Virus record (IMG/VR): IMGVR_UViG_3300009537_000149 | Coordinates: 1-26,161 of that record | Source: a virus | Strand: one strand, 5' to 3' | Length of the DNA: 26,161 bases | In this document: piece by piece, positions 1-26,161 of the stretch | How positions within the stretch are numbered: the stretch's first letter is position 1 | How the letters are laid out: every line of letters starts with the position of its first letter | Program-made: the position numbers and the translations under genes | Notes under the pieces: generated by a model | Databases searched by the model: none | The model's input: only the letters and a program-made list of their open reading frames with translations | What the model was told of the DNA's origin: nothing

Positions 1-126
1 GCGGCGTTCGCGGTGACGACGGAACTGCGCGAGCAATGGTACGGCGTGAAGCTGGAGCCGGGGCGAAGCGCATGGAACGCAGGTCGTACCATCCCACCCA
101 CAAACAAGGAGGCCAGCGATGGCTGA
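1..126 (+). CDS. 3' end of an unidentified gene (5' end outside window)
   Basis: Frame 1 is open from the first base to the TGA at 124-126, giving 41 residues that end in NKEASDG. The stop overlaps the start of the next gene (ATG at 119) by 8 bases, a typical phage translational coupling, and the next gene's AAGGAGG lies inside this frame. The first ~60 bases are much richer in G+C, especially at third codon positions (GCG, GTG, ACG, CTG, CGC), than anything downstream. I do not recognise the family. It may be a real upstream gene of different base composition, or an assembly or contig edge artefact. Confidence 0.4.
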   Translation, partial: AAFAVTTELREQWYGVKLEPGRSAWNAGRTIPPTNKEASDG

Positions 127-418
127 GAAAGAAATTAAATACAAATTTGGCGAAGATGAGATTCTGGAGGAACTCCGCCAATATGTTGATTCGACCTACA
201 GTCAGCACTATTCTAGAACCAAGTTTCAGGCAACTGAGTTTATTATTGATTCTGGGCACGGTGTTGGTTTTACCATTGGCAATATTATGAAGTATGCTCA
301 ACGATATGGGAAAAAGGGCGGATTCAATCGCAAGGACATCTTGAAGATACTGCATTACGCAATACTTCTTTTGCACACGCACGATTCTAACACTAACAGC
401 TTACCCAGTGGGCTTTAG
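119..418 (+). CDS. Small conserved phage protein, DUF3310-like
   Basis: A 99-residue soluble protein. The ATG at 119 is set by a strong AAGGAGG at 106-112. The central segment (about residues 38-75: ...GHGVGFTIGNIMKYAQRYGKKGG followed by a helical ILKILHYAILLL) resembles the small DUF3310-type phage family, which carries the pattern GNxxKYxxRYxxKxG followed by a helix. The function of that family is not established; it often sits among phage nucleotide or replication genes, which fits its place just before the clamp operon. It ends 10 bases before the -35 of the gene 45 promoter, so it belongs to the upstream transcription unit. The assignment rests on the motif alone. Confidence 0.6.
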   Translation: MAEKEIKYKFGEDEILEELRQYVDSTYSQHYSRTKFQATEFIIDSGHGVGFTIGNIMKYAQRYGKKGGFNRKDILKILHYAILLLHTHDSNTNSLPSGL

Positions 419-428
419 GTGGTGAGCA

Positions 429-457
429 TTGACAATCTCTTGCGGATGTGTTATATT
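429..457 (+). promoter_or_regulatory. Early promoter for the gene 45 operon
   Basis: TTGACA at 429-434 and TATATT at 452-457 are separated by 17 bases, which is sigma-70-like. The sequence runs TTGACAATC and then a TG-rich spacer. The start of TTGACAATC and the TATATTT of the -10 recur at the gene 43 promoter (4840-4868). The predicted transcript starts near 464, about 30 bases before the clamp ATG. Confidence 0.75.
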
Positions 458-496
458 TAGTAACACAGACAACACTATTACTGAGGATTCAACATT

Positions 497-1153
497 ATGA
501 AAATTAGTTCACCAACGCTAGGTATTCTGAAAAACTTCGCAACGATTAATTCTAACATTGTTATCAAGCCTGGCAATGCTCTTTCCACGATTAGTGCAGG
601 GAAGGACATCTTTGTTAAGGCCTCTGTTGCAGAGACATTTCCATCACAGGTTCCTATCTATGACCTCAATTCTCTGTTGGGGCTTTTGTCACTTGCCGAC
701 GACCTAGATGTAGAGTTTGGGGACAAGTCCTTGAAGCTGACCAAGGAAGATGGCGAGTTCGAATACTTCTATTCAGACCCCTCAGTTACTATGGGTGCCC
801 CTGACAAGACAATTCCAGTTGACGAGCATTTCACCTTCAAGCTCTCTGGGAATGAAATCAATATGATTCTTAAGGCTGCGGCCATTGTGTCTGCTCCCAA
901 GATTGTTATTTCAGGCAAGAGGGGTAAGGCTACGCTCGTTGTGGGTGACCCATCCGTGGCTGCATCCAACAGCTATAAGAAGTCGCTCGGTAAGTGCGAT
1001 GTTGACTTTGATTTCCGACTTCAGGTTGAAAACTTCAAGGTCATTCCTGAGAACTACGCGGTGACGATTAGCACTAAGAAGTTCATTCACTTGAAGTCTG
1101 AGGTGCGCGACTTACAGTATTGGCTTGCAGTGGATCCTAGTTCGTCTGTTTAA
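497..1153 (+). CDS. 45: DNA polymerase sliding clamp (T4 gp45-like)
   Basis: A 218-residue protein (T4 gp45 is 228) that forms the trimeric ring tethering the polymerase to DNA; in T4 it also activates late transcription. The N-terminus (LGILKNFATINSNIVIKPG) aligns closely with T4 gp45 (LLKNFATINSGIMLK), and the IYDLNSLLGLLSL segment at about residues 54-66 matches T4 IYDLNGFLGILSL. The C-terminal half keeps a PENYAVTIS strand comparable with T4 MQPGNYKLLL. A TGAGGA lies about 10 bases before the ATG. It is the first gene of the early operon and is followed directly by the clamp-loader ATPase. Identification is secure from the N-terminal match and gene order. Confidence 0.95.
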   Translation: MKISSPTLGILKNFATINSNIVIKPGNALSTISAGKDIFVKASVAETFPSQVPIYDLNSLLGLLSLADDLDVEFGDKSLKLTKEDGEFEYFYSDPSVTMGAPDKTIPVDEHFTFKLSGNEINMILKAAAIVSAPKIVISGKRGKATLVVGDPSVAASNSYKKSLGKCDVDFDFRLQVENFKVIPENYAVTISTKKFIHLKSEVRDLQYWLAVDPSSSV

Positions 1154-1174
1154 TCTTTAATCAGAAATTATATT

Positions 1175-1804
1175 ATGGAACCGGTACGGAATGAATTCTT
1201 GTGGACAGAAGTTTGGCGACCCCATCGCCTTGATGATTGCATCCTCCCCGCCGAGCAACAGACTATGTTTAAGGAGTTTGTTGCTCAGGGTGAGATACCC
1301 AATATGCTTCTTGCGGGTACATCAGGTGTAGGGAAGACTACGGTTGCTAGGGCTCTATGTGAGGAGCTTGGTTGTGATTATATGGTTATCAACGGGTCTG
1401 AGGAGAGTGGTATTGATGTTCTTAGAACCAAGATTAAGAACTTTGCCTCAACCGTTTCGTTTAGTGGTAAGACAAAGGTTGTTATTCTCGACGAGGCAGA
1501 TTATTTGAACTGTTTCGCGGGTAATCAAAAAATCCGAATTTGGGATGAAGCATCAAATTCAATTAAACTAGAGTCGATATTGGATTTGGTTGGAAAAGAA
1601 GTACAAGTATTGAGTTATAACTTTGCTACGAAATGTATTGAGATTGTCCATGCTTTTATTCCAGAAAGCAAGTCAAATGAAGAAGTATTTGAGGTTACGT
1701 TTGAGGATGGGACGATAATGTACTGCACTAAAGACCATCCGTTTTTTGACTGCGATGGCAAAGAAAACAAAATTTCAGATGGGGAATTATTCGCAGCAGT
1801 CTAA
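1175..1804 (+). CDS. 44: Clamp-loader ATPase (gp44-like), N-terminal half fused to an N-intein
   Basis: 209 residues. Residues 1-112 are the N-extein: an AAA+ clamp-loader ATPase with Walker A GTSGVGKT (48-55) and Walker B VVILDEAD (102-109). At Cys113 (nucleotide 1511), just after DEADYLN, the sequence changes to an N-intein of 97 residues beginning CFAGNQKIRIW. This has a block-B-like CTKDHPFF (Thr-x-x-His) and ends in ELFAAV at TAA 1802-1804. The remainder of gp44 is in the gene at 2273-2992, so function should require trans-splicing. The joined exteins give 112+202 = 314 residues, against 319 in T4 gp44. No good Shine-Dalgarno precedes the ATG at 1175; translation may be coupled to gene 45. 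Confidence 0.92.
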   Translation: MEPVRNEFLWTEVWRPHRLDDCILPAEQQTMFKEFVAQGEIPNMLLAGTSGVGKTTVARALCEELGCDYMVINGSEESGIDVLRTKIKNFASTVSFSGKTKVVILDEADYLNCFAGNQKIRIWDEASNSIKLESILDLVGKEVQVLSYNFATKCIEIVHAFIPESKSNEEVFEVTFEDGTIMYCTKDHPFFDCDGKENKISDGELFAAV

Positions 1805-2383
1805 ATCTTCCAGTGTATAAATGTATTGGCGTGGCTTCAACAGCATTTAATTTTGTGTGAGAAAATTCCGAAACCGCCATATCCAAAGAATAGACGGCGC
1901 GAGGCAAGAACCCCAAGATTTCAGCATCGAAGACCGGCACAATGTGGTATACCTCTGTTGATGGAGATGAGATGAGAGTGTTTCGTGACCATAAAGATGT
2001 ACCGATTGGGTGGGTGCGGGGCATGAGAAATGCAATAAAAATCGAAAAGAATCGAATGGCGGCAACGGGTCGCCGTCATACTCAACGGGCAAAGGATAAA
2101 CTAAGTGAAAATGCAAAACGAAAAATGTACTACACATCACCAGATGGCTTAATTGTGCGAGCATTTTACTCGGTAGATACTGTGCCGAACGGGTGGGTGA
2201 AGGGTAATAAAAGTATATCCCGAAATAAAAAGATCGGTGAAGCTGTTCATACACGACGGAAAGGAGAAAGTTATGAAAAAAATAGTGTCGATTAAGTCGA
2301 TGGGTACACAACCAGTATTTGATGTAGTAACAGGATCATCAAATGAAAATTTTATCCTGGAAAATGGCGTCGTCGCACACAAT
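1511..2383 (+). mobile_element. Split-intein cassette interrupting gene 44
   Basis: The N-intein (1511-1801, 97 aa) starts with Cys, has the Thr-x-x-His of block B, and ends at a stop codon. The C-intein (2273-2383, 37 aa) has block F (PVFDVVTGSSNENFILENG) and block G VVAHN, with Cys as the first C-extein residue. All residues expected for splicing are present. The total of 134 aa is normal for a mini-intein, and the 97/37 division is where described naturally split phage inteins (gp41, NrdJ types) usually break. Between the halves are 468 bases with stops in all forward frames, carrying an endonuclease-like remnant. The insertion site is the Walker B box of an AAA+ ATPase. Confidence 0.85.
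1942..2295 (+). pseudogene. Homing-endonuclease remnant with repeated DNA-binding modules, between the gp44 halves
   Basis: A frame of 117 residues carries two copies of a module, roughly M-[WY]-Y-T-S-x-D-G-x(3)-R-x-F-x(3)-D-x-V-P-x-G-W-V-x-G, at residues 1-28 (MWYTSVDGDEMRVF...GWVRG) and about 66-93 (MYYTSPDGLIVRAF...GWVKG). They are joined by basic helices typical of nuclease-associated modules in phage GIY-YIG and HNH endonucleases. No catalytic motif is present. Upstream in the same frame, module-like residues (GKNPKISASKTGT) continue before the ATG, but TGA at 1858 and TAG at 1891 interrupt the frame, and no ribosome binding site precedes 1942. This suggests a decayed nuclease gene. Its end overlaps the start of the gp44 C half (2273). 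A small functional DNA-binding protein is the alternative. Confidence 0.55.
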
Positions 2384-2992
2384 TGTAGCTCAACTCAACC
2401 TGCCTTGCGTGGGTTTATGGAGGAGTTCAGCTCCAACTGTAGGTTCATCTTTACCTGTAATTACAAGAATCGTATCATCCCACCTCTGCATTCTCGGACG
2501 ACGATTATTGAATTCAAGCTGGCCAAGGATGACCGTCCTAAGATGGCCGCTCGGTTTATGGGTCGAATTAAGGAGATCCTCAACCACGAAAATGTTGAGT
2601 TTGACGAGGCCGTAATTGCTCAACTTCTGATAAAGCACTTCCCAGACTATCGCAGGATCCTGAACGAGCTACAGCGATATTCGGCCGCCGGACGGATAGA
2701 TTCTGGGATTCTGGTCAATATGGCCGATGTTAACATCACAAATCTGCTGGAAGCTCTCAGGGAGAAGGATTTCAAGAAAATGCGTACCTGGGTGGTCAAT
2801 AATATGGATAGTGACCCCCAAACCATCTTTAGAACGCTCTACGACAAGCTCTCCGAGTCCGTAGTCGAAGTCCCTCAATTGATACTACTATTGGCCGACT
2901 ATCAGTACAAACAGGCGTTTGTAGCGGATTCTGAGTTGAATATGGTCGCCTGTTTGACGGAAATCATGGCTTCTTGCTCGATTAAGAAGTAA
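2273..2992 (+). CDS. 44: Clamp-loader ATPase (gp44-like), C-terminal half preceded by a C-intein
   Basis: 239 residues from ATG 2273, chosen because AAGGAG (2261-2266) lies 6 bases upstream; an in-frame ATG at 2237 lacks this. Residues 1-37 are a C-intein ending VVAHN. Residue 38 is Cys, the +1 extein residue, and begins the remainder of gp44: CSSTQPALRGFMEEFSSNC matches T4 gp44 ESQRHLRSFMEAYSSNC. It then continues through sensor-1 (FIFTCNYKNRI) and an SRT in place of the usual clamp-loader SRC (LHSRTTII), then the collar region. It is in the same reading frame as the N half but separated from it by stops. The stop is one base before the gene 62 ATG. Confidence 0.92.
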   Translation: MKKIVSIKSMGTQPVFDVVTGSSNENFILENGVVAHNCSSTQPALRGFMEEFSSNCRFIFTCNYKNRIIPPLHSRTTIIEFKLAKDDRPKMAARFMGRIKEILNHENVEFDEAVIAQLLIKHFPDYRRILNELQRYSAAGRIDSGILVNMADVNITNLLEALREKDFKKMRTWVVNNMDSDPQTIFRTLYDKLSESVVEVPQLILLLADYQYKQAFVADSELNMVACLTEIMASCSIKK

Positions 2993-2993
2993 A

Positions 2994-3443
2994 ATGGCCC
3001 TTTACGACGAACTGGGACTGGCCCCTCCTGAGGATCCTGAGGACGAGATACCCTACAAAAAGACTAGCATTTCACCATTCGATTTCGTCAATTCCGTCAC
3101 CCACAATAAGCAGAATCTTATGGTTGACGAATGGAGCGAAAAGCAGTATAAACCCTTTATTGTCAATAGGTCGTTGAGCTACGGTGCTGATACGGTTATA
3201 TATGCTAATGAAATGAATAGCCGACCTCATATTCCTGCACCCTTTCAATATTCATTTTTGCTAAATACTATTAGACCGCGCAAACGGTTTAATAAATGGA
3301 TTCGGGCAGAGAAGATTGAGGCGATTGATGTGATTAAAGAATATTACGGGTTTGGGACTAAGAAGGCTCAGGTCGCGCTCAGTATTCTCACCGATAAGCA
3401 AATTGGGTATATAACCTTAAAGTTAAATAAAGGTGGAATATGA
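2994..3443 (+). CDS. 62: Clamp-loader small subunit (gp62-like)
   Basis: 149 residues. In T4, one gp62 joins four gp44 subunits to form the clamp loader. Position between 44 and regA, and a body resembling the short gp62 of T4-like phages of marine bacteria, support the call: FDFVNSVTHNKQNL, then PFIVNRSLSYGADTVIYANEM (residues about 54-73), then a basic RPRKRFNKW. T4 gp62 is longer (187 aa) and has the comparable segments MVENALSQFPECMPAVYAMN and RGKRYGKW. It starts one base after the gp44 stop and its own TGA overlaps the regA ATG (ATGA), so the three genes are translationally coupled. No strong Shine-Dalgarno is visible. Confidence 0.88.
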   Translation: MALYDELGLAPPEDPEDEIPYKKTSISPFDFVNSVTHNKQNLMVDEWSEKQYKPFIVNRSLSYGADTVIYANEMNSRPHIPAPFQYSFLLNTIRPRKRFNKWIRAEKIEAIDVIKEYYGFGTKKAQVALSILTDKQIGYITLKLNKGGI

Positions 3444-3856
3444 GAGCCGAACTGTTTACCGAAGAAATAGCGGAGTACACACCCGTTGAGGTGACGCTGA
3501 ACACTCCTGACGATTTTTTGAAGGTGCGGGAGACCTTGTCTAGAATAGGAGTTGCTTCACGCAAAGATAACACTCTGTATCAGAGTTGCCACATCCTACA
3601 TAAGCAAGGACGTTATTATATTGTTCATTTCAAAGAGCTTTTTGCTCTGGACGGTAAGGAATCTGATATTAGCGAGAATGATTTAAGCCGTCGAAATACG
3701 ATTGCTCACCTATTAGAAGATTGGGGACTAGTGACTCTTTTAAATCCCGAGAAGTGTGAGGATACTGCACCGCTATCGCAAATCAAAATCATTTCTTTTA
3801 AGGAAAAGAATGAGTGGAACCTAGTTCAGAAATATCGTCTCGGAAAGAAACTGTAA
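3440..3856 (+). CDS. regA: RegA translational repressor
   Basis: 138 residues. RegA binds initiation regions of early mRNAs and represses translation, including that of clamp and clamp-loader genes in T4. The match is strong: VEVTLNTPDDFLKVRETLSR against T4 EITLKKPEDFLKVKETLTR; LYQSCHILHKQGRYYIVHFK against LYQSCHILQKKGLYYIVHFK; LLEDWGLV and the C-terminal FKEKNEWNLVQKY. Compared with the 122-residue T4 protein it has about 15 extra N-terminal residues (MRAELFTEEIAEYTP). The ATG at 3440 is supported by AGGTGG just upstream and the 4-base overlap with gene 62. Unlike in T4, the polymerase gene does not follow directly: two small genes lie between. Confidence 0.95.
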   Translation: MRAELFTEEIAEYTPVEVTLNTPDDFLKVRETLSRIGVASRKDNTLYQSCHILHKQGRYYIVHFKELFALDGKESDISENDLSRRNTIAHLLEDWGLVTLLNPEKCEDTAPLSQIKIISFKEKNEWNLVQKYRLGKKL

Positions 3857-3903
3857 GCCGTTGAAATATAAGCACTTAGCGGCACCCGGGGACAGGCTCG
3901 GGT

Positions 3904-3911
3904 TATAAATA
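3904..3911 (+). promoter_or_regulatory. T4-type late promoter upstream of hsp20
   Basis: TATAAATA is an exact match to the T4 late promoter -10 box, lying in the 135-base regA-hsp20 gap. The expected transcript start (near 3917) falls inside the 21-base repeat at 3914-3934 and would give a ~75-base leader before the hsp20 ATG. T4 late promoters have no -35, and none is seen. No clear terminator was found in this gap, although a weak 5-bp stem (ACCCG 3884-3888 with CGGGT 3899-3903) is present. Confidence 0.6.
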
Positions 3912-3913
3912 TC

Positions 3914-3934
3914 CTGTAGTTGATTGGGTGGTGT
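3914..3934 (+). repeat. Left copy of a 21-bp perfect inverted repeat bracketing hsp20
   Basis: The 21 bases starting CTGTAGTTGATTGGGTGG are exactly reverse-complementary to 4428-4448; the bases just outside and inside the repeat do not pair. This copy sits directly downstream of the late box TATAAATA. Confidence 0.9.
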
Positions 3935-3960
3935 AGTGCTGTGCCGAATGGGCAGTACTA
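3934..3960 (+). promoter_or_regulatory. Stem-loop in the hsp20 leader
   Basis: TAGTGCTG (3934-3941) pairs with CAGTACTA (3953-3960) as an 8-bp stem with one G-U pair. The loop is 11 bases and a further CC/GG pairing is possible. It sits 16 bases before the AGGAGG of hsp20 and is not followed by a T-run, so it looks like leader structure, not a terminator. Confidence 0.4.
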
Positions 3961-3991
3961 CTAAACATTCGCTCTTAGGAGGAATACTATT

Positions 3992-4420
3992 ATGACAAAG
4001 GCAACTACCTATACCACAACCAATAATCCCTGGTTCATCGGTTACGATGACCTATTCAACCGTCTCAACACGTTTGGTGGCGAGGCGGCAACCACAACAT
4101 ACCCACCGTATAACATTATTAAGGCCGACGACAATCATTTTATCATTGAAGTGGCTGCGGCTGGGTTTAAGCGTTCCGACCTTACCGTTAGTTTAGAAGA
4201 CGGCTGCCTGTTTGTTAGGGGGTTAAAGGAAAAAACTGAGGCCGGCGCGGGGCAGGAATATGTGTATCGAGGTCTGGCTACACGTTCGTTTACTCGCAAG
4301 TTTGTTTTAGCAGAAGATGTCCACGTGCGTTCAGTAAATTTTGAGGATGGCATTCTTATTGTTTCACTTGATCGGGTGATCCCGGAACACAAGAAGCCTC
4401 GCACATTCGAAATTAAGTAA
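3992..4420 (+). CDS. hsp20: Small heat-shock protein (Hsp20/IbpA family)
   Basis: 142 residues with one alpha-crystallin domain (about residues 35-135). It shows the IbpA-type N-terminal WFIGYDDLFNRL, the strand YNIIKADDNHFIIEVAAAGFKRSDLTV, and the diagnostic RGLATRSFTRKFVLAEDV...FEDGILIVSLDRVIP. It is an ATP-independent holdase chaperone; Hsp20 genes are common in T4-like phages of cyanobacteria and other aquatic hosts, presumably protecting phage or host proteins during infection or assembly. A strong AGGAGG (3977-3982) precedes the ATG. It has its own late-type promoter within an early gene cluster and is bracketed by a 21-bp inverted repeat. Confidence 0.95.
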   Translation: MTKATTYTTTNNPWFIGYDDLFNRLNTFGGEAATTTYPPYNIIKADDNHFIIEVAAAGFKRSDLTVSLEDGCLFVRGLKEKTEAGAGQEYVYRGLATRSFTRKFVLAEDVHVRSVNFEDGILIVSLDRVIPEHKKPRTFEIK

Positions 4421-4427
4421 GCTGTAA

Positions 4428-4448
4428 ACACCACCCAATCAACTACAG
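4428..4448 (+). repeat. Right copy of the 21-bp inverted repeat bracketing hsp20
   Basis: Exact reverse complement of 3914-3934. It begins 8 bases after the hsp20 stop, and its last two bases start the AGAGG (4447-4451) that is the ribosome binding site of the next gene (ATG 4458). Pairing with the left copy in a common transcript would place that site at the foot of a long-range stem. Confidence 0.9.
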
Positions 4449-4457
4449 AGGTTTATT

Positions 4458-4769
4458 ATGGATGATATTAATTGCGTTCGTTTAGTCACAGGTGAAGACC
4501 TTATTGGAAACATCACTTGGAAGCACAGTGAAGTTACCGTGAAGAATCCAGCAATGATTGTTGTAATGCAAGCAGGAGAGGGGCGTTTTAATATCGGTCT
4601 GGCTCCATATCTCCCATATGCTAAGGAAAAGGAATTTCATTTCCGAGAGGACAGCGTTCTAACTCGCTTTGAGCCGAACATCGAACTGAGAAACGAGTAC
4701 AGCCGAATCTTTGGCTCTGGCATCGTTGTTGCTAATACCGTTCCTTCGAAGTTGAAGCTGGAAATCTAA
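4458..4769 (+). CDS. Conserved hypothetical protein of T4-like phages, possibly Sm-like
   Basis: 103 residues starting MDDINCVRLVTGEDLIGNI. The opening strand-turn pattern (xxVRLVTGEDLIGxI, then KNPAMIVV) and the later GLAPYLPYAKEKEFHF and EYSRIFGSGIV are features I associate with a small protein found in several T4-like phages of marine bacteria near hsp20 or polymerase. The beginning suggests an Sm/LSm-like beta barrel, but this is an impression, not an identification, and I know no established function. The ribosome binding site AGAGG is at 4447-4451. The product is soluble, with no membrane segment. Confidence 0.7.
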   Translation: MDDINCVRLVTGEDLIGNITWKHSEVTVKNPAMIVVMQAGEGRFNIGLAPYLPYAKEKEFHFREDSVLTRFEPNIELRNEYSRIFGSGIVVANTVPSKLKLEI

Positions 4770-4838
4770 TTGGCAATCATCGTCTATATTATTATAGCCT
4801 GTGTTATCGCCAGAGTCCTATACCTTATTCTGGAATAG
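4770..4838 (+). CDS. Possible 22-residue hydrophobic peptide
   Basis: Immediately after the preceding TAA, a TTG opens a frame of 22 codons (LAIIVYIIIACVIARVLYLI then LE) that ends TAG at 4836-4838, one base before the -35 of the gene 43 promoter. The peptide would be a single membrane span. A weak GGAA lies about 8 bases upstream. The near-complete hydrophobicity and neat fit in the gap are suggestive, but the ORF is tiny, starts with TTG and may be chance. Confidence 0.25.
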   Translation: MAIIVYIIIACVIARVLYLILE

Positions 4839-4839
4839 G

Positions 4840-4868
4840 TTGACAATCCTGAGGTGAGTTGTTATATT
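4840..4868 (+). promoter_or_regulatory. Early promoter for DNA polymerase
   Basis: TTGACA (4840-4845), a 17-base spacer, then TATATT (4863-4868). The -35 continues as TTGACAATC and the -10 as GTTATATTT, both shared with the gene 45 promoter. The transcript would start near 4875, about 20 bases before the polymerase ATG. Confidence 0.75.
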
Positions 4869-4893
4869 TCATTATACTACAATGGGGATATAA

Positions 4894-7410
4894 ATGAGCA
4901 AGTTTTACACTAATGTCACTCTCTCTGGAAACAAGATTCTGGTTCGGGAAATAAAGAATGGGCAGAGAATCCAACGCAAGGACGGCTTCTCTCCCACCCT
5001 CTTTGTTCGCTCGGCTGACGAGACTTCTCCATATAAGAGTTTGTTTGGGGAGCGCGTTGGGCCAGTCACATTTGATACAATGTCTGAGGCTAAGAAGTTC
5101 ATCCAATTGTACACCGGGGTTGCCGATTTCCCTATTATGGGGAACACGTCTTATGTCCATCAGTATATTGCTGAAAATTATCCAGGTGAAATTGAGTATG
5201 ATTTCACTCAGTTGAAAATTCTAACAATAGACATTGAGACAAGTGCTGAGTTTGGTTTCCCCAATGCAACGGACCCAGTAGAAGAAGTTCTCTTAATCAC
5301 GGTTCAGGATAACAACACCAAGAAGATTACAACATTTGGTGCGAGGCCCTTTGATGTAAACAACATTCAGTTTATCAAGCACACGGACAATTATGAATAT
5401 GTCAAGTGCAAGGATGAGGCAGACCTCCTCAACACCTTCATTGAATTTTGGGCTAACTCTTACCCCGACATTGTGACTGGTTGGAACACTCAGCTTTTCG
5501 ATATTCCATATCTAGTTGCGCGTATAGACCGAGTGATTGGGATGGATGTTGGGGTGCTGTTATCTCCCTGGAAGGATGTGAAGTTTCGCACCGTCTTTGC
5601 GAATGGCCGTGAAATGCCCGCATATGATATTTCGGGAATTTCATCGCTTGACTATCTTGACCTCTATAGAAAATTTACCTATACGAATCAAGAGAATTAT
5701 CGGCTCGACCACATTGCAATTGTTGAATTGGGGAAACATAAGTTGGAAAACTCCTACGACACATACAAGGATTTCTACACCAAAGATTGGCAGCGGTTTG
5801 TTGAATACAACGTGATTGACGTTGAGCTTGTAGACGAACTTGAGGATAAAATGCGGCTCATTGAGCTTATTGTCACTATGGCATATGATGCCAAATGTAA
5901 ATATAATGATGTATTTTCTGCGGTGAGAACTTGGGACTGCATTTTGTATAATCATCTCCGGGACAAGAACATTGTCGTTCCTCAAAAGAACGAGTCGGTT
6001 GAAAGTCGTTCGATTGTCGGTGCATTTGTCAAGGAGCCTGTTCCTGGAAAGTATAACTGGGTTGTGAGTTTTGACGCGGCTTCGCTATACCCAAGTATCA
6101 TTATGCAACACAATTTGTCTCCCGAGACATTGGTAAGTGACGAGAATATGAATGTAAATGTTGAAGGTCTGCTCAATTCGCAGTATGACCTATCTTCTCT
6201 GCTTGATGAAAATGTTGTAATGAGCGCAAATGGATATAAATTTACGAGAGACAAGATTGGGTTGTTTCCTGAAATCGTTGCAAAAATTTTCAGCGAAAGA
6301 CAGTTCTTCAAAAAGAAGATGATTCAGGTCGAAAAGGAGTATGAAAAAACTCACGACCACGCATTGGTTAGAGAAATTTCTGCCTTAAACAACAAGCAGA
6401 TGGCAAGAAAGATTCAGCTTAATTCTCTTTACGGCGCGTGGGGGAATGAATTCTTTCGTTACTATGATCCCAGAATTGCTGAGGCTGTCACTATGACAGG
6501 GCAGTATATAATTCGACGGGTTGCAAATGTGATGAATGAGTACCTCAATAAGGTCTGCGCGACGAGCAATGTTGATTATGCTTTCTATGGCGATACAGAT
6601 TCGGTTTATATTGCGCTTGACCATCTAGTGAAGAAGTTTTATTCCAACCTGTCAACGGAAGAAATCGTAAATGTCCTAGATAAGATTTGCAAGGATAAGC
6701 TAGAAGTTGAAATCAATAATGCGTGTTCTCAGATATCTGACGTTATGAATGCAACGGAAAAGAAGATATTCTTTAAGAGAGAAGTCATTGCAGATTGTGG
6801 CTTGTGGGTTGCGAAAAAGCGATATGCTTTGAATGTTCACGATTCTGAGGGTGTTCGGTATGAGAAGCCGAAACTTAAGGTGATGGGACTGGAAATCGTT
6901 AGAAGCTCTACGCCTGCTTCGGTGCGTGAGCATCTTCGGGAAGCTGTTCGTATTTGCTTGACGGGTGGGGAAGAGGCAATACAGCAATACATTTTAGAGT
7001 TTGAGAAGAAGTTTCGTTCTCTAACCCCCGAGGAGATCGCCTTTCCGCGAGGAGTTAATAATCTGGAAAAGTATCAGTCCCAAACTAGCATCTATACTAA
7101 AGGAACTCCCTTGCACGTTCGTGGTGCATTGCTCTATAACAAGGAAATCAAAGAAAGAAAATTGGAAAAGAGATATGAAAAGATACGGAATGGTGATAAG
7201 ATAAAGTTTCTGTATTTGACTGAACCAAATACTCTTGGGGAAAATTGTATAGCATTTCAGGGTAAACTGCCAAAGGAACTTGACTTACATCGCTATGTTG
7301 ATTATATTACAATGTTCGAAAAGACGTTCTTGGATCCGATGGATACGGTCCTCGCGTCTATAAAATGGGCATCTAAGCCAGTTGCAACACTTGAAGGTCT
7401 TTTTTCTTAG
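4894..7410 (+). CDS. 43: Family B replicative DNA polymerase (T4 gp43-like)
   Basis: 838 residues (T4 gp43 is 898) with both proofreading exonuclease and polymerase domains. Exonuclease motifs: DIET (Asp113, Glu115), the segment PDIVTGWNTQLFDIPYL, and YNVIDVELV. Polymerase motif A is DAASLYPSII (394-403), motif B KIQLNSLYGAWGN, and motif C YGDTDS with catalytic Asp567 and Asp569; KKRYALNV follows. The C-terminus (TLEGLFS) ends in a hydrophobic tail comparable to the clamp-binding tail of T4 gp43. All catalytic residues are present and the gene is uninterrupted. It has its own early promoter and is followed 9 bases later by uvsX. Confidence 0.97.
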   Translation: MSKFYTNVTLSGNKILVREIKNGQRIQRKDGFSPTLFVRSADETSPYKSLFGERVGPVTFDTMSEAKKFIQLYTGVADFPIMGNTSYVHQYIAENYPGEIEYDFTQLKILTIDIETSAEFGFPNATDPVEEVLLITVQDNNTKKITTFGARPFDVNNIQFIKHTDNYEYVKCKDEADLLNTFIEFWANSYPDIVTGWNTQLFDIPYLVARIDRVIGMDVGVLLSPWKDVKFRTVFANGREMPAYDISGISSLDYLDLYRKFTYTNQENYRLDHIAIVELGKHKLENSYDTYKDFYTKDWQRFVEYNVIDVELVDELEDKMRLIELIVTMAYDAKCKYNDVFSAVRTWDCILYNHLRDKNIVVPQKNESVESRSIVGAFVKEPVPGKYNWVVSFDAASLYPSIIMQHNLSPETLVSDENMNVNVEGLLNSQYDLSSLLDENVVMSANGYKFTRDKIGLFPEIVAKIFSERQFFKKKMIQVEKEYEKTHDHALVREISALNNKQMARKIQLNSLYGAWGNEFFRYYDPRIAEAVTMTGQYIIRRVANVMNEYLNKVCATSNVDYAFYGDTDSVYIALDHLVKKFYSNLSTEEIVNVLDKICKDKLEVEINNACSQISDVMNATEKKIFFKREVIADCGLWVAKKRYALNVHDSEGVRYEKPKLKVMGLEIVRSSTPASVREHLREAVRICLTGGEEAIQQYILEFEKKFRSLTPEEIAFPRGVNNLEKYQSQTSIYTKGTPLHVRGALLYNKEIKERKLEKRYEKIRNGDKIKFLYLTEPNTLGENCIAFQGKLPKELDLHRYVDYITMFEKTFLDPMDTVLASIKWASKPVATLEGLFS

Positions 7411-7419
7411 GAGAGCCGA

Positions 7420-8469
7420 ATGTCAATGTTAAATAAACTGCAAAAAAATAGTACAATCAAGGACACAGAAATAGTGTCCGAATCTAGGTTCTTTACCGAG
7501 CAGGATATGATTCAGACCCAGGTACCTATGATTAATGTTGCTCTATCGGGACGATTGGATGGTGGATTGTGTCCTGGGCTGACGGTATTTGCGGGGCCAT
7601 CTAAGCACTTCAAGACTGCATTCGCAATGCTTCTTGCTAAGTCTTATATGGACAAGTATGAAGAATCGGTTGTCCTGTTCTATGATTCAGAGTTTGGTGC
7701 ACCTGCGGGATATTTCAAGGCGTTTAATATGGACACCTCTCGGGTTTTACACACTCCGGTGACTGACGTGGAGCAGTTGAAGCACGACCTTATGGCACAG
7801 GTTAGCAACATTGAACGCGGAGACCACGTTATTATCATTGTCGATTCTATCGGCAATCTTGCCTCCAAGAAAGAAGTCGATGACGCCCTTGAAGGCAAGT
7901 CTGTGGCCGATATGTCCCGCGCCAAACAAATCAAGAGTGTGTTTCGTATGGTCACGCCGCATCTGACTATCAAGGACATTCCTATGGTAGTTGTGAATCA
8001 CACCTACAAGGAAATCGGATTGTATCCGAAAGACATTGTTTCGGGGGGAACTGGAAGTTATTATAGCGCCAACAATATTTTCATTGTTGGGCGTCAGCAA
8101 GAGAAAGAGGGGCCAGATGTTGTTGGGTACAACTTTATTCTCAACGTAGAGAAGTCTAGGTTTGTCCGAGAAAAAAGTAAAATCCCGATTGAAGTCACCT
8201 TTGATGGTGGTATCAGCACTTGGTCTGGTTTGCTTGACATTGCTCTTGAATCAGGACACGTTGTCAAGCCTGCTAATGGCTGGTATCAAAAGGTGGGAGA
8301 AGAAAGGAAGGTCAGACTCAAGGAAACATATACAAAGGAATTTTGGATGCCAATTTTAACTGATCCAACATTCCGCAAGTGGATTGAAAAAACTTATATG
8401 GTGTCAAACTCACCCATTATGTCTGAGATTACAGACGAAACTATTGCCGAGGAGTATAACAATGTCTAA
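7420..8469 (+). CDS. uvsX: UvsX RecA-like recombinase
   Basis: 349 residues (T4 UvsX is 391). UvsX forms ATP-dependent filaments on single-stranded DNA and drives strand exchange for recombination-dependent replication. Walker A is GPSKHFKT (residues 59-66), matching the unusual T4 GPSKSFKS. Walker B is DHVIIIVDSIGNL, and DALEGKSVADMSRAKQIKS and MVVVNHTYKEIG are typical of the family. AGGAG lies about 7 bases before the ATG; a second Met is two codons in. It sits between 43 and 41, close to the T4 order uvsX-40-41. Confidence 0.95.
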   Translation: MSMLNKLQKNSTIKDTEIVSESRFFTEQDMIQTQVPMINVALSGRLDGGLCPGLTVFAGPSKHFKTAFAMLLAKSYMDKYEESVVLFYDSEFGAPAGYFKAFNMDTSRVLHTPVTDVEQLKHDLMAQVSNIERGDHVIIIVDSIGNLASKKEVDDALEGKSVADMSRAKQIKSVFRMVTPHLTIKDIPMVVVNHTYKEIGLYPKDIVSGGTGSYYSANNIFIVGRQQEKEGPDVVGYNFILNVEKSRFVREKSKIPIEVTFDGGISTWSGLLDIALESGHVVKPANGWYQKVGEERKVRLKETYTKEFWMPILTDPTFRKWIEKTYMVSNSPIMSEITDETIAEEYNNV

Positions 8470-8791
8470 AGAATTATTCTCAGTTCAGCCAATGGAAAAC
8501 TCTCCTGAAGGTTCACAGGACCACGAAATCTTAATTGAGGACGGCGAGTTCACAGGTGTGCGATTTAACTTTGGTGCAATTGAATTTGCAGGTGAAGATG
8601 GTGACGGTAATGGGACGATTCGCTTCAACTATGACATTCACAGCGACCCTGTTCCTGATGATGCTAAGGAGCGGTTCGAATCTGTAATTGGTGAAATTCT
8701 TCACACTATCATCCTCGAAATGGTTTCGAGGGAAGACGCGCCCGCAGAGTCCACAGAAGAGGTTAACGAGGAAGTTTCGGTAACTGAATGA
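8462..8791 (+). CDS. Acidic hypothetical protein between uvsX and the helicase gene
   Basis: 109 residues from ATG 8462, chosen because GAGGAG (8449-8454) lies 7 bases upstream; the frame is open further upstream, but only as an antiphase reading of uvsX. It overlaps uvsX by 8 bases and the helicase start by 4 (ATGA), so all three are translationally coupled. The protein is strongly acidic, with a beta-rich middle (EFTGVRFNFGAIEFAG...GTIRFNYDI), a helix (ERFESVIGEILHTIILEMV) and an acidic tail. T4 has gene 40 at this position with similar length, but gp40 is a membrane-associated head-assembly factor and no sequence similarity is apparent. Function unknown. Confidence 0.75.
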   Translation: MSKELFSVQPMENSPEGSQDHEILIEDGEFTGVRFNFGAIEFAGEDGDGNGTIRFNYDIHSDPVPDDAKERFESVIGEILHTIILEMVSREDAPAESTEEVNEEVSVTE

Positions 8792-9426
8792 AACTTGATT
8801 TGATGATTCTCTCTACCCTCATTAATGATGAGGAATATTTCAGGAAGGTCATTCCTTTTCTGAACGAGGAGTATTTTACGGATGGAAAGGAACGACGAAT
8901 TTTCTCGGCCATAAAAACTTTTGCCGACAAATACAATTCACCTCCTACTATAGAGGCATTGGGGGTAGAGATTCAATCTGCGCGTGATTTGAATGATAGT
9001 GAATATGCTGGTGTTGTTTCTATTCTAGAGGAGATTGGTGTTCCTCCCGATACCAATATGCAGTGGTTGTTAGACAACACCGAAAAGTTCTGTAAGGACA
9101 AGGCCGTATATAATGCAATTGTGAAGTCCATCCAGATTATAGATGGTAAGGACAAGGAGCATTCGCAGGAGGGCATTCCTGATATTCTTCAAAAGGCTCT
9201 TTCGGTTTGTTTTGACACTAATGTTGGTCACGATTATTTTCAGGATTCTGAGTCTCGGTTTGACTTTTATCATCGTAGGGAAAACAAGATCCCCTTTGAC
9301 TTGGAAATGTTCAACAAGATTACCAAGGGAGGGATTCCCAACAAGACGCTTAATATCTGTCTGGCGGGATGTGTCCATCCAGAAACAAAGGTTTTAATTA
9401 GATTTCGGAAACGTAGCTCCAGTTAG
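8788..9426 (+). CDS. 41: Replicative helicase (gp41-like), N-terminal half with a very short N-intein
   Basis: 212 residues. Residues 1-194 are the N-terminal domain and linker of a DnaB-type hexameric helicase (MILSTLINDEEYFRKVIPFL...IPFDLEMFNKITKGGIPNKTLNICLAG), ending inside the P-loop. Cys195 (nucleotide 9370) starts a segment CVHPETKVLIRFRKRSSS that reads as the first strand of an intein and stops at TAG 9424-9426. The rest of the intein and helicase is at 10281-11456. Joined exteins would be 194+267 = 461 residues, against 475 in T4 gp41. The last 29 bases overlap the 3' end of the opposite-strand HNH gene. The start is fixed by the ATGA overlap with the preceding gene. Confidence 0.92.
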   Translation: MKLDLMILSTLINDEEYFRKVIPFLNEEYFTDGKERRIFSAIKTFADKYNSPPTIEALGVEIQSARDLNDSEYAGVVSILEEIGVPPDTNMQWLLDNTEKFCKDKAVYNAIVKSIQIIDGKDKEHSQEGIPDILQKALSVCFDTNVGHDYFQDSESRFDFYHRRENKIPFDLEMFNKITKGGIPNKTLNICLAGCVHPETKVLIRFRKRSSS

Positions 9427-10204
9427 GTTTCTTTTTGGATTTGCACCAATTTATAATGGTTGCTGATGATACTGAATAATGTTTTGATGCCAACAGCAAT
9501 GAGTCAAAAATAATAACAGAATCCGTTACTTTTTTTCTAAGAGGAGATGGGCCACCAGTTGTTCTATTTTTCCATGGGTTGTGCGGGGAACCAAAAATAT
9601 ATCCTTGATCCAAATGTGCTTGAAAATCTTTTGGTGCAACCCGAATGAATTTATTTTGTCCTGGGATGTACATTCCTTTTTTGCCGATATGTGCTTTGGC
9701 TCCCATCGACGAACGTTTTTTTCTACCTTCGGGGGAATTCCAGAACTTGAAATGCGGATTTGTTTTATGACTTTTTGTCCCTCCCATCGAAGCTCGTTCT
9801 TTTCTGCCTTCTGGTGTAGACCAGTAATAAAAAGTTTTTTTTGATTTAGATTTTTTTTGAGACTCAAGGCCAGATTTTTTCCAAATTGCTTTTTGTTCTT
9901 TAGATGCTTTGTGAAATCCTATGTTGTTTTCAGCACACCATTTTCCTGTTATGCGGCGCTGTTCAGATGTTAGCTTTACGCCTAGCATATGCATAGCTCT
10001 TAAATCATTTGGGTTCCGATTTATTTTCCATAACAAAAAATGTGCTAACGTATGTTCTCTGGGAGTCAAAAATGATAAATTGGACCGTTCATCTGAACCA
10101 CCGCAATGCTTTGGTATGATGTGATGTTTGTGGATACCACTATTATTATAATTCTCTTTTCTAGACTCGCATAAGTTTTGGTATATAGACTTGTAAAATG
10201 ACAT
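9398..10204 (-). CDS. HNH homing endonuclease, antisense between the two helicase halves
   Basis: 268 residues. An HNH nuclease fold is visible at residues 27-55: HHIIPKHCGGSDERSNLSFL then TPREHTLAH (paired His, Asn42, His51/His55). Downstream are tandem basic modules: YYWSTPEGRKERASMGG and KFWNSPEGRKKRSSMGA, then MYIPGQNKFIRV...GYIFGSP, the same module type as in the gp44 remnant. The C-terminus is helix-turn-helix-like (LLASKHYSVSSATIINWCK). It probably cuts intein-free gene 41 and so spreads the cassette (inference). It is intact, on the strand opposite to all other genes, and its 3' end overlaps the N-helicase ORF by 29 bases. No Shine-Dalgarno is seen; a minus-strand late box lies about 50 bases upstream. 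Confidence 0.88.
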   Translation of the reverse strand: MSFYKSIYQNLCESRKENYNNSGIHKHHIIPKHCGGSDERSNLSFLTPREHTLAHFLLWKINRNPNDLRAMHMLGVKLTSEQRRITGKWCAENNIGFHKASKEQKAIWKKSGLESQKKSKSKKTFYYWSTPEGRKERASMGGTKSHKTNPHFKFWNSPEGRKKRSSMGAKAHIGKKGMYIPGQNKFIRVAPKDFQAHLDQGYIFGSPHNPWKNRTTGGPSPLRKKVTDSVIIFDSLLLASKHYSVSSATIINWCKSKKKPNWSYVSEI

Positions 10205-10219
10205 AAGATGCGTTATATT
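10191..10219 (+). promoter_or_regulatory. Possible early promoter for the helicase C-terminal half
   Basis: TTGTAA (10191-10196), 17 bases, TATATT (10214-10219). The -10 context GTTATATTTA equals that of the gene 45 promoter; the -35 matches TTGACA at 4 of 6. It overlaps the 5' end of the minus-strand HNH gene and would start transcription about 55 bases before ATG 10281, supplying the C half without reading through the antisense gene. Confidence 0.5.
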
Positions 10220-10257
10220 TAAGTGTTAGACAATGTTCCCTGTACCGGCTATATCAA

Positions 10258-10265
10258 TATTTATA
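10258..10265 (-). promoter_or_regulatory. Minus-strand late promoter for the HNH gene
   Basis: The plus strand reads TATTTATA, so the minus strand carries an exact TATAAATA late box. A transcript would start near 10252 and reach the HNH ATG (10204) after about 48 bases. Late timing is also known for T4 intron-encoded endonucleases. Confidence 0.5.
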
Positions 10266-10280
10266 CAAATGGAGTTTTCT

Positions 10281-11456
10281 ATGTATGCTTGGGAAACAAA
10301 AGAAATAGAAATTGGTCAAATTTCAACGCTCTTAGATGACTACGAAATACAAGTAGATTCACCTGATGGGTTTGTGGAAGTTACAACTTTTGTTGATAAG
10401 GGAGTGTGGGACGAATATATTTTATCAACTGAAGATGGAAAACGTGTTCGGTGCAATGAAAATCATTTGTTTGAAACTACAACTGGTTGGGAGTATGCTA
10501 AAAATCTCGTCGGCGCTTCTTTTAAAGTATTAACTAAAACTGGAGAATCTTCGGGGACTATTGTGCGGTCTGGGTTAAAAATACCAATTGTGGATATAAG
10601 AGTAGACCACCCCAATCATAGATATTACACGAATGAGGTTAGTTCTCATAATACAGGTGTTGGAAAATCTCTGTTTATGTGTCACTTTGCCGCATCCTCT
10701 TTGAGCCTGGGAAAGAATGTATTATATATCACACTGGAAATGGCAGAGGAGAGAATTGCCGAGAGAATTGATGCGAACCTGATGAATGTTTCTATGGAAG
10801 ATTTGCACGATATTCCCAAGGCTATGTTTAGTTCTAGGATTGAGAAAATCCGAAACAAGACAGAAGGCAGATTGATAGTCAAGGAGTATCCTACGGCTAG
10901 CGCACACGCTGGTCATTTTAGAGCGTTGCTCAACGAGCTTCAGCTTAAACAGGAATTTTCCCCGGATATCATCTTTATTGATTACTTGAATATCTGTGCC
11001 AGTTCTAGGTTCAAGCTGTCCAATCAGGTGAATAGCTATACTTACATTAAGAGCATTGCCGAAGAATTGCGCGGTTTGGCGGTTGAGTTTGATGTCCCAA
11101 TTTTCAGTGCAACGCAGACGACTAGAAGCGGATTTGCTAACTCGGACGTAGAATTGACTGATACATCAGAATCGTTCGGTCTCCCAGCAACAGCAGACTT
11201 CCTGTTCGCCCTGATTTCCACAGAAGATTTGGAAAAGTTAGGACAGATACTTGTCAAACAGCTTAAAAATCGTTATAATGATATATCATTGCATAAGCGA
11301 TTTGTTGTTGGAGTTGACCGCCCCAAAATGAGGCTCTATGATTTGGATCCAAATTCTCAGCGGAATCTTCTTCAGGATGATTCACCTGTGGCTGCACCTG
11401 CTGTAATATCATCAAAACGGTTCACCCGGGATTTCTCCAACATCAAATTGGACTAA
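10281..11456 (+). CDS. 41: Replicative helicase (gp41-like), C-terminal half preceded by a long C-intein fragment
   Basis: 391 residues from ATG 10281, chosen because GGAG (10271-10274) is 6 bases upstream; in-frame ATGs at 10233 and 10269 lack a ribosome binding site. Residues 1-124 are the intein C fragment, ending SSHN. From Thr125 the helicase resumes inside Walker A (TGVGKSLFMCHFA), followed by Walker B (IIFIDYLNI), ATQTTRSGF, FGLPATADFLFAL and a C-terminal tail. The TRSGF/ANSD point, where the published gp41-1 split intein sits in other phages, is uninterrupted. The C extein is 267 residues. The 5'-to-3' replicative helicase works with the gp61 primase; activity should require ligation to the 8788-9426 product. 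Confidence 0.92.
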   Translation: MYAWETKEIEIGQISTLLDDYEIQVDSPDGFVEVTTFVDKGVWDEYILSTEDGKRVRCNENHLFETTTGWEYAKNLVGASFKVLTKTGESSGTIVRSGLKIPIVDIRVDHPNHRYYTNEVSSHNTGVGKSLFMCHFAASSLSLGKNVLYITLEMAEERIAERIDANLMNVSMEDLHDIPKAMFSSRIEKIRNKTEGRLIVKEYPTASAHAGHFRALLNELQLKQEFSPDIIFIDYLNICASSRFKLSNQVNSYTYIKSIAEELRGLAVEFDVPIFSATQTTRSGFANSDVELTDTSESFGLPATADFLFALISTEDLEKLGQILVKQLKNRYNDISLHKRFVVGVDRPKMRLYDLDPNSQRNLLQDDSPVAAPAVISSKRFTRDFSNIKLD

Positions 11457-11493
11457 ATGCTAAATACTTTGGGGACAACCGAGGACGCTCCGA

Positions 11494-12186
11494 ATGTACC
11501 AGGCTCAAAGAATACATCGAAGAATGGAGAATTTCGAGGAATTTCAAACCCTCCCGGGGCGAGAAATAACCCATCGTCATCTCAGAAAGATTCTTAACCG
11601 ATTTTTGAAACCATTTGGGGCTAGGGCGGTTATTGAGCGCGACAAGACGTTGACGGGGAAGCCGAGGAGTTATCTTGAGGTGTCTGGTTATTTTCTTCCT
11701 GGAAAACGGTCAACGTCTGTGACTGTGACATTTCATATGCCAGCCAAAACGAAGAATGTTGTGTTTAGTGTTGGAGAAACCAATCGGTTTCTGTTCTTTT
11801 TGTCACAGGTTTTACAACACGAATTAATCCATAAAAATCAATGGGAACAATCCAATAAGGGCGGGGAGATTCGGACGGTTAAAGTCAACCATTCTGCCAG
11901 ACTGTCTAGAAAGAGAGTTGCTTCTATCGCCTATATGTCGGACATCGAAGAAGTTGAATCCTACGCGCACGACATAGTAATGGAGATTATGTATCATTAT
12001 CCGAAAGAAAATCCATATGATGTTATAAAGACCATAGATAAGCGCAGGTGTCTTTATAGCTATTCACTGTTCAAGCGGGCTTTCAAAGGAACCGACTGGA
12101 CAACTCTTAAGAAAATCCTGCTGAGAAAGATATATCGCTGGGTCCCCTATACTGAGATTCCTAAGAAGGTGTCTGTAAGTTGTTGA
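11494..12186 (+). CDS. Putative zinc metalloprotein with an HExxH motif
   Basis: 230 residues. QHELIHKNQ (HExxH at about residues 109-113) is preceded by a helix-like FLFFLSQVL and followed by SDIEEVESYAHDIVMEI, whose Glu residues could supply the third zinc ligand, as in gluzincin-like peptidases. Many T4-like phages of aquatic bacteria have a protein of this kind. Substrate and role are unknown; a phage-encoded protease acting on host or virion proteins is one possibility. The ATG at 11494 has GAGGA 8 bases upstream; Met11 (11524) is an alternative start. A weak late-like GCTAAATA (11459-11466) precedes it. No signal peptide. The C-terminus is basic. Confidence 0.6.
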   Translation: MYQAQRIHRRMENFEEFQTLPGREITHRHLRKILNRFLKPFGARAVIERDKTLTGKPRSYLEVSGYFLPGKRSTSVTVTFHMPAKTKNVVFSVGETNRFLFFLSQVLQHELIHKNQWEQSNKGGEIRTVKVNHSARLSRKRVASIAYMSDIEEVESYAHDIVMEIMYHYPKENPYDVIKTIDKRRCLYSYSLFKRAFKGTDWTTLKKILLRKIYRWVPYTEIPKKVSVSC

Positions 12187-12208
12187 TTTTAAAGGGGTTA
12201 GCTAGGGC

Positions 12209-12237
12209 TTGACAAACCGGTGTCGACCGACTATATT
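12209..12237 (+). promoter_or_regulatory. Early promoter for the 12279 gene
   Basis: TTGACA (12209-12214), 17 bases, TATATT (12232-12237) followed by TAATA. It uses the same spacing and -10 as the gene 45 and 43 promoters. The transcript would start near 12244, about 35 bases before the ATG. Confidence 0.75.
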
Positions 12238-12278
12238 TAATACATACACTAAAGACGCACTAATCGGCAGGAGGCCAA

Positions 12279-12434
12279 ATGAAGGAGCAGGAAGAATCCA
12301 ACTCTACTGAGGAGCAGAGTTTGGAAGAGGAACAAGAGTCATATTTGAATTATGGTGATGGACAGGCTCTGTTCTTTATGCTCCTCGAAAAAATGGACGA
12401 ACTTGGGCTTGACAATCTGGTGCAAATGCAGTAA
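12279..12434 (+). CDS. Small acidic protein, 51 residues, unknown function
   Basis: MKEQEESNSTEEQ... starts at 12279 with AGGAGG (12269-12274) 4 bases upstream, directly behind a consensus early promoter. The first ~21 residues are almost all Glu/Gln/Ser; the rest forms an amphipathic segment (ALFFMLLEKMDELGLDNLV). Small acidic early proteins of phages often bind host factors, but nothing identifies a target here. The promoter of the following gene overlaps its last codons. The strong promoter and ribosome binding site make it a credible gene despite its size. Confidence 0.65.
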   Translation: MKEQEESNSTEEQSLEEEQESYLNYGDGQALFFMLLEKMDELGLDNLVQMQ

Positions 12435-12437
12435 CTT
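12409..12437 (+). promoter_or_regulatory. Probable early promoter for the 12479 gene
   Basis: TTGACA (12409-12414) continues as TTGACAATCT, identical over 10 bases to the gene 45 promoter. After 17 bases comes TAACTT (12432-12437), a weaker -10. The site overlaps the 3' end of the 51-residue gene. Confidence 0.5.
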
Positions 12438-12478
12438 TAATATGTTGGTAAACGCTTACATTATGGAGATGAAAAACT

Positions 12479-12775
12479 ATGGCAAACACAACTTACACTC
12501 ACGCAGGCATCAGCACGGTTAACGGTCGCACAAAGGCTCGTTTCACCAACGACATTGCGGCCAGGGTCAAGCGACTCAACTCAACCGATTCACTGGACTT
12601 TGTTACTCTTCCGAGTCCTATGAGCAAGCTAGATGCCGCAAATTATCTGCTCACTTCGGGTGATCCTTCGATTCAGTCTACGGCTGCGGCTCAGGCTATT
12701 CAGCACGTTATTGAGCGTCACACGCCAAAGGCTGTAGCAACCAAGTCAGTTAAATCTGTTAAGTCCTCAAAGTAA
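12479..12775 (+). CDS. Hypothetical protein, 98 residues
   Basis: Starts MANTTYTHAGISTVNGRTKARFTNDIAARVKRL with GGAG about 10 bases upstream of the ATG. The middle is helical (MSKLDAANYLLTSG, then TAAAQAIQHVIERH) and the tail is Lys/Ser-rich (KSVKSVKSSK). Similar short proteins occur in T4-like phages of aquatic bacteria, but I know no function. The basic tail would allow nucleic-acid contact (inference). It is likely driven by the promoter at 12409 and followed by a structured 108-base gap before the helix-turn-helix gene. Confidence 0.65.
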   Translation: MANTTYTHAGISTVNGRTKARFTNDIAARVKRLNSTDSLDFVTLPSPMSKLDAANYLLTSGDPSIQSTAAAQAIQHVIERHTPKAVATKSVKSVKSSK

Positions 12776-12791
12776 TTTGAAGGACGGGTTG

Positions 12792-12852
12792 GTGGTTATC
12801 CCAAAAACCACTTGCCTGCATTTCGGGACTTTACGCCACAGACGAAATGCAG
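12792..12852 (+). promoter_or_regulatory. Two stem-loops in the gap before the helix-turn-helix gene
   Basis: GTGGTT (12792-12797) pairs with AACCAC (12806-12811). Next, CTGCATTTCG (12816-12825) pairs perfectly with CGAAATGCAG (12843-12852) across a 17-base loop. No T-run follows either stem. They could be leader RNA structure, or the second could be an operator for the protein encoded at 12884. Confidence 0.5.
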
Positions 12853-12883
12853 TGAATTGAGTGGCGAATCACGGAGATACAGT

Positions 12884-13123
12884 ATGACACAAAATGAAAA
12901 GCTAGTTACATATCTATCGTCGGGGCATGCCATCACTCAGGGTAAGGCTCGTAAGCTCTTTGGTATTCGTCGGCTCAGCGCCCGTATCAATGACCTGCGT
13001 ACCTCTGGGTTCTGTGTCTACACCAACACAAGGAACGGCAAGACTTCATATCGTATGGGTATGCCGTCACGCGCAATCGTCGCAGCTGCCTATCAGGTCG
13101 GCGGAAGCAACCTCTTTCGCTAA
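12884..13123 (+). CDS. Small helix-turn-helix protein
   Basis: 79 residues from ATG 12884 (MTQNEKLVTYLSSGHAITQG...), chosen for GGAGA 7 bases upstream; the frame is open further upstream but without a ribosome binding site. KLVTYLSSGHAITQGKARKLFGIRRLSARINDLRTSGFCV is a winged-helix DNA-binding pattern (helix, turn, recognition helix with RLSARINDLR), then a wing-like YTNTRNGKTSYRMG. This is like the small HTH_39-type proteins of T4-like phages of marine bacteria. It probably binds DNA as a transcription regulator; the 10-bp inverted repeat 31 bases upstream is a candidate site. Target unknown. Confidence 0.7.
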   Translation: MTQNEKLVTYLSSGHAITQGKARKLFGIRRLSARINDLRTSGFCVYTNTRNGKTSYRMGMPSRAIVAAAYQVGGSNLFR

Positions 13124-13162
13124 GAAAGCAGATAACTAGGACTAACTATTAATGGAGAAAAT

Positions 13163-13495
13163 GTGAATTATCTTGTGAGCATTTTGTTATCAGGAGTTCT
13201 TCTTTTTATTGTCTTTAGTCCTAGTTGGTTCTTTCATAAGATAGAGCGCATAATGGAAGATGTGCCATCGCAGAGGCAACCTTCTCCCAAGGCGTCAATG
13301 GTGTTTGTGGATGGGGCAACTGAGTATATCCAAGATGAAATGCGTTTGGCTGCAATCAGACGGGCGAGAGATAATGCAGTATCTCCTTGGGCTAAACAGC
13401 ATTGGGTCAATACCGAACACGCTCTGATGCGCCAATTCAAATGGCGCGTACTGGAAGAATCTGCAGGTGGGCGGTCTAGATCCTCGCGGGGCTAA
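13163..13495 (+). CDS. Hypothetical membrane-anchored protein
   Basis: 110 residues from GTG 13163, with GGAG (13154-13157) 5 bases upstream; an ATG at 13161 is followed directly by a stop and is not usable. Residues 3-24 (YLVSILLSGVLLFIVFSPSWFF) form one membrane span or uncleaved signal anchor. The rest is a soluble helical tail (YIQDEMRLAAIRRARDNA, then TEHALMRQFKWRVLEES) ending in a basic Arg/Ser stretch. Function unknown. A strong hairpin follows 18 bases after the stop. Confidence 0.65.
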   Translation: MNYLVSILLSGVLLFIVFSPSWFFHKIERIMEDVPSQRQPSPKASMVFVDGATEYIQDEMRLAAIRRARDNAVSPWAKQHWVNTEHALMRQFKWRVLEESAGGRSRSSRG

Positions 13496-13513
13496 GCCAA
13501 ACACTTGCGTAGT

Positions 13514-13541
13514 GAAGGGGGAGCCGGAAGGCTCCCCCTTC
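13514..13541 (+). terminator. Strong 12-bp hairpin ending the early accessory block
   Basis: GAAGGGGGAGCC (13514-13525) and GGCTCCCCCTTC (13530-13541) pair perfectly around a GGAA tetraloop. It lies 18 bases after the 13163 gene and before the late block. No T-run follows (CATATCC), so it is either a Rho-independent terminator of unusual form or an mRNA 3'-end stabiliser. Confidence 0.6.
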
Positions 13542-13610
13542 CATATCCCCGTATATGTAATAAAGCTGGTATTTTCACAGAATAAGTCATATATGTTGCA
13601 TTGCTGCCAT

Positions 13611-13618
13611 AATAAATA
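13611..13618 (+). promoter_or_regulatory. Late promoter at the start of the late block
   Basis: AATAAATA fits the NATAAATA form of T4-type late boxes. It lies 22 bases before the ATG at 13640 and just beyond the hairpin that closes the previous unit. Confidence 0.45.
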
Positions 13619-13639
13619 TGCTTGAACCCTTAGAGATGT

Positions 13640-15460
13640 ATGACTACTAATATTCAGAATAAGCACCTAGAACACTTAGAGGACCGATTATTAGACACCG
13701 GCACCGTTGGTGCTGAGGAGTCTATTGCCTTTCTAGAATCGGTTCACGAAATGCTCAAAGGGTCTGCGTCTGCTCCAGTCAATATAACTACAAAGTTTGA
13801 CGGTGCACCATCTTTCGTTGCCGGAATGGACCCAGAGAGAAACCGTTTCTTTGTGGCAACCAAGCACGGTGCATTTGCTAAAGATATGCAATTGTGTTTT
13901 GGTGAGACAGATTGTGAAATTGTGTATGCGGGGAAGGGAACACTCGTAGATACAATGAAATTACTTTGGAGAGAACTGTCTCCTTTAGGTATTACGGGTG
14001 TGATGCAGGGTGATGTTATGTTCACACCGACTATTAAAAAAAATCAGACTATTGATGGAAAGGACTATATAACCTTCAAGCCCAACACAATTGTCTATGC
14101 CATACCTGTAGACGACCCTTTGGCAGAGAAGATTGGTCCTGCAAAGTTGGGAGTAGTTTTTCACACCAAATATACTGGAAGCGGTGCCGTCAATCAAATG
14201 TCCGCATCCTTCAATGTTGATGTCAGTAATATAAAATCCTCAAAAACCGTTTGGGTTGAGGATGCTAGATATAAAGATTTGACAGGTAATGTCACGCTGA
14301 CATCGCAGGAAAGTGCAACTATAACTAGAAAACTGACCAGTGCTAAGTCCTCAGTTACTAGATTGAGTAGTTTTATTGAAGGCATATCTAAAGAAAAGAA
14401 AGCTCTTAGTTTGGGGGTGTTGTTCAAGAGATTTGTTAATAAGTTAATTCGCGAAAATGCATTGTCTAAAAATGACATCAATATGAAGTTCCTTCCATAT
14501 GTCATAGACCAGATTGATGCGAAGGCTTCGACAGTTTCTACGATAGCCGCAAAGACCCGTTATGAGGATATGAAGAAAGAGGTGACGGAATATTTACGAA
14601 CTCACAACACCGAACTGATGGCCCTTGTTTCTCTTTATGACGACCTGATAGATATTAAGAATTTGTTTGTTTCAAAGTTGGAGAGGGGGTCCTTGTTGAC
14701 TCTTTTTGTCGAGACTGAGGCAGGATTCCAGGTCACTGGTCCTGAAGGATTCGTTGCTATTGACAGGGCTTCTGGTAACGTGGTTAAGTTGGTCAACCGA
14801 TTGGAGTTCTCCCGACTCAACTTTAATTCGGTCAAGGACTGGAAGAAACCTGTTGAAGCCGTCGACAACACACGACCTCAAGTGTCTAAGACAATGGTTA
14901 TGACCTTTGGACGCTTTAATCCACCCACTTCTGGTCACGAACGGGTGATTAAGTTCGTCAAATCTACGGCGGATTCAAACAGAGCAGACCACGCCATCGT
15001 TATAAGTCACACACAGGATGCTAAATCTAATCCTTTGGAGGTCGGAGAGAAGCTGGCCTTTATGAAGCAAATGTTCCCTAATATAAATATAATTGCGAGT
15101 AGTCCGCTCATACCGACATTTTTCAAGTTCTTTACTAAGTTTTATGAAGAAGGATATACTGATATTATAATGGTCGTTGGGTCAGACCGAGCGGATTCAT
15201 TTAGACGAATGATAGCTGGGGTACGGGAAAAGGAGTCGTTACAGGGTGAGAGAACGCTTCTTTCTATAACGGTTCTTTCTGCAGGTGAGAGAGATCCAGA
15301 TGCTGAAGGTGTTACTGGTATATCAGGAACCAAGATGCGTGAATTTGCTAAGAAAAATGACTTTATTTCATTTCGTGCGGGGCTCCCAGATTCAACACCG
15401 AAAGAAGTGGGAAAGGAATTGTTTGTAGCACTCAAACGCAGGCTTAACATAAGGAAATGA
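13640..15460 (+). CDS. Two-domain nucleotidyltransferase: ligase-like KxDG domain plus HxGH-type cytidylyltransferase/NMNAT-like domain
   Basis: 606 residues. The N-terminal part (about 45-180) carries TKFDGAPSFVAG (Lys52, motif I KxDG of covalent nucleotidyltransferases), VATKHGAF, GVMQGDVMFTP and ITFKPNTIVY, the order expected of motifs I to V in RNA/DNA ligases. The C-terminal part (about 418-600) has TFGRFNPPTSGH (422-433; GRFxPxxxGH, the HxGH nucleotide-binding signature), MVVGSDRADSF and GISGTKMR (560-567, the ISxTxxR motif) of adenylyl/cytidylyltransferases such as NMNAT. A helical linker lies between. The natural substrate is unknown; NAD or RNA-end metabolism is plausible. Homologues of the whole protein exist in T4-like aquatic phages, to my recollection without a known role. 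The ribosome binding site is weak (TAGAG). Confidence 0.7.
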   Translation: MTTNIQNKHLEHLEDRLLDTGTVGAEESIAFLESVHEMLKGSASAPVNITTKFDGAPSFVAGMDPERNRFFVATKHGAFAKDMQLCFGETDCEIVYAGKGTLVDTMKLLWRELSPLGITGVMQGDVMFTPTIKKNQTIDGKDYITFKPNTIVYAIPVDDPLAEKIGPAKLGVVFHTKYTGSGAVNQMSASFNVDVSNIKSSKTVWVEDARYKDLTGNVTLTSQESATITRKLTSAKSSVTRLSSFIEGISKEKKALSLGVLFKRFVNKLIRENALSKNDINMKFLPYVIDQIDAKASTVSTIAAKTRYEDMKKEVTEYLRTHNTELMALVSLYDDLIDIKNLFVSKLERGSLLTLFVETEAGFQVTGPEGFVAIDRASGNVVKLVNRLEFSRLNFNSVKDWKKPVEAVDNTRPQVSKTMVMTFGRFNPPTSGHERVIKFVKSTADSNRADHAIVISHTQDAKSNPLEVGEKLAFMKQMFPNINIIASSPLIPTFFKFFTKFYEEGYTDIIMVVGSDRADSFRRMIAGVREKESLQGERTLLSITVLSAGERDPDAEGVTGISGTKMREFAKKNDFISFRAGLPDSTPKEVGKELFVALKRRLNIRK

Positions 15461-15461
15461 T

Positions 15462-15821
15462 ATGACAGAAGAAAAGGAAGAAGAAAATCTGACAGTTGGG
15501 AGGTTCTTATACCGACTGTTCTTTACGCGGTCAGATGATTTGGATTTGTTACAGGTGATGTTTCTTGCGTCTATTGCGTTTTTCTTTGTTGCGTTCAGTT
15601 TTGCTGGTATGGGGACTTGGACTGTCACATCCGATGCGTGGGAAATATTCAAATGGGTGTTCAGCATATTAGCAATAACAGGGATTCCCAGCACACTGGC
15701 TGTGTTAGTCGCACGAACAGTTACTACCAAATACAAGTTCAAGGCAGATATGATAACTTCTGCTGCGGAGAGGGATGAAGATGCTACCGAGCACCAACAG
15801 TTACTTTTGGAGGACCTATAA
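15462..15821 (+). CDS. Two-span membrane protein, putative holin
   Basis: 119 residues with a charged N-terminus (MTEEKEEENLTVGRF), two hydrophobic segments (VMFLASIAFFFVAFSFAGM at about 32-50 and FKWVFSILAITGIPSTLAVLV at about 63-84) and a charged C-terminal tail. Size, topology and position directly before an amidase endolysin fit a holin, which would permeabilise the inner membrane to release the endolysin. No family signature is visible, so the call depends on topology and context. It starts just after the previous stop and is followed directly by the endolysin gene. Confidence 0.55.
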   Translation: MTEEKEEENLTVGRFLYRLFFTRSDDLDLLQVMFLASIAFFFVAFSFAGMGTWTVTSDAWEIFKWVFSILAITGIPSTLAVLVARTVTTKYKFKADMITSAAERDEDATEHQQLLLEDL

Positions 15822-15822
15822 A

Positions 15823-16506
15823 ATGAAGTCTGTTTTAGAGCGAATACGTTTAGTTGATTTTCCTGACGACCAGTATTTCAAGGAAGACACCCCCAAGAAA
15901 CAGATTTATCTGCATCACACTGCAGGCAATTCTTCACCGTATCAGGTAGTTGACTATTGGACGGGTACCCCCGATAGAATTGCAACGTCTATCATTATTG
16001 GCGGTGCTCCCCCCAAAGGAGTTACTTCTTGGTATGATGGGCAGATTGTTCAGGCATTTTCTAGTCGGTATTGGGGCTACCATCTTGGGGTCAAGCAAGC
16101 GACAATCCCCGCGGGTGGACCGAGTTCAGTAGACCTTCAGAAGCATTCTATCGGAATTGAAATTTGTAATTGGGGATGGGTAACAAAACAGACAGACGGG
16201 TCATTTAAGAACTATGTCAACAGAATGGTTTCTGAGAAGGAAGTTATTGAGTTGGCTGCACCATATAGAGGTTATAAGTACTGGCATTCATATACCGATG
16301 CTCAAATTCAGTCCACACGGGATTTGCTTGTCCTGCTATGTGCCAAATGGAACATCCCCAAAGAATTCAAAGGTATGGGAATGTTTGATATTAACACAGA
16401 TGCATTGATGGGCAAACCGGGAATTTGGTCGCACACTTCAGTTAGAAGCGACAAGGTGGATGTTTACCCACATCCGAAGTTAGTGCAAATGCTCAAATCT
16501 TTATAG
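15823..16506 (+). CDS. N-acetylmuramoyl-L-alanine amidase endolysin (Amidase_2/PGRP fold)
   Basis: 227 residues from ATG 15823, chosen because GGAGGA (15809-15814) is 8 bases upstream; a longer frame from 15775 would overlap the previous gene. IYLHHTAGNSS (first zinc His), SWYDGQIVQAFSSRYWGYHLG, SIGIEICNWG and, near the end, GIWSHTSVRSDKVDVYPHP (second His and Lys/Asp region) are the layout of type-2 amidases such as T7 lysozyme. It would cleave the amide between MurNAc and L-Ala in peptidoglycan. There is no signal peptide, so export needs the holin. It is followed 10 bases later by a membrane coiled-coil gene. Confidence 0.92.
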   Translation: MKSVLERIRLVDFPDDQYFKEDTPKKQIYLHHTAGNSSPYQVVDYWTGTPDRIATSIIIGGAPPKGVTSWYDGQIVQAFSSRYWGYHLGVKQATIPAGGPSSVDLQKHSIGIEICNWGWVTKQTDGSFKNYVNRMVSEKEVIELAAPYRGYKYWHSYTDAQIQSTRDLLVLLCAKWNIPKEFKGMGMFDINTDALMGKPGIWSHTSVRSDKVDVYPHPKLVQMLKSL

Positions 16507-16516
16507 GAGATGTATT

Positions 16517-17203
16517 ATGCGTAAATTTTTTGATAGTCTAGGTGAGGTAGTAGATTCCTTTGCTCCTATGATTAAAATTATCCTGTTTATTCTCGGCACG
16601 ATGATTGTTCTGAACTTTATGTCGGAATGGAGATTGCAGTCTGAGCGTGAGCGGTTTGATGAAGCATATCGGACATACCAACTGCAATCTCAGAGAGCAT
16701 TGAAATATAGTGACAGCCTTTTGAAAGAAATTGCGATGCGTGAAGCAAAGGTTGTCGTCGCAGTGAAGAAGGCCGATAGTGTGCAGACCCGATTGCAGGT
16801 TCTTGAACGTACACGCCCCACAACAGCAACATTGAACATTCTTAGGTCGTCAATTGATAGCCTAAAAAATACATTAACCGATAGTGTTGAGATGGCACGA
16901 ATTGTTATCCCTGCTCAGGACACTTTGATTTCCATTCAGAGAGTAACCATTGGCAATCTTAACGAATCTGTATCGTTGCTTAAAGTTGAAACTACGTTTT
17001 TGAGAACTGCAATCGGTGAGCAAAGATTGATTATAGAAGACGTGACCCTCACTGCTGATAGCCTTCGCAAAGTCGTTGTCAATATGCCGAAACCACCAAA
17101 GAAGGAAAGATTATTGGGATTCATCCCATTACCTAGTAGGACTGCTTCGTTTTTACTTGGGGCAGCCACCACAACTATTGTTGTAGGAGTTCTATCAAAA
17201 TGA
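16517..17203 (+). CDS. Membrane coiled-coil protein, spanin-like position
   Basis: 228 residues. An N-terminal membrane span (MIKIILFILGTMIVLNFM, about 18-35) leads into a long heptad-rich helical region (about 36-190; many Leu/Ile/Val repeats with Asp-Ser-Leu). A C-terminal hydrophobic segment follows (TASFLLGAATTTIVVGVL) after the basic-proline linker PKPPKKE. It is next to the endolysin with AGGAG before the ATG. Spanins that disrupt the outer membrane have coiled coils with membrane anchors at one or both ends, and no separate lipoprotein gene is nearby. However, no lipobox is visible and N-terminal plus C-terminal spans are unusual, so this remains a positional suggestion. Confidence 0.55.
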   Translation: MRKFFDSLGEVVDSFAPMIKIILFILGTMIVLNFMSEWRLQSERERFDEAYRTYQLQSQRALKYSDSLLKEIAMREAKVVVAVKKADSVQTRLQVLERTRPTTATLNILRSSIDSLKNTLTDSVEMARIVIPAQDTLISIQRVTIGNLNESVSLLKVETTFLRTAIGEQRLIIEDVTLTADSLRKVVVNMPKPPKKERLLGFIPLPSRTASFLLGAATTTIVVGVLSK

Positions 17204-17796
17204 AGGACAAAAACGAATGGGGGACGCCTGAGTTGACTAAGAAGTATATCAAGGCTACCCCTGGCCAGGGCAAGAAGTGCCTAAAATTTGAGGAGTTTAT
17301 CGACAGTCCTGAAGTTAAGTTATATGAAATGGACCCAAATGAGATTACCGAAGATGAACTGGAGCAACAGGTCACAGAAGATATTGAAGCCTTAGACTGG
17401 CCCGATGTTGTAGACCTCTATGACGAGGATGAACTGATTTATGAGGACGAAGATTTGGCCGAAGCCGGTCTCACAGTTATGGGACGAATCAAAAAGAGAT
17501 TTTCGGCCATCCGAACTAAGAAGCGGCGTCAGGTTGCTAAGGGCATCGCACTCCGTCGGGTATCCTCTCCAAAGGTCTTAAAGAAGCGAGCTAAGTTGGC
17601 TGCTCGGCGCCTTGCTTATAAGAGAATTCTTCGTGGCCGCGACAAGAGCAAAATGTCTCCTGCCGAGAAGAAGCGATATGAGGAAAGAGTCAAGTTTTTC
17701 TCCCAATTTGTCGGTCGTATGGCAATCAGATTGCAGCCGAAATTGAGAGCAGTTGAGATTAAACGCATCAAGAGAAAGCGCGGGATTAAGAAATAA
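17200..17796 (+). CDS. Conserved hypothetical protein, acidic N half and very basic C half
   Basis: 198 residues, overlapping the preceding gene by 4 bases (ATGA). Residues 1-90 are acidic (EITEDELEQQVTEDIEAL..., DLYDEDELIYEDEDLAEAG). Residues 95-198 are extremely Lys/Arg-rich helices (MGRIKKRFSAIRTKKRRQVAKG, LKKRAKLAARRLAYKRILRG, then MSPAEKKRYEERV). This C-terminal type (repeated RLAxKRxxRGRDKSxMSxAEK) recurs in proteins of T4-like phages of marine bacteria, whose role I cannot state. DNA or capsid-interior binding is an inference from charge. A late box follows at 17810. Confidence 0.7.
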   Translation: MKDKNEWGTPELTKKYIKATPGQGKKCLKFEEFIDSPEVKLYEMDPNEITEDELEQQVTEDIEALDWPDVVDLYDEDELIYEDEDLAEAGLTVMGRIKKRFSAIRTKKRRQVAKGIALRRVSSPKVLKKRAKLAARRLAYKRILRGRDKSKMSPAEKKRYEERVKFFSQFVGRMAIRLQPKLRAVEIKRIKRKRGIKK

Positions 17797-17809
17797 AGAA
17801 CATACTTCT

Positions 17810-17817
17810 TATAAATA
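17810..17817 (+). promoter_or_regulatory. Late promoter for the 17842 structural-gene run
   Basis: An exact TATAAATA in the 45-base gap, 24 bases before the ATG at 17842; the transcript would start near 17824. Confidence 0.6.
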
Positions 17818-17841
17818 CAACAGTAAACATACGGAGATGAT

Positions 17842-18243
17842 ATGGGGAAAGTAACTGAAGGCCGCGATATGAAACGGTTCGAACTGCTCGTTCGGATGGG
17901 ACTTCTTCCGATTGAGCGTATTCCTATTCTCAGACGAGCCTTTTCTAATCTAGACCGAGATAAGTTACCGACTCCACTTGAAAGAGATTCAATCTTTGAG
18001 CTAGTAGATGCTCTGATGATGATTGTTTTGGGTGACCCCACAATATTTCAACGAGTTCGGTCAGACCTGTCTTCCAAGAAATTTCCTCTTAAAAAGACAG
18101 GGGCTAAGAAAATGCCATATCGTGAAGCTATTGAATGCGGTCTAGTAAGGTACAAATATGAATCTCTTAGGGACATTCCCAACGAACAACTCAAAGAATT
18201 TTTTCAATACGTCGATTCACTTAATTCCGAAGAAAAGGAGTAA
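17842..18243 (+). CDS. Conserved hypothetical protein in the late block
   Basis: 133 residues with a GGAGATGAT leader before the ATG. It is helical: MKRFELLVRMGLLPIERIPILRRAF, then LPTPLERDSIFELVDALMMIVLGDPTIFQRV, then a basic loop (KKFPLKKTGAKKMPYREA) and an acidic C-terminus. It resembles an uncharacterised family in T4-like phages found beside small virion genes. It is the first gene after a late promoter and 5 bases before the Ig-like gene, so a virion or assembly role is likely but not shown. Confidence 0.65.
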   Translation: MGKVTEGRDMKRFELLVRMGLLPIERIPILRRAFSNLDRDKLPTPLERDSIFELVDALMMIVLGDPTIFQRVRSDLSSKKFPLKKTGAKKMPYREAIECGLVRYKYESLRDIPNEQLKEFFQYVDSLNSEEKE

Positions 18244-18248
18244 TACTT

Positions 18249-19067
18249 ATGTCTGGATGGTCAAGAACAGTCAAGCCTAGTGCTGACACAACAAAAGAAC
18301 CAAGCGATATCTACGGAGTAGATGCGGCTGAAGTTGTCGCTACTCCCGGATTAACACAGCCGGGCTGGGCACACCGGCGCACTATCGGTAGCCGAGTCGT
18401 TTGGGAGACACTTGTAGCGATGAAGCAAGCACCTGCTGAGGATAATGCAGATGACTCAGTTCTCCCAGATGTGCTTTTCAATTTCACACACCCCGTAGCA
18501 TCTACAGTTATTGCTAACGAGGGAACAACTTTCTCAGTTGTTGCATCAACAACTCCATCGGTTGCGGTCACATACAAGTGGGAAGCAAGCGATACCGAAA
18601 CAGGAACATTCACTCCGGTTGACAACGGCGCAGTTTACTCAGGAACCACAACTGCAACTATTACTGTTATTGGGACAGGAACACTAACTGCAGGAAAGTG
18701 GTTCCGTTGCTTAGTTTCAACAGCCGCGTCTGGAGCTAAGGCTTCTAATGCAGCCAAGTTAACAGTAACGGCTCCAGTAGTCACGATTACATTACAGCCG
18801 CTACCACAGACTGTGACAGCGCCGGATCCAGCTACGTTCATTGCGGCAGGATCAGTCACTGGTTCGGGCAACACACCAACATATCAGTGGCAGGTTTCTG
18901 ATGGTGGAGCATTTGCCAATATCATCGGTGCAACATCGGCAACGTTGGTAGTTGATCCTACAACAGGTCTTGACGGAAATCTCTATCGGGTGTCAGTAGA
19001 AAGCACACCTGGCATTGCAACCCCTGTTATTTCTGACGAAGTATTGCTGACAGTTAACCCGTCATAA
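18249..19067 (+). CDS. Virion protein with Ig-like domains
   Basis: 272 residues, with AAGGAG (18235-18240) 8 bases before the ATG. The N-terminal ~60 residues (MSGWSRTVKPSA...GWAHRRTIGSRVVWETLVAMK) resemble the head of small structural proteins in T4-like aquatic phages. Two Ig-like beta-sandwich repeats follow: about 80-175 (VIANEGTTFSVVASTTPSVAVTYKWEAS...KWFRCLVST...NAAKLTVT) and about 178-271 (ITLQPLPQTVTAPDPATFIAAGS...YQWQVSDGGAFANIIGATSATL...YRVSVES...LLTVNP). Such domains decorate capsids or tails and may bind cell-surface sugars. It is rich in Thr, Ser, Val and Ala and low in Cys. It is one base from the next gene. Confidence 0.8.
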   Translation: MSGWSRTVKPSADTTKEPSDIYGVDAAEVVATPGLTQPGWAHRRTIGSRVVWETLVAMKQAPAEDNADDSVLPDVLFNFTHPVASTVIANEGTTFSVVASTTPSVAVTYKWEASDTETGTFTPVDNGAVYSGTTTATITVIGTGTLTAGKWFRCLVSTAASGAKASNAAKLTVTAPVVTITLQPLPQTVTAPDPATFIAAGSVTGSGNTPTYQWQVSDGGAFANIIGATSATLVVDPTTGLDGNLYRVSVESTPGIATPVISDEVLLTVNPS

Positions 19068-19068
19068 T

Positions 19069-19509
19069 ATGGCAGACAGCAAGGTTACTGAACTGACTTC
19101 GGCTACGTCCGCAAATCCTGCGGACGTAGTTTACCTGGTACAAGGTAGCAATGACAGAAAGTTGACCATTGCTACCTTGTTCTCTGCCATAAATACACCA
19201 TTAAAAACCGGTGGGGTTGTTGCATTGGGTGGTACTCCTCAGGTACTACTTGGCAGCGGGACTATTAATGCTACAACGGTTACGACACTTTTAGATAACA
19301 CGGGGCCATCAGATTTGACCCTGGCTGCAGGTACACTCCAGGGACAAATCAAGATTGTCATTATGAGAGATTATAATGGTATTGCTGTTATTGAAAGTAG
19401 TCCGATTAATGAGCAGATTACCTTTGATTTGCAGGACCAAGCAGTTCTCCTAGTTTGGATTGGGACCAAGTGGTACATTTTGGGAGGCACCGCAACAATC
19501 GCATTCTAA
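19069..19509 (+). CDS. Putative virion structural protein
   Basis: 146 residues. The N-terminal MADSKVTELTSATSANPADVVYLVQGSNDRKLTIATLF is the pattern common in tail or head-fibre-associated phage proteins (ADxKxTxLTxxTxPxxxDVxxxV...KKxTxxxL), and a beta-rich body ends in LVWIGTKWYILGGTATIAF. It is probably a fibre or decoration component of the late block. No Shine-Dalgarno is seen; translation may be coupled to the gene one base upstream. Its codons 12-38 contain two perfect tandem inverted repeats that are unexpected in coding DNA. Confidence 0.7.
   Translation: MADSKVTELTSATSANPADVVYLVQGSNDRKLTIATLFSAINTPLKTGGVVALGGTPQVLLGSGTINATTVTTLLDNTGPSDLTLAAGTLQGQIKIVIMRDYNGIAVIESSPINEQITFDLQDQAVLLVWIGTKWYILGGTATIAF
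19103..19180 (+). repeat. Two tandem perfect inverted repeats inside the 19069 coding sequence
   Basis: CTACGTCCGCA (19103-19113) pairs with TGCGGACGTAG (19119-19129) across 5 bases. Ten bases later, ACAAGGTAGCAATG (19140-19153) pairs with CATTGCTACCTTGT (19167-19180) across 13 bases. Both stems are perfect (11 and 14 bp). A late-box-like CATAAATA follows at 19188-19195. Confidence 0.8.
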
Positions 19510-19524
19510 CCCTAATCTAATATT

Positions 19525-19908
19525 ATGAGAGCAGATGAACTTACGCAGGAGACGGTACATTTCTTTGCAATAAAACATTACATTGACCCCGATTGTCTTG
19601 GGGTCAAAGAATATGAGAATGATGTTAAGAGGTTCAAGTATGTTAAGCGTTTGTTGAGAAAGTATGAAAAAACAAAAATATTGTCTGAACGCTTGCTCCT
19701 AAACCATTTGATACTATTACATAACGTTTTTGGTGTTGCTCTTTTGCCATTGTTGTTCTACAAGATTGAAAGAAGTTACTGGCCACAACTCAAAACTTTT
19801 CTGGTGTTTCTGAATTATCTACCAGTTCATTATCAGGTTACCAAAGATGTTAATGAACTAGATATTTCGCTTGATGATGACATTATCAAAATCCTGAGGA
19901 AAATATGA
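19525..19908 (+). CDS. Conserved hypothetical protein of the late block
   Basis: 127 residues starting MRADELTQETVHFFAIKHYIDPDCLG. It is helical, with KYVKRLLRKYEKTKILSERLLLNHLILLHNVFG, then LLPLLFYKIERSYWPQLKTFLVFLNYLP, and an acidic C-terminus ending IIKILRKI. It matches a family I recall from T4-like phages of cyanobacteria and marine bacteria, without an assigned role. There is a moderately hydrophobic stretch but no convincing membrane span. No Shine-Dalgarno is seen. It overlaps the next gene by 4 bases (ATGA). Confidence 0.7.
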   Translation: MRADELTQETVHFFAIKHYIDPDCLGVKEYENDVKRFKYVKRLLRKYEKTKILSERLLLNHLILLHNVFGVALLPLLFYKIERSYWPQLKTFLVFLNYLPVHYQVTKDVNELDISLDDDIIKILRKI

Positions 19909-20444
19909 CACGATTTGCAGATAGCTTAATCGCCTTACGTATTCTGAAGATTCTTGCCACTCCGTTTGAAAAAACGGATGCCTTTCGTTTGGGAATCATT
20001 GATAAGAATGGCACAGTCTTGCGAAAAGAGCGAGACCTCAGAACAGCCGAAGAAGAAAATGCGTACACGATTCTTCATCGTATGGCTTGGAAAATCAAAA
20101 AGATATTTGCAAAGGTTCCTGAAGATAGCCGAAAGCTCGCATCTTTTGCGGCTGCGCTATTTCTAATTCAAGAGTGCGTGGATAATGGGATCGAATTAGA
20201 CGAAAAGGCATTAGAGACTGACCTCAGAATAATCGAAAACGATAAATACTTAATGACAGAAGCACAAACTCTCTTGACAGAAGCGTCAAAGACTTTGGGC
20301 TTCTCAGAATATATACTAGTAGAGAACGAAATTGCTAACACTACGGGGAATGTAGAAGGACTTAGAACTGAACCCGTAATAACAAAAAAGAGACAAAAGA
20401 AATTTATTCGTAGACAAGGAGAGGTTAAATGTTCGACAAAATAA
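19905..20444 (+). CDS. Conserved hypothetical protein of the late block
   Basis: 179 residues. The N-terminal half (MTRFADSLIALRILKILATPFEKTDAFRLGIIDKNGTVL...RTAEEENAYTILHRMAWKIKKIFAKVP) and the middle (RKLASFAAALFLIQECV) match a pattern conserved in T4-like aquatic phages; function unknown. The C-terminus is basic (TKKRQKKFIRRQGEVK). The gene is coupled by ATGA overlap to the previous gene and overlaps the next by 16 bases, so it is part of one translational unit with both. Confidence 0.7.
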   Translation: MTRFADSLIALRILKILATPFEKTDAFRLGIIDKNGTVLRKERDLRTAEEENAYTILHRMAWKIKKIFAKVPEDSRKLASFAAALFLIQECVDNGIELDEKALETDLRIIENDKYLMTEAQTLLTEASKTLGFSEYILVENEIANTTGNVEGLRTEPVITKKRQKKFIRRQGEVKCSTK

Positions 20445-20752
20445 TTGTTGCTGTTTTTGCTTTGGGACTAATTATACTTGGCTGGCGAATGTTTTTCAGG
20501 AAGTCGCCTGTTGTTGCTCCGCGGCGCAGAGCAGTTCCCGCAGAACCTGAAGGCGGTGTTGTTGAGCCGGGTGGCACAGACGAAACTACAGCCCCCATAA
20601 TGTTATCAGCAGATTCGTTTGAAGTTTCAGTTCCGTTTGTGGGCGAAGTTTATGAAATTCCTGTTGTTGAGCCGGTTGCGAAGCCCAAGGTCAAGAGAAA
20701 GTACGGGACACGCAAGCCGAAAAAGAAAAAAATTACCGCTTCTAAGAAATAG
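20429..20752 (+). CDS. Single-span membrane protein with a basic tail
   Basis: 107 residues. The N-terminal span IIVAVFALGLIILGWRMFF (about 5-23) is followed by RKSPVVAPRRRAVP (positive-inside stop-transfer), a Pro/Glu/Val-rich middle and a very basic C-terminus (KPKVKRKYGTRKPKKKKITASKK). GGAGAGG lies about 6 bases before the ATG. Topology suggests N-out, C-in anchoring. The function is not recognisable; the surrounding late genes suggest a virion or envelope-associated role. Confidence 0.65.
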   Translation: MFDKIIVAVFALGLIILGWRMFFRKSPVVAPRRRAVPAEPEGGVVEPGGTDETTAPIMLSADSFEVSVPFVGEVYEIPVVEPVAKPKVKRKYGTRKPKKKKITASKK

Positions 20753-20767
20753 GTTATCCATATTACT

Positions 20768-21256
20768 GTGCTAGAATACCCCGTTGAGCTTGCAGTATTG
20801 AAGCGTGATGTCGAGCAAATGGCTCGCGTATTTTCTAAGCTAGACGAAGCCATAGAAAAAATTGGGGAAGTTTCCAATAATATCACTCGTATGCTAGCCG
20901 TACACGAGGAGAAGATTTCCACGCAGGAAAGATTTGACCAAGAACTTTTTCAATTAGTAGAAAGGCGAAAGACCGAAGCATACGATAATGTGAAGGACAC
21001 GCACATTAGGATCACTTCAGTGCAACGAGAACTATCCATGGAACTGGAAGAGTCCGAAAAAAAGATAATGGGCTCTCTGACTGAACTAAAGCATTTAGTT
21101 GTGGACCAAAAGAAAGATTTTGACTCGCGTATCGAAAAAAACCAAGATAGAATTACCAAATTAGAAAATTGGAGAATCTTGATAATCGGCGGTGCTGTAG
21201 TATTTGGAGCACTTGTAAGCAAAGGAATCACACCGCTCATAGAATTGATTAGATAA
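20768..21256 (+). CDS. Coiled-coil protein with a C-terminal membrane span
   Basis: 162 residues from GTG 20768 (LEYPVELAVLKRDVEQMARVFSKL...). The ribosome binding site is poor, and Met18 at 20819 is an alternative start. Residues about 10-135 are heptad-rich helix (LDEAIEKIGEVSNNITRMLAVHEEKI, LTELKHLVVDQKKDFDSRIEKNQDRI), followed by KLENWRILIIGGAVVFGALVSKGITPLIELIR, a C-terminal membrane anchor. Proteins of this shape are common in phages near lysis or tail genes; a tail-anchored lysis or virion role is possible, but I do not recognise an assigned function. It is the last gene before the primase promoter. Confidence 0.65.
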   Translation: MLEYPVELAVLKRDVEQMARVFSKLDEAIEKIGEVSNNITRMLAVHEEKISTQERFDQELFQLVERRKTEAYDNVKDTHIRITSVQRELSMELEESEKKIMGSLTELKHLVVDQKKDFDSRIEKNQDRITKLENWRILIIGGAVVFGALVSKGITPLIELIR

Positions 21257-21262
21257 AGGTAC

Positions 21263-21291
21263 TTGACTTGTGGGACACGATGCATTAGATT
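21263..21291 (+). promoter_or_regulatory. Probable early promoter for primase-thyX-dut-nrdJ
   Basis: TTGACT (21263-21268), 17 bases, TAGATT (21286-21291). It is weaker than the other early promoters (5/6 at -35) but has the same spacing. The transcript would start near 21298, giving an ~18-base leader with AGGAG and the GTG start at 21316. The spacer contains the left arm of the 13-bp inverted repeat. Confidence 0.5.
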
Positions 21292-21322
21292 TCTGTATAT
21301 ACAGGAGTGTGCATCGTGTCCC
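21272..21322 (+). promoter_or_regulatory. 13-bp perfect inverted repeat spanning the primase promoter and start codon
   Basis: GGGACACGATGCA (21272-21284) pairs perfectly with TGCATCGTGTCCC (21310-21322) across a 25-base loop. The loop holds the -10 region, the palindrome CTGTATATACAG (21293-21304) and the AGGAG ribosome binding site. The right arm contains the GTG start (21316) and is followed directly by TTTTTATA. In a readthrough transcript it would either terminate transcription or hide the start codon; in a transcript begun near 21298 the left arm is absent. Confidence 0.7.
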
Positions 21323-22332
21323 TTTTTATAGACATAAAATATCTTAATCAAGTGCGGCATCGCTTGCCGCTATTTAAACAAAAGAGCCAGTACCTCTGGA
21401 ATTGTCGTTGTATTCTTTGTGGGGATTCCTCATCAAAGAAGACTAAGACCAGAGGTTATTTTTACCGGCAGAAGAATGATATATTTTACAAATGTCACAA
21501 TTGTTCAATGAGTATGCATTTTGGAACCTTCTTGAAGGGTCTGGATTCAACTCTCTACGGCCAATATGTATTTGAAAGATATGGTGCGGGGTTGAACGGA
21601 CCAAAGGCTCACAAGAGCTTAGAAGATTCGTTGCATTTTGAAGAACCAAAGTTTGACCGCGGGTCTGAACTAGATAAGATTGCAACACCGTTGTCTAAGT
21701 TGCCCGATGACAACGAGGCTGTTCAATATTGTTTGGAGAGAAAGATTCCTAGAAATAAGTTTTCTGAATTGTATTTCTTGCCTCAAGTAAAGGATATTGT
21801 TTCTATTGCACCAAAATATGAAAAGACTCTTTCATCAACGGCACCGAGGTTGGCTTTACCATTCTATACCGTAGACGGGAGATTGTCTGGGCTTGCTCTC
21901 CGTGCAATTAGAGGTGAGGCGCTGAGATATATAAATGTGAAGGTGCTTGAAGATGAGGCATTGTTATTTGGTATCAACTCTGTGGATTTTGATAAAACTC
22001 TTTACGTTGTTGAGGGACCGATTGATAGTCTATTCCTAGAAAACAGTATTGCGTGTGCAGGTACTTCTTTTGGGAAGATAGAGTCTTTAGATGTAGAGAA
22101 AAAAAATATGGTTGTGGTCTTTGATAATCAGCCCAGAAATAAAGAAGTGTGTGCCTTGATTGAGAAATATATAGAGTTGGGATACAGTGTTTGTGTGTGG
22201 CCGTGTCATATGTCATACAAGGATATCAATGATATGGTCATTGCGGGTGTAGATGCGACAACCGTTATTGGGCAGAATATATACTCAGGATTAATGGCGA
22301 AGGCAAAATTTGCAGAATGGAGGAATTGTTGA
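21316..22332 (+). CDS. 61: DNA primase (T4 gp61-like)
   Basis: 338 residues from GTG 21316, 8 bases after AGGAG; the upstream in-frame GTG at 21307 overlaps the ribosome binding site. MSLFIDIKYLNQVRHRLPLFK aligns with the T4 gp61 start. CRCILCGD...KCHNCS forms the zinc-binding domain (CxxC...CxxC), and RGYFYRQKNDIFYKCHNCSMSMHFGTFLK parallels T4 ARGWYYGDNN...CYNCNYHAPIGIYLK. The Toprim-type core follows: LALPFYTVDGRLSGLALRAI, LYVVEGPIDSLFLENSIACAGT, MVVVFDNQPRNKEV and DINDMVIAGV. It makes RNA primers with the gp41 helicase. In this genome it heads a nucleotide-metabolism operon. Confidence 0.95.
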   Translation: MSLFIDIKYLNQVRHRLPLFKQKSQYLWNCRCILCGDSSSKKTKTRGYFYRQKNDIFYKCHNCSMSMHFGTFLKGLDSTLYGQYVFERYGAGLNGPKAHKSLEDSLHFEEPKFDRGSELDKIATPLSKLPDDNEAVQYCLERKIPRNKFSELYFLPQVKDIVSIAPKYEKTLSSTAPRLALPFYTVDGRLSGLALRAIRGEALRYINVKVLEDEALLFGINSVDFDKTLYVVEGPIDSLFLENSIACAGTSFGKIESLDVEKKNMVVVFDNQPRNKEVCALIEKYIELGYSVCVWPCHMSYKDINDMVIAGVDATTVIGQNIYSGLMAKAKFAEWRNC

Positions 22333-23000
22333 TGAAAGTGAATTTAATATCAGTTACTACACCCTTTGGTAATACCCCAGAACACGTTCGTACCGCAGAG
22401 GATTTGGTCGCGTATTGTGCGCGAGTCTCTAGTCCTGCGAATCAAACAGAGGAAAAGCCAACTGGGGCTCTTCTTGATTATCTTGTGACGAATAATCATT
22501 GGAGTCCCTTTGAAATGGTTAACCTTTGTTTAGAGATAGAAACAACGCGAGATATTGCTAGACAAATCCTGCGTCATCGCAGTTTTACCTTTCAAGAATT
22601 TTCTCAGCGTTATGCTGACCCAACCAAGCTCTCGTTTGTTATGCGTGAACCAAGAATGCAGGATGTGAAGAATCGTCAGAATTCTCTCCCTGCGAGTGAT
22701 AAGGCACTGGAAGAGGAGTGGTATCAGAAACAGGCTGCAATTATGGAACAAGCAAAGAGGGTATATGTTTGGGCTGTTGGAAGGGGCATTGCAAAGGAAG
22801 TTGCTAGAGCGATTCTCCCAGAAGGAATAACTACTTCTAGAATGTATATGAACGGAAGTTTGCGGAGTTGGATTCACTATATAGAAGTGCGCACTGGTAA
22901 TGGAACACAGAAGGAACACATTGAAGTTGCAAAGGCTTGCGCCAAAGAAATTGAAAAGATTTATCCATCAATAACTAAATTCGTCCGCGAGGATAGATAA
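22332..23000 (+). CDS. thyX: Flavin-dependent thymidylate synthase ThyX
   Basis: 222 residues from ATG 22332, with GGAGGA (22319-22324) 7 bases upstream; its ATG overlaps the primase TGA by one base (TGATG). The ThyX signature is present as RQILRHRSFTFQEFSQRYA (RHR...SxRY), with HWSPFEMVNLCLEIETTRDIARQ before it and ILPEGITTSRMYMNGSLRSWIHY after it. It converts dUMP to dTMP using FAD and methylenetetrahydrofolate, independently of ThyA. Size is normal for ThyX. Together with the following dut and nrdJ it supplies dTTP precursors for phage DNA synthesis. Confidence 0.95.
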   Translation: MKVNLISVTTPFGNTPEHVRTAEDLVAYCARVSSPANQTEEKPTGALLDYLVTNNHWSPFEMVNLCLEIETTRDIARQILRHRSFTFQEFSQRYADPTKLSFVMREPRMQDVKNRQNSLPASDKALEEEWYQKQAAIMEQAKRVYVWAVGRGIAKEVARAILPEGITTSRMYMNGSLRSWIHYIEVRTGNGTQKEHIEVAKACAKEIEKIYPSITKFVREDR

Positions 23001-23001
23001 T

Positions 23002-23433
23002 ATGAATTTGAAGGTTCTTCGTCTTTCCAATACTGCCATCTTGCCATCAAAGGCATATTCAGGAGACTTGGGGTATGACCTCTATAATGATGTTTCCACC
23101 GTTTGGATCCCAGCTGGTGGGACGAGGTTAATCAGCACAGGCATTTCCTGCGGGTTTCCCGAAGGATTTGGTGCGCTGATTCGCGACCGCTCGTCCGTTG
23201 CGACTAAGCGAGGCTTATTTGTTGTGGCGGGGGTAATTGACAACGGTTACACGGGTGAAATCAAGATTGCGCTATATAACAGTACTAGTCGGCAGGAGAT
23301 GGTAGATTCAGGGGAAAAGATTGCTCAGATGATTCTTGTCGAGACACAATCTTTTGTGGTGGAAGAAGTTACAGAATTGGTATCTAGTGATGACAGGATG
23401 GGGAACGGATTTGGGTCTACCGGATCCAACTAA
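23002..23433 (+). CDS. dut: dUTP diphosphatase
   Basis: 143 residues, the normal length of a trimeric dUTPase. All five motifs are in order: GDLGYDLYND (1), RDRSSVATKRG (2), VVAGVIDNGYTGEIKIALYN (3), GEKIAQMIL (4) and the C-terminal RMGNGFGSTGSN (5), with motif-5 Arg then Gly-x-Gly-Phe-Gly-Ser-Thr-Gly. It hydrolyses dUTP to dUMP and diphosphate, keeping uracil out of DNA and feeding ThyX. It begins one base after the thyX stop. Confidence 0.96.
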   Translation: MNLKVLRLSNTAILPSKAYSGDLGYDLYNDVSTVWIPAGGTRLISTGISCGFPEGFGALIRDRSSVATKRGLFVVAGVIDNGYTGEIKIALYNSTSRQEMVDSGEKIAQMILVETQSFVVEEVTELVSSDDRMGNGFGSTGSN

Positions 23434-23465
23434 GACTAATTAAAAAAGAACGGGAGAAAGGCTAA

Positions 23466-25322
23466 ATGAAAAGGGACATATCATCAGACATCCTCAGTCA
23501 GATTGTAGTTTGGAGCAAGTACGCCAAGCACGACAAGAAAAAGAAGCGTCGGGAGAATTGGCGAGAATTGGTCATTCGCAACAAGAAAATGCATATGGAG
23601 AAGTTTCCTGCATTAGTGGATGAGATTGAGGAAGCGTATGAATATGTCGAACAAAAGAAGGTGTTGACTTCAATGCGCTCGTTGCAGTTTGCGGGGAAAC
23701 CTATCTCTCTCAATAACACCCGCTTATATAATTGCTGTTTTCTTCCTGTAGACCACCCTGATGCATTCAGCGAGATTATGTTCCTCCTTCTTTCTGGGAC
23801 AGGTGTGGGGTACTCAGTTCAGAGACATCACGTTGAGAAGCTCCCCGAAATTTATAAGCCAACCAAGACTCGACGTTATCTAGTTGGCGACAGTCTTGAG
23901 GGGTGGTCTGATGCGGTTAAGGTTCTAGTCACTTCATATATGAGGGGAAAGGCATACCCCGAATTTGATTTCGGTGATGTTCGTCCCAAGGGAGCCCAAT
24001 TGGTAACATCGGGCGGCAAGGCTCCTGGCCCCGAACCTCTGAAGGATTGCCTGCACAATATTCAGAAGATTCTTGATAGAAAGGAAAACGGAAGTAAGTT
24101 GACAACACTAGAAGTTCACGACATTCTTTGCTTCGTTGCCGACGCGGTCCTTGCCGGTGGGATCCGCCGGAGCGCGATGATCGCCCTGTTCAATGTTGAT
24201 GACAATGATATGTTGACTTCTAAGTTTGGTACTTGGTATGAATTGAACCCACAAAGGGGTCGTGCAAATAACAGCGCAGTTATTCTTAGGCACAAGATTG
24301 AGAAGGAAGTCTTTATTGACCTCTGGAAGAAGATTGAGGCTAGCGGCACAGGTGAACCAGGATTTATGTTCTCCAATGACCGTGAATGGGGAATGAATCC
24401 TTGCGGGGAGGTGTCTCTGCGACCATTTCAATTTTGTAATCTAACAACTATAAATGCGGGTGATGTAGAAACACAAGAGGAGCTTAATGCTAGAGCAAGG
24501 GCTGCTGCATTTATCGGGACTCTGCAAGCTAGTTATACTAATTTTCATTATCTGCGGGATATCTGGAAAAAGACAACAGAAAAGGAAGCATTGATTGGTG
24601 TTAGTATGACGGGAATCGCTAGCGGTGCTGTTCTGAAGTTAAATCTCAAAGAGGCAGCAAATGTCGTAAAGGAAGAAAACGCGCGTGTTGCAGACCTCAT
24701 TGGTATTAACAAGGCGGCTCGTACCACTGTGATAAAACCTGAAGGCACGGCAAGTTTAGTCTTAGGAACAAGTTCGGGCATTCACGCCTGGCACAGTGAG
24801 TATTATATTCGCCGAATGCGCGTTGGAAAGAATGAAAGTCTTTATCCATATCTTCTTGAAAATCACCCAGAACTCCTAGAGGACGAATTCTTCAAGCCAA
24901 CTCAACAAGCTGTTATTTCGGTCCCTCAGAAGGCTCCTGAAGGTGCTATCACTCGTCAGGAAAGTGCGATGGAATTGCTCGACCGAGTGACCAGAGTCTG
25001 GAAGGAATGGATCAAGCCAGGACACAGGCGCGGTGAGAACAAAAACAATGTCTCAACGACTATAACGGTTAAGCCACACGAATGGGAACTAGTCGGAGAA
25101 TGGATGTGGGAAAACAGAGATTTTTATACTGCCTTGTCTGTTTTACCACACCTCGACCACAATTATGTCCAGGCCCCTTTTGAGGATATCACCAAAGAGC
25201 ATTACGAGAATTTGGCCAAGAATCTTCACAAAATCAATGTAGACCACGTTAAGGAAATTGAGGATGAGACCACTCTTACGGGAGAGGTTGCGTGTGGGGG
25301 TGGTGCGTGTGAGATAACATAA
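23466..25322 (+). CDS. nrdJ: Adenosylcobalamin-dependent (class II) ribonucleotide reductase, monomeric RTPR type
   Basis: 618 residues (Lactobacillus-type RTPR about 739, so short). It reduces ribonucleotides to deoxyribonucleotides with a B12-derived radical. NPCGEVSLRP (Asn311, Cys313, Glu315) is the finger-loop active site, followed by FCNLTT (second redox Cys). LYNCCFLPVD carries the partner Cys, PEGTASLVLG is the second phosphate-binding loop, and CGGGAC (Cys610, Cys615) is the C-terminal shuttle pair. The substrate may be NTP rather than NDP by family (inference). There is no intein, although RNR genes are frequent intein hosts. GGGAGAAAGG precedes the ATG. The stop overlaps a late box serving the fibre gene. 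Confidence 0.93.
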   Translation: MKRDISSDILSQIVVWSKYAKHDKKKKRRENWRELVIRNKKMHMEKFPALVDEIEEAYEYVEQKKVLTSMRSLQFAGKPISLNNTRLYNCCFLPVDHPDAFSEIMFLLLSGTGVGYSVQRHHVEKLPEIYKPTKTRRYLVGDSLEGWSDAVKVLVTSYMRGKAYPEFDFGDVRPKGAQLVTSGGKAPGPEPLKDCLHNIQKILDRKENGSKLTTLEVHDILCFVADAVLAGGIRRSAMIALFNVDDNDMLTSKFGTWYELNPQRGRANNSAVILRHKIEKEVFIDLWKKIEASGTGEPGFMFSNDREWGMNPCGEVSLRPFQFCNLTTINAGDVETQEELNARARAAAFIGTLQASYTNFHYLRDIWKKTTEKEALIGVSMTGIASGAVLKLNLKEAANVVKEENARVADLIGINKAARTTVIKPEGTASLVLGTSSGIHAWHSEYYIRRMRVGKNESLYPYLLENHPELLEDEFFKPTQQAVISVPQKAPEGAITRQESAMELLDRVTRVWKEWIKPGHRRGENKNNVSTTITVKPHEWELVGEWMWENRDFYTALSVLPHLDHNYVQAPFEDITKEHYENLAKNLHKINVDHVKEIEDETTLTGEVACGGGACEIT

Positions 25323-25325
25323 ATA
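25318..25325 (+). promoter_or_regulatory. Late promoter for the fibre gene
   Basis: CATAAATA fits NATAAATA; it overlaps the nrdJ stop and lies 33 bases before the ATG at 25358. It separates an early operon from a virion gene. Confidence 0.45.
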
Positions 25326-25357
25326 AGAGAATAACTCTCGCACGATGAGGATTTCGG

Positions 25358-26161
25358 ATGGCAGATATCAAAAAATATATTGAATCTGATGAAGTTGGTG
25401 GTGTAATAGATTTAGATGATAACAGATTTAGTGTTTTTCGACAATTTGAAGTGAGGCTGGTAGACGGGAGACTTGTTATCAAATCCCGCGAAAACATACC
25501 CGTACACATAGCAACCTCAGATAAGGAAGCAATACAGATTGCTGAAACTGGGGTTGTTACCTTTCCTTACAATGTATACATCCCACCCAGATTGACTGTG
25601 GGTGAGTTATATGTAGACACTATCAATGGATTCCCCGCTGGCGCAGGTGGTGCTGGCGGGGCACCCGGTCTTATGGGGTTACCCGGTCCTCAAGGAATCC
25701 CCGGTCTAACTGGGTCAACCGGTGCAGTTGGTCTAACTGGGTCAACCGGTGCAGTTGGTCTAATGGGCTTGCCTGGTCCTCAAGGAATTCCCGGTCCTGT
25801 TGGGTCTACTGGTCAAGTCGGCTCTACCGGTCCAATTGGGCCACCCGGTCTTATGGGCTTACCTGGTCCTGTGGGGGAAAGCCCCACTATTGCTACTAAT
25901 AGTGATCCTCCAGAAAATCCTGTAGATGGGCAACTTTGGTGGGATGACGTTAGTGGATCATTGTTGATATATTATGATGATGGTGATTCGGCACAGTGGG
26001 TTGATATCACTTCAGCTTCTACTGGGTACACCGGTTCTCAGGGTGAAGTTGGTCTAACTGGGTCAACCGGTGCAGTTGGTCTTATGGGCTTGCCTGGTCC
26101 TCAAGGAATCCCCGGTCTAACTGGGTCAACCGGTGCAGTTGGTCTAACTGGGTCAACCGGT
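25358..26161 (+). CDS. Collagen-like tail-fibre or virion protein (3' end outside window)
   Basis: Open from ATG 25358 (GAGGA 6 bases upstream) to the window end: 268 codons, incomplete. The N-terminal ~90 residues (MADIKKYIESDEVGGVIDLDD...YIPPRLTVGELYVDTINGF) form a head probably attaching to the virion. Gly-X-Y repeats begin at about residue 94 (AGGAGGAPGLMGLPGPQGIPGLTGSTGAV...), interrupted at about 174-226 by PTIATNSDPPENPVDGQLWW...SAQWVDITSA, a short domain common in structural proteins of aquatic T4-like phages. A second Gly-X-Y run follows. Collagen-like runs form triple-helical shafts in phage fibres. Likely a receptor-binding or appendage protein. Confidence 0.85.
   Translation, partial: MADIKKYIESDEVGGVIDLDDNRFSVFRQFEVRLVDGRLVIKSRENIPVHIATSDKEAIQIAETGVVTFPYNVYIPPRLTVGELYVDTINGFPAGAGGAGGAPGLMGLPGPQGIPGLTGSTGAVGLTGSTGAVGLMGLPGPQGIPGPVGSTGQVGSTGPIGPPGLMGLPGPVGESPTIATNSDPPENPVDGQLWWDDVSGSLLIYYDDGDSAQWVDITSASTGYTGSQGEVGLTGSTGAVGLMGLPGPQGIPGLTGSTGAVGLTGSTG
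25703..26161 (+). repeat. 27-bp tandem repeats encoding GLTGSTGAV in the fibre gene
   Basis: The 27-base unit starting GGTCTAACTGGGTCAACC occurs at 25703, 25730, 26051 and 26114, and partially at 26141. A longer block of about 66 bases at 25730 recurs at 26051 with only two differences. The reading frame is preserved throughout. Confidence 0.85.

Follow-up and report, generated by a model that had tools for sequence, protein, structure and literature searches.

The window, that is, the whole stretch of 26,161 bases analysed here, is the record of a T4-like phage in which regA, hsp20, g103 and DNA polymerase gene 43 follow one another in that order. The upstream gene, regA (3440-3856, + strand), encodes a translational repressor (PF01818, E 7.8e-48; phrog_242) and is followed by the small heat-shock protein gene hsp20 (3992-4420, + strand; PF00011, E 2.9e-17; phrog_432, E 2.7e-42). 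Gene 43 occupies positions 4894-7410 (phrog_262), and these profile matches bear out the names hsp20, regA and 43 that an initial annotation had given to the three genes. Between hsp20 and gene 43 lies g103 (4458-4769, + strand; phrog_527, E 1.2e-13), an Sm-like protein gene of 103 codons whose product matches PDB entry 3BY7 over residues 2-83 (phmmer, 3by7_A, E 2.2e-11). We take 3BY7 to be an Sm-like protein of putative cyanophage origin.

Several signals are found around these genes. An exact match to the T4-type late promoter box, TATAAATA, is present at 3904-3911 (+ strand) and is one of four in the window, against 0.99 expected. In the hsp20 leader, GTAGTGCTG and CAGTACTAC can form a local hairpin (3933-3961, + strand) that appears in the local leader fold and partly in the centroid fold. 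Further downstream, the sequence ATTCGCTC-TTAG-GAGGAAT (3967-3985, + strand) can form a short hairpin with the hsp20 Shine-Dalgarno sequence (3977-3982) inside it. The same hairpin is predicted in the leaders of the related clade described below, while the local minimum fold of the window itself pairs this stretch differently. The ATTCGCTC/GAGGAAT hairpin might act as a simple temperature-sensitive element for this small heat-shock gene; in phages more distantly related, CTCGCT recurs ahead of AGGAG. Gene 43 has a predicted sigma-70 promoter, TTGACA-17-TATATT, which lies 3' of g103 (4840-4868, + strand) and agrees with the consensus at 11 of 12 positions; its two hexamers are identical in the relative L086. 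Elsewhere in the window, the gp44 clamp loader is split, its AAA part ending in 1175-1804 and its lid domain lying in 2237-2992 (1175-2992 overall). The inserted stretch resembles an intein, an impression for which Pfam returned no intein match. Similarly, the N-terminal part of a DnaB-like helicase of the gp41 type (8788-9426) runs into AGCVHPETKVLI, which gives the impression of an intein start and has no database match.

The hsp20 gene is bracketed by a perfect inverted repeat. Positions 3914-3934 (CTGTAGTTGATTGGGTGGTGT) and 4428-4448, both read on the + strand, are exact reverse complements of 21 bp set 493 nt apart, as the initial annotation had placed them, and the repeat is thus confirmed as real. 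The 5' arm begins 3 nt 3' of TATAAATA and shares its last 2 nt with the leader hairpin at 3933-3961. The 3' arm begins 7 nt past the hsp20 stop codon and ends at 4448, so sharing two bases with AGAGG (4447-4451, + strand), the likely g103 Shine-Dalgarno sequence as judged from the sequence and from the opening costs given below. One arm just past a late box and the other reaching into the next gene's ribosome-binding site had likewise been described correctly. Exact inverted repeats of 15 bp or longer are otherwise absent from the 26,161-base window, and with up to three mismatches allowed the 21-mer occurs in the window at the two arms only, while 100 dinucleotide shuffles yielded none. An exact 21-bp inverted repeat is expected by chance, from base composition, about 1.0e-4 times window-wide and 7.9e-6 times within 1 kb, in line with the earlier figure of well below 0.001. 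Searches with the whole window against the Rfam covariance models gave no match at the gathering score, and the exact 21-mer gave none in IMG/VR. The inner 17-mer of the window arm, TGTAGTTGATTGGGTGG, occurs in six IMG/VR stretches, about the number estimated to occur by chance; tblastn found no regA, hsp20, g103, g62, uvsX or gene 43 on them. Following the 3' arm there is no T-run, and no terminator-like site was found in 3700-5000.

Related loci were gathered from IMG/VR with regA, hsp20, arm 17-mer and g103-alignment queries. Among the loci found with regA, it appeared at first that no relative carried the repeat; this was overturned by the loci found with hsp20, 15 more of which have an exact inverted repeat in the corresponding position, 16-19 bp long and of other sequence, mostly ATTGTAGGGGTGTTAGGAG. 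After identical flanks were merged, 121 distinct hsp20 flank pairs remained (of 235 records, 20 were truncated and left uncounted), and arms are present at the same place in 30 of them, namely the window and 29 others, and absent in 91. Where arms are present, the contiguous helix is 16-26 bp long including G-U pairs, with duplex energies of -38.9 to -58.8 kcal/mol; in the armless pairs the longest helix is 15 bp and the energies range from -12.5 to -38.7 kcal/mol. The arm-bearing phages are T4-like, with the order regA-hsp20-g103-43, and g103 stands directly 3' of hsp20 in 30/30 of these pairs. The same adjacency occurs in nine distinct armless flank pairs, and the arms are thus no necessary companion of the gene pair. 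The g103 alignment used as query gave 55 IMG/VR loci, many of them on contigs already found with other queries, while the window g103 protein as sole query had no IMG/VR match; a nucleotide search of one relative's locus against the named phage collection also gave no match.

The 17-mer of the clade arm is found in 47 IMG/VR stretches, all 47 at the hsp20 locus. Four stretches in genome_contigs also contain it, lack regA, hsp20, g103, g62, uvsX and gene 43, and were treated as chance. In 162 loci (1,020,798 bases), further long-spaced exact inverted repeats of at least 16 bp occur in L065 alone, which has five. There, gene 43 appears as two convergent partial copies (4337-5262), the second piece being reversed according to tblastn, which is likely an assembly or amplification artefact. 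In a tree of regA and gene 43 proteins from 38 chosen loci, the window branches as sister to the phages with arms; support is 0.990 for their clade and 0.976 for the clade together with the window versus the outgroups. The armless loci L148, L002, L003, L004, L009 and L011 fall just outside. Relatives with hsp20 in the same position and no complementary flanks, which the initial annotation would have held against a role for the repeat, do exist, but they are the distant ones only, and the nearest group has the flanks. Two irregular loci were also seen. One contig, recovered twice as L166 and L264, has hsp20 and g103 fused into a single reading frame through a deletion that took the 3' arm and left the 5' arm. 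In L185 (3800-4253), part of the hsp20 N-terminal coding region is lost, so that the frame looks broken, and both arms are intact at an arm-to-arm distance of 442 instead of about 516.

The arms of the clade were aligned column by column as haplotypes; the window was left out of this alignment because its arms are too diverged to be aligned by column. In 20 haplotypes and 19 core pairs (380 cells), there are 365 Watson-Crick pairs, six G-U pairs, four gaps and five other combinations. When the partner was slid by 1-3 positions, the paired cells fell from 371 to 154-198 of 380, and when whole 3' arms were shuffled among the 20 haplotypes over 26 pairs, none of 5000 shuffles did as well (mean 27.9 non-pairing cells, against 16 in the real arrangement). 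With L217 and L218 added (22 haplotypes, 418 cells), 396 cells are Watson-Crick, eight G-U, four matched double gaps, two single gaps and eight non-pairing. Haplotype counts are not independent since close relatives share ancestry; by parsimony, the core has undergone approximately 23 changes of pair state.

Each of the eight non-pairing cells belongs to one of pairs 17-19, which lie at the -35 box discussed below: pair 18 is T-A or C-G and is broken (C-A or C-C) in six of the 22 haplotypes, pair 19 is A-T or G-C and broken in one, and pair 17 is T-A and broken in one. Pairs 1-16 contain no mismatched cell. The one-sided substitutions among them, about eight as inferred on the tree, all give sense-strand G-U and never A-C, which points to the sense RNA; the other exception is a bulge of one base, present in L169 and L216. 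At pair 5, A-T and G-C occur, with G-T once; pair 13 is G-C, G-T or A-T, and pair 10 is gone from both arms in two lineages, L132 and the L088/L217/L218 group. Past the core, most members of the clade continue to pair through two near-constant G-U pairs (T-G, G-T) into the TTGAG before the g103 start, and contiguous helices of 24-26 pairs are found in many of them. The arms of the window differ strongly in sequence from those of the clade, with perfect matches of 21 bp and up to 19 bp, respectively, and both pair. As judged by this comparison, the arms have been kept complementary in one phage group while their sequence changed, and the covariation is better explained by pairing in RNA than by inversion of the DNA, a scar of cassette insertion or sites for a protein.

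In the relatives, a sigma-70 promoter is predicted whose -35 box and spacer coincide with the 5' arm. Among 28 flank haplotypes, the -35 element reads TTGATT or TTGACT in 27 and the -10 element reads TANNNT in all 28, with a spacer of 17 nt in 26 haplotypes and 16 nt in two. Because the -35 box and spacer are inside the arm, RNA from this predicted promoter would start past the arm and would not contain it. The consensus scanner placed the arm promoter of L086 below its threshold and did not list it, which makes it a weak match. At the window arm, a scan of 3700-5000 gave no sigma-70 site. The late start, which we take to lie 6 nt after the last A of TATAAATA as is the spacing in T4, would be at about 3917, inside the 5' arm. 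RNA from 3917 would keep 18 of the 21 arm bases, and the computed cost of opening the g103 start in it is 16.9 kcal/mol; the promoter-escape step is therefore not evident in the window. In the outgroups L002, L003, L004 and L011, TATAAATA upstream of hsp20 is followed immediately by a strong hairpin and its T-run; this element could both end regA transcripts and cap the late hsp20 RNA.

Predicted folding places the helix over the g103 start. When 3914-4480 is folded, the 21-bp helix is present in both the minimum-energy and the centroid structures (z -2.9 versus shuffles). The cost of opening was computed as that of freeing g103 bases -20 to +13, in an energy model that contains neither ribosomes nor kinetics. 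For the window, it is 25.1 kcal/mol with the 5' arm and 6.4 kcal/mol without it. The values for 15 phages including the window are 18.6-32.1 kcal/mol with the arm versus 4.7-10.0 kcal/mol without, and for four more phages, cut slightly differently, 21.5-22.7 versus 5.3-7.2; in seven armless controls the cost shifts by at most 2.9. The hsp20 start of the window is unaffected (8.9 both in read-through RNA and in RNA begun right past the arm), and for four members of the clade the cost is 6.7-7.0 when the upstream flank is present and 7.8-10.2 when it is absent. By computation, then, the helix would render the g103 start inaccessible. An hsp20 ribosome terminating 7 nt before the 3' arm of the window could disturb the first few pairs. 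A local alternative, in which GTGTTAG of the arm pairs with CTAACAC of the leader, is predicted in L083, L084, L085, L088, L132, L168 and L216 and not in L090.

These observations are most likely explained by an mRNA that folds back over hsp20 and so shuts the start of the Sm-like gene g103. In any mRNA with both arms, 3914-3934 would pair with 4428-4448, loop out the whole of hsp20 and close the g103 ribosome-binding region. The hsp20 gene would stay translatable, since the helix includes neither its own start region nor its reading frame, both of which are looped out. In RNAs devoid of the 5' arm, g103 would be left open. In the relatives, RNA from the predicted sigma-70 promoter would start past the arm and escape, while RNA reading through from regA would be closed, and we infer that the choice of promoter decides the state of g103. 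The late RNA of the window would retain about 18 of 21 arm bases and lose the three pairs nearest the g103 Shine-Dalgarno sequence; as most of the arm is kept, its escape would be partial at best. We consider it probable that a gene-spanning helix in the sense RNA closes the g103 start and that RNAs without the 5' arm leave it open. A further proposal, which we put forward tentatively and hold to be rather more doubtful than not, is that the T4-like group uses the helix as a timing device for the Sm-like protein, off in RNA that reads through from the replication genes and on in RNA from the hsp20 promoter embedded in the arm DNA, with pairing of the arm to the conserved leader CTAACAC making it a two-state switch.

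Four roles had been suggested initially for the repeat, and of these a long-range RNA stem controlling the gene at 4458 is the one retained: complementarity is kept, and the inner exceptions are sense-strand G-U pairs and a bulge. The other three, namely an invertible hsp20 segment, a cassette boundary and paired protein-binding sites, fare less well. Perfect inverted arms flanking a single gene would suit either of the first two, but the arms covary in step. Moreover, hsp20 has the orientation of regA in all 108 of 108 distinct contig cases with regA at most 2.5 kb upstream, which speaks against inversion, and hsp20 already lies between regA and gene 43 in armless outgroups, which speaks against a boundary left by insertion. 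Both are thus extremely unlikely. Paired DNA sites for one protein, such as operators that loop the hsp20 promoter, would accord with the position of one arm in the spacer of the relatives' predicted promoter and with the strong conservation of arm sequence within the clade, a degree of constancy that pairing by itself would not demand. A single protein site, however, would not let the arms of the window diverge together, nor would it yield only sense-strand G-U in pairs 1-16, and the clade 17-mer is confined to the hsp20 locus. The covariation is explained less well by such sites than by an RNA stem, and we regard them as distinctly unlikely.

Another explanation gives the helix a role in RNA processing or stability. 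Here, a cut of the RNase III type in the 21-26 bp duplex would free the hsp20 mRNA, or a sealed 5' end would protect the late RNA. Sites of double-strand cleavage have helices of similar length and perfection, the helix closes exactly one gene, and the predicted late start of the window falls inside the arm, so that the 5' end would be paired. Protection of the 5' end cannot apply in the clade, however, where RNA from the gene's own promoter is predicted to lack the arm, and the conserved position of the helix at or across the g103 Shine-Dalgarno sequence is not needed for processing; this explanation is rather unlikely. The arms might also be a functionless inverted duplication that arose through template switching or gene conversion and is kept matched in the same way. 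Template switching does make short inverted copies, and the joint changes of the arms, including the matched one-base deletions, would be expected from conversion. Conversion would nevertheless treat G-U and A-C alike, while in pairs 1-16 only G-U is seen; pairing also runs beyond the identical core, where near-constant pairs, T-G and G-T, carry it up to the Shine-Dalgarno sequence, and the arms persist clade-wide at one place where other inverted repeats do not. Such a duplication is therefore very unlikely.

To our knowledge, gene-spanning long-range RNA pairing has rarely been shown by covariation in DNA phages, and the hsp20-g103 comparison itself supplies evidence of this kind. On this reading, an inverted repeat around a gene could be an RNA device and not a sign of DNA inversion. 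If the proposed helix closes g103 as described, the principle of T4 gene e would extend from local stem-loops to the architecture of an operon, and an unexplained phage Sm-like protein would gain a regulated role. In open-access PMC text, no report of the hsp20-flanking repeat was found, and the likeness of g103 to 3BY7 is at the protein level, that entry being a protein structure only.

Two known systems are close to the proposed arrangement. The T4 genes e, soc, 49 and I-TevI are reported to have a promoter within the 5' strand of a helix that conceals the ribosome-binding site (PMC3014915, PMC2988022). The hsp20-g103 locus would resemble this class in having a cis helix over a gene start in a long read-through RNA, and a stable helix of that kind over the regulated start region is computed for the window and 18 relatives. 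In the relatives, the predicted promoter would overlap the DNA that encodes the 5' strand, and its own RNA would lack that strand. In contrast to the T4 class, where a stem-loop sits at the start of the regulated gene, the arms are separated by 493 nt that hold a complete gene, and the target is a second gene; further, the relatives' promoter looks like sigma-70, and the late start of the window keeps most of the arm. By analogy, the logic of T4 gene e would fit the relatives well and the window only partly, and the hsp20-g103 helix is not filed in that class because it is non-local and, in the window, the promoter step is not evident. The other system is the Min Jou interaction of MS2, between coat and replicase, in which long-distance pairing across part of the upstream cistron shuts the downstream start (PMC11339067). 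The hsp20-g103 helix would likewise shut the start of a downstream cistron by long-distance pairing. As described there, one strand of the MS2 pairing is in the coat reading frame and is opened by passing ribosomes, whereas both arms at the phage locus are outside hsp20, so that translation of hsp20 should not open the helix.

What the first reader, a model, noticed from the sequence alone, without database searches (positions are those of the whole stretch)
9370..10652. Helicase gene 41 fractured in its Walker A loop by an atypically split intein with an antisense HNH gene between the halves
Seen: the N half stops 18 codons after an intein-type Cys1. The C half opens with 124 residues containing the block-B-like NENH, block F and terminal SSHN, then resumes exactly at TGVGKS. 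The split lies after the first intein strand, not at the usual ~90-100 residues. An intact HNH endonuclease is encoded on the opposite strand in the gap. Known: fractured phage genes with split inteins have been described from environmental DNA, and very short N-inteins (AceL-TerL, VidaL) are rare. Inference: this is a short-N split intein plus a mobile cassette in reverse orientation, possibly a new member of that class.
Basis: partly seen in the sequence, partly recalled or inferred. Interest (0 to 1): 0.92.

Follow-up and report, generated by a model that had tools for sequence, protein, structure and literature searches.

The report
Helicase gene broken by split intein
A virus of bacteria carries its replication-helicase gene in two pieces, which are very probably rejoined as protein by a two-part self-splicing element (a split intein) with a homing endonuclease gene lodged backwards between the pieces; dozens of related viruses show this element splitting, losing its endonuclease and apparently fusing again.

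Summary
Gene 41 is broken inside its Walker A loop: LAG|Cys1, an 18-residue IntN and a stop; an HNH gene on the minus strand; then a 124-residue IntC ending SSHN|TGVGKS. It is not an assembly error: the arrangement recurs in dozens of independent IMG/VR contigs, with dN/dS about 0.05-0.2 for IntC and 0.08-0.27 for HNH in close pairs. A contiguous relative folds as a HINT domain (pLDDT 96.7), closest to VidaL (TM 0.89), the known S1-split intein, which sits in UvsX with another nuclease. New here: (1) of 54 distinct loci, 12 are contiguous inteins, 32 split with antisense HNH, 7 split without an intact nuclease, 3 split with other nucleases; state changes at least 5 times on supported branches. 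(2) All 80 best HNH relatives lie antisense in this one fracture. (3) The HNH has a TATAAATA late promoter followed, in half the family including the window, by a copy of the empty gp41 insertion site (LAG|TG codons), recalling the I-TevI operator. (4) In many pairs intein and HNH are far younger than the flanking exteins, as expected of homing. Splicing and cleavage remain unproven. The window also holds a second, canonically split intein in gp44.

The parts
8788..9369 (+). gp41 (DnaB-like replicative helicase) N-extein, 194 aa, ends ..NICLAG
   Evidence: phrog_19 4.1e-46, profile positions 162-361; Pfam DnaB N-terminal domain
9370..9426 (+). IntN, 18 codons (CVHPETKVLIRFRKRSSS) and stop codon
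   Evidence: aligns with the start of contiguous relatives (CVHPDTKVKIRFRKR.., L007); intact with a nearby stop in all split relatives examined
9398..10204 (-). HNH homing-endonuclease gene, 268 aa; its 3' end overlaps the IntN ORF by 29 nt
   Evidence: phrog_655 1.4e-23; HNH core invariant in A2; dN/dS 0.08-0.27 in close relatives
10239..10252 (-). copy of the empty gp41 insertion site (ATAGCCGGTACAGG; codons x-A-G|T-G) in the HNH leader; proposed operator
   Evidence: 9/9 non-wobble positions, p=1e-4 for the window; 28 of 54 family leaders with 8 or 9 of 9 against 0.135 expected; pattern-only scan puts 52 of 55 matches between HNH and IntC of this fracture
10258..10265 (-). T4-type late promoter TATAAATA for the HNH gene
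   Evidence: in 53 of 61 distinct HNH leaders (about 2 expected)
10271..10274 (+). Shine-Dalgarno GGAG for the C half
   Evidence: sequence; inference
10281..10652 (+). IntC, 124 aa, block-B-like CNENH, block F, terminal SSHN
   Evidence: A1 and A3 alignments: N59, H62, H123, N124 invariant; profile matches VidaL 6vgv at 4.5e-16
10653..11456 (+). gp41 C-extein, 267 aa, starts TGVGKS (rest of Walker A), and stop codon
   Evidence: phrog_19 2e-76, profile positions 362-598

Best explanation
This is a fractured gene. gp41 is translated as two polypeptides from a plus-strand message; the 18-residue IntN (first strand of the HINT fold) docks on the 124-residue IntC, and the pair trans-splices (Cys1, Asn, Thr+1) to rebuild the Walker A loop LAG-TGVGKS and a 461-residue helicase. 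The HNH gene between the halves is transcribed in the opposite direction from its own late promoter. It encodes a homing endonuclease dedicated to the intein-less gp41 Walker A site; cutting such an allele in a co-infecting phage copies the whole IntN-HNH-IntC cassette into it. A copy of the target site in the HNH leader acts as an autorepression operator, as described for I-TevI. Shown by sequence: fracture, family, conservation, HINT fold of a relative, promoter motif, target copy, low divergence of intein and HNH. Inferred: trans-splicing, cleavage, autorepression.
For: Extein halves join at consecutive profile positions. Contiguous inteins sit at the identical site in relatives (L007 and others). 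AlphaFold model of L007 has pLDDT 96.7, best PDB match VidaL TM 0.89. Catalytic residues invariant. Purifying selection on IntC and HNH. Natural deletion series of the HNH with the IntN stop and IntC start kept (L114, L107, L099, L100) shows that the split persists without the nuclease. 80 of 80 best HNH relatives lie antisense in this fracture. Copy of the target site in the leader. In several pairs IntC and HNH dS is 0.04-0.41 where extein dS is 1-2; IntC 99% identical between exteins 52-85% identical (L107/L114).
Against: No splicing, cleavage or expression data. The AlphaFold model of the window's own IntC alone is only moderate (pLDDT 77), as may be expected for a fragment lacking its first strand and with 9 rows. 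The window has TNEVSSHN where most relatives have TNG/TDG. Half the family lacks the target copy and has a hairpin leader instead, so the operator is not universal. Low cassette dS shows mobility of the cassette, not that this HNH drives it. The late promoter is a motif match only.
Confidence: 0.85

Rival explanations
1. The intein and HNH travel together, but the HNH is a passenger, or targets another site; the cassette spreads by ordinary phage recombination.
For: Cleavage was not tested; HNH-less split forms exist and intein copies with and without HNH are nearly identical.
Against: 80 of 80 best HNH relatives are in this fracture; target copy in the leader; low divergence is confined to intein and HNH, not the exteins.
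Confidence: 0.15
2. The HNH insertion killed an intein: gp41 is a pseudogene here.
For: The N half has a stop 18 codons into the intein.
Against: The same split in dozens of independent loci with dN/dS far below 1 on exteins, IntC and HNH; only the first strand is detached, the position where VidaL is naturally split (PMC13014065).
Confidence: 0.03
3. The two halves work as separate subunits without splicing, as gp39/gp60 in T4.
For: Phage genes split by HNH genes whose products work as two chains are known (T4 39/60 with mobA, PMC3014915).
Against: The break lies inside the Walker A loop and both ends carry intein sequence; contiguous relatives keep a complete intein there.
Confidence: 0.05
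4. The gap is removed at RNA level (intron) or by translational bypassing.
For: None found.
Against: No Rfam match in 8700-11500 even at E up to 1; the gap carries IntN and IntC coding sequence with its own stop and start.
Confidence: 0.01
5. The target copy in the leader is a remnant of an earlier insertion at an empty site, not an operator.
For: It could have been carried along with the HNH gene when it changed places.
Against: Only wobble positions vary across diverged leaders, while the non-wobble positions are nearly invariant; a remnant without function should drift evenly.
Confidence: 0.3

Closest known systems
VidaL split intein (PDB 6vgv/6vgw)
   Same: S1 split, IntN of 16-18 residues, HINT fold TM 0.89, sequence profile E 4.5e-16; inserted in a Walker A loop of a phage replication/recombination ATPase; nuclease gene between the halves
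   Different: The VidaL loci found here are UvsX, not gp41; about 30% identity; their gap encodes a plus-strand nuclease that looks Vsr-like by eye, not an antisense HNH
Fractured phage genes with split inteins (Dassa et al. 2009, doi 10.1093/nar/gkp095; known to me from memory, paper not held)
   Same: Replication gene broken by a split intein with a free-standing endonuclease gene in between
   Different: As I recall, these were mostly canonical splits with Vsr-like nucleases; here the split is at S1 with a dedicated antisense HNH and both contiguous and split states at one site
gp41-1 and gp41-8 split inteins
   Same: Split inteins of phage gp41 helicase
   Different: Another insertion site (from memory) and canonical split, IntN 88-94 and IntC 37-50 aa (PMC11766414)
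PolB16 OarG intein (PDB 8cpn)
   Same: S1-type natural split, IntN 15 aa (PMC10189870)
   Different: Ser1/Ser+1, in PolB, IntC 168 aa; only distant in fold (TM 0.5-0.6)
I-TevI autorepression and late expression of T4 homing endonucleases (PMC2988022)
   Same: Late promoter, copy of the homing site at the promoter
   Different: I-TevI is GIY-YIG in a group I intron, sense to its host gene; here HNH, antisense, in an intein

Membership tests
Fractured gene with split intein | Conserved enzyme gene broken in two by intein halves, with intact exteins | tested here: met
Fractured gene with split intein | Free-standing endonuclease gene between the halves | tested here: met
Fractured gene with split intein | Trans-splicing of the halves | not testable with these tools
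   needs co-expression
VidaL-like (S1) split inteins | IntN of about 15-18 residues ending after the first long strand | tested here: met
   18 aa; the strand 7-13 / strand 20-25 loop of the model holds the split
VidaL-like (S1) split inteins | Sequence and fold relation to VidaL | tested here: met
   E 4.5e-16; TM 0.89
VidaL-like (S1) split inteins | Same host gene as VidaL (UvsX); not required of the class | tested here: not met
   VidaL loci L164-L169 are UvsX; here gp41
Class 1 intein | Cys1, block B His, penultimate His, terminal Asn, Cys/Ser/Thr at +1 | tested here: met
   Thr at +1
gp41-1 type split intein | Canonical split, IntN about 88-94 aa | tested here: not met
   18/124 split
HNH homing endonuclease | HNH core residues | tested here: met
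   H27/H28..N42..H51 invariant in A2; Pfam HNH 0.0017, below its gathering cut-off; phrog_655 1.4e-23
HNH homing endonuclease | Mobility of the gene with its insertion | tested here: met
   in relatives: intein and HNH dS far below extein dS in several pairs
HNH homing endonuclease | Cuts the allele without the insertion | not testable with these tools
   only indirect: target copy in leader
I-TevI-like autorepressor | Homing-site-like sequence at its own late promoter | tested here: met
I-TevI-like autorepressor | Binding to it represses transcription | not testable with these tools

The most novel reading that the evidence does not exclude
A single intein site at which endonuclease invasion repeatedly fractures a contiguous intein at the S1 loop, the endonuclease is later deleted, and the halves fuse again: a reversible split/contiguous homing cycle run by a site-dedicated antisense HNH that controls itself through a copy of its own target.
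Probability: 0.5. Interest if true: 0.8.

Novelty: new variant of a known kind. Interest (0 to 1): 0.68.

Why it matters
It makes the origin of split inteins testable: one site offers contiguous, freshly split, nuclease-free split and apparently re-fused forms, some nearly identical in sequence (L130/L134, L114/L107/L099/L100). It also supplies dozens of natural IntN peptides of about 14-20 residues with cognate IntC, where the literature held names only VidaL and PolB16 as natural S1 splits (PMC13014065), which is useful for protein labelling. The target copy in the leader predicts the HNH recognition sequence.

Tried and rejected
Pfam has no match for the intein pieces, so intein identity rests on the PDB profile, fold and relatives. 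Rfam found no intron or known RNA in the locus or in 8 loci. No cultured-phage record in the listed best matches carries this gp41 intein; they are UvsX and TerL inteins at 30-35% identity. Whole-site identity between leader and own gp41 site was not significant per locus; only the codon-aware test was, so it was chosen after a first look. Two pattern matches elsewhere (L379, L418) have no gp41 or HNH nearby; L379 lies in unrelated coding sequence. The re-fusion scar in L092 has p about 0.01 by shuffling (20 of 2000) and is suggestive only. Dassa et al. 2009 could not be read.

Full report
What is there. The window is a whole 26,161-base IMG/VR record, a fragment of a T4-like phage: clamp, clamp loader, DNA polymerase, UvsX, gp41, primase, thymidylate synthase and ribonucleotide reductase genes are recognisable. 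Gene 41 is in two pieces. The first, 8788-9426, ends ..NICLAG followed by CVHPETKVLIRFRKRSSS and a stop. The second, from ATG 10281, has 124 residues ending HPNHRYYTNEVSSHN and then TGVGKS. The extein parts match consecutive positions of phrog_19, DnaB-like helicase. Between them, on the minus strand, lies a 268-aa HNH gene, 9398-10204, whose 3' end overlaps the IntN ORF by 29 nt.

Is it an intein. A profile of the 124-residue piece and its relatives matches VidaL (PDB 6vgv) at 4.5e-16, then gp41-1 (8e-8) and other mini-inteins. A relative with a contiguous intein at the same site (L007) gives an AlphaFold model with pLDDT 96.7; the best PDB match is VidaL, TM 0.89, followed by other inteins. 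In the model the split falls in the loop between the strand at 7-13 and the strand at 20-25, the S1 position. The literature held names VidaL (16 aa) and PolB16 OarG (15 aa) as natural splits at this position (PMC13014065). Block-B Asn and His, the penultimate His and the terminal Asn are invariant. The window's own IntC folded alone gives pLDDT 77.

The family. Scans of viral contigs found many relatives, all checked ones at the same Walker A site. After removal of near-duplicates 54 loci remain: 12 contiguous inteins; 32 split with a minus-strand HNH; 7 split with no intact nuclease; one split with a plus-strand HNH (L091); one with a plus-strand GIY-YIG/NUMOD3 gene (L124); one with a plus-strand ORF that looks HNH-like by eye but has no Pfam match (L086). 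Some gaps hold a further plus-strand gene beside the HNH (L001, L150, L155, L158, L161). On the intein tree the contiguous state needs at least 5 changes on well-supported branches and 9 on the best tree. Split L130 and contiguous L134 are 96% identical in IntC DNA; split L086 and contiguous L096 are 88% identical on both sides of a clean junction. L114, L107, L099 and L100 form a deletion series of one HNH, gap 752, 435, 217 and 82 nt, with the IntN stop and IntC start unchanged. Contiguous L092 has TATTTATATAAAAATATG in frame at the junction, resembling the promoter and IntC start of its split sister L084; this looks like a fusion scar, p about 0.01.

The HNH. All 80 best relatives of the HNH in the viral collection lie antisense in this gp41 fracture. 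The HNH core is invariant. A TATAAATA motif on the HNH strand precedes 53 of 61 distinct HNH genes against about 2 expected, and was absent from the three loci with other nucleases. In the window it is at 10258-10265.

The copy of the target. Just downstream of the promoter, the window and about half the family carry NTNGCNGGNACNGG, which is the gp41 coding sequence LAG|TG across the intein insertion point with the wobble positions left free. Of 54 leaders, chosen by their HNH gene and not by their leader, 28 match at least 8 of 9 non-wobble positions on the HNH-sense strand; dinucleotide shuffles give 0.135; the other strand has 1. The window has 9 of 9, p = 1e-4. The leader is not translated in this frame in the window (a stop follows). 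A pattern-only scan of all viral contigs (promoter plus motif) gave 55 stretches, 52 of them between HNH and IntC of this fracture. I-TevI binds a homing-site-like operator at its late promoter and represses itself (PMC2988022). The simplest reading is the same logic, and that the HNH recognises the empty gp41 site. The codon-aware pattern was chosen after noticing the resemblance, so the p-value for the window alone should be read with that in mind; the family count is the stronger evidence.

Mobility and selection. In close pairs dN/dS is 0.05-0.18 for IntC and 0.08-0.27 for HNH. In several pairs the IntC and HNH are much less diverged than the exteins: L143/L144 dS 0.19 and 0.19 against 2.2 and saturated; L137/L150 0.04 and 0.25 against 2.0 and 1.3; other pairs (L115/L143) show no such difference. 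L107 and L114 share a 99% identical IntC in exteins that are 52-85% identical. This is what horizontal homing of the cassette predicts.

Judgement. The best explanation is a functional trans-splicing split intein with a site-dedicated, late-expressed, antisense homing endonuclease. It is a member of the fractured-gene and short-N split intein class, and a new variant of it by host site, nuclease and orientation, control region and the coexistence of split and contiguous states. Splicing, cleavage and autorepression are inferred.

Side result. The other half of the HNH leaders have no target copy but a hairpin starting 3-5 nt after TATAAATA. In an alignment of 20 distinct sequences, 9 of 10 pairs show changes on both sides and 99% of cells pair; the six outer pairs were partly selected for exact pairing, the inner four were not. 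A DNA pattern for promoter plus hairpin gave at least 120 stretches in viral contigs, and most ORFs behind it are homing endonucleases of unrelated types: 39 of 64 match phrog_314 and 21 of 64 phrog_655. Rfam has no match. The window does not carry this hairpin.

Noticed in passing
window 1175-2992 (+): A second fractured gene: clamp loader gp44 is split (1175-1804 matches phrog_168 positions 5-121; 2237-2992 positions 115-312) by a canonical split intein, N half ending DEADYLN|CFAGNQKI..TKDHPFF..* and C half ..VVAHN|CSSTQ; the IntC part matches DnaE inteins weakly (8.7e-4). The gap holds a plus-strand ORF (1942-2295) with two repeats that look like nuclease DNA-binding repeats.
   Followed up: partly
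L239:2445-2487, L125:2300-2342 (-), L172:3462-3504 and at least 120 stretches in viral contigs: A covarying hairpin at the start of late transcripts (3-5 nt after TATAAATA, followed by CUCUA) shared by homing endonuclease genes of unrelated families (GIY-YIG, HNH); no Rfam match. Possibly an undescribed leader RNA element.
   Followed up: partly
L162 (Pseudomonas phage vB_PaeM_PA5oct NC_071039.1:133972-139340): UvsX is fractured in a cultured phage: 81-aa N half ending CLPETAKVKIRLSKKQS, a 477-aa ORF annotated hypothetical, and a C half starting with a VidaL-like IntC. The record marks the UvsX product as seen by ESI-MS/MS.
   Followed up: partly
L001, L150, L155, L158, L161 gaps: Further plus-strand genes of unknown function lie in the fracture beside the HNH, so the gap also takes up other genes.
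   Followed up: partly
L168, L169: UvsX loci with a VidaL-like intein appear to carry a second intein further on (..KISGG|CLTAGHKVWMADG.. / ..KISGG|CLVAGTNVTMADG..), seen by eye.
   Followed up: no
window 13640-15460 (+): 606-aa protein joining DUF6267 (1-399) and a cytidylyltransferase-like domain.
   Followed up: no
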